Positions 1-64,000 of a DNA stretch of 64,000 nucleotides are shown here, one piece after another. Source of the stretch: Haloarcula halobia (lineage in GTDB: Archaea; Halobacteriota; Halobacteria; Halobacteriales; Haloarculaceae). A program made the translations under genes and the position numbers. Location: the NCBI RefSeq assembly GCF_029338255.1, contig NZ_CP119787.1, positions 2,294,001 to 2,358,000 on the forward strand. Direction: 5' to 3'. The notes under the pieces were generated by a model, which saw only the letters and a list, made by a program, of their open reading frames with translations, searched no databases and was not told the origin of the DNA. Each line of letters opens with the position of its first letter. Position 1 is the first letter of the stretch.

Positions 1-176
1 GGTCGCTCGTCGGTCGGTGAGGGAGACGGGACGACAGTCGATTCCGTCGGCGACGGTGTCACGGTTTCGGACGGTCGCACCGCGGGTGTGGAACCGTCAC
101 GACACCCCGCCAGCGTCGCCAGGACCGTGGCCCCCGCCATGAGGACAGCGCGTCGGGTCCCATTGTGGTCGGTCAC
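1..176 (-). CDS. Tat-exported lipoprotein, 3' end outside window
   Basis: Read from a GTG at 176, the protein begins with a short polar stretch, a twin-arginine (TRRAVLM), a hydrophobic run and the lipobox LAGC at about residues 20-23, followed by a Thr/Ser/Pro-rich linker (SETVTPSPTESTVVPSPSP). That order is the haloarchaeal pattern for Tat export followed by lipid anchoring at the Cys. An AT-rich stretch (gatttttcatt on the minus strand, about 193-203) sits at leaderless distance from the GTG. Only the first 58 codons are in the window, so the mature domain and function are unknown. Signal and lipobox are seen directly; export route is inferred from family knowledge. Confidence 0.72.
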   Translation of the reverse strand, partial: MTDHNGTRRAVLMAGATVLATLAGCRDGSTPAVRPSETVTPSPTESTVVPSPSPTDER

Positions 177-281
177 ACCGGCTCAACGCGGCGAGCAATG
201 AAAAATCGGCGGGGAGCCCGGTCGGCGACTGCTTTCACTGTCAGGGACGCCAGTCATAGTGTGAGGGGACCATTCTCTCTC

Positions 282-626
282 ATGGTTGTAGGACGACTCC
301 TGCACTGGCTCGTCAGGGACACGATGCGCGAGACGGGGCGGGACGTGAGCAGAGTGAAGCGAAACGCGGTCGACATCGTCACCCACCCCGTACGGACGCT
401 TTTGAACATCGCGTTCATGACCGTGCTGGTCGGCGTGCTCTACACCATCGTGTACGACAGCGGGGCCGTCGCCGCCGTCGACACCGCCGAGGGAGACAGC
501 CTGGCGATGGTGCTGGCCATCCTGCCACCGCTCCCCGTACTGGCGCTCATCGGGGGTGCCATGGTCGTGCTGGTCCCGCTCACGATGCTGTTTAGAGGTG
601 TCAGCCACGGCCGGTACTACCACTGA
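282..626 (+). CDS. Small two-helix membrane protein, function unknown
   Basis: I start at ATG 282 (MVVGRLLHWLVRD) because upstream in-frame codons lack haloarchaeal protein character and overlap the divergent lipoprotein promoter; an alternative ATG lies at 324. The 114-residue product has a basic N-terminal part, then two hydrophobic segments (roughly residues 40-56 and 75-103) separated by a short acidic loop, and ends in a short basic tail (HGRYYH). No domain is recognised. It stands alone between a divergent lipoprotein and the convergent glyA. Likely a small cytoplasmic-membrane protein. Confidence 0.6.
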   Translation: MVVGRLLHWLVRDTMRETGRDVSRVKRNAVDIVTHPVRTLLNIAFMTVLVGVLYTIVYDSGAVAAVDTAEGDSLAMVLAILPPLPVLALIGGAMVVLVPLTMLFRGVSHGRYYH

Positions 627-658
627 CACGGGACAACGCCGAAGGCGAGACGCGCGTT

Positions 659-1906
659 TCAGTCGTACAGCGGGAACTCGTCGGTCAGTTCGTCGACGCG
701 CTGGCTTACTTCGGCGACGACGTCGTCGTCATGGGGGGCGTCGACGACCCGGTAGATGAGGTCGGCGACCTCGCGGCAAGTCTCCTCGTCGAAGCCACGG
801 GTTGTGAGCGCGGGCGTACCCGCGCGGATGCCCGAGGGGTTGAACGCCGAGCGCGTCTCTCCGGGGACGGTGTTTGCGTTCAGGACGATGCCGGCCTCCT
901 CCAGCGCTGCCTCCACGTCCTTGCCCGTCGTGTCCGGGTGCGAGGGGCGGAGGTCGACGAGGACGAGGTGGTTGTCGGTCCCGTCCGAGACGAGGTCGAG
1001 GCCGTGTTCCTGCAGGCGCTCGCCGAGGGCGCGCGCGTTGTCGACGGTCTGCCGGGCGTAGGTCTCGAATTCGGACTCGAGGGCCTCGCCGAAGCCGACG
1101 GCCTTGCCGGCGACGTTGTGCATCAGGGGGCCGCCCTGGGAGCCGGGGAAGACGGCCGAGTCGACGTCGTCGGCGTATTCCTCGTCGCACATGATGATGC
1201 CGCCGCGGCCGGCCCGAATCGTCTTGTGGGTCGACCCGGTGACGAAGTCGGCGACGCCGACCGGCGACTCGTGGACGCCGGCGGCGACCAGGCCGGTGAT
1301 GTGCGCGATGTCCGCCAGGTGGTAGGCGTCGACGGCGTCGGCGGCCGTCTGGATGCGCGCGAAGTCGACCTCGCGCGGGTACGCGGAGTACCCCGAGACG
1401 ATGATGTCAGGGTCGAACGCCTCGGCCTGTTCCCGCAGGCCGTCGTAGTCGATGTAGCCCGTCTCCTCGTCGACCTCGTACTGCTCTACCTCGTAGACCT
1501 GGCCGGCGAAGTTCGCGGGATGCCCGTGCGAGAGGTGGCCGCCGTGGGTCAGGTCGAGTGAGAGAATCTTGTCGCCGGGTTCGAGGACGGCCAGGTAGAC
1601 GCCCATGTTTGCCTGTGAGCCCGAATGGGGTTGGACGTTGACGTGGTTGGCGCCCCACAGCTCCTTCGCGCGGTCGATGGCGAGCTGTTCGACCTCGTCG
1701 GCGTACTCACAGCCGCCGTAGTACCGCGAACCCGGGTAGCCCTCGGCGTACTTGTTGGTCAGCTCAGAACTCTGGGCCTCCAGGACGGCCTCACTGACGT
1801 GGTTCTCGCTCGCGATCATCGCCAGCGTGTCGTTCTGTCGGGACCGTTCGCCCGCCAGTGCGTCTGCGACAGCCGGGTCCGTCTCGCGGACTGTGTCGTA
1901 GGTCAT
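659..1906 (-). CDS. glyA: Serine hydroxymethyltransferase
   Basis: Interconverts serine and glycine with transfer of a one-carbon unit to a folate carrier; PLP-dependent, cytoplasmic. The sequence shows the family signature around the PLP lysine (TGSTHKTIRAGRGG), the N-terminal block TLAMIASENHVS, and NKYAEGYPGSRYYGG. Length (415 aa) matches the family. An in-frame start 27 nt further upstream exists, but MTYDTVRETDP at 1906 gives the usual N-terminus. It is a single gene, convergent with the small membrane protein and divergent from the CHAT-like gene. Confidence 0.97.
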   Translation of the reverse strand: MTYDTVRETDPAVADALAGERSRQNDTLAMIASENHVSEAVLEAQSSELTNKYAEGYPGSRYYGGCEYADEVEQLAIDRAKELWGANHVNVQPHSGSQANMGVYLAVLEPGDKILSLDLTHGGHLSHGHPANFAGQVYEVEQYEVDEETGYIDYDGLREQAEAFDPDIIVSGYSAYPREVDFARIQTAADAVDAYHLADIAHITGLVAAGVHESPVGVADFVTGSTHKTIRAGRGGIIMCDEEYADDVDSAVFPGSQGGPLMHNVAGKAVGFGEALESEFETYARQTVDNARALGERLQEHGLDLVSDGTDNHLVLVDLRPSHPDTTGKDVEAALEEAGIVLNANTVPGETRSAFNPSGIRAGTPALTTRGFDEETCREVADLIYRVVDAPHDDDVVAEVSQRVDELTDEFPLYD

Positions 1907-2147
1907 ATCGGATTCTCTGGACCCGCCCGACAATAAGCTACCCTTTGGAGGACCGTGTGATAGCCCGTGACGGACCGGGTTTCCGACCTGTCAGGTCCGG
2001 CCGTCGTGGTTTCTTCCATCCACGAGAACGGTGTTCAGAACCGCGATTCGGGGCGGTACATAATGAGCCGAAATATTGCGGAACGGCAACACGAATCAGT
2101 ACGTATTTAGTGGAGACTCGCAGAGTTGCTACCGTAGTCACCTGGGG
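1907..2147. promoter_or_regulatory. Divergent promoter region glyA / CHAT-like gene
   Basis: A 241-base gap between two divergent genes. The box gtattta at 2103-2109 lies about 40 nt before the GTG at 2148 and is a plausible TATA element for the CHAT-like gene; another AT-rich spot, aaatatt, is at 2071-2077. A TTG at 2076 opens the same frame earlier and cannot be ruled out as the start. For glyA, the minus-strand box is not obvious. I see no other structure here. Confidence 0.4.
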
Positions 2148-4199
2148 GTGACAGCGTTCGTGGGACTGAACGACGATTACGCCGACGGGTGGACCGGCGA
2201 GCCATCGGAGGCAGTCGCAACCGTACTGCGACAGCTCGACGACCGGACCGACGACGTGGTCCGCCCGATCCGGCGCGCGACGGACGAACAGTACGCGGGG
2301 GAAGCCACCGAGTTCGTGGTGCCGGGGAGCACACCGACCGTCGAGACCCTGGACGTCGGCGGGGTGGTGCGGCCGACGTCGGCGGTGACGCTGCCGTCGG
2401 GCACGTACCTGCTGACCGTGACACTCGAACCGGACGGCGAGGGCCGGGGCTCGACGAGATTGCTGGTCCAGTTCGAGGGGCCGGCCTCGCTCCGCCCGGT
2501 CGCCGAGGGCACGCGCGTCCTGCTGCGAGGCGCCTCGACCGTGACGGTCGGGTGCCGGACCGACGACGAGTCGGGGCCGGCCCGGATACGAGTCCCGGAG
2601 ACGGTGTCGGGCGTCGCGGCGGGCCTGTCGTACCTGAGCGTGGCCCACGAGACGACGGGGCCGGCACGGTCACACCCGGGCCGCCGTCGACACCCGCCAC
2701 TGGTGACCGTCGACGACACGCTCTCGGTCCCTCAGTCGGTCCGCGACCGGCGGGCAGCGACCGGCATCGAACTGCGGGTCCCGTCCTCCGTCGCCGACCT
2801 GTTCGTCGCCGCACCCCTCGCGTACTACCTCGGGGCCGACCTGTGTGTCGGCGACCGGGACAGGGCTGTCCTGACCGCGGCGGACACGGACGTCAGGCGG
2901 ACGTTCGACCGACTGCCGCAGTTCCAGGCGGACGTCGCGAGTGTCCTCCGGCGCGTGTTCTACCTCGACTGCCTGGTGCGGCGACTCGACCCCGACACGG
3001 CCGCCGAGGGCCTGCTGGACCGACTGGACCTCGATCCGGGGACGGTCCGGTCGCTCTCGCCGGCCGGTCGCCTCGAGCGGTACCTCGAGGTGCCGACGGC
3101 CCCGCTGCGGGAGGAACTGCCCGACTGGCACCTCTCGACACACGTTCGCCCGTCGCTGTCGCGGACCCGGTGTCTCCCCTACCTGCTCGACAAGCTCAGC
3201 CTGGTGTACATCGCCGAGGGGGCGGAGATGGAACCGGAGGACCTCCTCGACCGGACGCTGACCGACGCGTTCCCCACCCGCGGCGCCGAGTCGCCGCCCG
3301 AGTCGGTGCTGGCGCCGAAACTCGGTGCCGGTCGCTCACAGGCATGGATGGCGCCGGGGACGCCCATCGACGCGTTCAAGGCGACGCCGGCGGCCTTCGA
3401 GAACCGCTTTCGCTACCGGGACCGCGAGACGGGCGAGATGCAGGTCACCGTCGTCCGCAACGACGACGCGATGGGGGACGAACACGACGCCGTCGCCGAG
3501 ATCTACCGCGGTGCGGACCTCCCGATGGACGTCGCGGTCTGCGAACGACTGACGACGGGCGAACTGGCGTCGGTCCTCGAGGACGAGAACGACTTCGTCC
3601 ACTTCATCGGCCACTGCGACGCCGATGGGTTGCGCTGCCCGGACGGCAACCTCGCGACGAGCTCGCTGTGTGACGTCCGGACGCGGACCTTCTTCCTCAA
3701 CGCGTGTGGCTCCTACGACGAGGGACTCGCACTCGTCGATGGGGGTGCCGTCGCCGGCGCGGTGACGTTCACCGACGTGTTGAACAGCCACGCGGCGATG
3801 GTCGGGACGGCGTTCGCCCACCTGCTGAGCAACGGCTTTTGCCTCCAGCGGGCCATCGAACTGGCCCGGCGTCGTATCATGATGGGGAAGGACTACGCCG
3901 TCGTCGGCGACGGCACGTACGCGCTCGTCGCCCAGCACACGCAACCGACCGTCGTGTGGCTCTCGGAGTGTGACGACGGTTTCGAACTGGCCTGTGAAGT
4001 CGTCACGCCGCGGTCGGCGGGCGGGAATTACCGGGTCCCCTTTGCCGACGAACAGACGCTCAACGGGACGGACCGTCGGTTCACCGTCGACGAAGCCACC
4101 CTCCGCTCCGGACTGCGCGAGGCGTCGTTTCCGGTCATATTCGACGACGAGTTCTACTGGTCGGACGAGCTGGCAGACGCCCTCGAGACGCGGGTGTGA
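2148..4199 (+). CDS. CHAT-like (caspase-fold) protein, unknown role
   Basis: A 683-residue protein (707 if the TTG at 2076 is used). The C-terminal third carries the hallmarks of CHAT/caspase-like peptidases: a His in HFIGHCDADG (His489 with the GTG start) and a Cys in FFLNACGSYDEG (Cys520), followed by the typical G-AVAGAVTFTDV and ALIELARRRIM-like helices seen after the catalytic Cys. The N-terminal ~440 residues match nothing I know; they include a beta-rich stretch and a middle helical part. I see no signal peptide or membrane helix, so it is probably cytoplasmic. It is monocistronic, with no CRISPR, gasdermin or toxin gene next to it. CHAT proteases elsewhere act in programmed death or defence; that role here is only inference, and the protein could be catalytically inactive. 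Confidence 0.72.
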   Translation: MTAFVGLNDDYADGWTGEPSEAVATVLRQLDDRTDDVVRPIRRATDEQYAGEATEFVVPGSTPTVETLDVGGVVRPTSAVTLPSGTYLLTVTLEPDGEGRGSTRLLVQFEGPASLRPVAEGTRVLLRGASTVTVGCRTDDESGPARIRVPETVSGVAAGLSYLSVAHETTGPARSHPGRRRHPPLVTVDDTLSVPQSVRDRRAATGIELRVPSSVADLFVAAPLAYYLGADLCVGDRDRAVLTAADTDVRRTFDRLPQFQADVASVLRRVFYLDCLVRRLDPDTAAEGLLDRLDLDPGTVRSLSPAGRLERYLEVPTAPLREELPDWHLSTHVRPSLSRTRCLPYLLDKLSLVYIAEGAEMEPEDLLDRTLTDAFPTRGAESPPESVLAPKLGAGRSQAWMAPGTPIDAFKATPAAFENRFRYRDRETGEMQVTVVRNDDAMGDEHDAVAEIYRGADLPMDVAVCERLTTGELASVLEDENDFVHFIGHCDADGLRCPDGNLATSSLCDVRTRTFFLNACGSYDEGLALVDGGAVAGAVTFTDVLNSHAAMVGTAFAHLLSNGFCLQRAIELARRRIMMGKDYAVVGDGTYALVAQHTQPTVVWLSECDDGFELACEVVTPRSAGGNYRVPFADEQTLNGTDRRFTVDEATLRSGLREASFPVIFDDEFYWSDELADALETRV

Positions 4200-4390
4200 G
4201 CGCCCCATCCATCCTCGCTGTCGCCAGGCAAGCGGCGTCGTAGCGCGATTCCGGGCGGCGGAGGGGCGCTACCGCCGACGCTGCCCGACGCGGTTCGTCG
4301 GTGTGATACCGACGCTGCCCCGATCGGTTCGAGCAGTCGACCGGCGAGAGTGCGGTTCTCGCGGATGAATTCAACGGAATTTGGCCAATA

Positions 4391-4400
4391 AAATTAAATA
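4391..4400 (+). promoter_or_regulatory. TATA box of tbsP
   Basis: The run aaattaaata, preceded by ggccaata which may include the BRE, ends 30 nt before the ATG at 4431. This spacing fits a transcript with almost no leader. A second AT-rich run, ctatatatct at 4411-4420, lies too close to the ATG to be the main box but could bind a regulator. Confidence 0.6.
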
Positions 4401-4430
4401 TGGTACTGGACTATATATCTAGCAACAACA

Positions 4431-5246
4431 ATGAGTACAAATCTTGTGCAGGACGACATCGGAACCATTCTCACATCGGTGTTCGACACCGGTGAGACCC
4501 TGTACGTCGTCAATCCCTCCGGAGAGACGGTCTCGGAGGTTATCACGACGCTGGACGAACACCCCGACCACCCCGAGGTCCGGATGCTGGCCGCGGAGAG
4601 CGTCCTCAAGGACGTCATGGACGACTTCATCGTCGCGAGCACTGCCGCCGATCTCATCGAATCCGGGTCGCTCTCGCTCCGACTGCTCGAGGCGGGTCCG
4701 AACCACTCCATCGCGGTGACGAGCGACGAGGTGTACGCGCTGGTCACCGTCGGCGACACCGTCGCGGGCCTGGGCACCGACGACGACGAGTTCGTCGGCG
4801 ACGCCTACGGGTTCTACGCCGACGTCTGGGAGGACGCAGCGACGTTCACGCTCCGGACGCCACCGCTCTCGCGCGTCCGGGAGACGCTCGAGGCGGACAT
4901 CGGCCCGGAGACGGCCGCCGACTTCGACGCCGTCCTCGGGTCGCTCGCCACGGCGCGTGGCGACGGTAACGGCCTCGACGAGGTGACCATCGCGCTGCTC
5001 GTCGCCGCGAAGAACGGCCAACTGCTCTACGACATCAGCAAGTGGGGCGAGGACATCGGCCTCGCGAGCAAGGCGACGTTCTCCCGGACGAAGACCAAAC
5101 TCGAGGACATGGGCCTCATCGACACCGAGAAGGTCCCCATCGACGTGGGTCGACCGCGACTCCGCCTCATGCTCGGCGACGAGCGACTGAAGGAGGCAGA
5201 CAGCGACGACCTGGCGAGCATCACCCAGAGCATCCTGGCCGCCTGA
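4431..5246 (+). CDS. tbsP: Transcriptional regulator TbsP
   Basis: A 271-residue DNA-binding protein of the TbsP family, described in haloarchaea as a suppressor of trmB phenotypes that acts on gluconeogenic gapII expression. The N-terminal half (LVQDDIGTILTSVFDTGETLYVV...) is the family-specific domain; residues about 180-245 form a winged helix (VTIALLVAAKNGQLLYDISKWG, then SKATFSRTKTKLEDMGLI), with the recognition helix around SKATFSRTKTKLED. Start fixed by the strong promoter 30 nt upstream. It precedes ycaO in the same direction, with a 49-nt gap. Family assignment is from memory of conserved motifs, and a role in sugar control in this organism is inferred. Confidence 0.85.
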   Translation: MSTNLVQDDIGTILTSVFDTGETLYVVNPSGETVSEVITTLDEHPDHPEVRMLAAESVLKDVMDDFIVASTAADLIESGSLSLRLLEAGPNHSIAVTSDEVYALVTVGDTVAGLGTDDDEFVGDAYGFYADVWEDAATFTLRTPPLSRVRETLEADIGPETAADFDAVLGSLATARGDGNGLDEVTIALLVAAKNGQLLYDISKWGEDIGLASKATFSRTKTKLEDMGLIDTEKVPIDVGRPRLRLMLGDERLKEADSDDLASITQSILAA

Positions 5247-5295
5247 CCGCCCCGGTTGGTGTAGGTTTTTCTGTCCCCTCCGTGTCTCACCGTGC

Positions 5296-7002
5296 ATGAC
5301 CACCATCGACGTCGCGGGGACGGGTCCGGCCGCCGAGGCGCTCCTCGCGGCGCTTTCCGACACGGAGACGGAGGTACGACACGAAGACGAACTCGACTTC
5401 GAGGGCACCGACCTGGCCGTCCTCGTCGAGCGAGTCGCCAGCGACCGCTTCGCGCGGGCGAACGACCGCGCGAGAGCGACGGGGACGCCCTGGGTTGCCG
5501 TGGAGCTGGGCGGCATCGGCGGCGTTCCGGTCGTCGACGCCGCGGTCAGCGGGTTCGCCCCCGAGACCGGGTGTTTCGACTGTCTCGCCGCACGTGTCGC
5601 CGCGAACGTTGACGAGCACGAATCGCCCGCGCAAGCCCCGTCGCCCGGCGTCCAGCGGTTCGCCGGCGCAATGGCGGGCCACCGAATCGAGCGGTTCCTC
5701 GCGGGCGAGGCGCCCCTGCCCGGGACCACGACGGAGATCCCCCAGGCCCAGCGCCAGTTCCTGCCCGTTCCAGGCTGTGACTGCGCCGGAGCCCCCGACA
5801 GGACGCTCCGACGTGACCACGACGCGCCCGACGATCCGGCGCTCGCACGCGCCCAAAAGGGACTCGACGAGCGCGTCGGCGTGGTCCACGAGGTCGGTGA
5901 AGTCGAGTCCTTCCCGGCCCCCTACTACCTCGCGACGCTCTCTGATACGTCGGGGTTCAGCGACGCGACGGCGCCGCGCCAGGCGGCCGGCGTCGCCGAC
6001 GACTGGAACGCGGCGTTCATGAAGGGACTGGGCGAGAGTTACGAGCGCTACGCCGCCGCCGTCTACCGGAGTGCGGCGCTCCCGACCGGGCCGCCCGAGC
6101 GCGTCGAGAACTCGATTCGCCCCACGTCGTTCGTCCGCCCCGACGAGTGGGGCTGGGACGGCGAGTCCATCGAGTGGTACCCGGCCGAACGGCTCGACTC
6201 CGGCGAGGCGGTCCACCTCCCAGCCGAGACGGTGCTCTATCCGCCGCCCTCTCGCCGGGTCCGCCCGCCGGTCACCACCGGCCTGGGCCTGGGCAACACG
6301 GGCACGGAGGCGCTGCTGTCGGGCCTCTACGAGGTCGTCGAGCGCGACGCGGCGATGCTCTCGTGGTACTCGACGTACGACCCGCTCGGCGTCGCCGTCG
6401 AGGGCCACGACACGTTCGAGACGCTGCGCCGGCGGGCACGCTCCGAGGACCTCGACGTGACGACGCTGTTGCTCACTCAGGACGTCGACGTCCCCGTCGT
6501 CGCCGTCGCGCTCAGCGGCGACGAGTGGCCGGCACTGGCCATCGGTTCGGCGGCAGCGCTGGATCCCGGCGACGCGGCCACGGGCGCACTGGCGGAGGCG
6601 CTGCAGAACTGGATGGAACTCGACGGGATGGGCCCCGAGGACGCGCAGGACTCTGACGGCGCCATCGGCCACTTCGCGCAGCGACCGGACGCCGCGGCGT
6701 CGTTCCTGGAGACGGAGACGACCGTCCCGATAGATAGCGTCGGACCCGACACCGTCCCCGAGGGAGAGGCGGAACTGGCCGCGCTCGTCGATCGAGTGAC
6801 CGCCGCCGGCCTCGACCCGTACGGCGCCCGCATCACGACCCGGGACGTCGAGGCCCTCGGGTTCGAGGCGGTGCGGGTCGTCTGTCCGACGGCCCAGCCG
6901 CTCTTCTTCGAGGATGCCTTCTTCGGCGAACGCGCCGAGCGCGTGCCCGAGGCGATGGGCTTCGAGGCGCGACTGGACTGGGAGCACCACCCGTTCCCGT
7001 AG
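5296..7002 (+). CDS. YcaO-domain protein with fused N-terminal domain
   Basis: YcaO enzymes use ATP to activate peptide-backbone amides, giving azolines, thioamides or related groups. The C-terminal part (about residues 190-568) contains the ATP/Mg-binding blocks: GLGESYERYA near 245-252, GLYEVVERDA near 343-352, and ALAEALQNWMELDG near 431-444 (E-x3-Q type). The first ~190 residues look like the precursor-binding/E1-like piece of azoline cyclodehydratases and carry two cysteine pairs, Cys93/Cys96 and Cys161/Cys163, a plausible zinc site. The protein ends in HHPFP, resembling the C-terminal proline-rich end of peptide cyclodehydratase YcaOs. No TfuA, dehydrogenase or precursor peptide gene is nearby. 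Substrate is unknown. Confidence 0.85.
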   Translation: MTTIDVAGTGPAAEALLAALSDTETEVRHEDELDFEGTDLAVLVERVASDRFARANDRARATGTPWVAVELGGIGGVPVVDAAVSGFAPETGCFDCLAARVAANVDEHESPAQAPSPGVQRFAGAMAGHRIERFLAGEAPLPGTTTEIPQAQRQFLPVPGCDCAGAPDRTLRRDHDAPDDPALARAQKGLDERVGVVHEVGEVESFPAPYYLATLSDTSGFSDATAPRQAAGVADDWNAAFMKGLGESYERYAAAVYRSAALPTGPPERVENSIRPTSFVRPDEWGWDGESIEWYPAERLDSGEAVHLPAETVLYPPPSRRVRPPVTTGLGLGNTGTEALLSGLYEVVERDAAMLSWYSTYDPLGVAVEGHDTFETLRRRARSEDLDVTTLLLTQDVDVPVVAVALSGDEWPALAIGSAAALDPGDAATGALAEALQNWMELDGMGPEDAQDSDGAIGHFAQRPDAAASFLETETTVPIDSVGPDTVPEGEAELAALVDRVTAAGLDPYGARITTRDVEALGFEAVRVVCPTAQPLFFEDAFFGERAERVPEAMGFEARLDWEHHPFP

Positions 7003-7030
7003 GTCGGCAACGCGGGAGGCAAGAAGCAGT

Positions 7031-8179
7031 TCAGATGCCGAACGTCGCGCGCAGCATGTCACGGGTCCCGGGACCGAGTCCGACGGCCGTGACAGCGACG
7101 AGCAAGAGCAGTGCGTAGCGCGGGCTCTCGTCCAGGAACTCCTCGTCGAACAGCCACACGACGGCGGACGCGACGACCAGTTTCACGACGAGGAAGGGCC
7201 AGGAGGTGCCCACGAGCGCAGTGACGTTCGCGGGCTGGAGCGCCTCCGTCGTCGCGATGATGAAGGCGTTGGCCGGGTGCTTCGGGTAGTACGTCAGTGG
7301 CACGTTCAGTGCGTCCAACCAGTCGGCGAGGACGACGTTCGCCACGCCGTCGATAGCGTGCCCCCAGATGACGAGCAGGCCGATGTGGCCGGTCCCCGAG
7401 TTGATCTCCGGCTTGTAAGCGTCGAAGGCGCGATAGAGGCCATACGAGAGGACGGTGGCGATGCCGACGGTGACCAGCAACACCGACGGGTACGCCGTCG
7501 AGTACTCCGTCGTCGCGGCGACCCAAGAGAGGTACGCCAGGGTGGCGACCACCAGCACCGACCCGGTGACGGCCGTCGCACGCGAGTAGTTCTCGATGTG
7601 GCCCTCCTTCTCAGCCCAGACGGCGGCCACGAGCGTCGCGAGCGTCAGCAGGAAGACGGTGCCGTAGATGACCGGGCTGATGATCAGCGAGCTGAGGGGA
7701 TACTCGACGATGGGGGAGAACCCCGACTCGAGCGCGCGGTCGGTGGCGTCCTCGACGGTCCGTAGCGCCCCACCCAGCAGCATGAACGGGACGAACGCGA
7801 AGTAGAGTGTGGGGTCGTCGGCGATCTCCAGGTTCTCGAGCAGGAGGTAGACGCCGATCAGCATGAAGAGGAGTATGAACATGTACCCCAGCTCGGAGAC
7901 GATGGTGTATCCAGGTTCGGCGACGATGCGACCCTCCCGGATGGCGTCGGCACAGCCACTCGTGAGCGCTTCGGGTCCGGAGGGGGTCATCACGGCGCAG
8001 CTGGCCGCTTTCGCGTCGGCGTAGACGGGCCCCCAGAAGTAATGCCACAGGAATCGGTCCCAGACGACTCGCGGCACAGCGAGGGCTGCACCGGTGCCCA
8101 CGACGAGGATGGCGACGAACGAGGCGATCCAGAGCCGTTCCGGACCGTACTCGTCGACGACTCGTCCGAAGGTGTTCAT
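7031..8179 (-). CDS. DUF63 family integral membrane protein
   Basis: A 382-residue polytopic membrane protein with about eight to ten hydrophobic segments, including an N-terminal helix (residues 15-35), a cluster around 100-140, then repeated helices up to the C-terminus. Family motifs of archaeal DUF63 include GGALRTVEDA, WGHAIDGVAN and the acidic FDEEFLDE near the end. No function is established for DUF63. It is convergent with ycaO (28-nt gap) and followed upstream by the IMPase-family gene on the same strand 80 nt away, so the two may be cotranscribed. Confidence 0.85.
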   Translation of the reverse strand: MNTFGRVVDEYGPERLWIASFVAILVVGTGAALAVPRVVWDRFLWHYFWGPVYADAKAASCAVMTPSGPEALTSGCADAIREGRIVAEPGYTIVSELGYMFILLFMLIGVYLLLENLEIADDPTLYFAFVPFMLLGGALRTVEDATDRALESGFSPIVEYPLSSLIISPVIYGTVFLLTLATLVAAVWAEKEGHIENYSRATAVTGSVLVVATLAYLSWVAATTEYSTAYPSVLLVTVGIATVLSYGLYRAFDAYKPEINSGTGHIGLLVIWGHAIDGVANVVLADWLDALNVPLTYYPKHPANAFIIATTEALQPANVTALVGTSWPFLVVKLVVASAVVWLFDEEFLDESPRYALLLLVAVTAVGLGPGTRDMLRATFGI

Positions 8180-8259
8180 GGGTCAGAGACCGGTATGGGG
8201 AGATTTCAGGCTTCCGGTCGCGTGCGCCGGCCCTTCGAGAACGACAGCCGGGTCGGGGG

Positions 8260-9096
8260 TCAGTCGAGCGCGTCCGCAGCCGCGTCGAGCAGTTCGTCGT
8301 GGGCCCGGCCGTTGGAGGCGACGAGCCCGTCGCTGTCGTAGTCCCACGGGTCGCCCGTCAGGTCGGTCACCGTCCCGCCGGCCTCGCGGACCAGGTGGAC
8401 GCCGGCGACGGTGTCCCAGAGGTACGTCGGGGTGGTACAGATCGTCCCCTCCAGGCCGCCGTCGGCGACCGCCGCCAGCGTCGCCTGGAAGCTGCCAAGC
8501 CGACGCATGTCGCCGAACCGCTCGACGACGGCGGTACAGAGGTCGCCGAACTCAGTGCGGTCGTCCCGGTCCCACCAGCCGGCCGGCGCGACGGCGAACG
8601 TCTCGGGGTCCGTGCGTTCGCTGACCGACACCGTCCGCCCGTCGCGGGTGACACTCTCGGGACCGCCCGCGTACAGGTCGCCCGTCGCCGGGAGGTACGT
8701 CGCCGACCCGACCGTCACCCCGCCGACGGTCGCCGCCACGCTGGTCGTCCACGTGTGCAACCCGCGGACGAAGTTGGCCGTCCCGTCGATGGGGTCGACA
8801 ATCCACGCGGCACCGCTGTCGGGCACCGCCTCGAGCGCCGTCGGTTCGTCCTCGCCGGACTCGGGGCCGACCAGCTGGGTGAGGTCTTCCTCACAGACGA
8901 ACCCGTCGCCGGGAAACTCCTCGCGGATGGTCGCGACGACCTGCCGTTGAGCGTCCCTGTCTGCCTCGGTCACGTAGTCGTTCTTGTTCGCTTTCGTCTC
9001 CACGGCCACCTCGCCGCGGAACGACTCGCGTGCTACGACGCCTCCCGACCGTGCGGCGCGTTCCGCGACCGCCGCCCGGTGGTGTTCATCGGCCAT
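8260..9096 (-). CDS. Inositol monophosphatase family protein
   Basis: A Mg-dependent sugar or inositol phosphate phosphatase. It carries all three metal-site blocks: E70/D71 (FVCEED), D101-P-I-D-G-T106 (WIVDPIDGTANF), and the C-terminal WD block (TYLWDTVAGVHLVREAG). Length of 278 aa is normal. In archaea such enzymes hydrolyse inositol-1-phosphate and/or fructose-1,6-bisphosphate; sequence alone does not separate these. It lies upstream of DUF63 on the same strand. Confidence 0.9.
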   Translation of the reverse strand: MADEHHRAAVAERAARSGGVVARESFRGEVAVETKANKNDYVTEADRDAQRQVVATIREEFPGDGFVCEEDLTQLVGPESGEDEPTALEAVPDSGAAWIVDPIDGTANFVRGLHTWTTSVAATVGGVTVGSATYLPATGDLYAGGPESVTRDGRTVSVSERTDPETFAVAPAGWWDRDDRTEFGDLCTAVVERFGDMRRLGSFQATLAAVADGGLEGTICTTPTYLWDTVAGVHLVREAGGTVTDLTGDPWDYDSDGLVASNGRAHDELLDAAADALD

Positions 9097-9206
9097 GTCG
9101 GCGTGTTCGGGGCCACCCCATTAACACCCCCGGTATCCCGTCCGTGACCGTCACGCACGGCTGCCGAGCAGCTCTGTACGACGTCGATACACACCTACGG
9201 CCGCCC

Positions 9207-9410
9207 TCAGCGCGTCTCGTCTACGTCCCTCGCGGCCTCGAGAATCTCGTGAGCGATCGCCTCGGCTTCTTCGGGCGTGTAGCGCAGCTGGTTGCCCAGC
9301 GACTGCTCGATCCGGACGTACCCCTCCTCGGTATCCTCGACGGTGATAACCGCGGCGTTGGTGAACGGATGGCCCTCGAGGCCGGGCGTCTCGGATTGGT
9401 CCGTAGCCAT
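9207..9410 (-). CDS. Small conserved haloarchaeal protein
   Basis: A 67-residue soluble acidic protein starting at MATDQSE (9410). The body alternates short strands and an acidic helix: HPFTNAAVITVEDTEEGYVR, then an amphipathic helix TPEEAEAIAHEILEAA. The start is supported by a TATA-like box about 27 nt upstream. I remember similar short proteins in Halobacteria without assigned function. No motif for catalysis or metal binding is visible. Confidence 0.7.
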   Translation of the reverse strand: MATDQSETPGLEGHPFTNAAVITVEDTEEGYVRIEQSLGNQLRYTPEEAEAIAHEILEAARDVDETR

Positions 9411-9432
9411 GCGTGTCAATCACACACCAAGA

Positions 9433-9441
9433 AGTATAAAG
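9433..9441 (-). promoter_or_regulatory. TATA box of the 67-aa protein gene
   Basis: On the minus strand the run cctttatactt is centred about 27 nt before the ATG at 9410, the spacing of leaderless haloarchaeal promoters. It supports the chosen start over the in-frame ATG three codons upstream. Confidence 0.55.
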
Positions 9442-9567
9442 GTAGCCATGTCTGCGACGGCGGCCAAGCGAGCGCCACGACGTTCGAACCGGCTCGCCGA
9501 CGGTCACAGCAGCCCCTGGCGCGAGCAGTCGGTACACGCGGCGCTCTCGAATCGGGTCTACAGGAGT

Positions 9568-9721
9568 TTGCGAGGGAAGACCGCTCCGTGCGAGTCTTCC
9601 AGCACTGTTTGCGAGGGACCGCGGTGGGCCCAACAGTGCGAGGGAAGGGATTTGAACCACGGAGAGACGGTCGCGACGTCGTCGCGCTGCGACTCTCCTG
9701 ATTCAAACCCTTCCGGGTGCA
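9568..9721 (-). repeat. tRNA-Leu(CAA)-derived palindromic and partial repeats
   Basis: Downstream of the tRNA, a 22-bp stretch at 9637-9658 repeats the tRNA 3' end (9754-9775) exactly. Opposite it, 9695-9721 is an imperfect inverted copy, so 9637-9721 folds on itself with an inner gcgac/gtcgc stem. Two shorter copies of the last ~9 bases of the tRNA (tgcgaggga) start at 9570 and 9610. They sit within hairpins ggaagac/gtcttcc (9574-9600) and gcactgtt/aacagtgc (9602-9639), both perfect. The 343-base gap between the 67-aa gene and the tRNA therefore holds mainly these repeats. Likely remains of tRNA-targeted integration or of a tRNA-derived palindromic element. Confidence 0.7.
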
Positions 9722-9753
9722 TCTTCCTCGGCGCGATAGTGCGCCTCGTGCGA

Positions 9754-9837
9754 TGCGAGGGAAGGGATTTGAACCCTTGGACCCCTACGGGAGCGGATCT
9801 TGAGTCCGCCGCCGTTTCCTGGCTTGGCTACCCTCGC
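9754..9837 (-). tRNA. tRNA-Leu(CAA)
   Basis: An 84-nt type II tRNA on the minus strand. Acceptor stem GCGAGGG pairs with CCCTCGC, discriminator A. The anticodon arm is GCGGA-CTCAAGA-TCCGC with anticodon CAA. A long variable arm (TCCCGTAGGGGTCC region) and TPsiC loop GGGTTCAAATCCC are visible. CCA is not encoded. Decodes UUG. A TATA-like stretch (minus ctttatacg) at about 9908-9916 lies some 70 nt upstream. No intron. Confidence 0.95.
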
Positions 9838-9974
9838 ACGCGTCTGTCAGCCAACCACCGTCCAGGGTCGGGCACCGTGATTGGTCCGGTAGAGACTCGC
9901 GCCGACTCGTATAAAGGTGCCACGGAAACGCGTTACCTGCCGATCGGTGTGACGCTCCCGGCGCTCGACGCAGT

Positions 9975-10490
9975 TCACTCCAGATAGGGCGTCTCGATGT
10001 CGGTCTCGGCGGGGATGAACGCGTTCATCCGGCGGGTGACGCCGTCGAACAGGGTGATGAGCGGGGAGAGCCCCATCTCGACGTACCGAACGGGACCGGC
10101 GACGGTCAGCGACCAGTTTTTCGCGTTGGCGAGGCCGAACGCCTTGGGTACGATCTCGCCGAACAGCAGGATGAGAACGCTGGTGAGGGCGGTGGTCGCG
10201 ACGACTGCCGGGCCGGGGGGCAGATACCCCGCCACGAGGACCGTCACGATGCTCGAGATCGCGATGTTGACGATGTTGTTGCCGACAAGAAGCGTCACGA
10301 GAAGGCGATGTGGGTCCTCGAGCAGTTCCTCTAGCACCATCGCACGGCCCTCGCCAGTCGCCGCTTGCGCATCGATCCACTCGCGGGGCAGCGAGAACAC
10401 CGCAATCTCCGAGCTCGAGAAGAACGCACTCAACGAGAGCAACGCCACGACGGCGGCGGCCCCTCCAGCCAGGACGAGAACACTGGTCAT
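9975..10490 (-). CDS. DUF21 (CNNM) transmembrane protein without CBS domains
   Basis: A 171-residue membrane protein covering only the DUF21/CNNM transmembrane module: [20 protein letters not shown] near the N-terminus, [14 protein letters not shown] in the middle, and the family hallmark [14 protein letters not shown] near residues 120-133. Full CNNM/CorC-type Mg2+ transport proteins continue with a CBS pair and CorC_HlyC domain; here the gene stops after the membrane part. Start at 10490 ([10 protein letters not shown]) gives the normal N-terminal helix. Function in Mg2+/Co2+ handling is inferred from the family. Confidence 0.85.
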
Positions 10491-10583
10491 GGCCTGGCAT
10501 CGCAGAGCCATGTCAATAAGCCGTCGCTATCCAGGAGGCGGGTCCACCGGAGGATTCACCCGGCCCGCGGGCGTACAGGCGGT

Positions 10584-11063
10584 ATGGACGACCACACGCG
10601 GGACCCGACCGTCGCGCCCCCCAGCGGAAACCCGGCCGGGTGGCGGGGCGACGGCCAGTGGGAGCACGCGACCCTCCGGCAGGCCGTGGTCCACGGGGTC
10701 CGGTTGTACAACTCGGGGGAGTTCCACGAGTCACACGACTGTTTCGAGGACGAGTGGTACAACTACGGGCGCGGGAGTACTGAGAGCAAGTTCCTCCACG
10801 GGATGGTCCAGGTGGCCGCGGGCGCGTACAAGCACTTCGACTTCGAGGACGACGACGGGATGCGCTCGCTCTTTCGGACCTCGCTGCAGTACTTCCGCGG
10901 CGTGCCCACCGACTACTACGGCGTCGATCTGCTGGACGTCCGGACGACCGTGACCAACGCGCTCTCGGACCCCACGGTGCTCGAGGGGTGGCAGATCCGG
11001 TTCGACGGCGGCTACCCCACCGCCAGGGACGTCGACTTCGAGTACGCCGAGACACTCGACTGA
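10584..11063 (+). CDS. DUF309 domain protein
   Basis: A 159-residue soluble protein. The DUF309 signature is clear: [21 protein letters not shown], followed by [14 protein letters not shown]; the paired His/Glu residues of [10 protein letters not shown] are the conserved core of this helical family. Start chosen at MDDHTRDPT (10584), since the upstream in-frame extension overlaps the divergent DUF21 gene. No biochemical role is established for DUF309. It is followed 62 nt downstream by the aspartoacylase-like gene, possibly one transcript. Confidence 0.85.
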
Positions 11064-11125
11064 TCCCGCGGCCGACACGGCCAATCCACACGACTCTAAT
11101 GGCTGGCCCTGCAACCCTCGGTTAG

Positions 11126-11929
11126 ATGCGAGTCGAGCAGCTGGGTGAGGGCGAGCCGGACGTCGCGATAGTCGGGAGCATCCACGGCGACGAGCCGTGC
11201 GGTCGCAACGGCATCGAGGCAGTGCTCGCCGACCCACCGACAGTGAACCGTCCGGTGAAGTTCATCGTGGTCAACGAGGAGGCGCTGGCGGCGAACCGCC
11301 GCTACGTGGAGGTCGACCTGAACCGGATCTTTCCCGGCGACCCGGACAGCGACGTGCGCGAGGTCCGTCTCGCGGCCGAGCTGGCGGCAGAGATTCGTGG
11401 CTGCACGGTGCTTTCCCTGCACTCCACGCAGTCCTACGACGACATGTTCGCGCTCGTCGACGAGGTGACCCCGCTGGCGCGGGAGGTCATCCCACAGCTG
11501 TCCGTCGACGCCGTCGTCCGGACCAAGGGGAAAAACGAGGGGCGGCTCTTCTCGGTGGCTCCCCAGGCCATCGAGGTCGAGTGCGGCTACCAGGGCTCTG
11601 CCCAGGCGTCGGCCAACGCCGAACAGGTCATCCGCGAGTTCCTCGCGGCCGTCGGCGTGACGGAGGACTACGAGACGACGCGAAACGAGTTACTCCCCGT
11701 CTTCCAACTGGGCGACCCGATTCCGAAGTCGGCCGCGGACCGCTACGAGGTGTACGTCCGGAACTTCGAGCGGGTGACCGCCGGCGAGGAGTTCGCGTCC
11801 ATAGACGGCAAACCGGTGGTCGCAGACGAGTCGTTTTACCCCGTCCTGCTCTCGCCCGAGGGCTACGAGGACGTCTTCGGGTACCGGGGCACGGAGGTCG
11901 GAGTGCTGGGATCGGACGCGGCCGAGTGA
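11126..11929 (+). CDS. Succinylglutamate desuccinylase/aspartoacylase family (M14-like) protein
   Basis: A 267-residue zinc-dependent amidohydrolase-fold protein. The zinc-binding block SIHGDEPCGRNG (His20, Glu23 by position) and the substrate loop VNEEALAANRRYVEVDLNR are typical, and the third zinc His appears in VLSLHSTQ. A Glu in IEVECGYQG matches the catalytic Glu of the family. The first ~180 residues hold the catalytic domain; the C-terminal part is a beta-rich tail. The natural substrate is not predictable. It follows the DUF309 gene on the same strand. Confidence 0.85.
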   Translation: MRVEQLGEGEPDVAIVGSIHGDEPCGRNGIEAVLADPPTVNRPVKFIVVNEEALAANRRYVEVDLNRIFPGDPDSDVREVRLAAELAAEIRGCTVLSLHSTQSYDDMFALVDEVTPLAREVIPQLSVDAVVRTKGKNEGRLFSVAPQAIEVECGYQGSAQASANAEQVIREFLAAVGVTEDYETTRNELLPVFQLGDPIPKSAADRYEVYVRNFERVTAGEEFASIDGKPVVADESFYPVLLSPEGYEDVFGYRGTEVGVLGSDAAE

Positions 11930-11977
11930 CCCGACGCCGGGACCGGCACTCGACGTCGCCCGGACCCTGCGGGACGG

Positions 11978-14518
11978 TCACCGTGACGTGCCAGTCTCGA
12001 CGACGTCGACGCCGGTGACGTCGAACCTGGCCCCGCCGCCATCGCTCTCGGAGACGCGAATCTCCCAGTCGTGGGCCTCGACGATGTCCGTGACGATTGA
12101 GAGGCCGAAACCGGTCCCGTCCTCGTCGGTCGTGTAGCCGGTCTCGAACACGCGCTCGCGCTCGCCCTCGGGGACGCCCGACCCGTCGTCGGCGACGAAA
12201 AAGCCGTCCGCGAGGCCGCCGACCCGAACGGTGACGTCGTCACCGCCGTGTTCCACCGCGTTCCGGAGCAGGTTCTCGAGCAACTGTTTCAGCCGGCGTT
12301 CGTCGGCGCGGACGACAGGTAACGACGCCACCTCGAGTCGCGCGTCAGCCGCGTCGACGGACTCCCAGGAATCCGCGACGAGCGCCGCGAGGTCAACGTC
12401 GCTCTGCTCACCCACCTCGTCACCGTGGCGCGCGAGCGCCAGGAGGTCGTCGACGAGCGCCTGACTCCGGTCGAGCGCGTCGCGGACGGACGCGAGGTGG
12501 CCTTCGGCCCCGCACTCGCACTCGTCTTGGGCCAGTTCGAGGTGTCCCGTCGCGACTGTCAGCGGGTTCCGGAGGTCGTGTGAGACGACGCTAGCGAACT
12601 TCTCGAGCCGGTCGTTCTTCCGTTCGAGCTCGCGGCGGTACTCGTTGCGCTCGGTGACGTCGTAGTAGATGCCGTAGGAGTGGGCCCCGCTCTGGTCGGG
12701 CTTGAGCGGGACCGAGTGGAGCACGAAGTCGCGGACGCCGTCCGCCGTCTGGCGCTGGACCTCCGCAGTGAACTGCTCACCCGTCAGGACCCGCTCGTTG
12801 ATATCCGCGGCGGCGGCCCGCCTGTCGTCGGGGACCAGTAGGTCGTCGAGGTTTCGGCCCCTCGCCGCGTCGGCGTCGTATCCGAAGACCCGCTCGAACG
12901 ACGCGTTGACGTCCTGGACCACCGGCGCGCCGTCGGCGAACTCGGTGTAGACCATCGGGACGGAGGCGTTCTCGAACAGGGCCTCGAAGTGGCGCTCGCG
13001 CCGCTTCCGTTCGGTCACGTCCCTCGAGAAGCCGATTACCTTGCTGTCCCCACCGCCGGCGTCGATCGCGGTCAGGCGGAGCGCGATGGCGATGGTTCCG
13101 TCGGGCGTCTCGGGCCCGAGCTCGACGCGGACGTCCTCTGTCTCGCCCGCCGCGATGGCCGCGATGCCCTCCTCGACGGTCCGGAACTCCCGCTCGGTGA
13201 AGACGTCGTGGTCCCGGAAGACCGAGACGTGTTCGCCCACGATCGAGTCCCTGTCGACGCCCGAGACCGCGGCGACGCGCCGGTTGACGAACTCGACGGT
13301 TCCGTCGGCGTCGAAGAGGTAGACGCCGTCCTCGGTGTTCTCGACGATGGCCTCGTACCGGGCGAGTTCGCGGCGGCGGTCCTCCCGGGTCGTGACGTCG
13401 CGGTAGAGCCAGATGTTCGCCTCGCCGCCGGGGAGCTCGTAGGGGACGTAGTCGCGCTCGAAGGTCCGACCGTCGGCGAGCTCGAGGCGCCCGCTGCTGA
13501 CCGGTTCGCGCTCCGCCAGCGTCCGCTCGATGCCCGCGAGGAACGCCGCCGGGTCGGCAAAGTGGTCCTGCAGTTCCTCGGCGGCCTCCTGACAGTCACG
13601 ACCCACCAGGTCGGCGCCGCTGGCGTCCAGGTCAAAGAGGTCACAGAGCGCGTCGTTGGCCATGCGGATGTCGCGGTCGGCTCCCTCGACGATGACGCCC
13701 ATCGGCAGCCCCCCGACGAAGGTCTCGAGGAGCGTGTCCATGGCATCGAGCTCGCGCTCGCGCTCCCGACGGTCGCTGACGTCCCGGACGAGGGCGAGCA
13801 CGCGGTCCTTGCCGCCGATGCGCGTGTGCTTCAGTCTGACCTCGACCGGCAGGCGCTCACCGGTCCCCGTCTCGGTGACCCACTCGAAGACCTGGGGCTC
13901 GCCGTCGACGGCCTTGCCGATGCGGCGCACCGCCTCGCTGTTCGTGTACGGCGGTTCGTCAACCGAGAAGTCCCCGACGTGCATGCCCAGCACCTCCTCG
14001 CGGGAGTACGCGTGGAGCTCGCAGAACCGCCGGTTCGCGTCGACGACCTTGCCCGTCTCCGGGTCGTGGATGAGGATGCCGTCGGTGGCCTTCTCGAATA
14101 TCTCGCGGTAGTCGAGTTGCGCCCGGCGCCGGGAGACGGTCTGCTCGATGCGGTTTGCCAGCAAGGAGTACTGCTCGGGGGCCGCCTTCTTCTGGAGGTA
14201 GTCGGTGACGCCGGCGGATATCGCGTCGCTGGCGACGGCCTCGCTCCCGTGGCCGGTATAGAGGATGAACGGCAGGTCGGGGTCGCGCTCGCGCACGGCC
14301 TCGAGGAACTCGATGCCGTCCCGTCCCGGCATGTCGTAGTCCGAGACGACGCAGTCGAAGTCGGTAGACTCGAGGCGGTCGAGCCCTGCGTCAGCGCTGG
14401 TGGCCGTTTCGACGTCGAACTGGCCGTTCTCCCGTTCGAGGAACGTCGCCACCATCTCTGCGAAGTCGGGCTCGTCGTCGACGTGCAGCACCCGTATTGC
14501 TCCAGTCGAGGCAGCCAT
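11978..14518 (-). CDS. REC-PAS4-HisKA-HATPase sensor histidine kinase
   Basis: A soluble 846-residue signalling protein. An N-terminal receiver (about 8-120) has Asp14/Asp15, phosphoacceptor Asp60 (CVVSDYDMPG) and Lys110 (DYLQK). Four PAS domains follow at roughly 135-255, 265-380, 390-500 and 515-625 (ILIHDPETGKVVDANRR; GVIVEGADRDIRMAND; GVYLFDADGTVEFVNRR; PVVQDVNASFERVFGYD). The kinase core has His647 in VVSHDLRNPL, the N box LLENLLRNAVEHG, and G boxes DDGSGVPEG and GTGFGLSIV. There are no membrane helices, so it senses a cytoplasmic signal or redox/ligand via PAS. No cognate response regulator is adjacent. Confidence 0.95.
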   Translation of the reverse strand: MAASTGAIRVLHVDDEPDFAEMVATFLERENGQFDVETATSADAGLDRLESTDFDCVVSDYDMPGRDGIEFLEAVRERDPDLPFILYTGHGSEAVASDAISAGVTDYLQKKAAPEQYSLLANRIEQTVSRRRAQLDYREIFEKATDGILIHDPETGKVVDANRRFCELHAYSREEVLGMHVGDFSVDEPPYTNSEAVRRIGKAVDGEPQVFEWVTETGTGERLPVEVRLKHTRIGGKDRVLALVRDVSDRRERERELDAMDTLLETFVGGLPMGVIVEGADRDIRMANDALCDLFDLDASGADLVGRDCQEAAEELQDHFADPAAFLAGIERTLAEREPVSSGRLELADGRTFERDYVPYELPGGEANIWLYRDVTTREDRRRELARYEAIVENTEDGVYLFDADGTVEFVNRRVAAVSGVDRDSIVGEHVSVFRDHDVFTEREFRTVEEGIAAIAAGETEDVRVELGPETPDGTIAIALRLTAIDAGGGDSKVIGFSRDVTERKRRERHFEALFENASVPMVYTEFADGAPVVQDVNASFERVFGYDADAARGRNLDDLLVPDDRRAAAADINERVLTGEQFTAEVQRQTADGVRDFVLHSVPLKPDQSGAHSYGIYYDVTERNEYRRELERKNDRLEKFASVVSHDLRNPLTVATGHLELAQDECECGAEGHLASVRDALDRSQALVDDLLALARHGDEVGEQSDVDLAALVADSWESVDAADARLEVASLPVVRADERRLKQLLENLLRNAVEHGGDDVTVRVGGLADGFFVADDGSGVPEGERERVFETGYTTDEDGTGFGLSIVTDIVEAHDWEIRVSESDGGGARFDVTGVDVVETGTSR

Positions 14519-14653
14519 TACCCGCTCATCGAGAATGGAGATAATAATAGTTTGGTAGCATTTATCACGGCTGCGAACGGTGTCGAGTACGGAAGAGAAC
14601 TGTCGAGAGCAGGCGAGCGGCCGCGTGCGCCGCGATGGCGCGTCGCGGCGCCC

Positions 14654-15103
14654 TTACTCCTCAGGGGCCTCGAACTCCACCATCGTGAGGTCTCGATCTA
14701 ACATGCAGTAGTCGTGAGGCGGGTCACCCACGACGGTCTCGATGCGGTACTCGTCGTCGAAGTCGGCACCCGCGGGCTCACAGAAGGGGTGGCTCGGGCA
14801 CTCGGTGTGCGGACAGGGACCGGCCAGCGAGGCCTTGCTGCCGGCGAAGGCGCCTTTTGTCGGGACGTTTGCACGTATCGGGGCGGGTTCGACCTCGACG
14901 GCGCGAACGCCACCCTCGTGGACCGCACAGTCTAACGTCTGGCCGTTCTTGCGGACGTCGACGATGCGATAGCGCCGGCCGGGCGTGAGGTTGAGGCACT
15001 GTGTCCGGTACGGACAGCCGCTACAGCCGCTTGCCTCACCGTGGTAGACGAACTCCTCGCCGACTTCGGCGAGCCGGGTTCCGACGAGCGTGACGGTCGA
15101 CAT
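14654..15103 (-). CDS. UPF0179 family cysteine-rich protein
   Basis: A 149-residue archaeal UPF0179 member with many conserved Cys arranged as CSGCPYRTQC near residues 27-36, LDCAVHEGGV, GPCPHTECPSHPFC (95-108) and YCMLDRD. The pattern suggests metal (Zn or Fe-S) binding. Function is unknown. It is followed on the same strand by the gene at 15136 to its right, 32 nt apart, so both are likely cotranscribed. Confidence 0.9.
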   Translation of the reverse strand: MSTVTLVGTRLAEVGEEFVYHGEASGCSGCPYRTQCLNLTPGRRYRIVDVRKNGQTLDCAVHEGGVRAVEVEPAPIRANVPTKGAFAGSKASLAGPCPHTECPSHPFCEPAGADFDDEYRIETVVGDPPHDYCMLDRDLTMVEFEAPEE

Positions 15104-15135
15104 AGCGATACGTACTCCGTGGCGGTAGTTAAGCG

Positions 15136-15513
15136 TCAGGAACGGCCGGTGCGCTCGTCGAGTTCCGCGAGGTAGTCGTCGCGGGGGACCTGATAGAGCG
15201 CCCGGTAGTCGACGTCCCCGGCGGCGAACCGGTTCGCGAGGTCGACCGCCCCCGCGATGGCACGCTCGCGGTCCCCGTACCGATCGGTCCCCGCGTCGAC
15301 CTCCGGTTCGAGGTAGAGCGTGACGAACCAGTCGTCGCCGCTCCGGCCGGCGCCCGGCCGCCGGGTCCGCCTGCCGCGGGTGAGATAGAGCGTCGGCAGA
15401 CAGGGCGCGGGGAACCCGTCGCCGTCGAATACGTCCGGCCGGTAGGCGAGGACGACCTTCTCTGTGCTCTCCGTCCAGACCGTCCAGTCCTCGGCCAGCG
15501 CGTCGAGTCCCAT
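15136..15513 (-). CDS. Conserved haloarchaeal protein (DUF5820-like)
   Basis: A 125-residue acidic soluble protein starting at MGLDALAEDW (15513). It carries the stretch VLAYRPDVFDGDGFPAPCLP then a strand TLYLTRGRR and WFVTLYLEPEV, and ends with an acidic helix. I associate it with DUF5820 from memory, with moderate certainty. No catalytic motif. A palindromic TATA at 15563-15572 lies about 50 nt upstream. Probably cotranscribed with the UPF0179 gene downstream. Confidence 0.65.
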   Translation of the reverse strand: MGLDALAEDWTVWTESTEKVVLAYRPDVFDGDGFPAPCLPTLYLTRGRRTRRPGAGRSGDDWFVTLYLEPEVDAGTDRYGDRERAIAGAVDLANRFAAGDVDYRALYQVPRDDYLAELDERTGRS

Positions 15514-15974
15514 ACCACTCCTCTTTGCCCCGGCGACCAAGAAGCCCGCGATGGCGGGGGGTGTTTATAAACCAGACAGCACTGCCGTGGGTTGCGTTAC
15601 CATACCATCGCCGCGCTGTAGCCGTATTTCAACTCCAGACGACCCTGTAAAAAGACGGAATATAACCGTGGCGGGGAAAAGGCTCTTATTGTTGAAGCCC
15701 TCATACAATAAATAGTATCGGAAACAGTCGCGCACTGTCCCCGCTACCTCCCCGGGCGAACGTCCTGCTCTGCCCGGGCGTCAGACATGGCAAGGATTCG
15801 TACAACCGCCGCCCCGATGCTACGGGTCGGTCGTCGGCCGTCGGCACGCACGCCCAGAGCGGTCGATGAACCGGCGGCCAGACTGCGACCGACACAAGCA
15901 GGCAGACGCCGTCTGCGACGGCCCGTGGTCTCAGACCACTGCGTGCTGTTTCGAGAAGCACCTACCACCATAGC
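15514..15974. promoter_or_regulatory. Long intergenic leader before prkA operon
   Basis: A 461-base gap with no convincing gene. The perfect palindrome GTTTATAAAC (15563-15572) could serve as TATA for both the minus-strand 15513 gene and the rightward operon. Two further AT boxes point right: ggaatataacc at 15658-15668 and caataaatag at 15706-15715. Using these, the prkA transcript would carry a leader of roughly 230-380 nt, unusual for haloarchaea. From 15720 to 15974 the DNA is GC-rich with no start or structure that I trust. Confidence 0.5.
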
Positions 15975-18047
15975 ATGAGCAAGAACAAAGAGACACTCGA
16001 GGCGTTGAGCAAGGAGTACCGTGATTCGATACCAGCGGACCTCCGGACGACACACACGTTCGACTGGTATCTCGAACAGTGCTACGAGGAACCGCGCATC
16101 GCCCGGAACGCCCACCAGCGCGTCGCGGACATGTTCGACTTCTACGGGACGACCTACGACGAGGAGGCCGGAGTCGTCGAGTACGAACTCGCGAGCGAGG
16201 ACCCGCTGAACGACGGCGAGAACACGTTCTACGGACGGGTCATCCACGAGGCCATCCACGAGTTCGTCAACAAGGTCAAGTCCGGTGCCCGCGGTCTGGG
16301 CCCGGAGAAACGCATCAAACTCCTGCTGGGACCGGTCGGGTCGGGCAAGTCCGACTTCGACCGCCAGCTGCGCCGCTACTTCGAGAACTACACCCGCCGC
16401 GACGACGGGCGGATGTACACCTTCCGCTGGACGAACCTCTGTGACGTCGTCCACGACCAGGACCCGGCCGACGACGTCGTCCGGTCACCGATGAACCAGG
16501 ACCCGCTCGTCCTCCTCCCCCAGGAACAGCGCGACAGGGTCATCGAAGACATCAACGAGGAACTGGACGCCCCCTACACCATCCGGAACGAGCAGGCGCT
16601 CGACCCGGCCTCGGAGTTCTACATGGACAGCCTGCTTGCCCACTACGACGACGACCTCCAGCAGGTCCTCGAGAACCACGTCGAGATCGTGCGCTTCGTC
16701 GCCGACGAGAACCAGCGCCAGGGCATCGAGACGTTCGAACCGAAGGACAAGAAGAACCAGGACGAGACCGAACTGACCGGCGACGTCAACTACTCGAAGA
16801 TCGCCATCTACGGCGAGTCCGACCCGCGGGCGTTCGACTACTCCGGGGCGTTCTGTAACGCCAACCGCGGCCTGTTCTCCGGCGAGGAGCTGCTGAAGCT
16901 CCAGCGGGAGTTCCTCTATGACTTCCTGCACGCCAGCCAGGAACAGACGATCAAGCCCAAGAACAACCCCCGCATCGACATCGACCAGGTCATCGTCGGC
17001 CGGACGAACATGCCCGAGTACCGGGACAAGAAGGGCGACGAGAAGATGGAGGCGTTCAACGACCGGACCAAGCGCATCGACTTCCCGTACGTCCTCCAGT
17101 ACGAGGAGGAGGCCCGCATCTACCGGAAGATGCTGCGCAACGCCGACCTACCGGACATCAAGGTGGAACCACACACCCTCGAGATGGCCGGTCTCTTCGG
17201 CGTGCTGACCCGCATCGAGGAACCCGACTCGAAGTCCATCGACCTCGTCCAGAAGGCCAAGGCCTACAACGGCGAGATAGACGAGGCAGACGACATCGAC
17301 GTCAAGAAGCTGCGCGAGGAGGCCGACCAGCGAGCGGACATCGGCGAGGGGATGGACGGCGTCTCCCCCCGGTTCATCGGCGACGAGATCGCCGAGGCCA
17401 TCATGGACTCGATGCACCGCGACCGACAGTTCCTCTCGCCGCTGACGACGTTCAACCACCTCGAGGGCAACTTAGAGAACCACGGCTCCATCGACGCCGA
17501 GTCGTTCGACGAGTACTACCGCTACCTCGAACTGGTCCGCGAGGAGTACAAGGAGCGGGCCATCGAGGACGTCCGTCACGCGCTGGCCTACGACATGGAC
17601 GAGATCCAGCGCCAGGGCGAGAAGTACATGGACCACGTGATGGCCTACATCGACGACGCGACCGTCGAGGACGAGCTCACCGGCCGCGAGCAGGAACCCG
17701 ACGAGCAGTTCCTCCGGTCGGTCGAGGAGAAGCTCAACCTCCCCGAGGACCGCAAGGACGACTTCCGCCAGGAGGTCTCGAACTGGGTCTCCCGGCGGGC
17801 CCGCGAGGGCGACACGTTCAACCCGCAGGACAACGACCGCCTGCGCCGCGCCCTCGAACGCAAGCTCTGGGAGGACAAGAAGCACAACATCAACTTCTCG
17901 GCGCTGGTGTCGAGTTCGGAGATGGACGACGACGAGCGAAACAGGTGGATCGACGCGCTGATCGAACAGGGCTACGGCGAAGAGGGCGCAAAGGAGGTGT
18001 TGGAGTTCGCCGGTGCCGAGGTCGCAAAGAGTGAGATGGAAGAGTAA
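15975..18047 (+). CDS. PrkA-type serine protein kinase (first copy)
   Basis: A 690-residue PrkA/YeaG-family protein: AAA+-like N-terminal domain and a C-terminal kinase-like domain. The P-loop is LLLGPVGSGKSDFDR (Gly119-Ser126); an Asn/Arg-rich sensor region (IDQVIVGRTNMPEYRDKKGDEKMEAFNDRTKRIDF is split over about 330-365) and the PrkA-specific EEEARIYRKML and LLKLQREFLYDFLHASQ blocks are present. In bacteria PrkA acts in nutrient stress and sporulation-like programmes with YeaH and SpoVR. It is the first gene of a four-gene operon; its stop overlaps the next ATG by one base (TAATG). Confidence 0.92.
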   Translation: MSKNKETLEALSKEYRDSIPADLRTTHTFDWYLEQCYEEPRIARNAHQRVADMFDFYGTTYDEEAGVVEYELASEDPLNDGENTFYGRVIHEAIHEFVNKVKSGARGLGPEKRIKLLLGPVGSGKSDFDRQLRRYFENYTRRDDGRMYTFRWTNLCDVVHDQDPADDVVRSPMNQDPLVLLPQEQRDRVIEDINEELDAPYTIRNEQALDPASEFYMDSLLAHYDDDLQQVLENHVEIVRFVADENQRQGIETFEPKDKKNQDETELTGDVNYSKIAIYGESDPRAFDYSGAFCNANRGLFSGEELLKLQREFLYDFLHASQEQTIKPKNNPRIDIDQVIVGRTNMPEYRDKKGDEKMEAFNDRTKRIDFPYVLQYEEEARIYRKMLRNADLPDIKVEPHTLEMAGLFGVLTRIEEPDSKSIDLVQKAKAYNGEIDEADDIDVKKLREEADQRADIGEGMDGVSPRFIGDEIAEAIMDSMHRDRQFLSPLTTFNHLEGNLENHGSIDAESFDEYYRYLELVREEYKERAIEDVRHALAYDMDEIQRQGEKYMDHVMAYIDDATVEDELTGREQEPDEQFLRSVEEKLNLPEDRKDDFRQEVSNWVSRRAREGDTFNPQDNDRLRRALERKLWEDKKHNINFSALVSSSEMDDDERNRWIDALIEQGYGEEGAKEVLEFAGAEVAKSEMEE

Positions 18048-20329
18048 TGTCGGGTGAGGAGTTCATCGACCGCGCGGACGAATCGCTGGACCGGACCTAC
18101 GAGGCGCCGATGAGCCTCGGCGAGTACGTCGACGCCGTCCTCGAGACGCCCGAGATTGCGTCCCACGCCTCGAAGTACCTGCTCGCGGCCATCGAGGACG
18201 CCGGCACCCGGACCGTCATCGAGGAGGGCGAAGAGAAACAGCGCTACCGGTTCTTCGACGACCCCGACAACGACGGCGAGCACGCGATTCTGGGCAACAC
18301 GGAGGTCCTCAACGGGTTCGTCGACGACCTGCGCTCCATCGCCGCGGGCCGCGGGAAAGACGAGAAGATAATCTGGCTCGAGGGCCCGACGGCGACGGGC
18401 AAGTCCGAGCTCAAGCGGTGTCTCATCAACGGCCTGCGGGAGTTCTCGAAGACGCCCGCCGGGCGGCGCTACACCGTCGAGTGGAACGTCGCCGGCACGG
18501 GCGAGGACGACCCGGGGCTGACCTACGGCGACCAGACCGTCGAGGACGAGGACGACTGGTACGAGAGCCCCGTCCAGGTCCACCCGCTGACGGTGTTCCC
18601 CGACGACGTCCGCGGGGAGATCGTCGACCGCCTCAACGAGCGCCTCGACGACCACATCGAGATCCGCGTCGACGGCCAGCTGGACCCCTTCTCCCGGGAG
18701 GCGTACGACTACCTCGAGGAGCAGTACCGCCGCCAGGGAGTCACCGACCTGTTCTCGGCGGTGACCGACCCGAAACACCTCCGGGTGAAGAACTTCGTCG
18801 CCGACGTCGGCCAGGGCATCGGCATCCTCCACTCGGAGGACGAGGGGACCCCCAAGGAGCGCCTGGTCGGGTCGTGGATGCACGGCATGCTCCGCGAGCT
18901 GGACTCTCGGGGCCGGAAGAACCCCCAGGCGTTCAGTTACGACGGCGTCCTCTCCCAAGGCAACGGCCTGCTGACGATCGTCGAGGACGCCGCCCAGCAC
19001 GCCGACCTGCTCCAGAAGCTGCTGAACGTCCCCGACGAGAGCCGGGTGAAACTGGACAAGGGCATCGGGATGGACATCGACACGCAGCTGGTCATCATCT
19101 CCAATCCGGACCTGGAGGCCCAGCTCAACCAGCACGCCGACCGCGAGGGCCAGGACCCGCTGAAGGCGCTGAAGCGGCGCCTGGACAAACACGAGTTCAC
19201 CTACCTGACGAACGTCTCGCTCGAGGCCCAGTTGCTCCGGCGCGAACTGACAAACGAGACCGCCGTCTGGGACCCTGCCTCCTGGGAGGACCTCGAGGCG
19301 CGGATCCAGGAGCCGGTCCGGATATCGGTCCGGAGCGACATGGATCGGGTCGCCGAGAAGGAGCTCGCGCCCCACGCCGTCGAGGCCGCGGCCCTGTACG
19401 CCGTCGTCTCACGCCTGGACACGGCCCAGATACCCGGCGGCCTCGATCTGGTCGACAAGGCGCTGCTGTTCGACCGGGGCTACCTGATGGAGGGCGACGA
19501 GCGGGTGGACATCGAGGACTACGACCTCGAACCGACCGACGACGACGGCGAGCACGGCATCCCGGTGACCTACGTCCGTGACGTCATCGCGGACCTGCTC
19601 CACGAGACACAGGACCGTCACCACCCCGACCTCCCGGTCGAACACGTCGTCATGCCCCGCGACGTGCTCGACGCGATCGCCGACGGTCTGGACGACGCGC
19701 CGGTCTTCTCGGCCGGCGAGGCCGGCGAGTACGAGGAGCGCGTCGTCCAGGTGAAAAACGAGATATTCAGCGAGCAGGAGCGGGACGTGCTGGAGGCGCT
19801 GATGCGGGACAAGCGCGTCGACGAAGCCACCGTCGAGGAGTACATCGAGCACGTCTACGCCTGGGAGTCTGACGACCAGATCACCAACGAGCGAGGCGAG
19901 CTCGTCGACCCGGACCCGCTGAAGATGAAGGTCTTCGAGATAGAGCACCTTGGTCGGTTCGACGAATCGAACTACGAGGGCAACGACCCCGACGAGGCCG
20001 TCCGCTCGTTCCGGACGGACAAGATAATCACCGCGCTGAACCGCCACGCGTGGCAGCGCCGCGACGAGGAGTTCCGCGTCGGCGACGTCAACCCCAAGGA
20101 GATCCCGGTCATCAAGACGGTGCTCGGGAGCCACGACTGGGACGACGTCCGGCGCACCTACGAGGACTTCGACCCCCGGCAGTGGGACAACCCGCCGTCG
20201 GGCACCCAGACGGCCCGTCTCAAGGAGACGGCAACGGAGAACATGGTAGAGATGCACGGCTACAGCCACGCGTCGGCCGAGCTGACCAGCCGACACGTCA
20301 TGAAACAGGTGAGTTACCGATGGGACTGA
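18047..20329 (+). CDS. PrkA-type serine protein kinase (second copy)
   Basis: A 760-residue paralogue of the preceding gene, with the same order of domains. P-loop [15 protein letters not shown] (Gly113-Ser120); the sensor region [20 protein letters not shown] and the downstream [13 protein letters not shown] block match PrkA. It diverges strongly from copy one, so it is an old duplication and not a recent one. The tandem pair suggests a heteromeric kinase complex. The last 10 bases overlap yeaH, which points to coupled translation. Confidence 0.9.
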
Positions 20330-21630
20330 AAGACGACCTCGAGCGGTACCGTGAAATCGGCGAAGAGCGCCGACAGGACCTCGCGGAGTTCATCCAGTAC
20401 GGCGACCTGGGCCAGTCCCGGGGCGACGAGGTTCGCATCCCCATCAAGATAATCGACCTCCCGTCCTTCGAGTACGACCAGCGCGACAAGGGCGGCGTCG
20501 GCCAGGGCGAAGGGGCCCAGCCGGGCGACCCGGTCGGCCAGCCACAGCCCCAGCCGGGCGACGGCGACGAGGACGGCGAACCGGGCGAGGAGGGCGGCGA
20601 GCACGAGTACTACGAGATGGACCCCGAGGAGTTCGCCCAGGAGCTGGACGAGCAGCTCGGCCTGGACCTCGAACCGAAGGGCAAGAAGGTCATCGAGGAG
20701 ATGGAGGGCGACTACACCGACATCACCCGGACCGGCCCCTCCAGCACGCTCGACTTCGAGCGGCTGTTCAAACAGGGGTTGAAGCGCAAGCTCGCGATGG
20801 ACTTCGACGAGGAGTACGTCCGCGAGGCGCTGAAAGTCGACGGGTGGGGCCCGGCGACGGTCTTCGAGTGGGCCCGCGAGAACCACATGCCCGTCTCGAA
20901 GGCCTGGATCGACGACGCCTACGACGAACTCGACAGCGACGAGAAGGCCACCTGGGACTCCATCGAGGAGATGGAGGCGAACGTCGAGATGGTCGATACG
21001 CCGACCCGTATCCGTCGGGACGGCATCGAGCAGATACCGTTCCGCAGGGAGGACGAGCGCTACCGCTACCCCGAGATAATCGAGGAGCGCGAGAAGAACG
21101 TCGTCGTCGTGAACATCCGCGACGTCTCCGGGTCGATGCGCCAGAAGAAGCGCGAGCTGGTCGAGCGGACGTTCACGCCGCTGGACTGGTACCTGACCGG
21201 GAAGTACGACAACGCCGAGTTCGTCTACATCGCCCACGACGCCGACGCCTGGGAGGTCGACCGCGAGGAGTTCTTCGGCATCCGCTCGGGCGGCGGGACG
21301 CGCATCTCCAGTGCCTACGAACTCGCCGCCCAGACGCTCGAGGAGGAGTACCCCTGGAGCGAGTGGAACCGCTACGTCTTCGCGGCCGGCGACAGCGAGA
21401 ACTCCTCGAACGACACCGAGGAGCGGGTGATTCCGCTGATGGAACAGATCCCCGCGAACCTCCACGCCTACGTGGAGACCCAGCCCAGCGGCAACGCCAT
21501 CAACGCCACCCACGCCGAGGAGGTCGAGCGCAACTTCCGCGACACGGAGAACGTCGCCGTGGCATACGTCACCTCGCCCGAGGACGTCATCGACGCCATC
21601 TACGAGATTCTCAGCACGGAGGACCAATGA
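20320..21630 (+). CDS. DUF444/YeaH-type VWA-like protein
   Basis: A 436-residue DUF444 family protein, the partner of PrkA in bacterial yeaGH operons. It begins [18 protein letters not shown] at 20320 and has a Gly/Asp/Glu/Pro-rich linker (residues ~60-95), then the DUF444 core with [15 protein letters not shown] and a MIDAS-like metal site in [29 protein letters not shown] supplies the second MIDAS loop. Likely a cytoplasmic scaffold binding the kinases. It overlaps prkA2 by 10 nt and spoVR by 4 nt (ATGA). Confidence 0.92.
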
Positions 21631-23621
21631 GCACCGACGACAGATTCGCCAAACAACGCATCGCCGACGAGCTCGAGGAACCGGTCACCGAGGCGGGCAA
21701 CCTCGCCCGGACGCTCGGCCTCTCGCCCTACGCAGTGAACTACTGGATCGTCGACTACGACGAGATGAACGAGCTCATCGCCTACGGCGGGTTCCAGAAC
21801 CGCTACCCACACTGGCGCTGGGGGATGCAGTACGACCGCCAGCAGAAACAGGGCCAGTTCCTCGGCGGGAAGGCCTTCGAGATCGTCAACAACGACGACC
21901 CGGCCCACGCCTTCCTCCAGGAGTCCAACACCCTGGCCGACCAGAAGGCGGTCATCACCCACGTCGAGGCCCACGCCGACTTCTTTGCGAACAACGAGTG
22001 GTTCGGGCTGTTCGCCGAGAACCCCGACGCCGCTGGCATGCTCGCGCGCCACGGCGAGACCATCCGGGAGTACATGCAGGACCCGGACATCGCCCGCGAG
22101 GACGTCGAGCAGTTCATCGACCACGTCCTCTGTCTGGAGGACAACATCGACCAGCACCGGCCGTACAGTCCGGTCCAGACGGTCGAAGAGCGCCTCGAGG
22201 ATATCGAGGGCGTCGACCCCGCCGAACAACTGGAGAACCTCGACCTCTCCGAGGAGGTCAAGCGCCAGGTCTTCGACGAGGAGTGGCTCGAGGCCCAGGC
22301 ACCCGACGGCGACAACGTCACCTTCCCCGCCGAACCGGAGAAGGACGTGCTCGGGTTCCTCCGGAAGCACGGCAAGCGGTACGACGAGGCGGCCCAACGC
22401 GCCGTCGAGATGACCGACTGGCAGAAAGACCTGCTCGAGCTGTTGCGCCGCGAGGCCTACTACTTCGCCCCCCAGAAGATGACGAAGGTCATGAACGAGG
22501 GCTGGGCGGCCTACTGGGAGTCGCTGATGATGACCGGCGAGCGGTTCGCGGGTGACGACGAGTTCGTCCTCTACGCGGACCACATGGCCCAGGTGCTCGG
22601 GTCGCCGGGGCTGAATCCCTACAAGCTCGGCCTCGAGCTCTGGGAGTACGTCGAGAACACCGAGAACCGGCGGGAGGTCGTCGAGCGCCTCCTCAGGGTC
22701 GACGGGATCTCCTGGCGCAACTTCACCGACGTCGTCGACTTCCGCGAGGTCCAGGACCTGCTCGAACCGCCGGCGTGGCTGACCGACGTCGTCGGCCACC
22801 TCGACGACCTGGACCCCGAGGACCCGCGCGTCGACGCCGAGGCCTTGGCGGCGGCCCGTGCAGGCGATATCGACGTCGAGGCCTACCCCTGGAAGGTCCT
22901 GACCTACGAGGGCATGGCCCAGCGCCACTACTCGCTGCTGAAGCCGCAGTTCCGGGGGTTCCTCTCGCGCATCGGCAAGTCCGAACTCGAACGCGTCTCG
23001 CGGTACATGTTCGACGACGCCCGATACGACTCCATCGAGGCCGCCCTCGCGGACGTCGACTACACGCGCGGGTGGGAACGGATGCGCGAGATCCGCGAGA
23101 GCCACAACGACGTGACCTTCTTGGACGAGTTCCTCACCCAGGAGTTCGTCGACGACAACGACTACTTCACCTACGAGTACACCCACGCCTCGGGCGACTA
23201 CCGGGTCACCTCGACGGACCACGAGGACGTCAAGAAGAAGCTGATGCTCCAGTTCACCAACTTCGGCAAGCCCACCATCGTCGTCGAGGACGGGAACTAC
23301 CGGAACCGCAACGAGCTGTTGCTCGCCCACCAGTACAACGGCGTCATGCTCAACATGAGCAAGGCCACGGACGTCCTCAAGCGCGTCTTCGAACTCTGGG
23401 GGCGGCCGGTGAACCTGCTGACCATCGTCAAGGAGTTCGACGACCACGACGTCGAAGTGGCCAGGCGGCGGGACCGCGAACCCGAACCGAGGGAGGTCGG
23501 CAAGCGCATCGAGTACGACGGGTCCGAGGTGGTCATCACGGACGTCGACTGGTCCGAGGTCGAGCACCTCGCCGCGACGGACATCGACTACAGCACCAAG
23601 CCCGACGAGTGGCTCGCCTGA
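21627..23621 (+). CDS. SpoVR family protein
   Basis: A 664-residue SpoVR/YcgB protein. Family blocks are clear: [21 protein letters not shown] near the start, [48 protein letters not shown], and the C-terminal [16 protein letters not shown]. Start at ATG 21627 is fixed by the ATGA overlap with yeaH. In B. subtilis SpoVR affects spore cortex; in E. coli YcgB joins the YeaGH stress response. Haloarchaea do not form spores, so a stress or stationary-phase role with PrkA/YeaH is the natural inference. Confidence 0.93.
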
Positions 23622-23669
23622 CCGGCGGGCCGCCGTGACGTTTTCGGGGGTGCCAACCGTACGGTGAGT

Positions 23670-24056
23670 ATGGGAACGTCACGCATCCTCGTCTCGACGG
23701 AGGAACGACTCTCGGTGGTCGACGTCACCGACCGCGTACAGGACACCGTCCCGTCTGACTTCCAGGGATCCTGCACCGTCTTCGCCCGGCACACGACCAC
23801 CGGCGTCACGGTCAACGAAGCGGAGTCGAGACTGCTGAGCGACTTCGAGTCGGCGCTGTCCGCCCTCGTCCCCGACGAGGGCTGGGATCACGATGCCCTC
23901 GACGGCAACGCCGACGCACACGTCCGGGCGATGCTGGTCGGGCCGAGCGAGACGGTGCCGGTCGTCGACGGCGACCTGGACCTGGGGACATGGCAGTCGG
24001 TGTTGCTGGTCGACTGCGACGGGCCGAGAGAACGGGCGCTCGACGTCGTCTGGTGA
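23670..24056 (+). CDS. UPF0047/YjbQ family, putative secondary thiamine-phosphate synthase
   Basis: A 128-residue protein of the YjbQ family. The core motif CTVFARHTTTGVTVNEAE carries the conserved HTT and NE, and HVRAMLVGPSETVPVVDGDLDLGTWQSVLLVDCDGPR gives the second half with the typical LGTWQ. Members are reported to have weak thiamin phosphate synthase activity, but their main role is unsettled. I start at ATG 23670; a GTG two codons earlier is possible. It follows spoVR by 48 nt and could share its transcript. Confidence 0.85.
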   Translation: MGTSRILVSTEERLSVVDVTDRVQDTVPSDFQGSCTVFARHTTTGVTVNEAESRLLSDFESALSALVPDEGWDHDALDGNADAHVRAMLVGPSETVPVVDGDLDLGTWQSVLLVDCDGPRERALDVVW

Positions 24057-24074
24057 CGGCACGACGCGCCCGGC

Positions 24075-26057
24075 TCACCGCTCCTTGTAGTCCTCGCCGT
24101 AGATCTCCCGGAGTTTCGCCTCGAACTCGGTCCGGATGTTGCGGCGCTTTTTCTTCATCGAGGGGGTCAGCAGGTCGTTCTCGGCCGTCCACTCCTCGGG
24201 GACGAGTTCGAACTGCTTGATGCGCTCGACCGTCTCTAGGTCCTCGTTGACGTCGTCGACGGCCGCCTCGACCCACGCCCGGACGCGGTCGTCGGAACAC
24301 CGGGCGTACTCGTCCGCCGGCAGGTCCACGCCCTCGCGGTCGGCCCATCGCTCGAGTTGCTCGAAGTTCGGGACGACGAGCGCGCCGACGAACTTCTGGT
24401 CGTCGCCGACGACCATTATCTGTTCGATCCGGTCGCTGGTCGCGAACTGCTCCTCGATGGGCTGTGGGGCGACGTTCTTGCCCGTCGAGAGGACCAGCAT
24501 CTCCTTGATCCGGTCGTGGTAGACGAGAAAGTCGTCGTCGGTCTGCTCGACGATATCGCCGGTGCGAAACCAGTTCGTTCCGTCGATCTCGGTGAAGGCA
24601 CGCTCCGTCGGTCCCGGCTGGTTCCAGTAGCCGCGGGTGACGTTCGGCCCGGCGACGAGGAGCTCGCCGAGGCGGCCCTCGACGTCGTCGAACTGGCTCG
24701 CGTCGGTGACTGACTCGTCGATTCTGACGTCGACGTCGACCACCGATACGCCGAGGGTCCCCGGGCGGACGTCCTCCGGCGGGTTGATGGTGACGACCGG
24801 CGACGTCTCGGTGAGCCCGTAGCCCTCGACGATGGTGAGGCCCATGCCGAGGAAGGTGGCACAGAGGCGTTTCGAGAGCGTCCCGCCCCCGCTGACCATG
24901 AACTCGAGTTCGCCCCCCAGGTTTTCCGCGACGGTGCTGTAGACGAGGCGGTCGGCGACGGCGTGTTTCAGTTCCAGGACGGGCCCGGGGTCGTCGGTCC
25001 GCGTATAGGCCCGGGCGACGTCCATCGCCCACCCGAAGATGCGCTCTTTGACCGGCGACTCGGCGGCCTGGGTCCGCATCGAGTCGAAGATGCGCTCGTA
25101 GACCCGGGGGACGCTCGCCCCCATGTTCGGGCGGATCTGCTGGATGTCGTCTGCCAGCGTGTCCGGGCTTTCGACGTAGCCGACCGTCCCACCCGAGGCG
25201 TACACGAAGAAGTGCCCGGCCAGCCGTTCGAAGACGTGTGCCAGCGGGAGGAAGGATATCGAGCGGATGCCGGGTCGGACGCTCGGCAGGTCCGGGTGCT
25301 TGTCCGGGCGTGGGCCGAGTCGCTTGCGGGCCTGGTTGACGTTCGACCGGAAGTTCCGGTGGGTGAGTTCGACGCCCTTCGGGCGGCCCGTCGTCCCCGA
25401 GGTGTAGATGAGACTCGCGAGGTCCGTCGGCGACCGCTCGTCCAGCCACGACTGGTAGGCCGCCTCCTCGAAGACGTCCGCCCCGCGGTCGTGGACGGAT
25501 TGCAGCGTGTAGACGTCCTCGCGGTCGACGTCGGTGTCGTCTATCACCACGTAGAAGGACAGCGAGAGGTCGTCTTCGACCTCGAGGACGCGACACAGGT
25601 GCTCCTCGTTCTCGACGACGACGGCGTCGGCGCCCGGGTCCTCGAGGAGGTACTGGACCTGTCGCGGCGAGGACTCGCTGTAGACCGTCGTGACGACCCC
25701 GCCGGCAGAGAGGACCCCGAAGTCACAGAGCGCCCACTCCATGCGCGTACTCGCGAAGAGTCCCACCCGGTCGTCCGCGCCGATGCCGAGGTCACGGAAC
25801 CCGGCGGCCAGGTGCCTGACGATGTCGTGCATTCGCTCGTAGGAAATAGACGCGTACTCGTCATTCGGGGCCGTCGCGATGACCGACTCCGTCAGCGTCC
25901 GGTCGTAGACGCCGCCCTTGTACATCTGGGCCGGCCGGTCGGCGTTCCGTCGTGCAGTCGCCGCGAACATCTCGCCGATGGTGTCGTCTCCGATGACCTC
26001 GTCGGTGTAGCGCTCCTCGGCGTCGCGCCACGCGGGACGCGAGTCGTCACCTGCCAT
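24075..26057 (-). CDS. Long-chain acyl-CoA synthetase (AMP-forming)
   Basis: A 660-residue member of the long-chain fatty acyl-CoA ligase (FACS/bubblegum-type) group. ATP loop A3 is SLIYTSGTTGRPKGVELTH; A5 is IVEGYGLTETSPVVT; A7/A8 are TNWFRTGDIVEQ and YHDRIKEMLVLSTGKNV; the A10 Lys region is SMKKKRRNIR near the end. It activates fatty acids in the cytoplasm for beta-oxidation or lipid reuse, since haloarchaea lack ester-linked membranes. A TATA box 30 nt upstream gives a leaderless mRNA. It is convergent with the YjbQ-like gene. Confidence 0.93.
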   Translation of the reverse strand: MAGDDSRPAWRDAEERYTDEVIGDDTIGEMFAATARRNADRPAQMYKGGVYDRTLTESVIATAPNDEYASISYERMHDIVRHLAAGFRDLGIGADDRVGLFASTRMEWALCDFGVLSAGGVVTTVYSESSPRQVQYLLEDPGADAVVVENEEHLCRVLEVEDDLSLSFYVVIDDTDVDREDVYTLQSVHDRGADVFEEAAYQSWLDERSPTDLASLIYTSGTTGRPKGVELTHRNFRSNVNQARKRLGPRPDKHPDLPSVRPGIRSISFLPLAHVFERLAGHFFVYASGGTVGYVESPDTLADDIQQIRPNMGASVPRVYERIFDSMRTQAAESPVKERIFGWAMDVARAYTRTDDPGPVLELKHAVADRLVYSTVAENLGGELEFMVSGGGTLSKRLCATFLGMGLTIVEGYGLTETSPVVTINPPEDVRPGTLGVSVVDVDVRIDESVTDASQFDDVEGRLGELLVAGPNVTRGYWNQPGPTERAFTEIDGTNWFRTGDIVEQTDDDFLVYHDRIKEMLVLSTGKNVAPQPIEEQFATSDRIEQIMVVGDDQKFVGALVVPNFEQLERWADREGVDLPADEYARCSDDRVRAWVEAAVDDVNEDLETVERIKQFELVPEEWTAENDLLTPSMKKKRRNIRTEFEAKLREIYGEDYKER

Positions 26058-26082
26058 ACCCCCAGTTTCGATCTACCGGGTC

Positions 26083-26093
26083 AAATATATAAG
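26083..26093 (-). promoter_or_regulatory. TATA box of acyl-CoA synthetase gene
   Basis: The minus strand reads cttatatattt, centred about 31 nt before the ATG at 26057. It is among the clearest promoters in the window and supports that start codon. Confidence 0.65.
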
Positions 26094-26216
26094 GGAAGTT
26101 AACAGGTTCCACGTTTCGAACAGTTTCTCGAGCGTGACCGGTCGTCTGTCCCCGTCATCCACTTTCGTGCCGCCGTGCCACTGGACAGGCCCGGACGTGG
26201 CTATCGAGCATCGGAT

Positions 26217-26645
26217 CTACTCGATGTCGATGCTCGTTCCCTCGTCGGCATCGTCCTCGAGGAGGAACTCGACTTCGAGCACGCCGTTGCGGTAGCTCGC
26301 GCTCACGTGCTCGGGGTCGGGCCGGGCGGGCAGCGAGATGTGCTCGTGGACGGTCCGGCTTCGGGAGCCGTAGTCGTCGTCGACCTCGTGTTCGCCACGG
26401 ACGACGAGGACGTCGTCGTGGAGTCGCAGAGAGAGCTCCTCGCGCTCGAAGCCGGGGATGTCAGCCAGCACGACGAAGCCGTCGTCGGTGTTCTCGACGC
26501 TGATGCCGGCGTCCCAGGTATCGACCTGTCCGAGGGCGGGTCGGTCCCAGTCACTCGTCATCTCGTCCCAGCCGCCGAACATCTCGCGGCGCATCTGGTC
26601 GAAGAGCTGTTCCATGCTGTCGAAGGGATATCGTCGGATTGCCAT
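26217..26645 (-). CDS. Hsp20/alpha-crystallin small heat-shock protein
   Basis: A 142-residue small heat-shock protein. An N-terminal helix (FDSMEQLFDQMRREMFGG) precedes the alpha-crystallin domain from about residue 45: VENTDDGFVVLADIPGFERE, LRLHDDVLVVRGEHE, ISLPARPDPEHVSASYRNGVLEVEF. The C-terminal acidic tail lacks an obvious IXI motif apart from TSIDIE. Works as an ATP-independent holdase in large oligomers. The promoter box 27 nt upstream indicates a leaderless transcript; heat control is expected but no operator is evident. Confidence 0.93.
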   Translation of the reverse strand: MAIRRYPFDSMEQLFDQMRREMFGGWDEMTSDWDRPALGQVDTWDAGISVENTDDGFVVLADIPGFEREELSLRLHDDVLVVRGEHEVDDDYGSRSRTVHEHISLPARPDPEHVSASYRNGVLEVEFLLEDDADEGTSIDIE

Positions 26646-26670
26646 TTCACACTACTGGAGGTCGTTTGAA

Positions 26671-26680
26671 GATATAAACT
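26671..26680 (-). promoter_or_regulatory. TATA box of hsp20 gene
   Basis: The minus strand reads agtttatatc about 27-35 nt before the ATG at 26645. The flanking bases actagt/ctagc make small palindromes that could be part of a heat-shock control site, but I cannot support that further. Confidence 0.55.
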
Positions 26681-26816
26681 AGTATTCATCTGTGCTAGCA
26701 GCTGGCCAGTCCACCAGTGTACACCGGCGTACAAGCGTGGACAGCGCGCGCCACGTTCGCTCCTGGGGCGCCACCCAACCGGGCCCTTTTTCGCGGGCCC
26801 CCGGCAAGGGATGCAT

Positions 26817-27653
26817 ATGACAGACGGGTGGTTCGCTGGCGTCGACGCCGACGACGTGGCGGCTGCTGCAGCACGGGTCCGGGACGGACGCGCCGACGGG
26901 CCCGACGACTGGCCGACGCGGGCGGTCGAGGCCGGGTTCGTCGCGGACGAGCCATCGTACTACGACCGGCTGAAGGCAGCGACGACGGCCGCCGCGGAGA
27001 CCGCCGTCCGGGAACGCGAGGGCGCCGACGACAAGCAACTCGTCCACGCCGTCCGGGCGATGGCCGACTGCGAGCGGACCGCGAACGAGCTCGCCGAGCG
27101 GGTCGCCGAGTGGGCGGGGAGCCGGTACGGTGAGTCCGGCACCGGCATCGAGTGCGCCCGCGCGGTAGCGGCCCGCGACGACGAGGCCGACGCCGACAGG
27201 GCCCTGCGCTCGCTCGCCGATCGAACCGTCGCGCTGGCCGACGAGGCCGACTCGCTGCGGGCCTACATCGAGCGGACGGCCCCGGCCGTCGCGCCGAACC
27301 TCTCGATGCTCGCCGGGCCGGTACTGGCCGCCCGCCTCGTCGCGCTGGCCGGCGGCCTGGAGGCGCTCGCGAAGAAGCCAAGCGGGACTGTCCAGCTGCT
27401 GGGGGCCGAAGACGCGCTGTTCGCCCACCTCCAGGGCGGTGCCCCGTCGCCCAAACACGGGGTCATCTACACCCACGAGTACGTCCGCGGGACCCGGCCC
27501 GAGGACCGCGGGTCCGCGTCACGGGCGCTGGCGGGCAAGCTCAGCATCGCGGCGCGCATCGACCACTACAGCGGTGACCGCCGGCCGGAACTGGCCGACG
27601 AACTCGAGGACCGCATCGCGACCATCCAGGCACGCGGGGGTGAGGACGCGTGA
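26817..27653 (+). CDS. nop5: Nop5/Nop56 C/D-box RNP core protein
   Basis: A 278-residue archaeal Nop5. It holds the N-terminal fibrillarin-contact domain, a coiled coil, and the Nop domain with the conserved VAPNLSMLAGPVLAARLVALAG block and the GSASRALAGKLSIAARIDHYSG signature (split across residues ~230-255). With fibrillarin and L7Ae it forms the 2'-O-methylation RNP. Haloarchaeal Nop5 is short, as here. A second ATG 6 nt upstream (26811) is possible. The next gene, fibrillarin, overlaps by 4 nt (GTGA), a widely conserved pairing. Confidence 0.94.
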   Translation: MTDGWFAGVDADDVAAAAARVRDGRADGPDDWPTRAVEAGFVADEPSYYDRLKAATTAAAETAVREREGADDKQLVHAVRAMADCERTANELAERVAEWAGSRYGESGTGIECARAVAARDDEADADRALRSLADRTVALADEADSLRAYIERTAPAVAPNLSMLAGPVLAARLVALAGGLEALAKKPSGTVQLLGAEDALFAHLQGGAPSPKHGVIYTHEYVRGTRPEDRGSASRALAGKLSIAARIDHYSGDRRPELADELEDRIATIQARGGEDA

Positions 27654-28282
27654 CGCTTCCCGACGGCGTCGAGCGTCGGGGCTTCGACGGCGAGACGGGC
27701 GTCGCCACCCGGGGCGACCCGGTCTACGGGGAACCGACCGACGGCCCCTGGCGACAGTGGGACCCCCACCGGTCCAAGCTCGGCGCGATGCTCGAACTCG
27801 GGATGGAGACCGGCCTCGCGGGCGGCGAGGCGGTCCTGTACCTCGGCGCGGCGGCGGGGACGACGGTCAGCCACGTCGCGGATTTCTGTGGCCCGACGTA
27901 CGCCGTGGAGTTCGCCCCGCGGCCGATGCGGGACCTGCTTGCCGCGGCCGAGAGCCGACCGCTGCTCGTCCCGCTGCTCAAAGACGCCCGGAGACCCGAG
28001 ACCTACGCCCACGTCGTCGAACCCGTCGACGTCGTGGTCCAGGACGTCGCGACCCGCGGGCAGGGGCGCGTGGCGACACTCAACCGGCAGTTCCTCGACG
28101 GCGACGGCCGGTTGCTCTTGGCCATCAAGGCACGGAGCGAGGACGTGACAGCCGACCCCCGGGCGGTGTTCGACGACGTGCTCGCGGACATAGAGGCGGA
28201 GTACGAGGTGCTGGAGACGAAGGAACTCGACCCGTATCACGACGACCACCTCGGCGTGGTGGCCACCCCCCGAGACCGGTAA
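27650..28282 (+). CDS. flpA: Fibrillarin-like rRNA/tRNA 2'-O-methyltransferase
   Basis: A 210-residue SAM-dependent methyltransferase guided by C/D-box RNAs. The SAM-binding motif is [32 protein letters not shown] and [12 protein letters not shown] follow; the catalytic Lys is in [11 protein letters not shown]. Start is a GTG at 27650, inside the nop5 stop (GTGA), consistent with translational coupling. Length and motif spacing are typical. Confidence 0.94.
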
Positions 28283-28319
28283 CTGCCGGGTGACGGAAGG
28301 CTTTAGCGCCTCGATTGCG

Positions 28320-29411
28320 ATGCACGACTCGATGGACGAGACGGGGTCTGCCGAGAACTTCACCCGGATGGGGACGCTCGGCATCGAGGAGGAGTTCTAC
28401 GTGGTCGACGAGCACGGACGCCCGACGTCGGGGACGGACGAACTCGTCTACGGGAGCGACCCACCGGACCTGCTGGACGGGCGACTCGACCACGAACTGT
28501 TCAAGTGCGTCATCGAGACCCAGACGCCGCTCATCGAGGCCCCCGCGGACGCCCGTGCGCAGTTGCTGGCCGTCCGCGAGGCGCTGGTCGACCACGCCGA
28601 GGCCCACGGGTACGGTGTCGCCGCCGCCGGCCTGCACCCCGCCGGGAAGTGGCGCGAGCTCGAACACGCCGAGAAACCGCGCTACCGCGCCCAGCTCGAC
28701 CGCATCCAGTACCCACAGCACCGGAACACGACGGCGGGCCTGCACGTCCACGTCGGCGTCGACGACCCCGACAAGGCCGTCTGGGTCGCCAACGAACTCC
28801 GCTGGCACGTGCCGCTCATGCTGGCCGTCTCGGCGAACTCGCCGTTCTGGAACGGGTTCGACACGGGCCTGCAGTCGGCCCGCGCCAAGATATTCGAGGG
28901 GCTGCCAAACACCGGGATGCCGACGGCCTTCGAGGACTACGACGCCTTCGACCGCTACGAGAAGCGCATGATGGCGACCGGGAGCATCGACGACCGGGGC
29001 GAGCTCTGGTTCGACGTGCGGCCCCACTCTGGGCACGGGACCATCGAGGTCAGAGCACCCGACGCACAGGCCGACCCGGAGCGCGTACTCGCGTTCGTCG
29101 AGTACGTCCACGCGCTCGTGACCGACCTCGCCGCCCGCTACGAGGACGGGGAGTCCGGGACCGAGATTCGACGCGAGTTCCTCGACGACAACAAGTGGCG
29201 CGCCCTCCGCCACGGCCAGTCGGCGGTCCTGCTCCGACCCGACTGCTCGGAGACGGCGTCCGTGGCGACGCTGGTCGAAGAGGAGTGTGACAGGCTCGAC
29301 GTCGACGGTCTCCGGACGGTGGTCGACCGGGAGAGCGGCGCGGCCAGACAGCGCCGGCTCCGCAGCGAGGGTATCCAGGCCGTCTGTGACGACGTCAGAT
29401 TCGATAGGTGA
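28320..29411 (+). CDS. gshA: Glutamate-cysteine ligase, haloarchaeal type
   Basis: Makes gamma-glutamylcysteine, the main low-molecular-weight thiol in haloarchaea. GCS2-family blocks are visible: [70 protein letters not shown] and [19 protein letters not shown]. Product of 363 residues from ATG 28320; starts at 28290 (GTG) or 28332 (ATG) are also possible, and tttagc at 28302 could be part of the promoter. No gshB-like gene is nearby, as expected because haloarchaea stop at gamma-Glu-Cys. Confidence 0.92.
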
Positions 29412-29805
29412 CGCGCACGGGTCGCGAACCGCGTCGGCGAGAATCGCGTGTCGGGCTTTGGGAGCCACCACGTGTCCCCACTCCGAGCAGCACCCGGAGC
29501 GTACCCGGCGTGCGGCCTGTGTCCCACCAGTGGACAGACCGGCCGGCCACCGGACGAACGGGGCCGAGCGCAGGTCGAATCGTCCGACGCTTCTAAATAC
29601 CGTCTACAGTGAGGTAATACCCGAGGGACGGTTTCAGCGGCGATAGCAGGACGCCGATTTCGGGAGTTTTTATAAACTATATTCCCTGGAGAATACCCGT
29701 TCGTCGGTCGCCGAGAGCTGGTAGCGCGGCCCGGTCCCTGCGTCCTGCCGATACGAGGCAAGGATTTTTACCTCGACAGAACTTCCGTCCTTACAGAGAC
29801 AACGC
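29412..29805. promoter_or_regulatory. 394-base intergenic region with AT boxes
   Basis: No gene is supported here. Three promoter-like boxes occur: ctaaatacc at 29593-29601, a strong tttttataaactatatt at 29666-29682 and ggatttttacc at 29762-29772. The last fits the gene at 29806. The middle box lies about 130 nt upstream, so it could drive a long leader or a separate small RNA between 29695 and 29805. A palindrome attc-N6-gaat at 29679-29692 flanks it. The first 180 bases are GC-rich and featureless. Confidence 0.4.
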
Positions 29806-30312
29806 ATGTCCGACGACGACACAGACGACGAACTTCGGGATAGCGGCGACGTACGCGAACGACTCGAACAGGAGGCCGACCGCGCGGTCGAACAGTTCGA
29901 CGAGGGCATCGTCGACCTGCTCTCGTGGGTGCTGGACACCGAGACGCGGGCGCGCATCTACGTCCACCTGCGGCAGCATCCACAGAGCACGAGCGAGGAG
30001 GTCGCCGACGGCACGGGCCTGTACCCCAGCACGGTCAGGGAGGCACTGGCCGAACTCCACGAGGAGAAGAAGGTGACACGGACCAAGCGAGAGAGCGACG
30101 GCGCGGGCAACAATCCCTACGAGTACAGTGCAATCGCACCCAGCGAGCTCGTCGACGCCATCGTCGGCGACGTCCAGACGGAACTGAACACCGTCTTCAA
30201 CCTGGACGACTACCTCGGCGGCGACCACGACGAGTACGACTCGGGGAACGAACCGGTCACCATCTCGGTCGAGGACGCCGACGACGAAGACCGGGACGAC
30301 GCCGAGGAGTGA
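29806..30312 (+). CDS. Winged-helix transcriptional regulator
   Basis: A 168-residue acidic protein with a central ArsR/MarR-like winged helix, residues about 35-105: VLDTETRARIYVHLRQHPQS, then TSEEVADGTGLYPSTVREAL as the HTH and LAELHEEKKVTRTKRE as the wing. The C-terminus is a long acidic tail (EDADDEDRDDAEE). No sensor domain is visible. It sits 108 nt upstream of coaD in the same direction. Target genes cannot be inferred; autoregulation at the AT-rich upstream region is plausible. Confidence 0.8.
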   Translation: MSDDDTDDELRDSGDVRERLEQEADRAVEQFDEGIVDLLSWVLDTETRARIYVHLRQHPQSTSEEVADGTGLYPSTVREALAELHEEKKVTRTKRESDGAGNNPYEYSAIAPSELVDAIVGDVQTELNTVFNLDDYLGGDHDEYDSGNEPVTISVEDADDEDRDDAEE

Positions 30313-30420
30313 GGACGGACGGCATCGCGTCGCGTTCGTCTCGCGCCGCGCTCGTGCGACGCTGTGACGAGGGTTGAGAAAGTCGACACCACTAAATCCG
30401 ACCCCGCCATTCCCCGGTGT

Positions 30421-30909
30421 ATGGAAGTCGCGCTGGGCGGGACCTTCGACCCCATCCACGACGGGCACCGCGCCCTCTTCGAACGGGCGTTCGAACTGGG
30501 GAACGTGACAGTCGGCCTCACCAGCGACGACCTCGCCCCGAAGACGCGTCACGACCAGCGACACATCCGGTCGTTCGACGAGCGCCGCACCGAGCTCGCC
30601 GATGAACTCACCGACCTGGCCGGGCGCTACGGCCGGGAGTGGCAGATCCGCGAACTCGACGAACCGACCGGCATCGCCACCGAACCACAGTTCGACGCCC
30701 TCGTCGTCTCGCCCGAGACCGAGACGGGTGGGAAGCGAATCAACGAGATCCGCACCGAACGCGGCCACGACCCGCTGGATATCGAGGTCGTCGACCACGT
30801 GCTGGCCGACGACGGTGACATCATCTCCTCGACGCGCATCGTCAAAGGCGAGATCGACCAGCACGGCAACGTCACGCCCGACCGAGAGGGGCGCGGGACG
30901 CCGTCGTAA
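30421..30909 (+). CDS. coaD: Phosphopantetheine adenylyltransferase, archaeal
   Basis: Transfers AMP to 4'-phosphopantetheine in CoA synthesis. The nucleotidyltransferase motif GGTFDPIHDGH sits at residues 6-16 and the C-terminal ISSTRI at about 139-144. Other archaeal features are VGLTSDDLAPKTRHDQRHIR and VVSPETETGGKRINEIR. Length 162 aa. Start ATG at 30421; the in-frame GTG at 30364 would add a tail without homology. It is convergent with the TFB-like gene, the two stop codons being adjacent. Confidence 0.93.
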   Translation: MEVALGGTFDPIHDGHRALFERAFELGNVTVGLTSDDLAPKTRHDQRHIRSFDERRTELADELTDLAGRYGREWQIRELDEPTGIATEPQFDALVVSPETETGGKRINEIRTERGHDPLDIEVVDHVLADDGDIISSTRIVKGEIDQHGNVTPDREGRGTPS

Positions 30910-31218
30910 CTACCAGTCGGGCGCCTCGAGGCCCGCACGCTCGAGCAACCCCTTCCAGCGCTGCTGAATCGTCAATCGGGAGACGCCCGTCGCCTCGGCG
31001 ACGGCGGACTGCGACCGCTCCTCGCTTGCCAGCAGCGCCCCCACGTAGACGCTCGCGGCCATCGTCGCCCGCTTGGACCGGTCCTCGTCGGGAATCGTCG
31101 AGAGAAAGAGGTCCACCGCGTGCGACCGGGCCGCCGTCCCGAGGCCGAGACTGTCCGCCGCCGTCTCGATGTCCGAGAGCCACTCGTCGTGTTCCACCCG
31201 GTCGCTCGCACGGTACAT
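30910..31218 (-). CDS. Single-cyclin-fold TFIIB-like protein
   Basis: A 102-residue protein matching one cyclin repeat of archaeal TFB: helix SLGLGTAARSHAVDLFLST, RSKRATMAASVYVGALLASEER, then SQSAVAEATGVSRLTIQQRW, the last resembling the DNA-recognition HTH of the second TFB repeat. The zinc ribbon, B-reader and first repeat are absent, so it cannot recruit polymerase like TFB. It could act as a regulator that binds BRE-like DNA. A tttacg box about 27 nt upstream (31239-31247) supports the start. It lies beside the tRNA-Leu(TAG) locus. Confidence 0.78.
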   Translation of the reverse strand: MYRASDRVEHDEWLSDIETAADSLGLGTAARSHAVDLFLSTIPDEDRSKRATMAASVYVGALLASEERSQSAVAEATGVSRLTIQQRWKGLLERAGLEAPDW

Positions 31219-31304
31219 GTTCTGGAGTTCGTCGCCGGGTCACGTAAACCTTCGTCGCCCGCAAGCGAAGGGTTCTTGGCTGCCTCGGGGGAACTGACGG
31301 GTGC

Positions 31305-31388
31305 GCGCGGGTTGCCGAGCCAGGAAAAGGCGTAGCGCTTAGGACGCTATCCCGTAGGGGTCCGCCGGTTCAAATCCGGTCCCGCGCA
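31305..31388 (+). tRNA. tRNA-Leu(TAG)
   Basis: An 84-nt type II tRNA. Acceptor GCGCGGG pairs with CCCGCGC, discriminator A. Anticodon arm TAGCG-CTTAGGA-CGCTA with anticodon TAG, decoding CUA (and other CUN by wobble). The long variable arm CCCGTAGGGG and the T arm CCGGTTCAAATCCGG are visible. CCA is not encoded and there is no intron. Its last 23 bases are copied three more times downstream. Confidence 0.95.
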
Positions 31389-31702
31389 CTTCTCCGCGAA
31401 CCATATTGTGAGCGGAGAGTGCGCGGTCAGTTGGATTTGAGCCCCGGCAGACGCAGCGCGCGAGCGACCGTCTGCAGACGGTTCAAATCCGGTCCCGCGC
31501 ATACCGTCTCGAACAGACGTGAGAGACCTGTCTGCGCCAGCGGATTTGAAGCACGGAACGAGCGAACGCAGTGAGCGAAGTTCAGGCGGTTCAAATCCGG
31601 TCCCGCGCATGAGCGAGCGCAGTGAGCAAAGAGCAGGACCGATGTGAACCCTGGGAGACGAGCGAAGCGAGTCTTCATCCGGTTCAAATCCGGTCCCGCG
31701 CA
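31389..31702 (+). repeat. Three palindromic units ending in tRNA-Leu(TAG) 3'-end copies
   Basis: The last 23 bases of the tRNA (31366-31388) recur exactly at 31479-31501, 31587-31609 and 31680-31702. Each copy is preceded by a degenerate inverted copy (31420-31444, 31534-31556, 31634-31650 approximately), so each unit is a hairpin with tRNA-derived arms. Inner stems such as gcagacg/cgtctgc (31447-31475) add pairing in unit one. Loops hold haloarchaeal gagcgaacgcagtgagcg-type sequence. Unit one also has a leading hairpin tctccgc/gcggaga (31391-31418). Unit spacings are 113, 108 and 93 bases. The 446-base gap before the next gene is otherwise empty (31703-31834). Confidence 0.8.
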
Positions 31703-31834
31703 GTTCTCTACGAACGAACGGCACACAGAGTCGCTGCTCTCCCGGAGTTGCAGTGACCGTGTGGGGCCAGTCAGACACCGGGCGCTCGCGGGTCCGACCA
31801 TAGGGTTATCCCTCTCGAGAGGGTAACGTTACAG

Positions 31835-32434
31835 ATGCCTGACGACAAACGCGGCAGAGACAAACAAGCACGGGACGCAGACAAGCGACAGCGCGAGCGG
31901 GCAATGAACGACGCGCTGGAACGCGCGGACGAGACGGAGCCAGCGGTCGACGAGTCGGAACTCGGCGAGGTCGTACTGGAACTCGAGACGCTGTCGTTCC
32001 CCGCGAGCGGTTCGGACATCGTCGACGCGGTCGGCGACCAGGCCATCGAAGCGCCCGACGGAACATACACCGTCGAGGAACTGATCGCGGATACGGACGA
32101 AGAGCTGTTCGAGTCGCCCGAGGCCGTGCGCGTGCTGGTCCAGCGCCCGACAGTCGCCGGGACGGTAAAGCGGATCGTCGAGGTGACCGATTCGATGCAG
32201 GGGGTCAGCCTCGAGGGTTCACAGCGGCAGGGATACGAGAAGACGCTCCGGGCGCTCAAGGCCGTCACCCCCGACGACGACGACGAGGGACTCGAAGTCG
32301 TCGGCGACTGGATTGTCGAGCAGCTCCGGTCCGACGGCGCGCTCCCGGGGTCCAGGGCGGTTCGCCGGCGGGCTGCGGAGTTCTCTCGAGCCAACGGGTA
32401 TCCGGTCCGCAACGACGAGTGGCTCGGGATCTAG
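31835..32434 (+). CDS. Conserved haloarchaeal protein (DUF5789-like)
   Basis: A 199-residue protein. The first 30 residues are strongly charged and basic (KRGRDKQARDADKRQRERA), followed by an acidic helical part with the block LELETLSFPASGSDIVDAVG and GTYTVEELIADTDEELFESPE, which resembles DUF5789/DUF2795-type haloarchaeal domains. A C-terminal helical part ends PVRNDEWLGI. No catalytic residues. The TATA-like stretch tagggttatcc at about 31801-31811 is at the right distance. It is convergent with the next gene, 5 nt apart. Confidence 0.65.
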   Translation: MPDDKRGRDKQARDADKRQRERAMNDALERADETEPAVDESELGEVVLELETLSFPASGSDIVDAVGDQAIEAPDGTYTVEELIADTDEELFESPEAVRVLVQRPTVAGTVKRIVEVTDSMQGVSLEGSQRQGYEKTLRALKAVTPDDDDEGLEVVGDWIVEQLRSDGALPGSRAVRRRAAEFSRANGYPVRNDEWLGI

Positions 32435-32439
32435 GTCGG

Positions 32440-32868
32440 TCAGCGCTGGGTCCGGTCGACGAACTCCTCGAGCTGGTCCTGGACCAGCGCGGCGACGTGC
32501 TCGCTGTAGCGCCAGAGGGCGTCGTTGAGGCGCTCTTCGGTCTCGTCGTCGAGGTCGTCGTGCCCGCTGAGGACCGAGTCGCTGGTTATCTGTGGGTGAT
32601 ACACGCAGACGACGCTCAGCGGCGAAGTGGAGTTCGACGGGGCGCCCGTGTGAATCCCGTACTGGTCGGTTCCCCAGACGCCGTCGCCGCCCGCCCGCTC
32701 GAGTTCGGAGTCGAGCGCATCGAGGAGCTGCCGTTCCGCCTCGGTGAGTACCGGGTCCGGGCCGTCGAACAGTTCCGCGTACGCCTGTCTCCGGGCCCTC
32801 CTCGTCCACTCGTCGAGGTGGGACTGCGCTCGGCGCACGACCTGTCGCTCGTTGTGAATTTCTTCCAT
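32440..32868 (-). CDS. Conserved haloarchaeal protein, function unknown
   Basis: A 142-residue acidic helical protein. Conserved-looking block: LTEAERQLLDALDSELERAG followed by GDGVWGTDQYGIHTGAP and VVCVYHPQI. The start at 32868 follows a short AT-rich spot (about 32880-32910). I recall similar haloarchaeal proteins but no assigned role. No signal peptide, membrane helix or metal motif. Confidence 0.65.
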   Translation of the reverse strand: MEEIHNERQVVRRAQSHLDEWTRRARRQAYAELFDGPDPVLTEAERQLLDALDSELERAGGDGVWGTDQYGIHTGAPSNSTSPLSVVCVYHPQITSDSVLSGHDDLDDETEERLNDALWRYSEHVAALVQDQLEEFVDRTQR

Positions 32869-32955
32869 ACGCCTACCTCATGCCCTACCCATTTCAACGT
32901 ATCTACAAATATTCCGGCCGACCCCCTCGTGGTTCCTCGCCTCACTCGCCGGCCG

Positions 32956-33180
32956 TTACTTGTGCGTGAAAAGGACTACGTTGCCATCGTGGATGCCCGT
33001 ACAGAGGTCCATCTCGAAGTCCATCTCCAGGGAGGTCAGGTCCTGCTTGCAGACCACCATGTCGTCGAACGGCTTCTCGCAGGCCGGACAGGCGACAGCA
33101 GTGGTGTTCTGGTAGGACTTGATGGCCTCGTTGTCCTCGCGTGGCGTCAGCGAGGAGACGAGCTCTTCGAAGTCGTCCAT
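32956..33180 (-). CDS. Small zinc-ribbon protein (flagella-cluster-type annotation)
   Basis: A 74-residue protein starting at MDDFEELVSSLTPRED (33180). It has ACPACEKPFDDMVVCK, a CxxC plus a later Cys, and DLCTGIHDGNVVLFTHK at the end, so one zinc knuckle is plausible. Close homologues in Halobacteria are often annotated as 'flagella cluster protein', but nothing in this neighbourhood concerns archaella. A strong TATA box 27 nt upstream gives a leaderless transcript. Confidence 0.75.
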   Translation of the reverse strand: MDDFEELVSSLTPREDNEAIKSYQNTTAVACPACEKPFDDMVVCKQDLTSLEMDFEMDLCTGIHDGNVVLFTHK

Positions 33181-33200
33181 AGTAGAGCGGCGGGAGCCGA

Positions 33201-33217
33201 GCGTATAAAACATACGC
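33201..33217. promoter_or_regulatory. Palindrome over TATA box in divergent promoter
   Basis: The sequence GCGTATAAAACATACGC is a perfect 6-bp inverted repeat (GCGTAT/ATACGC) around AAAAC. It contains the minus-strand TATA (ttttatacgc) for the zinc-ribbon gene starting at 33180 and lies 49 nt before the cobT ATG at 33266. A regulator bound here would block the leftward promoter directly. Confidence 0.55.
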
Positions 33218-33265
33218 TGGCCGGCACCGACGCGTTCAAGTCCGATTGCAGTAACTCACGACCAC

Positions 33266-34297
33266 ATGCGCCGAGTTCCCGACGGAATCAGGTTCGTCCT
33301 CGTCGCCGGCACGACGGAGACGGCCCGGCGAGACGGAATCAGCGCCGCAGGTGCCGACCCTGACCTGATGGCGATCACGCCCGCGGCGGACGCGGAACTG
33401 GTCACCTACGGGCGGCCGGTCAGGACAGAGACGGTGCCGGTCAGCCCCAGCGGGTGCCCGACGCCGGCGCTCGTCACGCGGGCGGTGCGTGACGTGCTGG
33501 GGTTCGACCTGGCCGTCGTCGACGGGGGCCTGGCCGAACGGACCGGCGCGCCGACGGTCACCGTGGGGGCGCGCCCCGGGAAGGACGTCGCCGAACAGGA
33601 CCCGGTGCCGTCGGCCTACGGAGCATTCGAGGCGGCACGGCAGTTCGGTCGGCGGCTCCCGGCCGACGAGCTGTGGCTCGCGGAGTCGGTGCCCGGCGGC
33701 ACGACGACCGCGCTGGGGGTGTTGCGGGCACTCGGTGAGACCTCGATGGTGTCCTCGTCGTTGCCCGAGAACCCGGTCGAACAGAAGGAGGCCGTCGTCG
33801 CGGAGGGGCTCGCCGCGAGTTCCATGGAGGCCGGCGACGCCGCGGGCGAACCGAAGCGGGCGCTGCGGCGGATGGGCGACCCGGTGCTGGCGACGCTCGC
33901 GGGCCTGACGGCGGGGGCCGTCGAGACGGACACCGCGGTGACGCTGGCCGGAGGGAGCCAGCAGCTCGCCGTCGCGGCGCTGGTCCGACACGGCGGGTAC
34001 GAGGGGCGACTCGGCCTGGCGACGACGAGTTACGTCGCCGACGACGAGACGGCCACGCTCCGGGCCGACGCGGAGGCCCTGTCGCTGGACCTGACGGTCA
34101 CCGACCCCGGGTTCGAGGTGGCCGACCACGTCGCGATGGAGCGGTTCGTCGCCGGCGAGGCCAAGGAGGGCGTCGGGATGGGCGGCGCGCTGGCGCTGGC
34201 CGACCGGGCCGGGGTCTCCCTGGTAGACGTCCGCGAACGGTTCGCAGCGGTGTACGACGACCTCGTGGGAGCACCACCCGCCGGCGGGAACGGGTAA
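33266..34297 (+). CDS. cobT: Nicotinate-nucleotide-dependent phosphoribosyltransferase CobT, archaeal
   Basis: Activates the lower ligand base in cobamide (B12) assembly. The 343-residue product is of the UPF0284/archaeal CobT type: LVAGTTETARRDGISAAGADPDLM at the N-terminus, SPSGCPTPALVTRAV, the glycine-rich PGGTTTALGVLRALG, AGGSQQLAVAALV and the C-terminal FVAGEAKEGVGMGGALALAD. The gene is alone here, with no other cob genes near. A hairpin plus T-run ends the transcript before dacZ. Confidence 0.9.
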   Translation: MRRVPDGIRFVLVAGTTETARRDGISAAGADPDLMAITPAADAELVTYGRPVRTETVPVSPSGCPTPALVTRAVRDVLGFDLAVVDGGLAERTGAPTVTVGARPGKDVAEQDPVPSAYGAFEAARQFGRRLPADELWLAESVPGGTTTALGVLRALGETSMVSSSLPENPVEQKEAVVAEGLAASSMEAGDAAGEPKRALRRMGDPVLATLAGLTAGAVETDTAVTLAGGSQQLAVAALVRHGGYEGRLGLATTSYVADDETATLRADAEALSLDLTVTDPGFEVADHVAMERFVAGEAKEGVGMGGALALADRAGVSLVDVRERFAAVYDDLVGAPPAGGNG

Positions 34298-34408
34298 CGG
34301 GGACGGGAGCGGACTGTGTCGTCCCGGTCCGCGGGCCGCGTGGCCTACGAGCGGCGCGCGCGACCGACCCATTCTGTATCGGTTATACGTGGACCGGGCC
34401 GACCGGGC

Positions 34409-34443
34409 GTCTGCCGGACGGCAGACTACCCGCAACCTTTTTT
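34409..34443 (+). terminator. Hairpin and T-run between cobT and dacZ
   Basis: A perfect 7-bp stem with 4-base loop, GTCTGCC-GGAC-GGCAGAC (34409-34426), is followed 11 nt later by six T (34438-34443). It lies 111 nt past the cobT stop and 25 nt before dacZ, so it may end cobT transcripts or act as a leader control for dacZ. Confidence 0.5.
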
Positions 34444-34468
34444 CCCCTTAAGCGAGGCGATAGGTACA

Positions 34469-35281
34469 ATGACCGAGTTGCGCGACCTGCTGGACGGCGT
34501 GGTCGCAGACGTCGACGCAGTGTTCCTGTTCTCGCCGAACGCCTCGTACGCGGAGCAGTTCGGGGAGCTCGACGACGTCGACGTGGTGGTCGTGGCGCCG
34601 GACAACACCGTCGACGCGGAGACGTTCGTCGAGCTCCCGCTGGAGTTCACCGACATCGAGGGCCGGGTCCGGTTTGGCATCGAGGGAGCACTCGAACAGG
34701 GCGTGGTCGACGAGGGGGCGGAGGTGGTCTGCGTGGCCGACATGCTCGGGGGCACGGCTAACACCGTCGTACGCGTCGAGACCAGCGACTTCTCCCCGTC
34801 GGGCGTCTACGACCTGTTCGTGAACTCGCGGGCGGAGCCGGGCGTCGTCCGCGACGTCTTCGAGGTCGCGGTCGAGCTTGGCAAGAAAGGACAGAAGGGC
34901 AAGCCCGTCGGCGCCCTCTTTGTCGTCGGCGACGCCGGCAAGGTGATGAACAAGTCCCGGCCGCTGTCGTACAACCCCTTCGAGAAGTCCCACGTCCACG
35001 TCGGGGACCCCATCGTGAACGTGATGCTCAAGGAGTTCTCGCGACTCGACGGTGCCTTCGTCATCTCGGACGCCGGGAAGATCGTCTCGGCGTACCGGTA
35101 CCTCGAACCCTCCGCTGAGGGCGTCGACATCCCGAAGGGCCTCGGTGCCCGCCACATGGCTGGCGGGGCCATCACCCGCGACACCAACGCTATCGCGATC
35201 GTGCTCTCGGAGAGCGATGGTCTGGTCCGGGCGTTCAAAGGCGGAGAGCTCATCATCGAAGTGGACCCAGAGGAGTACTGA
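34469..35281 (+). CDS. dacZ: Diadenylate cyclase DacZ
   Basis: Makes c-di-AMP from two ATP. The 270-residue protein has an archaeal N-terminal domain (1-~110) and a DisA_N catalytic domain with the DGA motif at 194-196 (SRLDGAFVISDAGKI) and the GARHMAGGAITR motif (RHM at 228-230) that binds ATP. In Haloferax volcanii DacZ is essential and its c-di-AMP level matters for osmotic balance. Start ATG 34469 gives the normal N-terminus MTELRDLLDG. The next gene, a mechanosensitive channel, begins 2 nt after its stop, which ties c-di-AMP to osmoregulation by context. Confidence 0.94.
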   Translation: MTELRDLLDGVVADVDAVFLFSPNASYAEQFGELDDVDVVVVAPDNTVDAETFVELPLEFTDIEGRVRFGIEGALEQGVVDEGAEVVCVADMLGGTANTVVRVETSDFSPSGVYDLFVNSRAEPGVVRDVFEVAVELGKKGQKGKPVGALFVVGDAGKVMNKSRPLSYNPFEKSHVHVGDPIVNVMLKEFSRLDGAFVISDAGKIVSAYRYLEPSAEGVDIPKGLGARHMAGGAITRDTNAIAIVLSESDGLVRAFKGGELIIEVDPEEY

Positions 35282-35283
35282 CG

Positions 35284-36078
35284 ATGCAGTTCGGAATCGA
35301 CTGGCCGGAACTCGTCCGGACCGTGTTCTCGCCGGAGGGCGCGTTCGTCCTGTCGCTTGCCGTGCTCGTCGTCGGGGCCATCTTCGGGTACCTCGTCTGG
35401 CGCTCGCTGCGGCAGTTCATGCGTGAACTGGGGGTCCCCGACGCCGTCGAAGGGACGCCATTCGAGCGGACGGCCCGCGGTCTCGGTACGTCGACTGTAG
35501 GCATCGTCTCGAACCTCGCGGCGCTTTTCGTCTACATCACGGCCATCACCGTCGCGCTGAACATCGCCCAGCTCGTCGACCCGGAAGCGTACTGGACCCG
35601 CTTTACCGCGTTCCTGCCGGACCTCTTCATCGCCGCCTTCGCACTCATCATCGGCCTCATCGCCGGCGACAAGGCCAAACTCATCGTCTCGGAGCGCCTG
35701 CGGAGCGTGAAACTGCCGGAGGCGACGGTGGTGCCGGAGCTGGTCAAGTACAGCATCTTCTACCTGGCAGTCCTCATCGCGCTGGGCCAGCTGGGCGTGG
35801 ACACGCTGGCGCTGCTCATCCTGCTTGCGGCCTACGCGTTCGGTCTCGTCTTCCTCGTCGGCCTGGCGCTTCGGGACGTCCTCGCGGCCAGCGCCGCGGG
35901 CGTCTACGTCCTGCTGACCCAACCCTACAGCATCGGCGACGAGATAGCCATCGGCGACCGACAGGGCATCGTCCAGGAGGTCGACATGTTCGTCACCCAC
36001 GTCGAGAGCGACGGCCGCGAACACGTCATCCCCAACCAGAAGGTGTTCCGGGAAGGCGTCGTCCGGATACGCGACTAG
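35284..36078 (+). CDS. MscS-family mechanosensitive channel
   Basis: A 264-residue membrane protein with N-terminal helix (18-40), two further helices (72-95 and 110-130) and a long hydrophobic pair (150-195), leading into the MscS pore and beta domain: LALRDVLAASAAGVYVLL, then QPYSIGDEIAIGDRQGIVQEV and VIPNQKVFREGVVRIRD. It opens under membrane tension to release solutes. It lacks the long C-terminal vestibule of E. coli MscS. Cotranscribed with dacZ, so c-di-AMP and channel output are probably linked. Confidence 0.9.
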   Translation: MQFGIDWPELVRTVFSPEGAFVLSLAVLVVGAIFGYLVWRSLRQFMRELGVPDAVEGTPFERTARGLGTSTVGIVSNLAALFVYITAITVALNIAQLVDPEAYWTRFTAFLPDLFIAAFALIIGLIAGDKAKLIVSERLRSVKLPEATVVPELVKYSIFYLAVLIALGQLGVDTLALLILLAAYAFGLVFLVGLALRDVLAASAAGVYVLLTQPYSIGDEIAIGDRQGIVQEVDMFVTHVESDGREHVIPNQKVFREGVVRIRD

Positions 36079-36626
36079 GCGTCGCTTGCTGTCTCTCCGA
36101 GTGGTTCTGCCGGGACGCCGGCCACCGTCGTGTTCGGCGGGACGTCGTCGACCACGAGCGAGTTGGCCGCGACCTGGGCGCCCGCGCCGATTTCGACGCC
36201 CGGGAGGACGACGGCGCCCGCGCCAACCATCGCCCGCTCGCCGATTCTGACCTCGCCGGTCCGGTACTCCGACTGGAGGAACTCGTGGCACAGCACCGTG
36301 GCGTCGTAGCCGATGATGGCGTGGTCCTCGACGGTGATGTGGTCGGGCCAGAAGACGTCCGGCGTCGACTCCAGGCCCCACGCGACGCCGTCGCCGACGG
36401 TCATCCCCAGCCGGCGCAGGAGGACGTTCTTCAGCCGCATGCTGGGGAGGATTCGACAGAGGAGGATGACGGCGTAGTTGGCCATCACGCGCAGCGGGTG
36501 GCGCGCGTCGGTCCAGTGGTACAGCGAGTTCAGCGGCCCGGTCGTCCGGTGGCGAGTGAGTCTGTCGTGGCGTCGCTCTCCGTCGGCCGAGGCCGTCCCG
36601 TCGTCGGTGCCGTCGCGCGCTGTCAC
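36075..36626 (-). CDS. Hexapeptide-repeat acyltransferase
   Basis: A 183-residue left-handed beta-helix (LbH) acyltransferase-like protein. The N-terminal 45 residues are charged and Thr-rich, then an amphipathic hydrophobic segment (PLRVMANYAVILLCRILPSM) may touch the membrane. The hexapeptide part runs about 85-175: VEDHAIIGYDATVLCHEF, IGERAMVGAGAVVLPGVEIG, AGAQVAANSLVVDDVPPNT, AGVPAEPL. Such enzymes acetylate or acylate sugars or lipids; donor and acceptor are unknown. It overlaps the mscS end by 4 nt convergently. Confidence 0.85.
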   Translation of the reverse strand: MTARDGTDDGTASADGERRHDRLTRHRTTGPLNSLYHWTDARHPLRVMANYAVILLCRILPSMRLKNVLLRRLGMTVGDGVAWGLESTPDVFWPDHITVEDHAIIGYDATVLCHEFLQSEYRTGEVRIGERAMVGAGAVVLPGVEIGAGAQVAANSLVVDDVPPNTTVAGVPAEPLGETASDA

Positions 36627-36665
36627 GGCAGTCTGTAGGACGGTCCCCCTCTTGAACTCCCCGCC

Positions 36666-38162
36666 CTACCGCCGCCAGAACGTGGGGGTAAACAGCACCA
36701 GCACCGGGATGATCTCGATTCGGCCGACCCACATCAGCAGGACCATCAGCAACTTGCTCGAGCGGGCAAACCCCTCGTAGGTCCCGTACGGGCCCGCCCT
36801 GCCGAAGGCGGGCCCGATGTTGAAGAAGGTCGACGCCGACGCGCTCAGGGCCTCGAACTCGGTGAGCGGCGCGCCCGCACGCTCGCCGTCGGCGATGAGC
36901 ATCACGGTCCCGATGATGAAGAACACGAGCGCGACCAGCGTGTACGCGTAGACGCTCTGGACGGTCTGTTCGTCCACCACGTCGCCGCCGAGACGGATGG
37001 GGCGGACGGTCCGCGGGTGGGCCGAGACGTTGAGGTCGCGCCAGAAGGACTTGGTGACCAGCAGCCAGCGCAGCGACTTTATCGAACAGGTCGTGCTCCC
37101 GGCCATGCCGCCGACGAACATCCCGACGAACAGCACGTTCTTCGCGGCGGCCGACCAGAGGTTGAAGTCGGTCGAGGCATAGCCCGTCGTCGTCACGATA
37201 GAGACCACCTGGAAGACGGCGTGGCGGACCGACGCCTCCGGACCGCCGATGATGGTCGCGTTGGACACGAGCAGGCCGAGGACGAGTGCGCTCCCGCCGC
37301 CGAGTATCCCCAGGTAGAAGTGGAGTTCGTCGCTCTCTCGCAGGCGCGAGACGTCGCCCCGGAGGACGGCGTAGATGAGGATGAAGTTCGTCGCGCCGAC
37401 GACCATGATGACGGCGATCGCCCACTGGACCGCCGGGGAGAACGCGCCGATGCTCTCGGCCCGCGGGGAGAAGCCGGCCGTCGCGATCGACGTGAACGCG
37501 TGAGCGACGACGTCGAAGGCGGTCATCTCCGGCGCGAGGCCGACCACGCCGAGCAGGCCGAGCAGGAGCGCCGCCGCGGCCGTCAGCCCGAGGTAGAGCG
37601 TGACGATTATCCGGGCCGTCTCGCCGATGGCCGGGGTGAGTTTCGTGACGTTCTTCGTGCGCGTCTCGGTCTCCATCAGCTGCGCGCCGGCGACGGAGAG
37701 CCGCGAGAGGACCGCCGTCGCGAGCAGGAGGACCCCGAGGCCGCCGAGCCACTGGATGACCTGGCGCCACATCAACAGCGCCTGCGAGTGGGCTCCGAAG
37801 TCCCTGACGACGGTCGCGCCCGTCGTCGTGATGCCGCTCATGCTCTCGAAGAGGGCGTTGACAGGGCTCGCGAACACGCCGGTCCCCTCGAGGACGAACG
37901 GAATCGCGCCGACGAGGGCGATGGAGAGCCACGACAGCGAGACGGCCAGGAACGCCTCGCGGTCGTAGATCCCCTCGCGCCTGAACTGGACGAGTGCCGT
38001 CCCGACGGCCAGCGCCACCGCGATGGCCGCCAGGTAGGGGACGGGGTCTTCGCCGTAGAGTACGGCCGTCGCGAGCGGAACCGTGAGCGGAACGGCAAGC
38101 CACTGGAGTATCGACCCGACGATGTTCAGCGACGCGCCGACGTTGACCGACGTCAGCGCCAC
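36666..38162 (-). CDS. TrkH-family potassium uptake protein
   Basis: A 498-residue integral membrane K+ transporter subunit. Four pore loops of the Trk/Ktr fold are visible: SGITTTGATVVRDF (about 110), TSIATAGFSPRAES (~220), VSIVTTTGYASTDF (~320) and the last around ASTFFNIGPAFGRAGPYG (~450). GGMAGSTTCSIKSLRW is the typical Trk cytoplasmic loop. Works with TrkA (KTN/RCK) proteins, none of which is adjacent. Haloarchaea need high K+, and DacZ/MscS nearby suggests a c-di-AMP-linked ion group. A tRNA-like T-arm fragment lies just upstream. Confidence 0.93.
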   Translation of the reverse strand: MALTSVNVGASLNIVGSILQWLAVPLTVPLATAVLYGEDPVPYLAAIAVALAVGTALVQFRREGIYDREAFLAVSLSWLSIALVGAIPFVLEGTGVFASPVNALFESMSGITTTGATVVRDFGAHSQALLMWRQVIQWLGGLGVLLLATAVLSRLSVAGAQLMETETRTKNVTKLTPAIGETARIIVTLYLGLTAAAALLLGLLGVVGLAPEMTAFDVVAHAFTSIATAGFSPRAESIGAFSPAVQWAIAVIMVVGATNFILIYAVLRGDVSRLRESDELHFYLGILGGGSALVLGLLVSNATIIGGPEASVRHAVFQVVSIVTTTGYASTDFNLWSAAAKNVLFVGMFVGGMAGSTTCSIKSLRWLLVTKSFWRDLNVSAHPRTVRPIRLGGDVVDEQTVQSVYAYTLVALVFFIIGTVMLIADGERAGAPLTEFEALSASASTFFNIGPAFGRAGPYGTYEGFARSSKLLMVLLMWVGRIEIIPVLVLFTPTFWRR

Positions 38163-38230
38163 CGTCGAGTCCCTCCCCCGGACGTGCCAACTGGTCCGGA
38201 CCCCGGCGTCGCGTTCACGCCACCCCGTAC

Positions 38231-38258
38231 CGGCCGGTGGGACTTGAACCCCCAGTCC
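38231..38258. repeat. tRNA T-arm-like fragment upstream of trkH
   Basis: Between the purD stop and trkH start, the minus strand reads gggttcaagtcccaccggcc, which has the form of a tRNA T loop (TTCAAGT) with T and acceptor 3' strands. No complete tRNA can be folded around it. It resembles the element at 52563-52619, sharing ggacttgaaccc, but no clear inverted partner arm is visible. Confidence 0.5.
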
Positions 38259-38277
38259 GACCGGGCCGATACGGGAG

Positions 38278-39636
38278 TCAGTCGCCGCCGCGGATCTCGT
38301 CCATGTGGTCGATGCGCTGCTGGACGAGGTCGGGCTTCCCGATGTCGTGACGCACGCGCAGGCCCTCCGTGCCGGCGCGTTCGAGCGCGCCCTCGGCGAT
38401 CTCCTCGGCCTCGGTGACGGTGTCGGCGACCCCGACGACGGCGTACGACCGGGAGGTCGTCGTGTAGATGCCGTCCTCGCGGTCGTCGACGCTGGCGTAG
38501 AAGAGCAACGCCTCTCCGGCGTTGTCTCGCGGCTCGTCGCCGCTCGACTGTTCCGTGGCTCGGTCGCGCACGACGCTCGCCACGACCTCCTCGTCGATGG
38601 TCACCTTCGCGCCGGCCTCCGGGTCGGTCGGGTAGCCATCTGGCACGGCGTACTTGCAGACGGTCGCTTGTGGCTGGAAGGACAGCTGCGGGAGCGACTC
38701 GCTCTCGCGGGCGGCCGTGAGTACGTCGAGGAAGTCCGTGTTCAGGACCGGGAGCGTGTTCATCGCCTCGGGGTCCCCAAAGCGGGCGTTGAACTCCACG
38801 ACGCGCGGCCCGGTCTCGGTGAGCATGAACTGGCCGTAGAGGACGCCCTTGTAGCCCTCGAGCGCGTCGACGGTGGCCTCCATGACCTCGACGGCGTCGG
38901 TGTAGTCGTCCTCGGTCATGAAGGGCAGTTCGAGGCCGGCGTCGGAGTAACTCCCCATCCCGCCGGTGTTGGGCCCCTCGTCGCCCTCGTAGGCGCGTTT
39001 GTGGTCCTGGACGGCCGGGGTGACCCGCAGGTCGCCGTTGGCGACGAACGCCTGGACGGTAAACTCCTCGCCGACGAGCCGCTCTTCGAGGACGACGCGG
39101 TCGTAGTCCGCGGTCCGGAGGTACTCCTTGGCCTCCTCGGCGGTGACCTGGTCGCCGATGACGCGGACGCCCTTGCCACCGGTGAGGCCGGCCGGCTTCA
39201 CCGCCAGGTCGCCGTCGTACGCGTCGATGTACTCGCAGGCCGCGTCCATGTCCTCGAACGTCTCGAAGTCGGGACAGCCGGGGATGTCGTGCTCCCGCAT
39301 GAAGCGACGCTGGAACGCCTTGTCCGTCTCGATTCTCGCCTCGGCCTCCTGGGGACCGAAGGCGTAGACCCCGGCGTCGTCGAGCGCGTCGGCCACGCCG
39401 GCCGCGAGCGGTGCCTCGGGGCCGACGACGGCCAGCGTCGCGTCGACTTCGTTGGCGTACGTCGTCACGGCCTGGGGGTTCGTCGTATCGAGCGCCTCGA
39501 ATCCGTCGGCGAGGGCGACGATACCCGGGTTCCGGTTGCCCGCACAGGCGTACAGCGCGGCGTCGGAGTCGGCCAGCGCGCGTGCGACGGCGTGTTCGCG
39601 CCCGCCGCCACCCACGAGCAGCACAGTCTCTGTCAT
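38278..39636 (-). CDS. purD: Phosphoribosylamine-glycine ligase
   Basis: Second step of purine synthesis: joins phosphoribosylamine and glycine with ATP. The 452-residue protein shows VLLVGGGGREHAVARAL at the N-terminus, the hinge VVGPEAPLAAGVADALD, the ATP-grasp stretch LAVKPAGLTGGKGVRVIGD, VVLEERLVGEEFTVQ, and VVEFNARFGDPEAMNTLPVL. There is a haloarchaeal acidic insertion around residues 370-385 (ATEQSSGDEPRDN). It stands between trkH and the divergent DUF255 gene. Confidence 0.96.
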   Translation of the reverse strand: MTETVLLVGGGGREHAVARALADSDAALYACAGNRNPGIVALADGFEALDTTNPQAVTTYANEVDATLAVVGPEAPLAAGVADALDDAGVYAFGPQEAEARIETDKAFQRRFMREHDIPGCPDFETFEDMDAACEYIDAYDGDLAVKPAGLTGGKGVRVIGDQVTAEEAKEYLRTADYDRVVLEERLVGEEFTVQAFVANGDLRVTPAVQDHKRAYEGDEGPNTGGMGSYSDAGLELPFMTEDDYTDAVEVMEATVDALEGYKGVLYGQFMLTETGPRVVEFNARFGDPEAMNTLPVLNTDFLDVLTAARESESLPQLSFQPQATVCKYAVPDGYPTDPEAGAKVTIDEEVVASVVRDRATEQSSGDEPRDNAGEALLFYASVDDREDGIYTTTSRSYAVVGVADTVTEAEEIAEGALERAGTEGLRVRHDIGKPDLVQQRIDHMDEIRGGD

Positions 39637-39737
39637 GTTCGTAGGCCGGATGGGCGTGGACGTAAGTATTGCTCTCTCACGGCGAGGTCGCTCGGCTGGT
39701 CGGACCGTTTTTCCGCGCGCGCCACCGAGTGACGGGC

Positions 39738-41933
39738 ATGACCGACAGCCCGGACCCGACGCGACGAAACCGGCTCGACGAGGCCCAGAGTCCGTACCTC
39801 CGCCAGCACGCGGACAACCCCGTCAACTGGCAGCCCTGGGACGAGCAGGCGCTCGAGGCGGCGAAAGAACGCGACCTCCCCATCTTCCTCTCTATCGGCT
39901 ACGCCGCCTGCCACTGGTGTCACGTCATGGAGGAGGAGAGCTTCCCGGACGAGGCCACGGCTCAGCTGCTCAACGAGCACTACGTCCCCATCAAGGTCGA
40001 CCGGGAGGAGCGGCCGGACGTCGACGCCGTGTACATGAGCATCTGCCAGCAGGTGACCGGCGGCGGCGGGTGGCCGCTCTCGGCGTGGCTGACGCCCGAC
40101 GGGGAGCCCTTCTACGTCGGGACCTACTTCCCGCCCGAGGAGAAGCGCGGGCAGCCGGGGTTTCGCGACCTGTTGCGGGACCTGGCGAACTCCTGGGCCG
40201 ACCCCGAGCAGCGGGCGGAGATGGAGAACCGCGCCCGGCAGTGGACCGACGCCATCGAGAGCGACCTGGAGGCGACCGGCGGCCGGCCCGGTGACCCGGA
40301 CGAGGACCTGATTCAGACGGCGGCCACCGTCGCCCACCGGGGTGCCGACCGACAGCACGGCGGGTGGGGCTCCGGCGGGCCGAAGTTCCCACAGACCGGG
40401 CGCATCCACGCCCTCCTCCGAGCATACAGCGACGGCGAGTCGCGAAGCGACTCGGATACGGAGAGCGGGGAGCGCAGCGACCCGCGAGCGGACGGCCAGG
40501 GCGACTATCTCGACGTCGTCGAGGAGACGCTGGACGTGATGGCCGACCGGGGGCTGTACGACCACGTCGGCGGCGGCTTCCATCGCTACGCCACCGACCA
40601 GCAGTGGGCGGTACCCCACTTCGAGAAGATGCTCTACGACAACGCCGAGATTCCACGCGCCTTCCTCGCGGGGTACCAGACCATCGGGTCCGAGCGGTAC
40701 GCGTCGGTCGTGCGCGAGACGTTCGCGTTCGTCCAGCGCGAGCTCCAGCACCCCGAGGGCGGCTTCTACAGCACCCTCGACGCCGTGAGCGCCCCACCGG
40801 ACGACCCGGAGGGAGACACCGAGGAGGGCGCGTTCTACGTCTGGACGCCCGAGCAGGCCCACGAGGCCATCGACGACGAGACGGCCGCGGAGGTCTTCTG
40901 TGCGTACTACGGCGTCGACGACAGGGGCCAGTTCGACGGGGGACGCGTCCTGGCGGTCCGCAAGCCCGTCGGCGCCGTCGCCGAGGAGTTCGACCTGTCC
41001 GAGGAGGAAGTGCTCTCACACCTCCAGACCGCGCTGAACCAGGCCTTCGACGCCCGCGAGTCGCGCCCGCGGCCCGCCCGCGACGAGAAGGTGCTCGCGG
41101 GGTGGAACGGACTGATGATCTCGGCGCTCGCCGAGGGCGCTATCGTCCTCGACGACGCGTACGCCGACGTGGCGGCCGACGCGCTCTCGTTCGTCCGCGA
41201 ACACCTCTGGGACGAGGAGGCGAACCGCCTCCAGCGCCGGTACAAGGACGGCGACGTCGCCATCGACGGCTACCTTGCGGACTACGCCTTCCTCGGGCGG
41301 GGCGCCCTGCATCTCTTCGAGGCCACCGGCGAGGTCGGGCACCTCGCGTTCGCCCGCGACCTGGCGAGGGTCATCTGTGAGGCGTTCTGGGACGCCGACG
41401 CGGAGACGCTCTACTTCACGCCGACCGGCGGGGAGTCGCTGGTCGCCCGGCCACAGGAGCTGACCGACCAGTCGACGCCCTCCAGTACCGGCGTCGCCGT
41501 CGAACTCCTGCTCGCCCTCTCGCACGTTTCGACCGACGGCCGGTTCGAGTCAGTGGCCGAGGCCGTCGTCCGGACCCACGCCGACCGCGTTTCCTCGAAC
41601 CCCCTCCAGCACGCCTCGCTGACGCTCGCGACGGATACCTACCAGCAGGGGGCGCTCGAACTCACGCTCGTCGGCGACGTCGAGGGCCCGCCGACCGAGT
41701 GGGAGGCAACGCTCGCCGAGCGATACGTCCCGCGGCGCCTGGTCGCCTGGCGGCCGGCCGACGAGGGTGACTTCGAGGAATGGCTCGACGCGCTGGGCCT
41801 CGAGGACGCGCCGCCGATATGGGCCGGCCGCGGCCCTGCCGACGGCGAACCGACGGTCTACGCCTGCCGGAACTTCGCGTGCTCGCCGCCGAGACACGAC
41901 CTGGCGGCGGCACTGGAGTGGGGCCAGAACTGA
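39738..41933 (+). CDS. DUF255 thioredoxin-domain protein (SSP411/YyaL type)
   Basis: A 731-residue protein. An N-terminal thioredoxin-fold domain with AACHWCHVMEEESFPD (Cys58, Cys61) is followed by (alpha/alpha)6-barrel-like repeats with HVGGGFHRYATDQQWAVPHFEKMLYDNA and EKVLAGWNGLMISALAEGA, as in glycoside-hydrolase-like folds. Homologues (YyaL, SPATA20) have no settled enzymatic role. Residues about 230-256 form a Ser/Asp/Arg-rich insert encoded by palindromic DNA (40437-40453). Start ATG 39738. It begins a group of thiol/redox genes. Confidence 0.9.
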   Translation: MTDSPDPTRRNRLDEAQSPYLRQHADNPVNWQPWDEQALEAAKERDLPIFLSIGYAACHWCHVMEEESFPDEATAQLLNEHYVPIKVDREERPDVDAVYMSICQQVTGGGGWPLSAWLTPDGEPFYVGTYFPPEEKRGQPGFRDLLRDLANSWADPEQRAEMENRARQWTDAIESDLEATGGRPGDPDEDLIQTAATVAHRGADRQHGGWGSGGPKFPQTGRIHALLRAYSDGESRSDSDTESGERSDPRADGQGDYLDVVEETLDVMADRGLYDHVGGGFHRYATDQQWAVPHFEKMLYDNAEIPRAFLAGYQTIGSERYASVVRETFAFVQRELQHPEGGFYSTLDAVSAPPDDPEGDTEEGAFYVWTPEQAHEAIDDETAAEVFCAYYGVDDRGQFDGGRVLAVRKPVGAVAEEFDLSEEEVLSHLQTALNQAFDARESRPRPARDEKVLAGWNGLMISALAEGAIVLDDAYADVAADALSFVREHLWDEEANRLQRRYKDGDVAIDGYLADYAFLGRGALHLFEATGEVGHLAFARDLARVICEAFWDADAETLYFTPTGGESLVARPQELTDQSTPSSTGVAVELLLALSHVSTDGRFESVAEAVVRTHADRVSSNPLQHASLTLATDTYQQGALELTLVGDVEGPPTEWEATLAERYVPRRLVAWRPADEGDFEEWLDALGLEDAPPIWAGRGPADGEPTVYACRNFACSPPRHDLAAALEWGQN
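40437..40453. repeat. Intragenic palindrome in DUF255 linker
   Basis: Perfect 7-bp inverted repeat GAGTCGC-GAA-GCGACTC inside the Ser/Asp/Arg-rich insertion, followed by gagcgcagcgac, which resembles the gagcgcagtgagc loops in the tRNA-Leu(TAG) repeat array. It may be a small palindromic element accommodated in frame. Confidence 0.5.
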
Positions 41934-41951
41934 CTGGAAGCGGGCCTGCGC

Positions 41952-42917
41952 TCAGGGCTCGACGACGAGCTTGCCCATGAAGCTGTCCGCCATGACCGCG
42001 CGCTGGGCCTCGGCCGCCTCGTCCATGTCGTACGAGCGGGCGATCTCTATCGACAGCGCGCCGGTGTCCATGAGGTGGGCGACCCCGCGAAGCGGGACCC
42101 GGAGGTCCGGCGTGTTGAACATGCTCATGAACTGGTAGTTGACGTCCTTCGAGCGGGCCGCCCCGTCGTTCGTGAACGCGGGGTCGGGCCGGTTCTCCCC
42201 GATGCCGACCACGCGGGCGCCCGTGTTCGCCACGTCGGCGTCGAGCTGGAGGTAGTCGTCGAGGCGGTGGTCCAGGACCGCGTCGACGCCGCCGTCGGAC
42301 GCCTCGGTGATGGCGTCCGCCAGGTCGTCACGGTCGTAGTCGAGGACCGACTCGGCCCCCAGGTCAGCGAGCGTCTCGTGGTACTCGGGGGCCGCCGTCG
42401 TGACGACGCGCGCGCTGACCGCCGCACCGATCTGGACGGCCGCGTGGCCGACGCCGCCCGAGCCCCCGTGGACCAGGCAGCGCTCGGCGGGGTCAAGGCC
42501 CGCGTGGTCGACCAGCGCGCGCCAGGCCGTGACGGCGACGACGCCCGCCGCGCCGGCCTCCGCCATGTCGACGCCGTCGGGCAGGTGGACGACCCGGTCC
42601 GTCGGGACCGTCGCGTACTCGGCGTAGGCCCCCTGGAAGGAGCCGTTCCCGATGCCGGTCCCGTAGACGCGGTCGCCCGCCTCGAACCCGGAGACTGCGT
42701 CGCCGGTGGCGCTGACGACGCCGGCGACGTCGACGCCCGGGGTAAATGGGAGCGAGACCGGCGTGTACGACCCGTCCCGGAAGTACGTGTCGACGGGATT
42801 CACGCCCGCGGCGCCGACTTCGACGAGGAGTTCGTCGGCCGCCGGCTCCGGTCGCTCGGTCTCTTCGACACTCAGTACGTCTGTATCGCCGTGTTCGTCG
42901 AGGCGTACGGCTCGCAT
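41952..42917 (-). CDS. Zinc-free quinone oxidoreductase (MDR superfamily)
   Basis: A 321-residue NADPH-dependent quinone reductase/zeta-crystallin-like member. N-terminal GroES-like fold with GAAGVNPVDTYFRDG and PFTPGVDVAGVV; Rossmann region LVHGGSGGVGHAAVQIGAA binds NADPH; the C-terminal GALSIEIARSYDMDEAAEAQRAV is typical of the family. The structural-zinc Cys cluster is missing, as in quinone reductases. Start at MRAVRLDEHG (42917). Convergent with the DUF255 gene; the next genes on its strand are a cupin and a thioredoxin-like protein. Confidence 0.9.
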   Translation of the reverse strand: MRAVRLDEHGDTDVLSVEETERPEPAADELLVEVGAAGVNPVDTYFRDGSYTPVSLPFTPGVDVAGVVSATGDAVSGFEAGDRVYGTGIGNGSFQGAYAEYATVPTDRVVHLPDGVDMAEAGAAGVVAVTAWRALVDHAGLDPAERCLVHGGSGGVGHAAVQIGAAVSARVVTTAAPEYHETLADLGAESVLDYDRDDLADAITEASDGGVDAVLDHRLDDYLQLDADVANTGARVVGIGENRPDPAFTNDGAARSKDVNYQFMSMFNTPDLRVPLRGVAHLMDTGALSIEIARSYDMDEAAEAQRAVMADSFMGKLVVEP

Positions 42918-42978
42918 GCCCGGGGAGAGACGTGGACCCGACATAAAACTGGGCGGCCCAGTATCCGCGGGCCGCGGC

Positions 42979-43320
42979 TCACTCCATCCAGTCCGGGTTG
43001 GTCCGGGGTGGACTGAAGATGTCGACGGCCAGCAGTTCCTCGTCCCCCCGGTTCTCGACCTCGTGGACCTCGTGGCTCGCGAGCTGGTAAGACCCACCGG
43101 GGCCGACGGTCACCGCCTCGCCGTCCTCGAGGACGAACGTCTGTTCGCCCTGGTAGACGAACCCGACCTGCTCGTGGTGGTGACTGTGTTCCGGGATGAG
43201 CGCGTCGGGTTCCATCCGGAGGTGCTGGATGCTCATCTCCTCGCCGCCCGCGAGCTGTGCGAGGTAGACGCCCGGTTCGACCTCGACCTCTTCGAACGAA
43301 TCGTCGGCAACGACGTTCAT
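42979..43320 (-). CDS. Cupin-domain protein
   Basis: A 113-residue single-domain cupin. Motif 1, IPEHSHHHEQVGFVYQGE, provides His45/His47/Glu50-type metal ligands; motif 2, VGPGGSYQLASHEVHEVEN, gives the last His. It resembles small mono-cupins linked to regulation or quercetinase-like reactions; the substrate is unknown. It may form a transcript with the thioredoxin-like gene upstream (49-nt gap). Confidence 0.88.
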   Translation of the reverse strand: MNVVADDSFEEVEVEPGVYLAQLAGGEEMSIQHLRMEPDALIPEHSHHHEQVGFVYQGEQTFVLEDGEAVTVGPGGSYQLASHEVHEVENRGDEELLAVDIFSPPRTNPDWME

Positions 43321-43368
43321 ACCCCTCCTGTGAGACCCACCGTGAAAATAGTATCCGAGGCGCCGGGC

Positions 43369-43764
43369 TCACTCGAGGGCGTCGGCGATTCGCTCGGCGA
43401 GGTAGACGGCGATGGGGACGGGTTCGTCCTCGACGAACCGCGCGACCTCCTCGCCCTCGTACTCGACGATCACCGTCGGGATGTACTCGATGCCGTACGC
43501 CTCGACGCCGGGGCCGGTCTTCGAGCCGTCCCCGGCCTTCTCTGTCGGGTAGTGGTGGACGTTCCCCTCGGGGACGTCCGCGGCATCGAGGGCCGCCGCG
43601 AAGTCGGGCAGCTGCGACCGGCAGTCCTTGCACCAGTCGCCGCCCCACACACGGAAGACGAGGACATCGCCGTACTCGCTCAGGGTGTCCACGGTGTCGG
43701 TGTAGGCGTCGGCGACCCACACGGGGTTCGGTTCCATCGTCTCGAGCCGTTCCGTCTCGTTCAT
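43369..43764 (-). CDS. Thioredoxin-like protein with WCKDC site
   Basis: A 131-residue thioredoxin-fold protein starting at MNETERLETM (43764). Active-site motif VWGGDWCKDCRSQLPDF with Cys45 and Cys48, followed by cis-Pro block IEYIPTVIVEYEGEEVARF. The KD between the cysteines differs from CGPC of classical thioredoxins, so its redox potential and partners may differ. The acidic C-terminal helix suits the haloarchaeal cytoplasm. It is divergent from cysK. Confidence 0.88.
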   Translation of the reverse strand: MNETERLETMEPNPVWVADAYTDTVDTLSEYGDVLVFRVWGGDWCKDCRSQLPDFAAALDAADVPEGNVHHYPTEKAGDGSKTGPGVEAYGIEYIPTVIVEYEGEEVARFVEDEPVPIAVYLAERIADALE

Positions 43765-43867
43765 GGTGACGCATAACGCACCGAGGGGCTTGAAATGTCC
43801 GGCTTGACGGGCCGTCGGAAAACACTGCCGAGACCCGTGACTCCCCACACGCTTTGGCGGTGCCACT

Positions 43868-43877
43868 AGGGGTTTAA
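43868..43877 (+). promoter_or_regulatory. TATA-like box of cysK
   Basis: The stretch taggggtttaagtc contains ggtttaag at about 27-33 nt before the ATG at 43902. This spacing supports that ATG over the in-frame start 18 nt upstream. Confidence 0.45.
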
Positions 43878-43901
43878 GTCGGGGTGGCGTACGTCCCGCC
43901 A

Positions 43902-44809
<908 letters not shown>

Positions 44810-44813
<4 letters not shown>

Positions 44814-44961
44814 TCGAGGCGGGTCGCGGACTCCCTGTGGGCCTCGTACTGATCGGCAGCCCGGGCGTGCATCGCCGCTGAGTCGCTGTTGACGACGCCG
44901 CGGATTCCGGCGTCCTCGTACGCCACCAGCCCGATGACCGCCGGACCCGCGCCGCGGTCAC
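44810..44961 (-). pseudogene. Small frameshifted ORF next to the 182-aa gene
   Basis: A GTG at 44961 overlaps the stop of the upstream gene (GTGA). That frame soon loses coding character, while the next frame is strongly GC3-biased from about 44957 down to a TAG at 44810, reading in part VAYEDAGIRGVVNSDSAAMH and ending ESATRLD. The shift of one base after the first few codons would join a coupled start to a plausible ~50-aa protein. Either a frameshifted gene, a sequencing error, or a smaller gene starting at the GTG at 44926. It overlaps the cysK stop by 4 nt. Confidence 0.35.
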
Positions 44962-45506
44962 GCGCCGAACTCGTCTTCCGTGACTCTGACCACGAGCGTG
45001 TCGTCTACCGCTCGCAGGTCGTACTCGGGGATACCGTCGCCCGTCCGCGTCACGAGCATCGGTTCGACGAGGCGGGGTGGCCCCTCCTGGACCGGGGGGT
45101 CCTCGGCCTGTGGCCCGTCTGCCGTCGCATCGTCGTCGCGACTGCCCTCCCCGGCGTCATCGTCGCCGGCGTCCCTGACGACGCCGTACACCGTGAGGAA
45201 CCGGCCCGTCTCGTCGGGGCTGACCGCGTCGTCCCTGACGGCCGTCGCCAGGTCCCGGGAGAGCCACTCCGTCTCGTGAATCGACGGCTCGCGGACGAAC
45301 GCGGCGTCGACGAACCGGACGAGGTACCAGTTCAGGTCGTTCAGCAGGGCCACCGCCGCGCCCAGACTCACCGTCTCTATGGCCAGACAGTTCTCGAACG
45401 GTTCCTGCAGGTCGTAGGTCGCGAGCGCGTTCCGGGCGGTCTCACGGGAGAGCAGTTCGTAGCGGAGGTTGACGTCGTCGCTCCCGACGAGACAGACCTG
45501 CGTCAT
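44958..45506 (-). CDS. Conserved haloarchaeal protein (DUF5804-like)
   Basis: A 182-residue protein with a conserved N-terminal part: MTQVCLVGSDDVNLRYELLS, TYDLQEPFENCLAIETVSLG, AAVALLNDLNWYLVRFVD and TEWLSRDLATAVRDD. An acidic variable linker (residues ~112-145) and a C-terminal strand-rich tail YDLRAVDDTLVVRVTEDEFG follow. I associate it with DUF5804 from memory. No catalytic motif is visible. It lies 27 nt from the thiI stop on the same strand, transcribed after thiI. Confidence 0.7.
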   Translation of the reverse strand: MTQVCLVGSDDVNLRYELLSRETARNALATYDLQEPFENCLAIETVSLGAAVALLNDLNWYLVRFVDAAFVREPSIHETEWLSRDLATAVRDDAVSPDETGRFLTVYGVVRDAGDDDAGEGSRDDDATADGPQAEDPPVQEGPPRLVEPMLVTRTGDGIPEYDLRAVDDTLVVRVTEDEFGA

Positions 45507-45533
45507 GGCTGTGCCCTCGCCCGCCCCGGAGAT

Positions 45534-46721
45534 TTACCTTTCGATGGGGACGACCGACCGGTCGTGGGCCGCCGCCCTGGCGCGTTCGAGGAGGTCGTCG
45601 GGTTCGGCAGCGCGGACCGCCGCGAGCGAGGCGTCGGTCTCCGGGAGCGACGGCGCGAGGCGGTCACACCCGGCGTCGATGGTCGCGTCGTCGAACGTCC
45701 CGAGTTCGCGGGCCTGCTGGGTGATCTCGGGCTTGTCGGCGGTCAGCAGCGGCCGGTGGACGGGAAGCGTCGTCGCCGCGTCGGTGACGGCGAGGTTCGC
45801 GCTGGTCTGACTGGACTTCTGCCCGATGGCCTCGCCCGTGACGACGCCGACGGCACCGACGTCCTCGGCGACGGCCTCGGCAGCCGAGAGCATGAACCGC
45901 CGCAGCGCGAGCATCCGCAACTCGCCCATCTCGACGTCGAGGTCGGCGGCGACGTCGCCCGCGTCGACGACGTGCGTCGAGAGGTCCACCGTCGGCGCGT
46001 AGTCGGCCAGCGTCTCGACGGTCGCCAGCGCGCGGGCCTCGTGGTCGACCCCGCCGTAGTCGCCGAGGTCGACGTAGACCGGGACGACCGGGGCACCACG
46101 GCGCATGAGGCGCCACGCGGCAACCGGCGAGTCGATGCCGCCACTGACCAGCGCGACGACGGGGCGCTGGCTCCCCAGCGGGAGCCCGCCCGGCCCGTCG
46201 CGACGTTCGAGGAAGACGAACGCCTCCGTCTCCCGGCACTCGACGAAGAGTTCGAGGTCCGGGTCCTCGAGGTCCACGACCGGGTCCTCGCCCAGCGCCG
46301 CTATCGCGTCCCAGACCGCCGCGCCGCCCTCGGACTCGATGTCGGTACTCGAGAACGGGTGGGCGTCGTCGGGCCCCGCCCGTCTGGCCCGCACCGCGAA
46401 CGCCCCGCCGTCGTAGTGGTCGCGCGCCGCCCCCGCCAGCGCCGCGGAGATAGCCTCGAGTGTCGGGTCGACGGTCGCGGCCGGCGAGGCAGACGAGACG
46501 CCGAACGTGTCGGCCGCGGCCGCGGTGGCGCCCTCGGGCTCGGTCGTGTGGACGAACAGCCGGTTGCGCCGCTGTCTGACGTCGCCGTCGACGCCCCGGT
46601 CCTCGAGCGTGGCCCGGAGGTTCGCCGCGAGTCTGGTCTCCATCTTCTGGCGGACCTGTTCGCTCTTGACGCCGATGTCGCCGTGCCGGACGAGGACCAC
46701 GTCGGCGTCGGACGGGTGCAT
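45534..46721 (-). CDS. thiI: tRNA 4-thiouridine sulfurtransferase ThiI
   Basis: A 395-residue protein for s4U8 formation in tRNA. N-terminal ferredoxin-like and THUMP domains (about 1-170: VRHGDIGVKSEQVRQKM, FAVRARRAGPDDAHPFSSTD) are followed by the PP-loop ATPase motif VALVSGGIDSPVAA at 193-199 and GEAIGQKSSQTSANL. The rhodanese domain of E. coli ThiI is absent, as usual in archaea; a Cys in DAGCDRLAPS could act in sulfur transfer. Start MHPSDADVVL at 46721. The 233 bases between it and the MAT gene hold no feature I trust. Confidence 0.93.
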   Translation of the reverse strand: MHPSDADVVLVRHGDIGVKSEQVRQKMETRLAANLRATLEDRGVDGDVRQRRNRLFVHTTEPEGATAAAADTFGVSSASPAATVDPTLEAISAALAGAARDHYDGGAFAVRARRAGPDDAHPFSSTDIESEGGAAVWDAIAALGEDPVVDLEDPDLELFVECRETEAFVFLERRDGPGGLPLGSQRPVVALVSGGIDSPVAAWRLMRRGAPVVPVYVDLGDYGGVDHEARALATVETLADYAPTVDLSTHVVDAGDVAADLDVEMGELRMLALRRFMLSAAEAVAEDVGAVGVVTGEAIGQKSSQTSANLAVTDAATTLPVHRPLLTADKPEITQQARELGTFDDATIDAGCDRLAPSLPETDASLAAVRAAEPDDLLERARAAAHDRSVVPIER

Positions 46722-46954
46722 ACCCGAGGTACCTGGATGGGAGGTAAATGCGTGTCGGCTTCCGTGCCGACCGTCCGTCACCGGTTCGGTCACCCCGTGG
46801 GCCTCGAGGTGGCCCGCTATCTCCGCCACCTCCCCCGTGCACTCCGCCAAGTCTTCGTGGCATATCTGACCCCGCCGAGGGGCCGGGAACCGGTGCGCAT
46901 CGCGGCAGGAGTCCGCGTCCCGACCGGCGACGTGACTGGTGGCGTACAGCCGAC

Positions 46955-48157
46955 TTAGAACGTCGAGACGTCGCCCTCGATGACCTGTTCGGTGACGTCG
47001 GTGACGGCCGCCAGTTCCTCGTCTACGGCCGCCCGGACCTCGGCCTCGATGTCGCCGATTTCGACCCCGTCCTCGGTGACGAGCATCGCGTCGGCGACGT
47101 GTGGCTGGTCGATTGGCGAGCCGATCTGGGAGAGCAGGCGCAGCTGGAGCTGGCGGATGCCGTCGACCTCCTCGACGACCGAGTGAGCGATCTCCGTCGA
47201 GAGGAGGTTGTATATCTTCCCGATGTGGTTGATGGGATTCTTCCCTGAGGTGGCCTCCATGCTCATCGGTCGGTTCGGCGTGATGAGGCCGTTGGCGCGG
47301 TTGCCCCGCCCGACAGAGCCGTCGTCGCCCTGTTCGGCGCTGGTGCCGGTCACGGTGAGGTAGATGGACTGCTCCTCGTAGTCGTCGGCGGTGTTGACGT
47401 GGACGGTCACCTCGCGGTCGGTGTACTCCGTCGCCAGCGTCCGGACGTACTCGCGGACGTCCTCGACCGCGTCCTTGTAGGCCTCCAGGTCGGGGACGTG
47501 CTCGTCTATCATCGCGACGGCGACGGTGACGTCGACGTGGTCGCCCTCCCGCTTGCCCATCACCTTCACGTCCTGACCGACGACCGGGTTGTCGGCCGCG
47601 TACTCGCCGGTCAGCCGCCGTTCGGTGTTGTAGACGATCTGTTCTGTCTCCGAGAGCGGCGCGTGGCCCACGCCGTAACTCGTGTCGTTGGCCATCGGGA
47701 CGGCACCCTCCTCGCCGAAGACCGTCTGGAGGTCGCCCGAGCCCTCGCCCAGCTGGACGTCGACGATGATGTCGCTCTCGGCGTCCAGGTGGGGGAACGT
47801 CTCGTCGAGGTAGCCGCGAGCGGCCTCGAGTGCGATGCGTTCGGCCGGGAAACGCTGTCCATCGTAGGTCTTGGTCGCGCGACCGACGATGAGGAGGTAG
47901 ATGGGTTCGAGCACCTCGCCGCCGCCGTAGGCGGGTGCGGCCGTTCCGGCGACCAGCTGGGTCTCGTCGGTGTTGAAGTGGAGGACCTTCCCGAAGCGCT
48001 CGATGTAGCCCTGTGCGAGCGCCCGTGCGACGGTCTCGGCGACGCCGTCGCAGATAGAGTCGGGGTGACCGATTCCCTTCCGCTCGACGATCTCGACGTC
48101 CTGGTCTTCGACTGCCAGCCCGTGTTCGGGCTGGACGTGGATGTTCCGATCGGTCAT
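46955..48157 (-). CDS. mat: Methionine adenosyltransferase, archaeal type
   Basis: Makes S-adenosylmethionine from ATP and methionine. The 400-residue protein is the divergent archaeal [24 protein letters not shown] near the start, [71 protein letters not shown] (split) and [13 protein letters not shown]. Monocistronic promoter 30 nt upstream. SAM from this enzyme supplies flpA and other methyltransferases. Confidence 0.96.
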
Positions 48158-48182
48158 TGCGCGTGCCTTTGCTACGGTGGGT

Positions 48183-48190
48183 TCTATAAC
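48183..48190 (-). promoter_or_regulatory. TATA-like box of the MAT gene
   Basis: The minus strand reads aagttatagaac, centred about 30 nt before the ATG at 48157. This fits a leaderless transcript. Confidence 0.5.
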
Positions 48191-48217
48191 TTACGGGAAC
48201 AGTTCGCCCAGCGATGA

Positions 48218-48763
48218 TTACTCGTCTGCATCATCGAGCAGCATCCCGAGGTAGGAGGTGCGGACCTGGTCGTTCGGGTTCAGGCCGAGTGCGCGCAAGA
48301 CCTCGTAGGCGCCCTCGCGGGCGCGCTCGACGCCGTCTTCGTCGGTCTCGGCCTCGACTTCGACGAACTCCCCGGCGTCCTCGACGTCGTCGAGCGTCAC
48401 GGTGTAGCCGTCGTACCGGTAGAACTGCCGGTCCTTGTGGACGGTCGCTGCCGGGGCAAAGCCCATCCGCTCGAAGATGTTCGCGGTCGCGGTCGCATCT
48501 GCGACGACGGTCTCGAACTCCTCGCGGGTCTTGGACTCGTCGTCGACGAGCGGCCCCTTGTAGGTGAGTTTCGCCGTCGTCTCGCCGTCACGGGTCTCCG
48601 CACGTGTTCGCAACGCCTCGTCGGTCTCGGCGAAGTCCCGGTGGGGCGCGTCGTAATACGTGTCCACCTGCACGACCGCACCCGCCTGCTCGGCCCCGAG
48701 GTCGGCGAGGGCGCGCCCGACTCGCTCCAGGTCCGCGGGCACCTTCACTTCGACTTCGTACAT
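48218..48763 (-). CDS. CYTH-domain protein (CyaB/class IV adenylate cyclase type)
   Basis: A 181-residue CYTH (triphosphate tunnel) protein starting MYEVEVKVP (48763). The ExExK motif is EVEVK at residues 3-7; later acidic/basic strand residues follow in LRTRAETRDGETTAKLTYKGP and FVEVEAETD. Members cleave triphosphates (thiamine-PPP, inorganic PPPi) or act as class IV adenylate cyclases; archaeal ones are mostly annotated CyaB. The true substrate is not readable. Divergent from the threonine dehydratase-like gene. Confidence 0.9.
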   Translation of the reverse strand: MYEVEVKVPADLERVGRALADLGAEQAGAVVQVDTYYDAPHRDFAETDEALRTRAETRDGETTAKLTYKGPLVDDESKTREEFETVVADATATANIFERMGFAPAATVHKDRQFYRYDGYTVTLDDVEDAGEFVEVEAETDEDGVERAREGAYEVLRALGLNPNDQVRTSYLGMLLDDADE

Positions 48764-48843
48764 GCCACGGGGTGGGGTCGGGTCGCTGAAAAGCGGTCCG
48801 CTCCGACCGCGTGATTTACTGTCCCGGCCCCGAGAGGGGTGGT

Positions 48844-49866
48844 ATGGACGGCCGGTACACCCCTGTCGAATCGCCGGACGAGACGACAGTGTTCCCCTAT
48901 CACGACCTGACGCCGCCGTCGACGGCCGACGTGGCCGCCGCACGGAAGGTCGTCCGCCGACACCTCCCCGAGACGCCGCTGGTCCGCTCCGAGGCCCTCT
49001 CTGCCGAGCTCGACGCCGATGTGTACCTCAAGCGCGACGACACGCTCCCCACGGGCGCGTTCAAGGTCCGGGGCGGCGTCAACCTGGTCGCGACACTCGA
49101 CGACGAGTTCCGCGAGCGGGGCCTGCTCGCGGCGAGTACGGGCAACCACGGGCAGTCTATCGCCTGGGCCGGCCGCGAGTTCGACGTGCCGGTGACCATC
49201 GGGGTCCCGGCCGACGCGAACCCCGAGAAGGTCGCCGCCATGGAGCAGTTCGGCGCCGAGGTCATCCAGCACGGCCCCGACTACGACGCCGCGCGCGAAC
49301 ACATCGAACACCTGGCCGCCGAGCGACAGGCCCGGTACGTCCACTCGGGGAACGAACCGAAGCTGGTCGCCGGCGTCGGCACCGCCGGCCTGGAGGTCGT
49401 CGACGACCTCCCGTCGGTCGACCGGGTGTTCTGCCCCGTCGGCGGCGGCTCTGCGGCCGCCGGGTACTGCCTCACCGTCGGCGCGCTGACGGACGCGGCG
49501 GTGGTCGGCGTCCAGGCCGCGGCGGCGCCGGCCGTCCACGACGCCTGGCGCGACGGCACCCTCGACCCCCACGAACGCGTCGAGACGATGGCCGAGGGCG
49601 TCGCGACCCGGGTCCCCTTTGCGCTCACGCTCGGGGTGCTCCGCGAGCGGCTGGACGACTTCCGCCTGGTCTCCGAGTCGGCCATCCGCGAGGGCGTGCG
49701 CGACCTCTTCGTCGACGAGCACATCGTCATCGAGGGCGCCTGTGCGACGAGCGTCGCGGCCGCCAGACAGGCCGGCGACGAGCTCGCCGGGGAGACGGTC
49801 GTCATCCCCGTCTCCGGGCGGAACATCGCCGCCGAGAAACTCGCCGCGCTCGTGGACCCGGACTGA
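48844..49866 (+). CDS. Threonine ammonia-lyase-like PLP enzyme
   Basis: A 340-residue fold-type II PLP enzyme. The PLP lysine is Lys74 in LPTGAFKVRGGVNLV; STGNHGQSIAWAGREF is the Asn-loop; CPVGGGSAAAGYCL is the phosphate-binding loop; PVSGRNI is near the C-terminus. No ACT domain is present, so it is of the biodegradative or serine/threonine dehydratase subtype and would not respond to isoleucine through ACT. Substrate (Thr, Ser or another hydroxy amino acid) is uncertain. Confidence 0.87.
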   Translation: MDGRYTPVESPDETTVFPYHDLTPPSTADVAAARKVVRRHLPETPLVRSEALSAELDADVYLKRDDTLPTGAFKVRGGVNLVATLDDEFRERGLLAASTGNHGQSIAWAGREFDVPVTIGVPADANPEKVAAMEQFGAEVIQHGPDYDAAREHIEHLAAERQARYVHSGNEPKLVAGVGTAGLEVVDDLPSVDRVFCPVGGGSAAAGYCLTVGALTDAAVVGVQAAAAPAVHDAWRDGTLDPHERVETMAEGVATRVPFALTLGVLRERLDDFRLVSESAIREGVRDLFVDEHIVIEGACATSVAAARQAGDELAGETVVIPVSGRNIAAEKLAALVDPD

Positions 49867-49917
49867 CGGCGGCCCCGAAACGTTGTCCTTAAGAGTGCCA
49901 CGACAGACCAGTTCCGT

Positions 49918-50925
49918 ATGAGCAACGAGTCCGAGGCCGACGCGGAAGCGGTCGAGGAAGAAGCAGACACGGCGGACGAACAGACAGCGACCGGGCTTCA
50001 GGAGGGCGACGTCGTCAAGCTCGCCTACACCGCCCGCACCGTCGCCGGCGGCCAGCTGGTCGACACGACCGACGAGTCGGTCGCGGAGGAGGACGACATC
50101 GACACGGAGCAGCAGGACTGGGGGCCCCGAACCATCGTCCTGGGAGAGGGTCACATCTTCCCGGACGTCGAGGAGGACATCCTGGGCAAGGAGGTCGGCG
50201 ACGAGGGCTCGGTCACCGTCGCGGCCGCCGACGCCTTCGGTGAGTACGACGAAGAGGAGGTGCGCACCGTCTCGAAGGACAAGATTCCGGAAGACGAGCG
50301 CTACCCCGGCGGCCACGTCGACATCGACGGCGAGCACGGCCACGTCGAGACCATCATCGGCGGGCGCGCACGCGTCGACTTCAACCACCCGCTGGCCGGC
50401 GAGGACGTCGAGTACGACTACGAGGTCGTCGCCGAGGTCACCGACCGCGAGGAGAAAGCCCAGGGCATCCTCGACCTCATGCTCGATATGAAACTCGACG
50501 TCTGGTTCGATACCGACACCGTCGAGGAAGAGCAGCTCGTCGAGAGTGAGGACGAGGGCGACGAGGAGAGCGAGGCTTCGGGAGAAGCCTCGGACGAGGG
50601 CGGCGAAGCCGCCGAAGCGAGCGAACCCGAGTACGAGACCGTCGAGGTCGAGAAGGAGACGCTCTACATCGAGGCCACGCCGCAGCTGACGATGAACCAG
50701 CAGTGGATGATGGGCAAACAGCAGATCGCCCAGCAGCTCACCCAGCTGCTCGACGTCGACCGCATCATCGTCCAGGAAGAACTGGGCGGGATGGGCATGG
50801 GCATGCCCGGCATGATGGGCGGCATGGGCGGCGGTGGCGGCATGGGCGACATCGAGGACGCCCTCGAGGACGCCGACGTCGACGCCGAGGAGATCATGGA
50901 CGAGATCGACGACGTCGAGGAGTAA
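49918..50925 (+). CDS. FKBP-type peptidyl-prolyl isomerase with Met/Gly-rich tail
   Basis: A 335-residue SlyD-like FKBP. After an acidic N-terminus comes GDVVKLAYTARTVAGGQLVDTT, then the IF insertion and the FKBP core VTVAAADAFGEYDEEEVRTV, HPLAGEDVEYDYEVVAEV. Residues about 205-240 are a Glu/Ser/Ala linker encoded by palindromic DNA. The C-terminal part LTMNQQWMMGKQQIAQQLTQ leads into a Met/Gly-rich tail (GMGMGMPGMMGGMGGGGGMG) and an acidic end. The tail could bind metal or hydrophobic clients, as SlyD tails bind Ni. A cytoplasmic folding helper. Confidence 0.9.
   Translation: MSNESEADAEAVEEEADTADEQTATGLQEGDVVKLAYTARTVAGGQLVDTTDESVAEEDDIDTEQQDWGPRTIVLGEGHIFPDVEEDILGKEVGDEGSVTVAAADAFGEYDEEEVRTVSKDKIPEDERYPGGHVDIDGEHGHVETIIGGRARVDFNHPLAGEDVEYDYEVVAEVTDREEKAQGILDLMLDMKLDVWFDTDTVEEEQLVESEDEGDEESEASGEASDEGGEAAEASEPEYETVEVEKETLYIEATPQLTMNQQWMMGKQQIAQQLTQLLDVDRIIVQEELGGMGMGMPGMMGGMGGGGGMGDIEDALEDADVDAEEIMDEIDDVEE
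50572..50613. repeat. Two palindromes in the FKBP acidic linker
   Basis: GAGGCTTC-GGGA-GAAGCCTC (50572-50591) and GGCGGC-GAA-GCCGCC (50599-50613) are both perfect inverted repeats, sited in the low-complexity linker. The GAA loop also occurs in the DUF255 palindrome. Confidence 0.5.
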
Positions 50926-51034
50926 CGGACCCGACGCGGTACTTTTCGAGCGACTGTCCGCCGAGCGACGGCCGTCCGGTGGCGTCGGCCACCTGCCCAC
51001 CAACCGTTATCACCTCCCCGGGCGAGACGCACCT

Positions 51035-51220
51035 ATGCGACCGTCGCTGCTCTACGGGGCGCTGTTCTCGGTCCCGCCCGCGGTGGCCCTGGGCATCGGC
51101 GCCACCCTCCTGACTGGGCGGGTTGTGTTCGGCGCCGGCGCCGGCCTCGCCGTCGGCGCGTTGATACTGACGATCGTGCTTCTGGGGACGGAAGTCGGGG
51201 AACCCGACCGGGCCGAGTAG
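51035..51220 (+). CDS. Small two-helix membrane protein
   Basis: A 61-residue protein starting MRPSLLYGALFSVPP at 51035. Two hydrophobic segments (residues 5-27 and 30-50) separated by a short glycine turn, ending in an acidic tail (GTEVGEPDRAE). A ccgttatc box about 28 nt before the ATG supports expression. No family recognised; probably an inner-membrane peptide. Confidence 0.6.
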   Translation: MRPSLLYGALFSVPPAVALGIGATLLTGRVVFGAGAGLAVGALILTIVLLGTEVGEPDRAE

Positions 51221-51263
51221 GCGGGCCCGGCGGCGAGGAGTGGACGGACACGACGGCGCCGGC

Positions 51264-51893
51264 TCAGGCGATGTCGCGCGACGTGTCGATGCTGACCTCC
51301 TCGTCGAGGTCCAGCTTGATGACGTCCTTCGGGGCGCGCCCGCCGCGGAACTTCGGGATGGCGAGGCGGTTCTCCACCTCGTCGCCGCGGACGCGGGTGT
51401 CCAGCTGGAAGATGACGTCGGCGAAGTGCTCCGTCGTGTCCCGGAGCGGCGGGATGCTCCGGCCGTCCAGGCAATGGAGGATGGCCAGACTGCCCGTGTT
51501 GACGATGTGGTTCTGGAGGTCGTTCATGAACGCGCGAAACCGGGACGGGGGCTCCTGGGCCTCCAGGACGTCCAGGGGGTCCACGATGAGGTTGGACGTC
51601 TCCGGGAGCGCCGAGACGAGCTTCCCGGCGTTGTCCAGGGGCGCCTCCCCGGAGATGTGTCGCACCGTCGGGTCGCCGGTGTTGGCCGGCGTCTGCTCGA
51701 TGCTCGCGACCACCGACTCGGCCGTGCGGTCGAGCGATAGCCACAGCGTCCCGCGCGTGGCCGTCAGTTCGTACAGGAAGAGTTCGGCCTGGCTGGCCGG
51801 ATCGGCCGTCAGGGCGACGATACTGCCGGCTGGGATACCGCCGTCGAGCTTCCGGTCCAGAACCTCGATGCCCGTTCGCAGCCGGTTCACCAT
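51264..51893 (-). CDS. HTR-like RecA-fold protein with degenerate P-loop
   Basis: A 209-residue RecA/KaiC-like protein of the kind annotated in haloarchaea as HTR-like. It starts TGIEVLDRKLDGGIPAGSIVALTADPASQAELFLYEL: the position of the Walker A (residues ~28-36) reads TADPASQA, lacking the GKT/S lysine. The Walker B region SNLIVDPLDVLEA keeps an Asp. So ATP binding is doubtful; a scaffold or regulatory role is likely. It lies 26 nt downstream of the MinD-like gene on the same strand, implying one transcript. Confidence 0.8.
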   Translation of the reverse strand: MVNRLRTGIEVLDRKLDGGIPAGSIVALTADPASQAELFLYELTATRGTLWLSLDRTAESVVASIEQTPANTGDPTVRHISGEAPLDNAGKLVSALPETSNLIVDPLDVLEAQEPPSRFRAFMNDLQNHIVNTGSLAILHCLDGRSIPPLRDTTEHFADVIFQLDTRVRGDEVENRLAIPKFRGGRAPKDVIKLDLDEEVSIDTSRDIA

Positions 51894-51919
51894 TCACTAG
51901 AGGTCGTAGACCCACACGA

Positions 51920-52549
51920 TTAAGCATTCCGGCTATACAGGGTTTTCGCCATCGAACGGTACTGTGCGGCCGGTTCCTCCGCTTCGAGTGGAGGTAGTGA
52001 TACGTCGGGGACGTGGACCGCGGGCTGGGACCCCAGGAGCGGCGCCGGGTCGACGGCACCGTCGCTCCGCGAGACCGCGGTGAGCGCCGGCGGCGCGTCG
52101 AGCTGGCGGGCCATCGCCGCCGTCTTGACCGCGTCCAGCAGGCTCTGTCGCGTCGGCGTCGAGACCAGCACGCACCGGTCCGCGGCGCGCAGCGGCGTCG
52201 CGCCGTCCGGACCGGCCCCCGCGGGGCAGTCGAGCAGGACCGGGCGGACACTCGCATCGAGGGCGTCTAGCACCGACGCCAGGGCGGCCGCGGACGCCCC
52301 GGCACCGGGCAACACGTCGACGCCGGCGACCCGGGGCGACGCCCGCGCGGTGGCCAGCGGTGCATCCCGGTCCGCGGCGGCGGCGACACCGGGCGCCCGC
52401 GAGACGCCGGCCCGCCGGTGGAGGTCGGGCATGTCCAGGTCGGTGTCGACGACCACGGGGCGTCGCCCGGCCCTCGCCATGGCGCGTGCGATTCCCAGCG
52501 CCGTCGTCGTCTTCCCACAGCCCCCCTTCCCGCCTGCGATCGCGAGCAT
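51920..52549 (-). CDS. MinD/ParA-family ATPase
   Basis: A 209-residue deviant Walker A ATPase. The N-terminus [21 protein letters not shown] has the signature Lys8 and the P-loop Lys13; [17 protein letters not shown] is the switch I/A' region; [19 protein letters not shown] is Walker B. It is shorter than bacterial MinD and lacks a clear C-terminal amphipathic membrane helix. Haloarchaea have several MinD homologues, some for protein positioning; its cargo is unknown. Divergent from pyrB across a tRNA-like palindrome; cotranscribed with the HTR-like gene. Confidence 0.87.
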
Positions 52550-52562
52550 GGCGGGTGTGGTC

Positions 52563-52619
52563 CCGGCATGGGACTTGAACCCTCGGTCCGTGCGTGTCGG
52601 GGGATTCAAGACCATCGGG
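52563..52619. repeat. tRNA T-arm-like palindrome in pyrB/minD-like promoter region
   Basis: The left arm ggcatgggacttgaaccctc (from 52564) and the right arm ggggattcaagaccatcggg (52600-52619) are imperfect inverted copies, with a short spacer. The minus strand reads gggttcaagtcccatgccgg followed by gacca, like a tRNA T arm and acceptor end. No tRNA is adjacent. It occupies most of the 88 bases between the two divergent start codons, so it must overlap their promoters. Confidence 0.6.
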
Positions 52620-52637
52620 AGCGCCGTTCCGTGTGAG

Positions 52638-53552
52638 ATGCGGCACGACCATATCATCAGCGCGACACAACTCACACGGGCCGACATCGAGGCGGTGCTC
52701 GACCACGCGGCCGACATCGCCGAGGACCCGGGTGCGTACGGCGACCGGCACTCGGACACGCTGCTGGGGCTGCTCTTCTTCGAGCCCAGCACCCGCACGA
52801 AGATGAGTTTCACGACGGCGATGAAACGTCTGGGGGGCGACATCGTCGACATGGGGTCGGTCGAGTCCTCGAGCGTCAAGAAAGGCGAGTCGCTGGCCGA
52901 CACCGTGCGCGTCGTCGAGGGCTACGCCGACGCGCTCGTCCTGCGCCACCCGATGGAGGGGTCGGCGAAGATGGCCAGCGAGTTCGTCGACGTCCCGCTC
53001 GTGAACGCGGGTGACGGAGCGGGCCAGCACCCGACCCAGACCCTGCTCGACCTCTATACCATCCGCGAGAACGCCGGCTTCGACGACCTGACCATCGGCA
53101 TCATGGGCGACCTGAAGTACGGGCGGACCGTCCACTCGCTGGCGCACGCCCTGACCACCGTCGACGCGCGCCAGCACTTCATCAGCCCCGAGTCGCTCCA
53201 GCTGCCGCGGTCGGTCCGCGTCGACCTCCACGACGAGGGGGCCGAGGTCCGTGAACACACCGGCCTAGACGAGGTGCTGCCGAAACTGGACGTACTGTAT
53301 GTCACGCGCATCCAGCGCGAGCGCTTCCCCGACGAGAGCGAGTACCGAGCCGTCGCCGGCGAATACCAGATCGACGCCGAGACCCTCGAGGCGGCGTCCG
53401 ACGACCTCACCGTGATGCACCCCCTCCCGCGCGTCGACGAGATATCCCACGACGTCGACGGGACGAATTACGCACAGTACTTCCAGCAGGCGCACAACGG
53501 CGTCCCGGTCCGGATGGCGCTGCTCGACCTGATGCTCGGAGGCGAAAGATGA
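52638..53552 (+). CDS. pyrB: Aspartate carbamoyltransferase catalytic subunit
   Basis: First committed step of pyrimidine synthesis. The 304-residue protein has the carbamoyl-phosphate motif [33 protein letters not shown], the conserved [18 protein letters not shown], and the aspartate-binding [11 protein letters not shown] and [10 protein letters not shown]. Start ATG 52638. pyrI overlaps by 4 nt (ATGA), so the two chains of the allosteric dodecamer are made from one mRNA. Confidence 0.97.
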
Positions 53553-54016
53553 CAGACGACGACCGCAAACTACGCGTCTCGAAGATCCGCAACGGCACCG
53601 TCATCGACCACATCACCGGCGGCCAGTCGCTGAACGTCCTGGCCATCCTCGGCATCGACGGCACCAGCGGCGACTCCGTCTCCGTCGCGATGAACATGCC
53701 CTCCGAGCGCCTCGGGCGCAAGGACATCGTGAAAGTCGAGGGCCGCGAGCTCTCACAGGAGGAGGTGGACGTCCTCTCGCTCATCGCGCCCGCCGCATCC
53801 ATCAACATCGTCCGAAACTACGAGGTCGTCGAGAAACACCGCGTCGAGCGCCCGGACGTCGTGGTCGGCGTCCTCGAGTGTCCCAACCACAACTGCATCA
53901 CCACGGAAAACGAACCCGTCGAGTCCCGCTTTGCCGTCACCGACGACGGCGTGCGCTGTGAGTACTGCAACACCATCATCCGCGACGACCTGCCCGCTCA
54001 CATCCTCGCGGAGTAG
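53549..54016 (+). CDS. pyrI: Aspartate carbamoyltransferase regulatory subunit
   Basis: A 155-residue nucleotide-binding regulatory chain: N-terminal allosteric domain ([40 protein letters not shown]) and a C-terminal zinc domain with Cys in CPNHNC and CEYC that contacts PyrB. Binds CTP/ATP to tune PyrB. ATGA overlap with pyrB; a T-run hairpin follows the stop. Confidence 0.96.
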
Positions 54017-54085
54017 TCCGCAAGACCTGTGTCCGGCGTTTCGGTATCACTCGCCGTCGGCGATACATCGTAAACCTGCGTACTG

Positions 54086-54104
54086 TGCAGTTTTTTAATC
54101 TGCA
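54086..54104 (+). terminator. Probable terminator of pyrBI
   Basis: About 70 nt after the pyrI stop, tgcag-ttttttaat-ctgca forms a short inverted repeat with a T6 run in the loop. Archaeal termination depends mainly on T-runs, so this is a reasonable transcript end. Confidence 0.5.
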
Positions 54105-54186
54105 ACCGTACTACAATCAGCTTGCTTGTCAACTACTCTTTAATCACCTCACCAAAATATAACTCTGCCACTCTTGTTGATAGGAT

Positions 54187-54489
54187 ATGACTGACCTACA
54201 GTTTCACAACGTAGTTACGGACATCCGTTTCGAGTACAACCGCGAAATAAACCGATATTTAGACGAACCAAAACCAAGCAAATGTCAGGCCCTCTGTTCG
54301 ACCTGTGGTACATATCACAAGGCTACAGTTGGCGAGTTGTCGACTCGTTGTGAAGAAGACGAACTCGAGTATGTAGCGTCGATGAGAGCTTGGAACTGCT
54401 GCCACGAGGGAGTCGAACCCTATGACGGATTTCCGGAGGAGCCGGAGTATTATCGGATCAGTAGGTCAGACGCTGGAACAGGCGGCTGA
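54187..54489 (+). CDS. Cys-rich protein of unknown function in AT-richer segment
   Basis: A 100-residue acidic protein with eight Cys/His-type positions: KCQALCSTCGTYHKATVGEL, then RCEED and AWNCCHEGVEPY. One zinc site is plausible. Codon use is visibly less GC-biased than the flanking pyr genes (many aaa, aat, tta codons), and an AT-rich promoter (ccaaaatataact, about 54152-54165) precedes it. No family recognised. Looks acquired. Confidence 0.6.
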   Translation: MTDLQFHNVVTDIRFEYNREINRYLDEPKPSKCQALCSTCGTYHKATVGELSTRCEEDELEYVASMRAWNCCHEGVEPYDGFPEEPEYYRISRSDAGTGG

Positions 54490-54649
54490 CGTTCAGTTGG
54501 ACGCCACAGTGAAATCTGTTAATTTCTGCATTGGTCCAGTTCGCTACACATGGAAGCTGTACCGAACGATGTATCGGCGGCGATGCTCCTGGACAGTCAG
54601 CCAGCGCGTGTGCGAGGCGAAAAAATTCGAGTAGTTGATCCCCGATCTC

Positions 54650-55642
54650 TCAGGGCCGAGTCTGCTCGGGGCCTGGCGTCGGGCCAGTTTCCGATGACGG
54701 TTCCGGTTTTTGTGGGGCGTCAGCTGGCGACTTCTCGCCGGAGACGAGGAAGTCCAGCAGATTCCCGACTAGCTGTTCGTTATCGGCACGGTAGAGGAAT
54801 TCCTGTGTGGCGATACTGCTGTCACCAACGGCGACAACGTTCCCAGACCGTGCCAGGACACCATACGTGCCCTGTCGTCGGGTCTGAGAGAGGGTCGTCC
54901 CGTCGGTCGTCGTCAGGAGCGTGTCGGACCCAGTAATGGGAGTCGACGTGTACAGCACCGTCCGGTCGACGCCCTCAGTGAGCGGCGAACTGCCAGTCGG
55001 GGTCGCGTAGACACTCCGATAATTCAGCGCGTACTCGTCCATGTTGTACAGGTAGCCGTTGTCGTAGGCAAGCCCGTGTTGGGACAGAACGGGTGCGAGC
55101 GGACTCGTCACGCTGCTCCGACCACGTGGCATGCCAAACCGCACCAACCCACCGTAACTCGCCTGGGCGGGTTCGTTCATCACCAGGACACGCCCACCGG
55201 CGTCGGTGAACGCGTCCAAGCCAGCAAGCTGGGCCTCGGTGTACCGGCTTTCCGCACCGAGTACGAGGAACGCGTCCGCCTCACGTAACGAGGCGTTGAG
55301 CGACCGGCCACCTTGTCGTTCCCCGACGTGGTACTTCACCGTCGCACCGTTCTCGGTGAGTGTCGTCACGATCGGGGCGAGTGCTTCCCGGTCGATCTCC
55401 GCACCGTGGCCCGCATCGATGAGGATCACCTCACCGGAGGCGTTCGCAGCCATCGTCAGTTCGCCGGTCTGTGCAGGAGCCGTCGCGGCCGATTCGTTCG
55501 CGTCGAACGACGGTGTTTCGATCTGGTTGACGGCCGGTGCAGTCCCAGCAGATCCACCGGATGCGACTGAACCCGCCACAACAGCCAGGACGAGCACGCC
55601 GACAAAGAAGCCGACACGCGTGACGACGCCAGTATCGACCAT
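54650..55642 (-). CDS. DUF4350-domain membrane-anchored protein
   Basis: A 330-residue protein with an N-terminal membrane segment (residues 9-28, VGFFVGVLVLAVVAGSV) then an extracytoplasmic Thr/Ser-rich linker and a DUF4350/GATase-like domain: VILIDAGHGAEIDREALAPI, DAFLVLGAESRYTEAQLAGL, GGRVLVMNEPAQAS, VVAVGDSSIATQEFL. The tail is Pro/Glu-rich. DUF4350 often accompanies MoxR/DUF58 membrane operons, and such an operon lies just beyond. It starts 2 nt after the sppA stop, so the two are coupled. Confidence 0.82.
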   Translation of the reverse strand: MVDTGVVTRVGFFVGVLVLAVVAGSVASGGSAGTAPAVNQIETPSFDANESAATAPAQTGELTMAANASGEVILIDAGHGAEIDREALAPIVTTLTENGATVKYHVGERQGGRSLNASLREADAFLVLGAESRYTEAQLAGLDAFTDAGGRVLVMNEPAQASYGGLVRFGMPRGRSSVTSPLAPVLSQHGLAYDNGYLYNMDEYALNYRSVYATPTGSSPLTEGVDRTVLYTSTPITGSDTLLTTTDGTTLSQTRRQGTYGVLARSGNVVAVGDSSIATQEFLYRADNEQLVGNLLDFLVSGEKSPADAPQKPEPSSETGPTPGPEQTRP

Positions 55643-55644
55643 GT

Positions 55645-56568
55645 TCAGGCACCCCCCTCGGCGGTGGTATTCGACACGACACGTTGCTCTTCGGGGGTTC
55701 CGTAGATCATGAGAAAGTGGACTGAATCGACGCCACGGTGTGCGTACGGGGCCTGGTCGCTGCTGGCACTCCCGTTCGCTGGTCGTGCGCTCGAGGCAGC
55801 GAAAACGAGCCCGCGTGGCTGTGCCGGGTCGTGGTAGACGACCCGATACTCGCTGAGGCCAGCCTCGGTCGCCGCGCCGTCAATCGCAGCTTCCAAGCCG
55901 CCGACCTCGTCCGCATAGCCGGTCTGGACGGCCCTGAGACCGTTGTACGCAGACGCCTCGGCGACGGTCTCCCGGGACACGTTCAGGCGGTCGCCACGCT
56001 CGGTCATGACCGCACCGACGAAGGCTCGCTTCATCGATTCCAGACTGGCGTAATACTCGTCTCTGGTCATACCACGATGAGCCTTGTCAGGACCGGTTGT
56101 CGCCGCCGGACTCAGACCCCCACGTGGTGCCGTCCCGATAACACCCACGTGTCCGACGATGCTGCCTGGCGTCGCGTAGATCTTGTCACTCGGCACGGCA
56201 GTGTAGTACGCGCCAGAGGCAGCGTACTGTCCGACACTGGTGTAGACCGGTTTCTCGTCCGCGAGGCGCTTGACTGCCATGTACATCGATTCACTGGCAG
56301 CGGCGCTCCCGCCCGGACTCGAGATCCGAAGCACGACGGCCTTGACAGAGTCGTTACTCCGAACATCACGGAGTTGCTGGATCGTATCCTGCGCGCTTGA
56401 TTCACTGATCGTCTCGTCGATGTTCACCACAGCGACGTACTGTTCGTCCTCGGCTACGACACCCGTCGCAAACGGGACGAGTGCCGCACCGACCAGAATC
56501 GCAACGACCGCGAGGACCGTATACGACTGGAGGACAGTTGCAACTCTACTATCGATTGGATTAACCAT
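55645..56568 (-). CDS. Signal peptide peptidase SppA-like S49 protease
   Basis: A 307-residue S49 serine protease. N-terminal membrane anchor (residues 15-38), then the ClpP-like fold. Nucleophile Ser118 in SVGQYAASGAYYTA and probable general base Lys162 in TGPDKAHRGMTRDEY; VLRISSPGGSAAASE is the oxyanion strand. Cleaves membrane-bound signal peptides or tail fragments on the outer face. It has a TATA-like tttta box about 45-50 nt upstream (around 56610). The 299 bases above it (56569-56867) hold nothing else I can support. Confidence 0.85.
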   Translation of the reverse strand: MVNPIDSRVATVLQSYTVLAVVAILVGAALVPFATGVVAEDEQYVAVVNIDETISESSAQDTIQQLRDVRSNDSVKAVVLRISSPGGSAAASESMYMAVKRLADEKPVYTSVGQYAASGAYYTAVPSDKIYATPGSIVGHVGVIGTAPRGGLSPAATTGPDKAHRGMTRDEYYASLESMKRAFVGAVMTERGDRLNVSRETVAEASAYNGLRAVQTGYADEVGGLEAAIDGAATEAGLSEYRVVYHDPAQPRGLVFAASSARPANGSASSDQAPYAHRGVDSVHFLMIYGTPEEQRVVSNTTAEGGA

Positions 56569-56867
56569 GGAGGGCGTCCGTTCTTCGCGTATTCTGTCGA
56601 GGGTTTAAAATTACTGGTCTGGGATCGATCTCGCAGCTGTACTGACCGACTCGCCTGCCCGTGATCGGAACGTGGCTCTGTGCGAGAGACGCGCCAAGTA
56701 CGGAGCAACTCCTCCGACGGCTGCCCAGTTGCTGTCAGTAACGGCCTGACCGACACAGAGGGTGAAGTCAGGACCTCGGCTACATTTCCTTCACGCTGTG
56801 GTCACCAAACCACCTGCTTAGGAGACGTGCAGACGAATCAACGCACCTGCTGCAGAGAGAAACCGTC

Positions 56868-57212
56868 TTAGGCGTTGGTCGGTTCGAAGACTGGTGCTGG
56901 ATCGGTCCGCTGTTTCGCGTCACAGATCCGGATACGGCCATCGGAGTGGACGAAAACGTTCCAGGAGTCTACCTGAAAGCTGAGGATAGTGTCGTTGTCC
57001 GTGCCTCCGCCACGTCTCTCGAACAGGGCATCGAGTGCCTCCGGATCAACGTACTCATATATCGGCGGGAGGTCCACTGGCTCGACATCAGCCGCATCCG
57101 CCAGAGCCTTGATGATTGTCTCTACCGGAGGCCGACCACTTTTGCTATCGTACTCGGCATCAACAACCGGTACGCACCCTCGATAGACGGACAGTTGCCC
57201 CGTTTTGTCCAT
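56868..57212 (-). CDS. Stand-alone HalOD1 output-domain protein
   Basis: A 114-residue protein whose C-terminal two thirds is the halobacterial output domain 1: VETIIKALADAADVEPVDLP, PIYEYVDPEALDALFERRG and ILSFQVDSWNVFVHSDGRIR. HalOD1 is usually tied to signalling receiver/PAS proteins but often occurs alone. The first 30 residues are not recognised. A clear TATA box lies 22-31 nt upstream. Possibly a partner of a two-component system elsewhere. Confidence 0.85.
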   Translation of the reverse strand: MDKTGQLSVYRGCVPVVDAEYDSKSGRPPVETIIKALADAADVEPVDLPPIYEYVDPEALDALFERRGGGTDNDTILSFQVDSWNVFVHSDGRIRICDAKQRTDPAPVFEPTNA

Positions 57213-57233
57213 GCAATCGCTACATTACACCGA

Positions 57234-57243
57234 CATATATAAT
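57234..57243 (-). promoter_or_regulatory. TATA box of the HalOD1 gene
   Basis: The minus strand reads attatatatg, 22-31 nt before the ATG at 57212. A textbook leaderless haloarchaeal promoter. Confidence 0.65.
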
Positions 57244-57340
57244 CGAGGACAATCATCCGACAGGAGGATAGCAGCATGTATGCAGCACGCCCCCTGAAAC
57301 CGGAGACTGGTCGAGGGCTTCGACGGGATCTAGATCAGTG

Positions 57341-58207
57341 TCACTCGAACCAGACGCTCGCGAACGCGTCGAAGTAATCCTCGCCCGTGTCGACGAGGAC
57401 GTGGTCGCCCCCGAGTCGGGTGATGCGGTTCGCGACGGCGTCCACGTGTGCTTGTAACCGCGACTGGTACGTGTCTGCCATCGACCCGCTGAAGTACGAG
57501 CGGCGGGTCTGGTCGCTCTCCGGGTCCGCAAAGAGCACGTCCCCGACGGCCCCGGGGGCGCGCTCGTCGGGGGCGAGGACCCGTACGACCAGCACGTCCA
57601 CCTCGTTGCGGACCAGCGCGGCGACGCCCGCCTCGATCGCCTCGGGGTCGGCCAGGCAGTCGCTGAGGACCACGACCAGCGAGCGCGAGCGGATCCGGGC
57701 GGCGTACTCGGAGAGGACCGTCTCGAAGTCGGCCGAGCCACCGGGTTCGAGGTCGTTCAACACGTCGATGAGGTTCAGCAGCTCCCCGCGGTTCGACCGT
57801 CCGGTGTCGAGGCGGTCGACGGTCTCGCGGAACGTCTCGAAGAGGAAGTCGTTGTTCTCCTCGGCGGTGAGGTAGGCGAAACCGAGGCCGAGTTTCGCCG
57901 CGAACTCGAACTTGTCGGCCGCACCCTCGCCGTAGTCCATCGAGGCGCTGGCGTCGAGCAGGACGTGGACGGTCAGACTGCGCTCCTCCTCGAACTGCTT
58001 GATGAAGTACTCCTCGGTGCGGGCAAACAGCCGCCAGTCGATGAGTCTGGTGTCGTCGCCCGGCGAGTACCGGCGGTAGTCGCTGAACGTCAGGCCCTCG
58101 CCGATGCGGGGCGATTCCTGGTCGCCCTGGCGCAGCGCCGTCGACACCCGGTTCAGCGCCGCGTCGAACCGCCCGAGCTCGTCGAGGAAGTCCGGGTCGA
58201 TTGTCAC
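57341..58207 (-). CDS. DUF58 domain protein (MoxR partner)
   Basis: A 288-residue protein from GTG 58207 (VTIDPDFLDELGRF); a GTG at 58246 would add 13 residues. DUF58 motif GLTFSDYRRYSPGDDTRLIDWRLFARTEEYFIK is split over residues ~35-70, then a VWA-like fold with DASASMDYGE as MIDAS motif. Cytoplasmic. DUF58 proteins are encoded with MoxR AAA+ ATPases and membrane VWA proteins, thought to assemble or mature envelope complexes. Last gene of the operon. Confidence 0.9.
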   Translation of the reverse strand: MTIDPDFLDELGRFDAALNRVSTALRQGDQESPRIGEGLTFSDYRRYSPGDDTRLIDWRLFARTEEYFIKQFEEERSLTVHVLLDASASMDYGEGAADKFEFAAKLGLGFAYLTAEENNDFLFETFRETVDRLDTGRSNRGELLNLIDVLNDLEPGGSADFETVLSEYAARIRSRSLVVVLSDCLADPEAIEAGVAALVRNEVDVLVVRVLAPDERAPGAVGDVLFADPESDQTRRSYFSGSMADTYQSRLQAHVDAVANRITRLGGDHVLVDTGEDYFDAFASVWFE

Positions 58208-58259
58208 GGGTCGCCCCCCGCCGGAACCGGTCCCCCGTGCCCGCACGCTCCGACCATCG

Positions 58260-59201
58260 TCACTCCATCAGCGACTCGATGACGTCGTCGGGCGTCTGTC
58301 CCTCTCGTTCGGCCCGGAAGTCCAACAGGATGCGGTGTCGGAGCACCGGCGCGGCCAGCGACTCCAGGTCCTCGCTGGCCACGTGCGACCGGCCAAAGAG
58401 GAAGGCTCGCGCCTTCGACGCCAGGACCAGCGCCATGCTCGCCCGGGGACTCGCTCCGAACTCGATGGCGTCTTCCTCGCGGGTCCGCCGGACGAGCCGG
58501 ATCGCACGGTCCTGCAGGTCGTCGGCGATGGGAACGTCACGGACGTGCCGCTGGGCGGCCTGTATCTCGTCGCTGGTGAGCACTTTCTCCACTGGCACCT
58601 GCTCTGTCCCGGTGGTGAACATCTCCACGATGTCGCGCTCTTCCTCGTAGTTCGGGTAGTCGACCAGAACCTTCAGCATGAAGCGGTCGGTCTGTGCCTC
58701 GGGCAGCGCGTAGGTCCCCGACTGGTCGATGGGGTTCTGGGTCGCCAGGATGAAAAAGGGGCGGGGGAGCTGGTAGGTCTCGCCGGCGGCGGTGACCTGC
58801 TTTTCCTGCATCGCTTCGAGCAGCGCTGCCTGGGTCTTCGGGGTGGCACGGTTTATCTCGTCGGCGAGGACGACGTTGGCAAAGACAGGGCCCTTCTCGA
58901 AGACGAAGTCCCGGCCCTGGTCTGTCTCGCGGATGATCTCTGTGCCGGTGATGTCCGAGGGCATCAGGTCGGGCGTGTTCTGGATGCGCGAGAACTCGAG
59001 GTCGGTCACCTCGGCGATGGTCCGGACCATCGTGGTCTTCCCCAGGCCCGGGTTGGACTCGAGGAGGGCGTTCCCGTCGGCGAGGATGCAGACGAGCAAC
59101 TGGACGAGCACCTCGCGTTGGCCGACGATCCGCTTGCGCATCTGCTCTCTCGCGTCCTCTAGCTTCCGCTGAATCGTGTCGATGTCGTGTGTCGTACTCA
59201 T
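58260..59201 (-). CDS. MoxR-family AAA+ ATPase
   Basis: A 313-residue AAA+ chaperone-like ATPase. Walker A is LLESNPGLGKTTMVRT, Walker B VVLADEINRA, sensor 1 FFILATQNPIDQSGTYALPE, sensor 2 near GASPRASMALVLASKA. It probably inserts metal or remodels VWA partner proteins. The ATG at 59201 overlaps the stop of the preceding gene by 4 nt, and the DUF58 gene follows. Confidence 0.95.
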   Translation of the reverse strand: MSTTHDIDTIQRKLEDAREQMRKRIVGQREVLVQLLVCILADGNALLESNPGLGKTTMVRTIAEVTDLEFSRIQNTPDLMPSDITGTEIIRETDQGRDFVFEKGPVFANVVLADEINRATPKTQAALLEAMQEKQVTAAGETYQLPRPFFILATQNPIDQSGTYALPEAQTDRFMLKVLVDYPNYEEERDIVEMFTTGTEQVPVEKVLTSDEIQAAQRHVRDVPIADDLQDRAIRLVRRTREEDAIEFGASPRASMALVLASKARAFLFGRSHVASEDLESLAAPVLRHRILLDFRAEREGQTPDDVIESLME

Positions 59202-60091
59202 GTATCTGCCTCCTCGTCCTCGCGGATCCGGAGATTGTACTCCCGAATCAGTTCCGCGTCCTCCAGGTCCTCCGATCCGGCGAACCCGGCCTGCTGGCTC
59301 TCGAACTCACCGCTCAGGTCGCCGGACCCCTCCTCCGACGGGAACTGCTGTGTCGGGTCGACCTCCTCCTCGCCCCCGGTCGACTCTATCTGGGCCGTCA
59401 GGTTCTCGTCACCGGCCTGGACGTCCTCGCTATCGCCGAGGACCGAATCGCCGTCCTGGAGGCCCTCGAACTCCCGGGGCTGGTCGGGACCGCCGGCGGT
59501 CGGCGAGCCCGACCCGTCGCCATCGAGCAGTGCGAGGTCCACCGCGGCCACCTGAACCGTCGCGAGGCTCACGAGGGCGATGACGAAGACGGTGGCCGCG
59601 AGGCGGTAGAAATTCACCAGGGCGACGCCGGACGTCTCGCGCAGCTGGGCGAGGACGTCCTCGTAGAGCCTGGCGGCCATCGCCGAGTCCTGCTCGTCGG
59701 CGATGGCGTCGCGGGCGGTCCGCAGCGCCTCCGCGATGTCGGGGTTGACCGCCTCGAACTGTTCGATCAACGGGCGCCGGAGGCGAGCCCAGAGCTCGAC
59801 GACCAGGGTCAGGAACCCGACGACGAGCGCGACCAGCGCCGACCCCGGGACCGTCGGGTCCGACAGCGAGACGTCGGTCACGGCAGTGACCGCGTCTGTC
59901 AGCCGGTCCGGTACCGACACCTGTGCGGGAATCACCGCTGGGTCGAACGCCGCGACGAGGAGGTTCGCGACCAGAAAGAGGGCGACGGCGTCGACGACGG
60001 CGTAGACGAGCGCCGCCTTCCAGGCCTCGAGCCGTACCGCCCGAAGCGCCGCGCGCATCCGTTCGCCGACCGGCGTAGCTCGCGGTGGCAT
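59198..60091 (-). CDS. Membrane protein of the MoxR operon
   Basis: A 297-residue protein with three or four hydrophobic segments: residues 25-48, 83-105 and 165-185. After the last helix comes a ~100-residue acidic Glu/Ser/Gly-rich disordered tail (DGDGSGSPTAGGPDQP...). It ends inside the moxR start codon. No enzyme motif. The acidic tail suggests an interaction surface on the cytoplasmic or external side. Family not recognised beyond haloarchaeal conservation. Confidence 0.78.
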   Translation of the reverse strand: MPPRATPVGERMRAALRAVRLEAWKAALVYAVVDAVALFLVANLLVAAFDPAVIPAQVSVPDRLTDAVTAVTDVSLSDPTVPGSALVALVVGFLTLVVELWARLRRPLIEQFEAVNPDIAEALRTARDAIADEQDSAMAARLYEDVLAQLRETSGVALVNFYRLAATVFVIALVSLATVQVAAVDLALLDGDGSGSPTAGGPDQPREFEGLQDGDSVLGDSEDVQAGDENLTAQIESTGGEEEVDPTQQFPSEEGSGDLSGEFESQQAGFAGSEDLEDAELIREYNLRIREDEEADT

Positions 60092-60093
60092 CG

Positions 60094-60777
60094 TCAGTAC
60101 CCGTCACACTCCGGTTTGTCGGCGTTCTCGGTCTGGCTGCAGAGCGACTCCAGGTCGTCCTCCATCTGGGCGTTCTCCTGGCGGAGAGCCTTGTTCTCGT
60201 CCTCTACGTTGTTGACCTCCTGTTCCAGCGAGTCGACCTCGTCCTCGAGCGAGTCGATGACGTCCTCCCGGTCGGCGAGCTCGTTCTGGAGGTTCTCGAC
60301 GTCGTCCTGGAGTTGGCGGCGGTCGGTCTCGAGTTCCTCGACCTCGTCTTCGAGCTCGTCGGCTCGCGACTGGAGCCGCCGGTTGTCCGCGCGCAGGTCG
60401 CTCGCAGCGCTCTGCAGTTCGCTGACGCGTTCCTGACTCGCTCGCAGTTCCTGTCTGGTCTCGGCCAGCTGGCTCTCCGTCGCGTTGAGCTGGGACTCCG
60501 TGCGTTCGAGGTCGGCCGCGACCTGGTCGACGTCCTGGGTCCGCGTCTCCAGCGTCTGCCGGAGTTCACGGACGCGCGACCGATTCTCGCGCAGGTCCTC
60601 GCGCGTCTCCTCGAGTTCCTCGCGGAGCTCGGCGTTGTCGTCTTTCAGGCGGTCGTTCTGTGTCTGCAGTTCGGCCGTCGAGTCCTGGTAGAACACGGTG
60701 GCACCGGCGGTGCCCGCCACTGCCAGGACGATGAGGGCGACGAGTCCGAGGTTCAGGGTTCGGCCGATGACGCTCAC
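60094..60777 (-). CDS. Membrane-anchored long coiled-coil protein
   Basis: A 227-residue protein: one N-terminal membrane helix (residues 8-30, LGLVALIVLAVAGTAGATVF) then an almost uninterrupted coiled coil from about 33 to 215 made of heptads such as LEDEVEELETDRRQLQDDVE and LADREDVIDSLEDEVDSLEQ. It ends with a Cys-containing tail (LCSQTENADKPECDGY). Starts at a GTG within the stop of the VWA gene (GTGA overlap). Likely an external or cytoplasmic spacer/scaffold in the MoxR envelope system. Confidence 0.85.
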   Translation of the reverse strand: MSVIGRTLNLGLVALIVLAVAGTAGATVFYQDSTAELQTQNDRLKDDNAELREELEETREDLRENRSRVRELRQTLETRTQDVDQVAADLERTESQLNATESQLAETRQELRASQERVSELQSAASDLRADNRRLQSRADELEDEVEELETDRRQLQDDVENLQNELADREDVIDSLEDEVDSLEQEVNNVEDENKALRQENAQMEDDLESLCSQTENADKPECDGY

Positions 60778-63140
60778 GGGAGACCACTCTCCAGGGTAGT
60801 GCGCCCGCGGTACACTTGAACGCGTCGGGCGATTACCTCCGTCACGAACAGCACCAGCGCCCCCAGCAGGAAGACCCACGACCACGAATCCCGCACCGTC
60901 CGGATACGGGTCGACTGCTGGCGGGCCAGTCGAGCGATTTCGGCGCCCTCGTCCGGCGCGAACAGCTGGCCGTCCGTCTCCTCGACGAGACTCGTCAGCG
61001 ACTCCGACTGGCCGAACGTGCCGTACTCGACGGGATAGTTCGCAGCGTACTCCGCGTCGACGACGGTCCCGTACCCGGCTTCCTCGGGCGTGAACTCGCC
61101 GCGGTAGCGGTCCTCGGCGACCTGTCGGAACCTGATGCCCGCCGCCTCGGGGCGGGTCTCGCCGCGGTAGACCAGCGACGTCTCCGTGCCCACGCGTGCG
61201 TCGCCGATCGACGTGACGCCCGTCTGGGTCCGCGCCGGATCGCCGATGGCGTAGTTGACCGACTTGGTCAGCACGAGCGAGTCCGGCCGCTCGAGGAGCC
61301 CGTCGAGCGTGCCGTCGTTGCCGTAGGCCGTGATGGAGACGACCCGGCCGAGGCCGAAGCGCCACGAGGCGATGGCGGGAGTGCCGTCGGCCGTCGCCAC
61401 CTGGTAGTCAGCACCCGGTTTGACCGTGACGCGGTTCGCCTGGCCGGGGTTGGCGGTCAGCTCCACGCCCGAGGTGATGAACGTATCCCGGGTGACGATG
61501 GTCAGCTTCTCGCCCTGGAACCGGCGCGATCCGCCGCCAAAGAGGAGGCGCAGGCGGTTCGTCTCGGTGGCGGCGAAGTACGACCCGCCCGACTCGGCGG
61601 CGATCTCCCGCAGCGTCAGCTCGTTTACCTTCCGTCCGGCGCCGACGCTGACGACGCGGGTCCCCTCCCGCCCCAGCTGGTTCGAGACGGCGGCCGCCCG
61701 GTCGAGGCGGTCCTGGCCGTCGCTCAGGAGGATGATGGTCCCCTCCCGCTGGCCGAGCAGCTCGTCGGCCCCCTGGAGGCCGACGGAGATGTCGGTCGCC
61801 CCGCCGCTCGAAAGGCGGCGGATCTGTTCGGCGACCGTCGCCCGGTTCTCGGCGAGCGGGGCGAGTTCGGTGACGCGGAACGCCCGGTAGTTGAACGCGA
61901 CCACGCCGACGCGGTTCTCGTCGCCCAGCTGGTCGAGGACGTCGAGGGCGACGGCCTTCTGGATGGCCATGCCCTGCTCGGCACTGCCCGAGACGTCGAT
62001 GAGCAACACGATGTTGGTCGTGCCACCAGTGGCGTTCCCAACGGAGACAGGCAGCATCGACGCGACGGACGACCCGCCGTAGCCGCCGTTCTCGTAGGCG
62101 TTGTCGCCGCCGACGACGACGAGGCCGCCGCCCTCGATGACGTGCTCCTGGAGCGCACTGACGTTCCCGAAGCGCGCCGCGGGGCTGTCCTGGACGACGA
62201 CGGTCGAGTATCCGGAGAGGTCCGCTGGCACCGAGTCGACCGTCGTCACGTCGTACAGCGATCGCAGGAAGTTCTCGAAGGGGTACGACCGGGCCGAGAC
62301 GTAGAGGACGTCCGGTTTCTCGACGACGCGGACGCTCTTGTAGAAGACGTCGTTGCGGTCGAAGACGTCCTCACTCTCGAGCCTCGCCGTCACCCGGTGA
62401 GCGCCCAGGTCCTCGAACGTGTGCGTGACCGCCGCAGTCCCGTTCTGGCCGACGGTCTTCGTGGCGACTACCTCGCCGTCGATGGCCACTTCGACGGTCG
62501 ACTCGTCGGGCAGTCGGACGCCGTCGACGGAGACGACGAACCGCGACGGGACGCCCGAGCTCACGGTCTGTGGGCCGGCGACGGAGACGGCGGCCTCGCG
62601 CCGCCGCGGAATCAGCTCGACGGCGCTCACCGTCGCGTTGAGCTGCCGGGCGTTCTCTCCGGAAACCGCCAGGCTCCGGCCGGCGGTGACCTGCCCGTCG
62701 GAGAGGACCACCACCGTCCCGTTCTCCTGGACGTTCGCGGCCAGGCCGTCGCCGAGGCGCGAGGCGTCCCCGCTCCCGACCGTCGTAGTGGTCACCGGGA
62801 CGCCGGTGGCCTCGATGTCCGCGACCAGCGACTCCCGCGTGTCGGCGTAGACCTCCATGCTCGCCGAGTCGTCGGTCAGCAGCGTCACGCTCGGTTCGCC
62901 GGGCGTCTCGCGGGTCTGGACCGTGTAGGGCCCCATCGCTCCGACGACGAGGAGCGTCGCGACGAGCACGCGACTCACAAACAGGAGGCGGCGACTCCGG
63001 GTGGAGGCCGAGCGGGGGCCCCGCTCGCTCCGGAAGACGACGTACGCGAGGACCGCGACGGCGACGGGGAGCGCGGCGAGCGGCCAGAGGTGCTCGACAC
63101 CGAGCGTCAGGCCGTCCGAGAGCGTGTAGGTGGCACGCAT
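60774..63140 (-). CDS. VWA-domain membrane protein (BatA/BatB-like)
   Basis: A 788-residue protein with N-terminal helices (residues 18-35 and 50-68), a large extracytoplasmic part and a C-terminal helix near 755-775. It has two aspartate loops: TDDSASMEVYADTRES (about 88-95) and the VWA MIDAS LLIDVSGSAEQGMAIQKAV (~395). Its end overlaps the coiled-coil gene by 4 nt; its start shares one base with the stop of the upstream gene. Resembles aerotolerance-type Bat proteins that work with MoxR; exact family is uncertain. Confidence 0.85.
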   Translation of the reverse strand: MRATYTLSDGLTLGVEHLWPLAALPVAVAVLAYVVFRSERGPRSASTRSRRLLFVSRVLVATLLVVGAMGPYTVQTRETPGEPSVTLLTDDSASMEVYADTRESLVADIEATGVPVTTTTVGSGDASRLGDGLAANVQENGTVVVLSDGQVTAGRSLAVSGENARQLNATVSAVELIPRRREAAVSVAGPQTVSSGVPSRFVVSVDGVRLPDESTVEVAIDGEVVATKTVGQNGTAAVTHTFEDLGAHRVTARLESEDVFDRNDVFYKSVRVVEKPDVLYVSARSYPFENFLRSLYDVTTVDSVPADLSGYSTVVVQDSPAARFGNVSALQEHVIEGGGLVVVGGDNAYENGGYGGSSVASMLPVSVGNATGGTTNIVLLIDVSGSAEQGMAIQKAVALDVLDQLGDENRVGVVAFNYRAFRVTELAPLAENRATVAEQIRRLSSGGATDISVGLQGADELLGQREGTIILLSDGQDRLDRAAAVSNQLGREGTRVVSVGAGRKVNELTLREIAAESGGSYFAATETNRLRLLFGGGSRRFQGEKLTIVTRDTFITSGVELTANPGQANRVTVKPGADYQVATADGTPAIASWRFGLGRVVSITAYGNDGTLDGLLERPDSLVLTKSVNYAIGDPARTQTGVTSIGDARVGTETSLVYRGETRPEAAGIRFRQVAEDRYRGEFTPEEAGYGTVVDAEYAANYPVEYGTFGQSESLTSLVEETDGQLFAPDEGAEIARLARQQSTRIRTVRDSWSWVFLLGALVLFVTEVIARRVQVYRGRTTLESGLP

Positions 63141-64000
63141 CAGAGGTCACCCCGGTATCGCAGGAAGCCCACTTCGAGCAGGACCACGAACAGGCCAGCC
63201 AGCGCGGCGAACTCCGTGAGCGGTTGGGGGACGCTGCGTCGTTCCTCTCGGGTGAGGTTTCCGGTCGGCCCCGGCCGGTCCGAGAGCGGTTCGACCGCGG
63301 TGTCGGACTCGCGTTCGTCGAGCAGCGAACCGCTCACCGTCCGGGCGTCCGTGGAGTAAAAGCCCGTCCGCTGGAGCGAGGTGGTCGGCCCGGCGACGGG
63401 GCCGTCCGGTCCCTCGATGCGGTCGGCGTCGAAGCGGACTGTCTGGCCGGTCTCGTAGTTCAGGGCGGGCAACGGCTCGCGGTTCGCCAGGCGGAAGATC
63501 GCCCGCTTCCAGAACACCGGGTACTGGTAGTTGAACTTGAAACTCGATCTGTCCTCGATGTAGCCGTAGTACAGCAGTCGGCCGCCGTCGCGTTCGGCGG
63601 TGGCGATGAGGGGGGTCCCGTCGCCGAGCTCGACCACCGTCTGGCCCTCGCGGAGCGACCCGCTGACGTACTCGCTCGGCGGCTGGAATTCGATACCGCG
63701 GGTCAGCTCGTTCGGGGGCGTCGGTTTGACCGTGGCGGCGGTCCTGACCGGCCCCGGGTCGAGCAACAGGAGGTCACCGTACCGCGCCGGGAGTTCCTGC
63801 TGGGCCTGGACGACGACCCCGCCGCCGCGCTCGATGACCTCGCGCCCGGCCTCGACGTTGCCGGGCAGCAGCGCGTTCGGGTCGACGTTGCTGTAGACCA
63901 CGACGTCGTACTCCTCGGTCACGGTGGTCGGTGGCCGGTCGACGGTGACCGCCACCTGGTCGTTGACCTCGAGCGCCGTGACGAGGTACCGGTTCGGGTC
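63140..64000 (-). CDS. Membrane protein at head of MoxR/VWA operon, 5' end outside window
   Basis: The frame is open to the window edge, reading DPNRYLVTALEVNDQVAVTV before an internal GTG at 63955, so the gene starts beyond 64000. Visible: EYDVVVYSNVDPNALLPGN, ERGGGVVVQAQQELPARYGD (a GATase/DUF4159-like fold), QYPVFWKRAIFRLANRE, and a C-terminal membrane helix LTEFAALAGLFVVLLEVGFL. It resembles the C-terminal half of BatA-like proteins. Overlaps the next gene by one base. Confidence 0.75.
   Translation of the reverse strand, partial: DPNRYLVTALEVNDQVAVTVDRPPTTVTEEYDVVVYSNVDPNALLPGNVEAGREVIERGGGVVVQAQQELPARYGDLLLLDPGPVRTAATVKPTPPNELTRGIEFQPPSEYVSGSLREGQTVVELGDGTPLIATAERDGGRLLYYGYIEDRSSFKFNYQYPVFWKRAIFRLANREPLPALNYETGQTVRFDADRIEGPDGPVAGPTTSLQRTGFYSTDARTVSGSLLDERESDTAVEPLSDRPGPTGNLTREERRSVPQPLTEFAALAGLFVVLLEVGFLRYRGDL

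Follow-up and report, generated by a model that had tools for sequence, protein, structure and literature searches.

Hairpin arrays behind haloarchaeal tRNA genes: a repeated unit that copies the 3′ end of its own tRNA and might act as structured RNA

In a window of 64,000 nucleotides from Haloarcula halobia, by which we mean the whole stretch of DNA analysed here, the end of tRNA-Leu(TAG) recurs three times directly behind the gene, each time as the right arm of a hairpin. The observation is real and far wider than this single array. The hairpin units are best read as a structured RNA family that is absent from Rfam and that might be renewed by recombination with the tRNA gene. The array in the window could accordingly consist of three copies of a tRNA-linked structured repeat that may act as folded RNA in read-through transcripts, a reading that we prefer and hold tentatively, at somewhat less than even confidence.

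Results

Three hairpin units behind tRNA-Leu(TAG)

The tRNA-Leu(TAG) gene (31305–31388, plus strand; called by ARAGORN and as Rfam RF00005) ends with the discriminator base A at 31388, and nucleotides 52–73 in conventional tRNA numbering (R0) occupy 31367–31388. Three units follow on the same strand, each built from a first hairpin (H1), a left arm (L), a second hairpin (H2), and a right arm (R), in this order. Unit 1 comprises H1 (31389–31419), a motif that accompanies units, the left arm (31420–31443), recognised by fold and sequence comparison as an inverted copy of the tRNA end, H2 (31444–31479), and the right arm R1 (31480–31501), with a covariance-model match over the unit at genome positions 2325433–2325490 (E 2.8e-8). 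Unit 2 has H1 at 31502–31532, assigned from the sequence, the left arm at 31533–31552, assigned from an inverted-repeat match and the fold, H2 at 31553–31587 (model match, E 4.3e-5), and the right arm at 31588–31609. In unit 3, an H1 region assigned from the sequence (31610–31637) precedes a left arm of which the T-arm half was placed by fold and sequence (31638–31650), H2 (31651–31680; model match, E 9.1e-6), and the right arm (31681–31702). All three right arms are identical to tRNA nt 52–73 (22/22). Past the last right arm, positions 31703–31730 resemble by eye the beginning of another H1, as is also seen at several tRNAs of G183, a genome from another family.

The preliminary description of this locus had noted exact recurrence of the last 22–23 nt of the tRNA at a spacing of 93–113 bp, which the coordinates bear out: the start-to-start distances are 113, 108, and 93. 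The 22-mer occurs four times in the 3.48 Mb genome, always at this locus, and the reversed control does not occur. The palindrome with an inverted left arm, described at the same time, holds up in part. Each of the three units folds into a hairpin whose right arm is R, and nt 52–62 are well matched, whereas the match is weak in the acceptor half (nt 63–73). The fold z-scores of the single units are modest (−2.51, −1.58, and −4.24 for units 1–3), and the strong evidence for the unit hairpin is comparative. No integrase or recombinase domain was found in the eight open reading frames neighbouring the array, one of which has no domain at all. The antisense strand of the array (31347–31801, minus strand) itself reads as two open reading frames of 143 and 124 aa; unit arrays could give rise to spurious gene calls.

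A second tRNA gene in the window, tRNA-Leu(CAA) (9754–9838, minus strand; ARAGORN and Rfam calls), is followed by a single unit (9637–9753, minus strand; model match, E 2.4e-6), in which H1 (9720–9753), L (9700–9714), H2 (9659–9699), and R1 (9637–9658) can be delimited in the sequence. Its R1 matches its own tRNA at 22/22 and differs from the right arm of Leu(TAG). Across the host genome, 18 of the 44 tRNA genes have a copy of their own nt 52–73, counting copies of at least 18/22 within 500 nt of the tRNA. With the criterion relaxed a little (17/22 overall and 8/12 in nt 62–73, within 760 nt), copies were found at 24/41 tRNA genes of G183, where the first copy is perfect (22/22) in 15 of the 24 cases and arrays reach five copies. 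About half of the tRNA genes in these two genomes, both checked in full, have no units.

Right arms copy the tRNA that they follow

The right arm reproduces nt 52–73 of the preceding tRNA, from G52 through the discriminator base. The left arm is an inverted copy chiefly of the T-arm half and is good across units for nt 52–62 only. In 209 units that were identified solely through the T-arm motif, nt 62–73 of the right arm agree on average at 10.7 of 12 positions with the own tRNA and at 5.6 of 12 with other tRNAs; selection of the loci relied in part on the Leu(TAG) or H2 pattern, and related genomes contribute many of them, so that these counts are of non-independent events. A control using all 22 nt and the right arms of other tRNAs was discarded as too weak (19–29 of 217 genes per replicate, against 150/217 with their own) because the T-arm is common to tRNAs, and nt 62–73 were used instead.

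An H2-based pattern, blind to tRNA identity, gave 82 matches at no fewer than 80 loci in named genomes. Among the 82 matches listed, 65 follow a called tRNA at a distance of at most 800 nt, and their right arms, distributed over 24 isoacceptors, match that tRNA at 22/22 in 36 cases and at 20/22 or better in 53; the remaining 12 score lower, down to 12/22, some of them through a one-base shift. The other matches have an upstream copy and no called tRNA (10), neither of the two (3), or a position at the edge of the locus (2), and two lie in Pseudomonas and were judged by eye to be coding. Of the 146 genomes of the family, 72 contain the Leu(TAG) pattern with one free base. In 43 of them it is present two or more times, and in 40 of the 43 the copies are 91–171 bp apart (hand count); the 74 genomes with no match may differ in the tRNA sequence, lack the unit, or be incompletely assembled. 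The preliminary description had asked whether right arms would follow the 3′ end of each individual tRNA and whether the architecture would be kept in relatives, and both are indeed the case.

H1 goes together with the rest of the unit. It was found at 11/18 and 18/24 tRNAs with units and at 4/26 and 2/17 tRNAs lacking them in two genomes, and the notion that H1 is a general trailer hairpin of all tRNAs was therefore dropped.

Compensatory changes in the unit hairpin

Since RNAalifold gave a poor fold on the mixed alignment of 78 sequences, a structure was drawn up manually for 40 of them, chosen by type, a choice that favours the commonest H2 types. For these 40 L-H2-R sequences, 90.6% of the cells are paired compared with 81.3% after shuffling, with 86 double changes compared with 24.9 in the shuffles, and slid versions of the fold pair at most 43%. 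In an alignment of 141 model matches, itself fitted to that model and with some antisense or repeated matches among its rows, 91.9% of the cells are paired compared with 83.5%, with 263 double changes compared with 76.4. The unit hairpin thus shows compensatory change beyond the controls, as would be expected of a structured RNA family. In the 132 sense rows, G.U cells outnumber A.C cells by 107 to 35, and one U.U mismatch is retained in 98 of 128 rows. G.T is the best tolerated mismatch in DNA hairpins as well, and the wobble test thus favours RNA without proving it.

For the statistics on the arms, 30 of the 209 units, with 8/12 or less to their own tRNA, were excluded and seven duplicates removed, leaving 172. 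In 162 nonredundant units, the left arm follows the right arm at nt 57 (A-T in 94/102, G-C in 55/60), and it also does so at nt 59 (T-A in 10/10) and nt 60. The acceptor half of the left arm is weakly matched: the longest complement to nt 63–73 averages 4.10 nt for the own tRNA and 3.80 nt for others, the own tRNA being higher in 97 cases and lower in 65. We also considered, and abandoned, a one-base bulge common to all left arms and resembling the extrahelical base of attC sites (22 deleted, 27 not, 110 neither; n = 159).

Decay outward along the arrays

In 63 arrays with two or more copies, the first copy is nearer to the tRNA sequence than the last in 34, the reverse holds in one, and 28 are ties. 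Counting only copies above the detection threshold, the mismatch rate in nt 63–73 is 1.5% in inner copies and rises to 9.0% in the copy that ends an array of several, with 5.6% where a tRNA has a single copy. Tandem duplication of blocks is plain in G183 at Arg(CCT), where the duplicate is perfect, at Gly(TCC), where the duplicates alternate, and at Gly(CCC). Congeners differ in copy number and, by eye, in unit types at the same tRNA; at Leu(TAG) of related species, H1 and L are shared and H2 differs, also by eye. Two processes fit the array pattern: exchange with the tRNA and neighbouring copies, which would renew R, and insertion beside the tRNA. Recombination with the tRNA, already proposed from the first array in the form of gene conversion, agrees with near-perfect inner copies and a decayed outermost copy. 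Several units per tRNA locus were also seen at L143, L230, and L119, with alternating duplicate units at L230.

Distribution in haloarchaea

A covariance model built on L-H2-R, used at a threshold of E 1e-4 (its E-values are rough), found matches in 140 of 145 sampled genomes of the class and in 55 of 58 genera, with 1 to 31 matches per genome and none in five genomes. In a sample of the phylum, 38 of 196 genomes gave a match, all of them in the order of the window's own genome; the genomes of this sample listed as having no match include two of the same order and 18 from outside it, and a further 138 gave no match either. In four genomes from four families, 96 of 106 matches lie at most 800 nt downstream of a tRNA and on the same strand, where 0.4–0.8% would be expected by chance. 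The individual counts are 25/30 (G000, at E 0.01, with one match overlapping a tRNA), 22/23, 30/32, and 19/21 (at E 1e-4), and the matches serve 17/44, 18/42, 20/41, and 17/44 tRNA genes, respectively. Of the five orphans in G000, three are partial matches, one lies antisense beside tRNA-Ser(CGA), and the last is of neither kind. All six named genomes searched gave matches, including Haloferax denitrificans (10) and Haloferax gibbonsii (7); these genomes had been reached through loci that were fetched for carrying a unit. One unit was found on a contig labelled as the Bacteroidetes MAG QS_9_68_14 (L130), which is probably misbinned haloarchaeal sequence.

Integrase elements and displaced arrays

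In two genomes, G098 and G123, Leu(TAG) is intact and has a PF00589 integrase behind it with no adjoining unit, and a displaced Leu(TAG) end lies 28 kb (G098) and 68 kb (G123) away with the units still attached. The displaced piece of tRNA, which begins in the anticodon arm, measures 52 nt in G098 and is somewhat longer, with two differences, in G123; the units do not contain the anticodon-arm stretch present in these pieces. G183 shows a similar arrangement at tRNA-Thr(CGT) (2522500–2534450), where an insertion of apparently about 11 kb seems to have displaced the unit, an integrase lies beside the Thr unit, and the att block measures 28–29 nt, and at tRNA-Tyr (2066900–2085750), where an insertion of apparently about 18 kb seems to have done the same. 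The two orphan matches of G183 are found downstream of a tRNA with matching sequence, at distances of 11 and 18 kb. Integrase elements in the same tRNA genes thus appear to have pushed arrays aside, and the arrays probably predate the integration at G098, G123, and G183. Since the elements sit in the tRNA with the array displaced, they apparently use tRNAs without using, or being blocked by, the units; and since the displacement leaves an intact tRNA with no unit, the units look dispensable in cis.

These loci bear on two readings that invoke tyrosine recombinases. That the units are leftover att or landing sites would accord with tRNA 3′ ends being favoured att sites of archaeal tyrosine recombinases (excerpts of PMC8371274), and the array does share an exact block of 22–23 nt with the tRNA 3′ end; the Thr att block of 28–29 nt is not much longer than R, and an argument from block length alone was accordingly given up. 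However, the repeated ends in the window are 93–113 bp apart, with no element between them and no integrase domain in the eight neighbouring open reading frames, and in G098 and G123 the piece of tRNA left by the elements is about 52 nt long or longer, with PF00589 beside the intact tRNA and the arrays displaced. Direct duplication alone is also insufficient, as the inverted arm, which att duplication would not yield, covaries with R. The preliminary description had made this last point, which is strengthened by the conservation of the architecture in relatives; its suggestion of repeated landing sites, by contrast, runs against the finding that elements with integrases occupy the tRNA itself. 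We thus regard att leftovers as very improbable. Like the att sites in excerpts of PMC8371274, the units place a direct copy of the tRNA 3′ end downstream of the tRNA, and unlike them they recur at about 90–170 bp, start at nt 52, contain an inverted arm and a conserved hairpin, and have no integrase alongside here. The idea of decoy att sites that shield the tRNA against integration gains from exact copies adjoining the target, and yet in G098, G123, and G183 elements sit in the tRNA itself, with the arrays on the far side of the elements. The arrays probably stood there earlier, and we consider this proposal the least credible of all.

Discussion

The sense placement, the covariation, the tolerance of wobble pairs, and the retained U.U mismatch lead us to prefer a folded RNA. 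The units would be transcribed as 3′ extensions of the tRNA precursor, unequal exchange or conversion would renew R from the tRNA gene and from adjacent copies, and selection on the hairpin would make L follow R. In such a transcript, L could pair with the T-arm and acceptor strand of its own tRNA or with R1, and R1 would be a cis decoy that frees the tRNA for folding and processing. Predicted folds for the window's genome agree with this in part: when the transcript is cut after L, at least ten of the last 22 nt of the tRNA pair outside the tRNA in 12 of 17 cases, and when it runs through R1 the same invasion is seen in 4 of 17. However, the left arms of other tRNAs also invade in 47 of 102 predicted folds, so that the tRNA specificity of any switch appears weak. 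The full-length folds keep on average 0.8 of 7 acceptor pairs compared with 5.4 for the tRNA alone, which speaks against a clean switch, these being minimum-energy folds that ignore high salt, modification, and protein. We find it rather unlikely that the units form a class-wide set of tRNA-specific cis RNA switches, whose arrays would grow outward and in which the anti-T-arm strand competing with a decoy tail would set the folding of the precursor.

The most serious alternative to a folded RNA, which we still judge improbable, is that tiny cassettes insert at tRNA 3′ ends, either as attC-like single-strand hairpins or with a 22 bp target duplication of the Cas1 type, new units entering beside the tRNA and older ones shifting outward. 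Right arms that extend from the T-arm to the 3′ end with identical borders at many tRNA types would follow naturally, as would the decay of the outermost copy, the variation among congeners in copy number and unit types, and the L-H2-R imperfect hairpin with its conserved arm on one side. At one locus (L233, 443–4378, in G080), the right arm of a unit and a further R copy, itself preceded by a degraded tRNA half, flank a 3.9 kb methylase/restriction gene that encodes 1312 aa with Eco57I-type methylase domains. Against cassettes stand the eight open reading frames lacking a recombinase domain, the absence of an exact H2-pattern match in viral contigs and of a blastn match to the window array in plasmids, the block duplications within arrays, which resemble unequal exchange, and the agreement of L with the T-arm variants of its host tRNA, which suggests long residence at one tRNA. 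Units that serve as terminators or insulators, stopping read-through behind tRNA genes, with the tRNA identity a by-product of repeat duplication, would likewise lie downstream in sense, as 96 of the 106 matches do, and would keep the hairpin while the acceptor part of R decays in the outermost copies. We nevertheless think this unlikely, as no constant T-run was seen past R (by eye, uncounted) and a terminator would require neither that R equal the tRNA nor that L follow T-loop variants. Neutral tandem duplication of the tRNA end, homogenised by recombination and kept palindromic by template-switch repair, could explain the perfect and alternating duplicates in G183 and the decay of outermost copies with no function at all; the H2 motif and the compensatory pairs over 55 genera, however, exceed what drift should leave, and this seems to us more unlikely still.

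Several known systems invite comparison. In integron attC arrays, imperfect palindromes with one exact and one degenerate arm adjoin a fixed site; attC sites recombine as single-strand hairpins, and integrases of the Cas1 type duplicate their target. The units are alike in this arrangement; unlike integrons, the window array has no integron integrase among its eight neighbouring open reading frames and no gene cassettes, and the repeat changes from site to site with the tRNA that it copies. In CRISPR arrays, which grow from the leader side, the repeat copy at the far end is degenerate, a feature that the units share, whereas the repeat is here a tRNA end and the spacers, of about 70–156 nt, form one structured family, which sets the arrays apart from CRISPR. 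The t-elements of Haloferax, reportedly described by Hoelzle in 2012, are said to be tRNA-related structures outside tRNA genes that are linked to tRNase Z; the units, in which the T-arm is part of a long hairpin, are distinguished from t-elements by description only. PATEs and small mobile repeats of Haloquadratum are short transposable elements, PATEs being palindromic near their ends (excerpts of PMC3119063), and the units differ from PATEs as portrayed there in sitting after tRNA genes and copying the tRNA. In Rfam, only tRNA scored above the cut-off, the best other match having E 0.069 and 23.1 bits where 34.5 are needed, and no description of these units was found among the titles and abstract beginnings returned by searches of open-access PMC.

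If the units act as RNA, tRNA expression would gain a new layer, and this in archaea that are amenable to genetics. Should they be a cassette system, they would form an integron- or CRISPR-like array that is mostly free of cargo. Either way, a repeat is kept in step with an essential gene, which would make renewal by recombination measurable.

A second, GC-rich hairpin element, composed of a T5 run, a hairpin, and a complementary A run, was noticed by eye after Pro and Ser tRNAs; after Arg(CCG) of the host genome, this element is bounded by R copies too (L057, with L055, L072, and L054 as further loci of the element).
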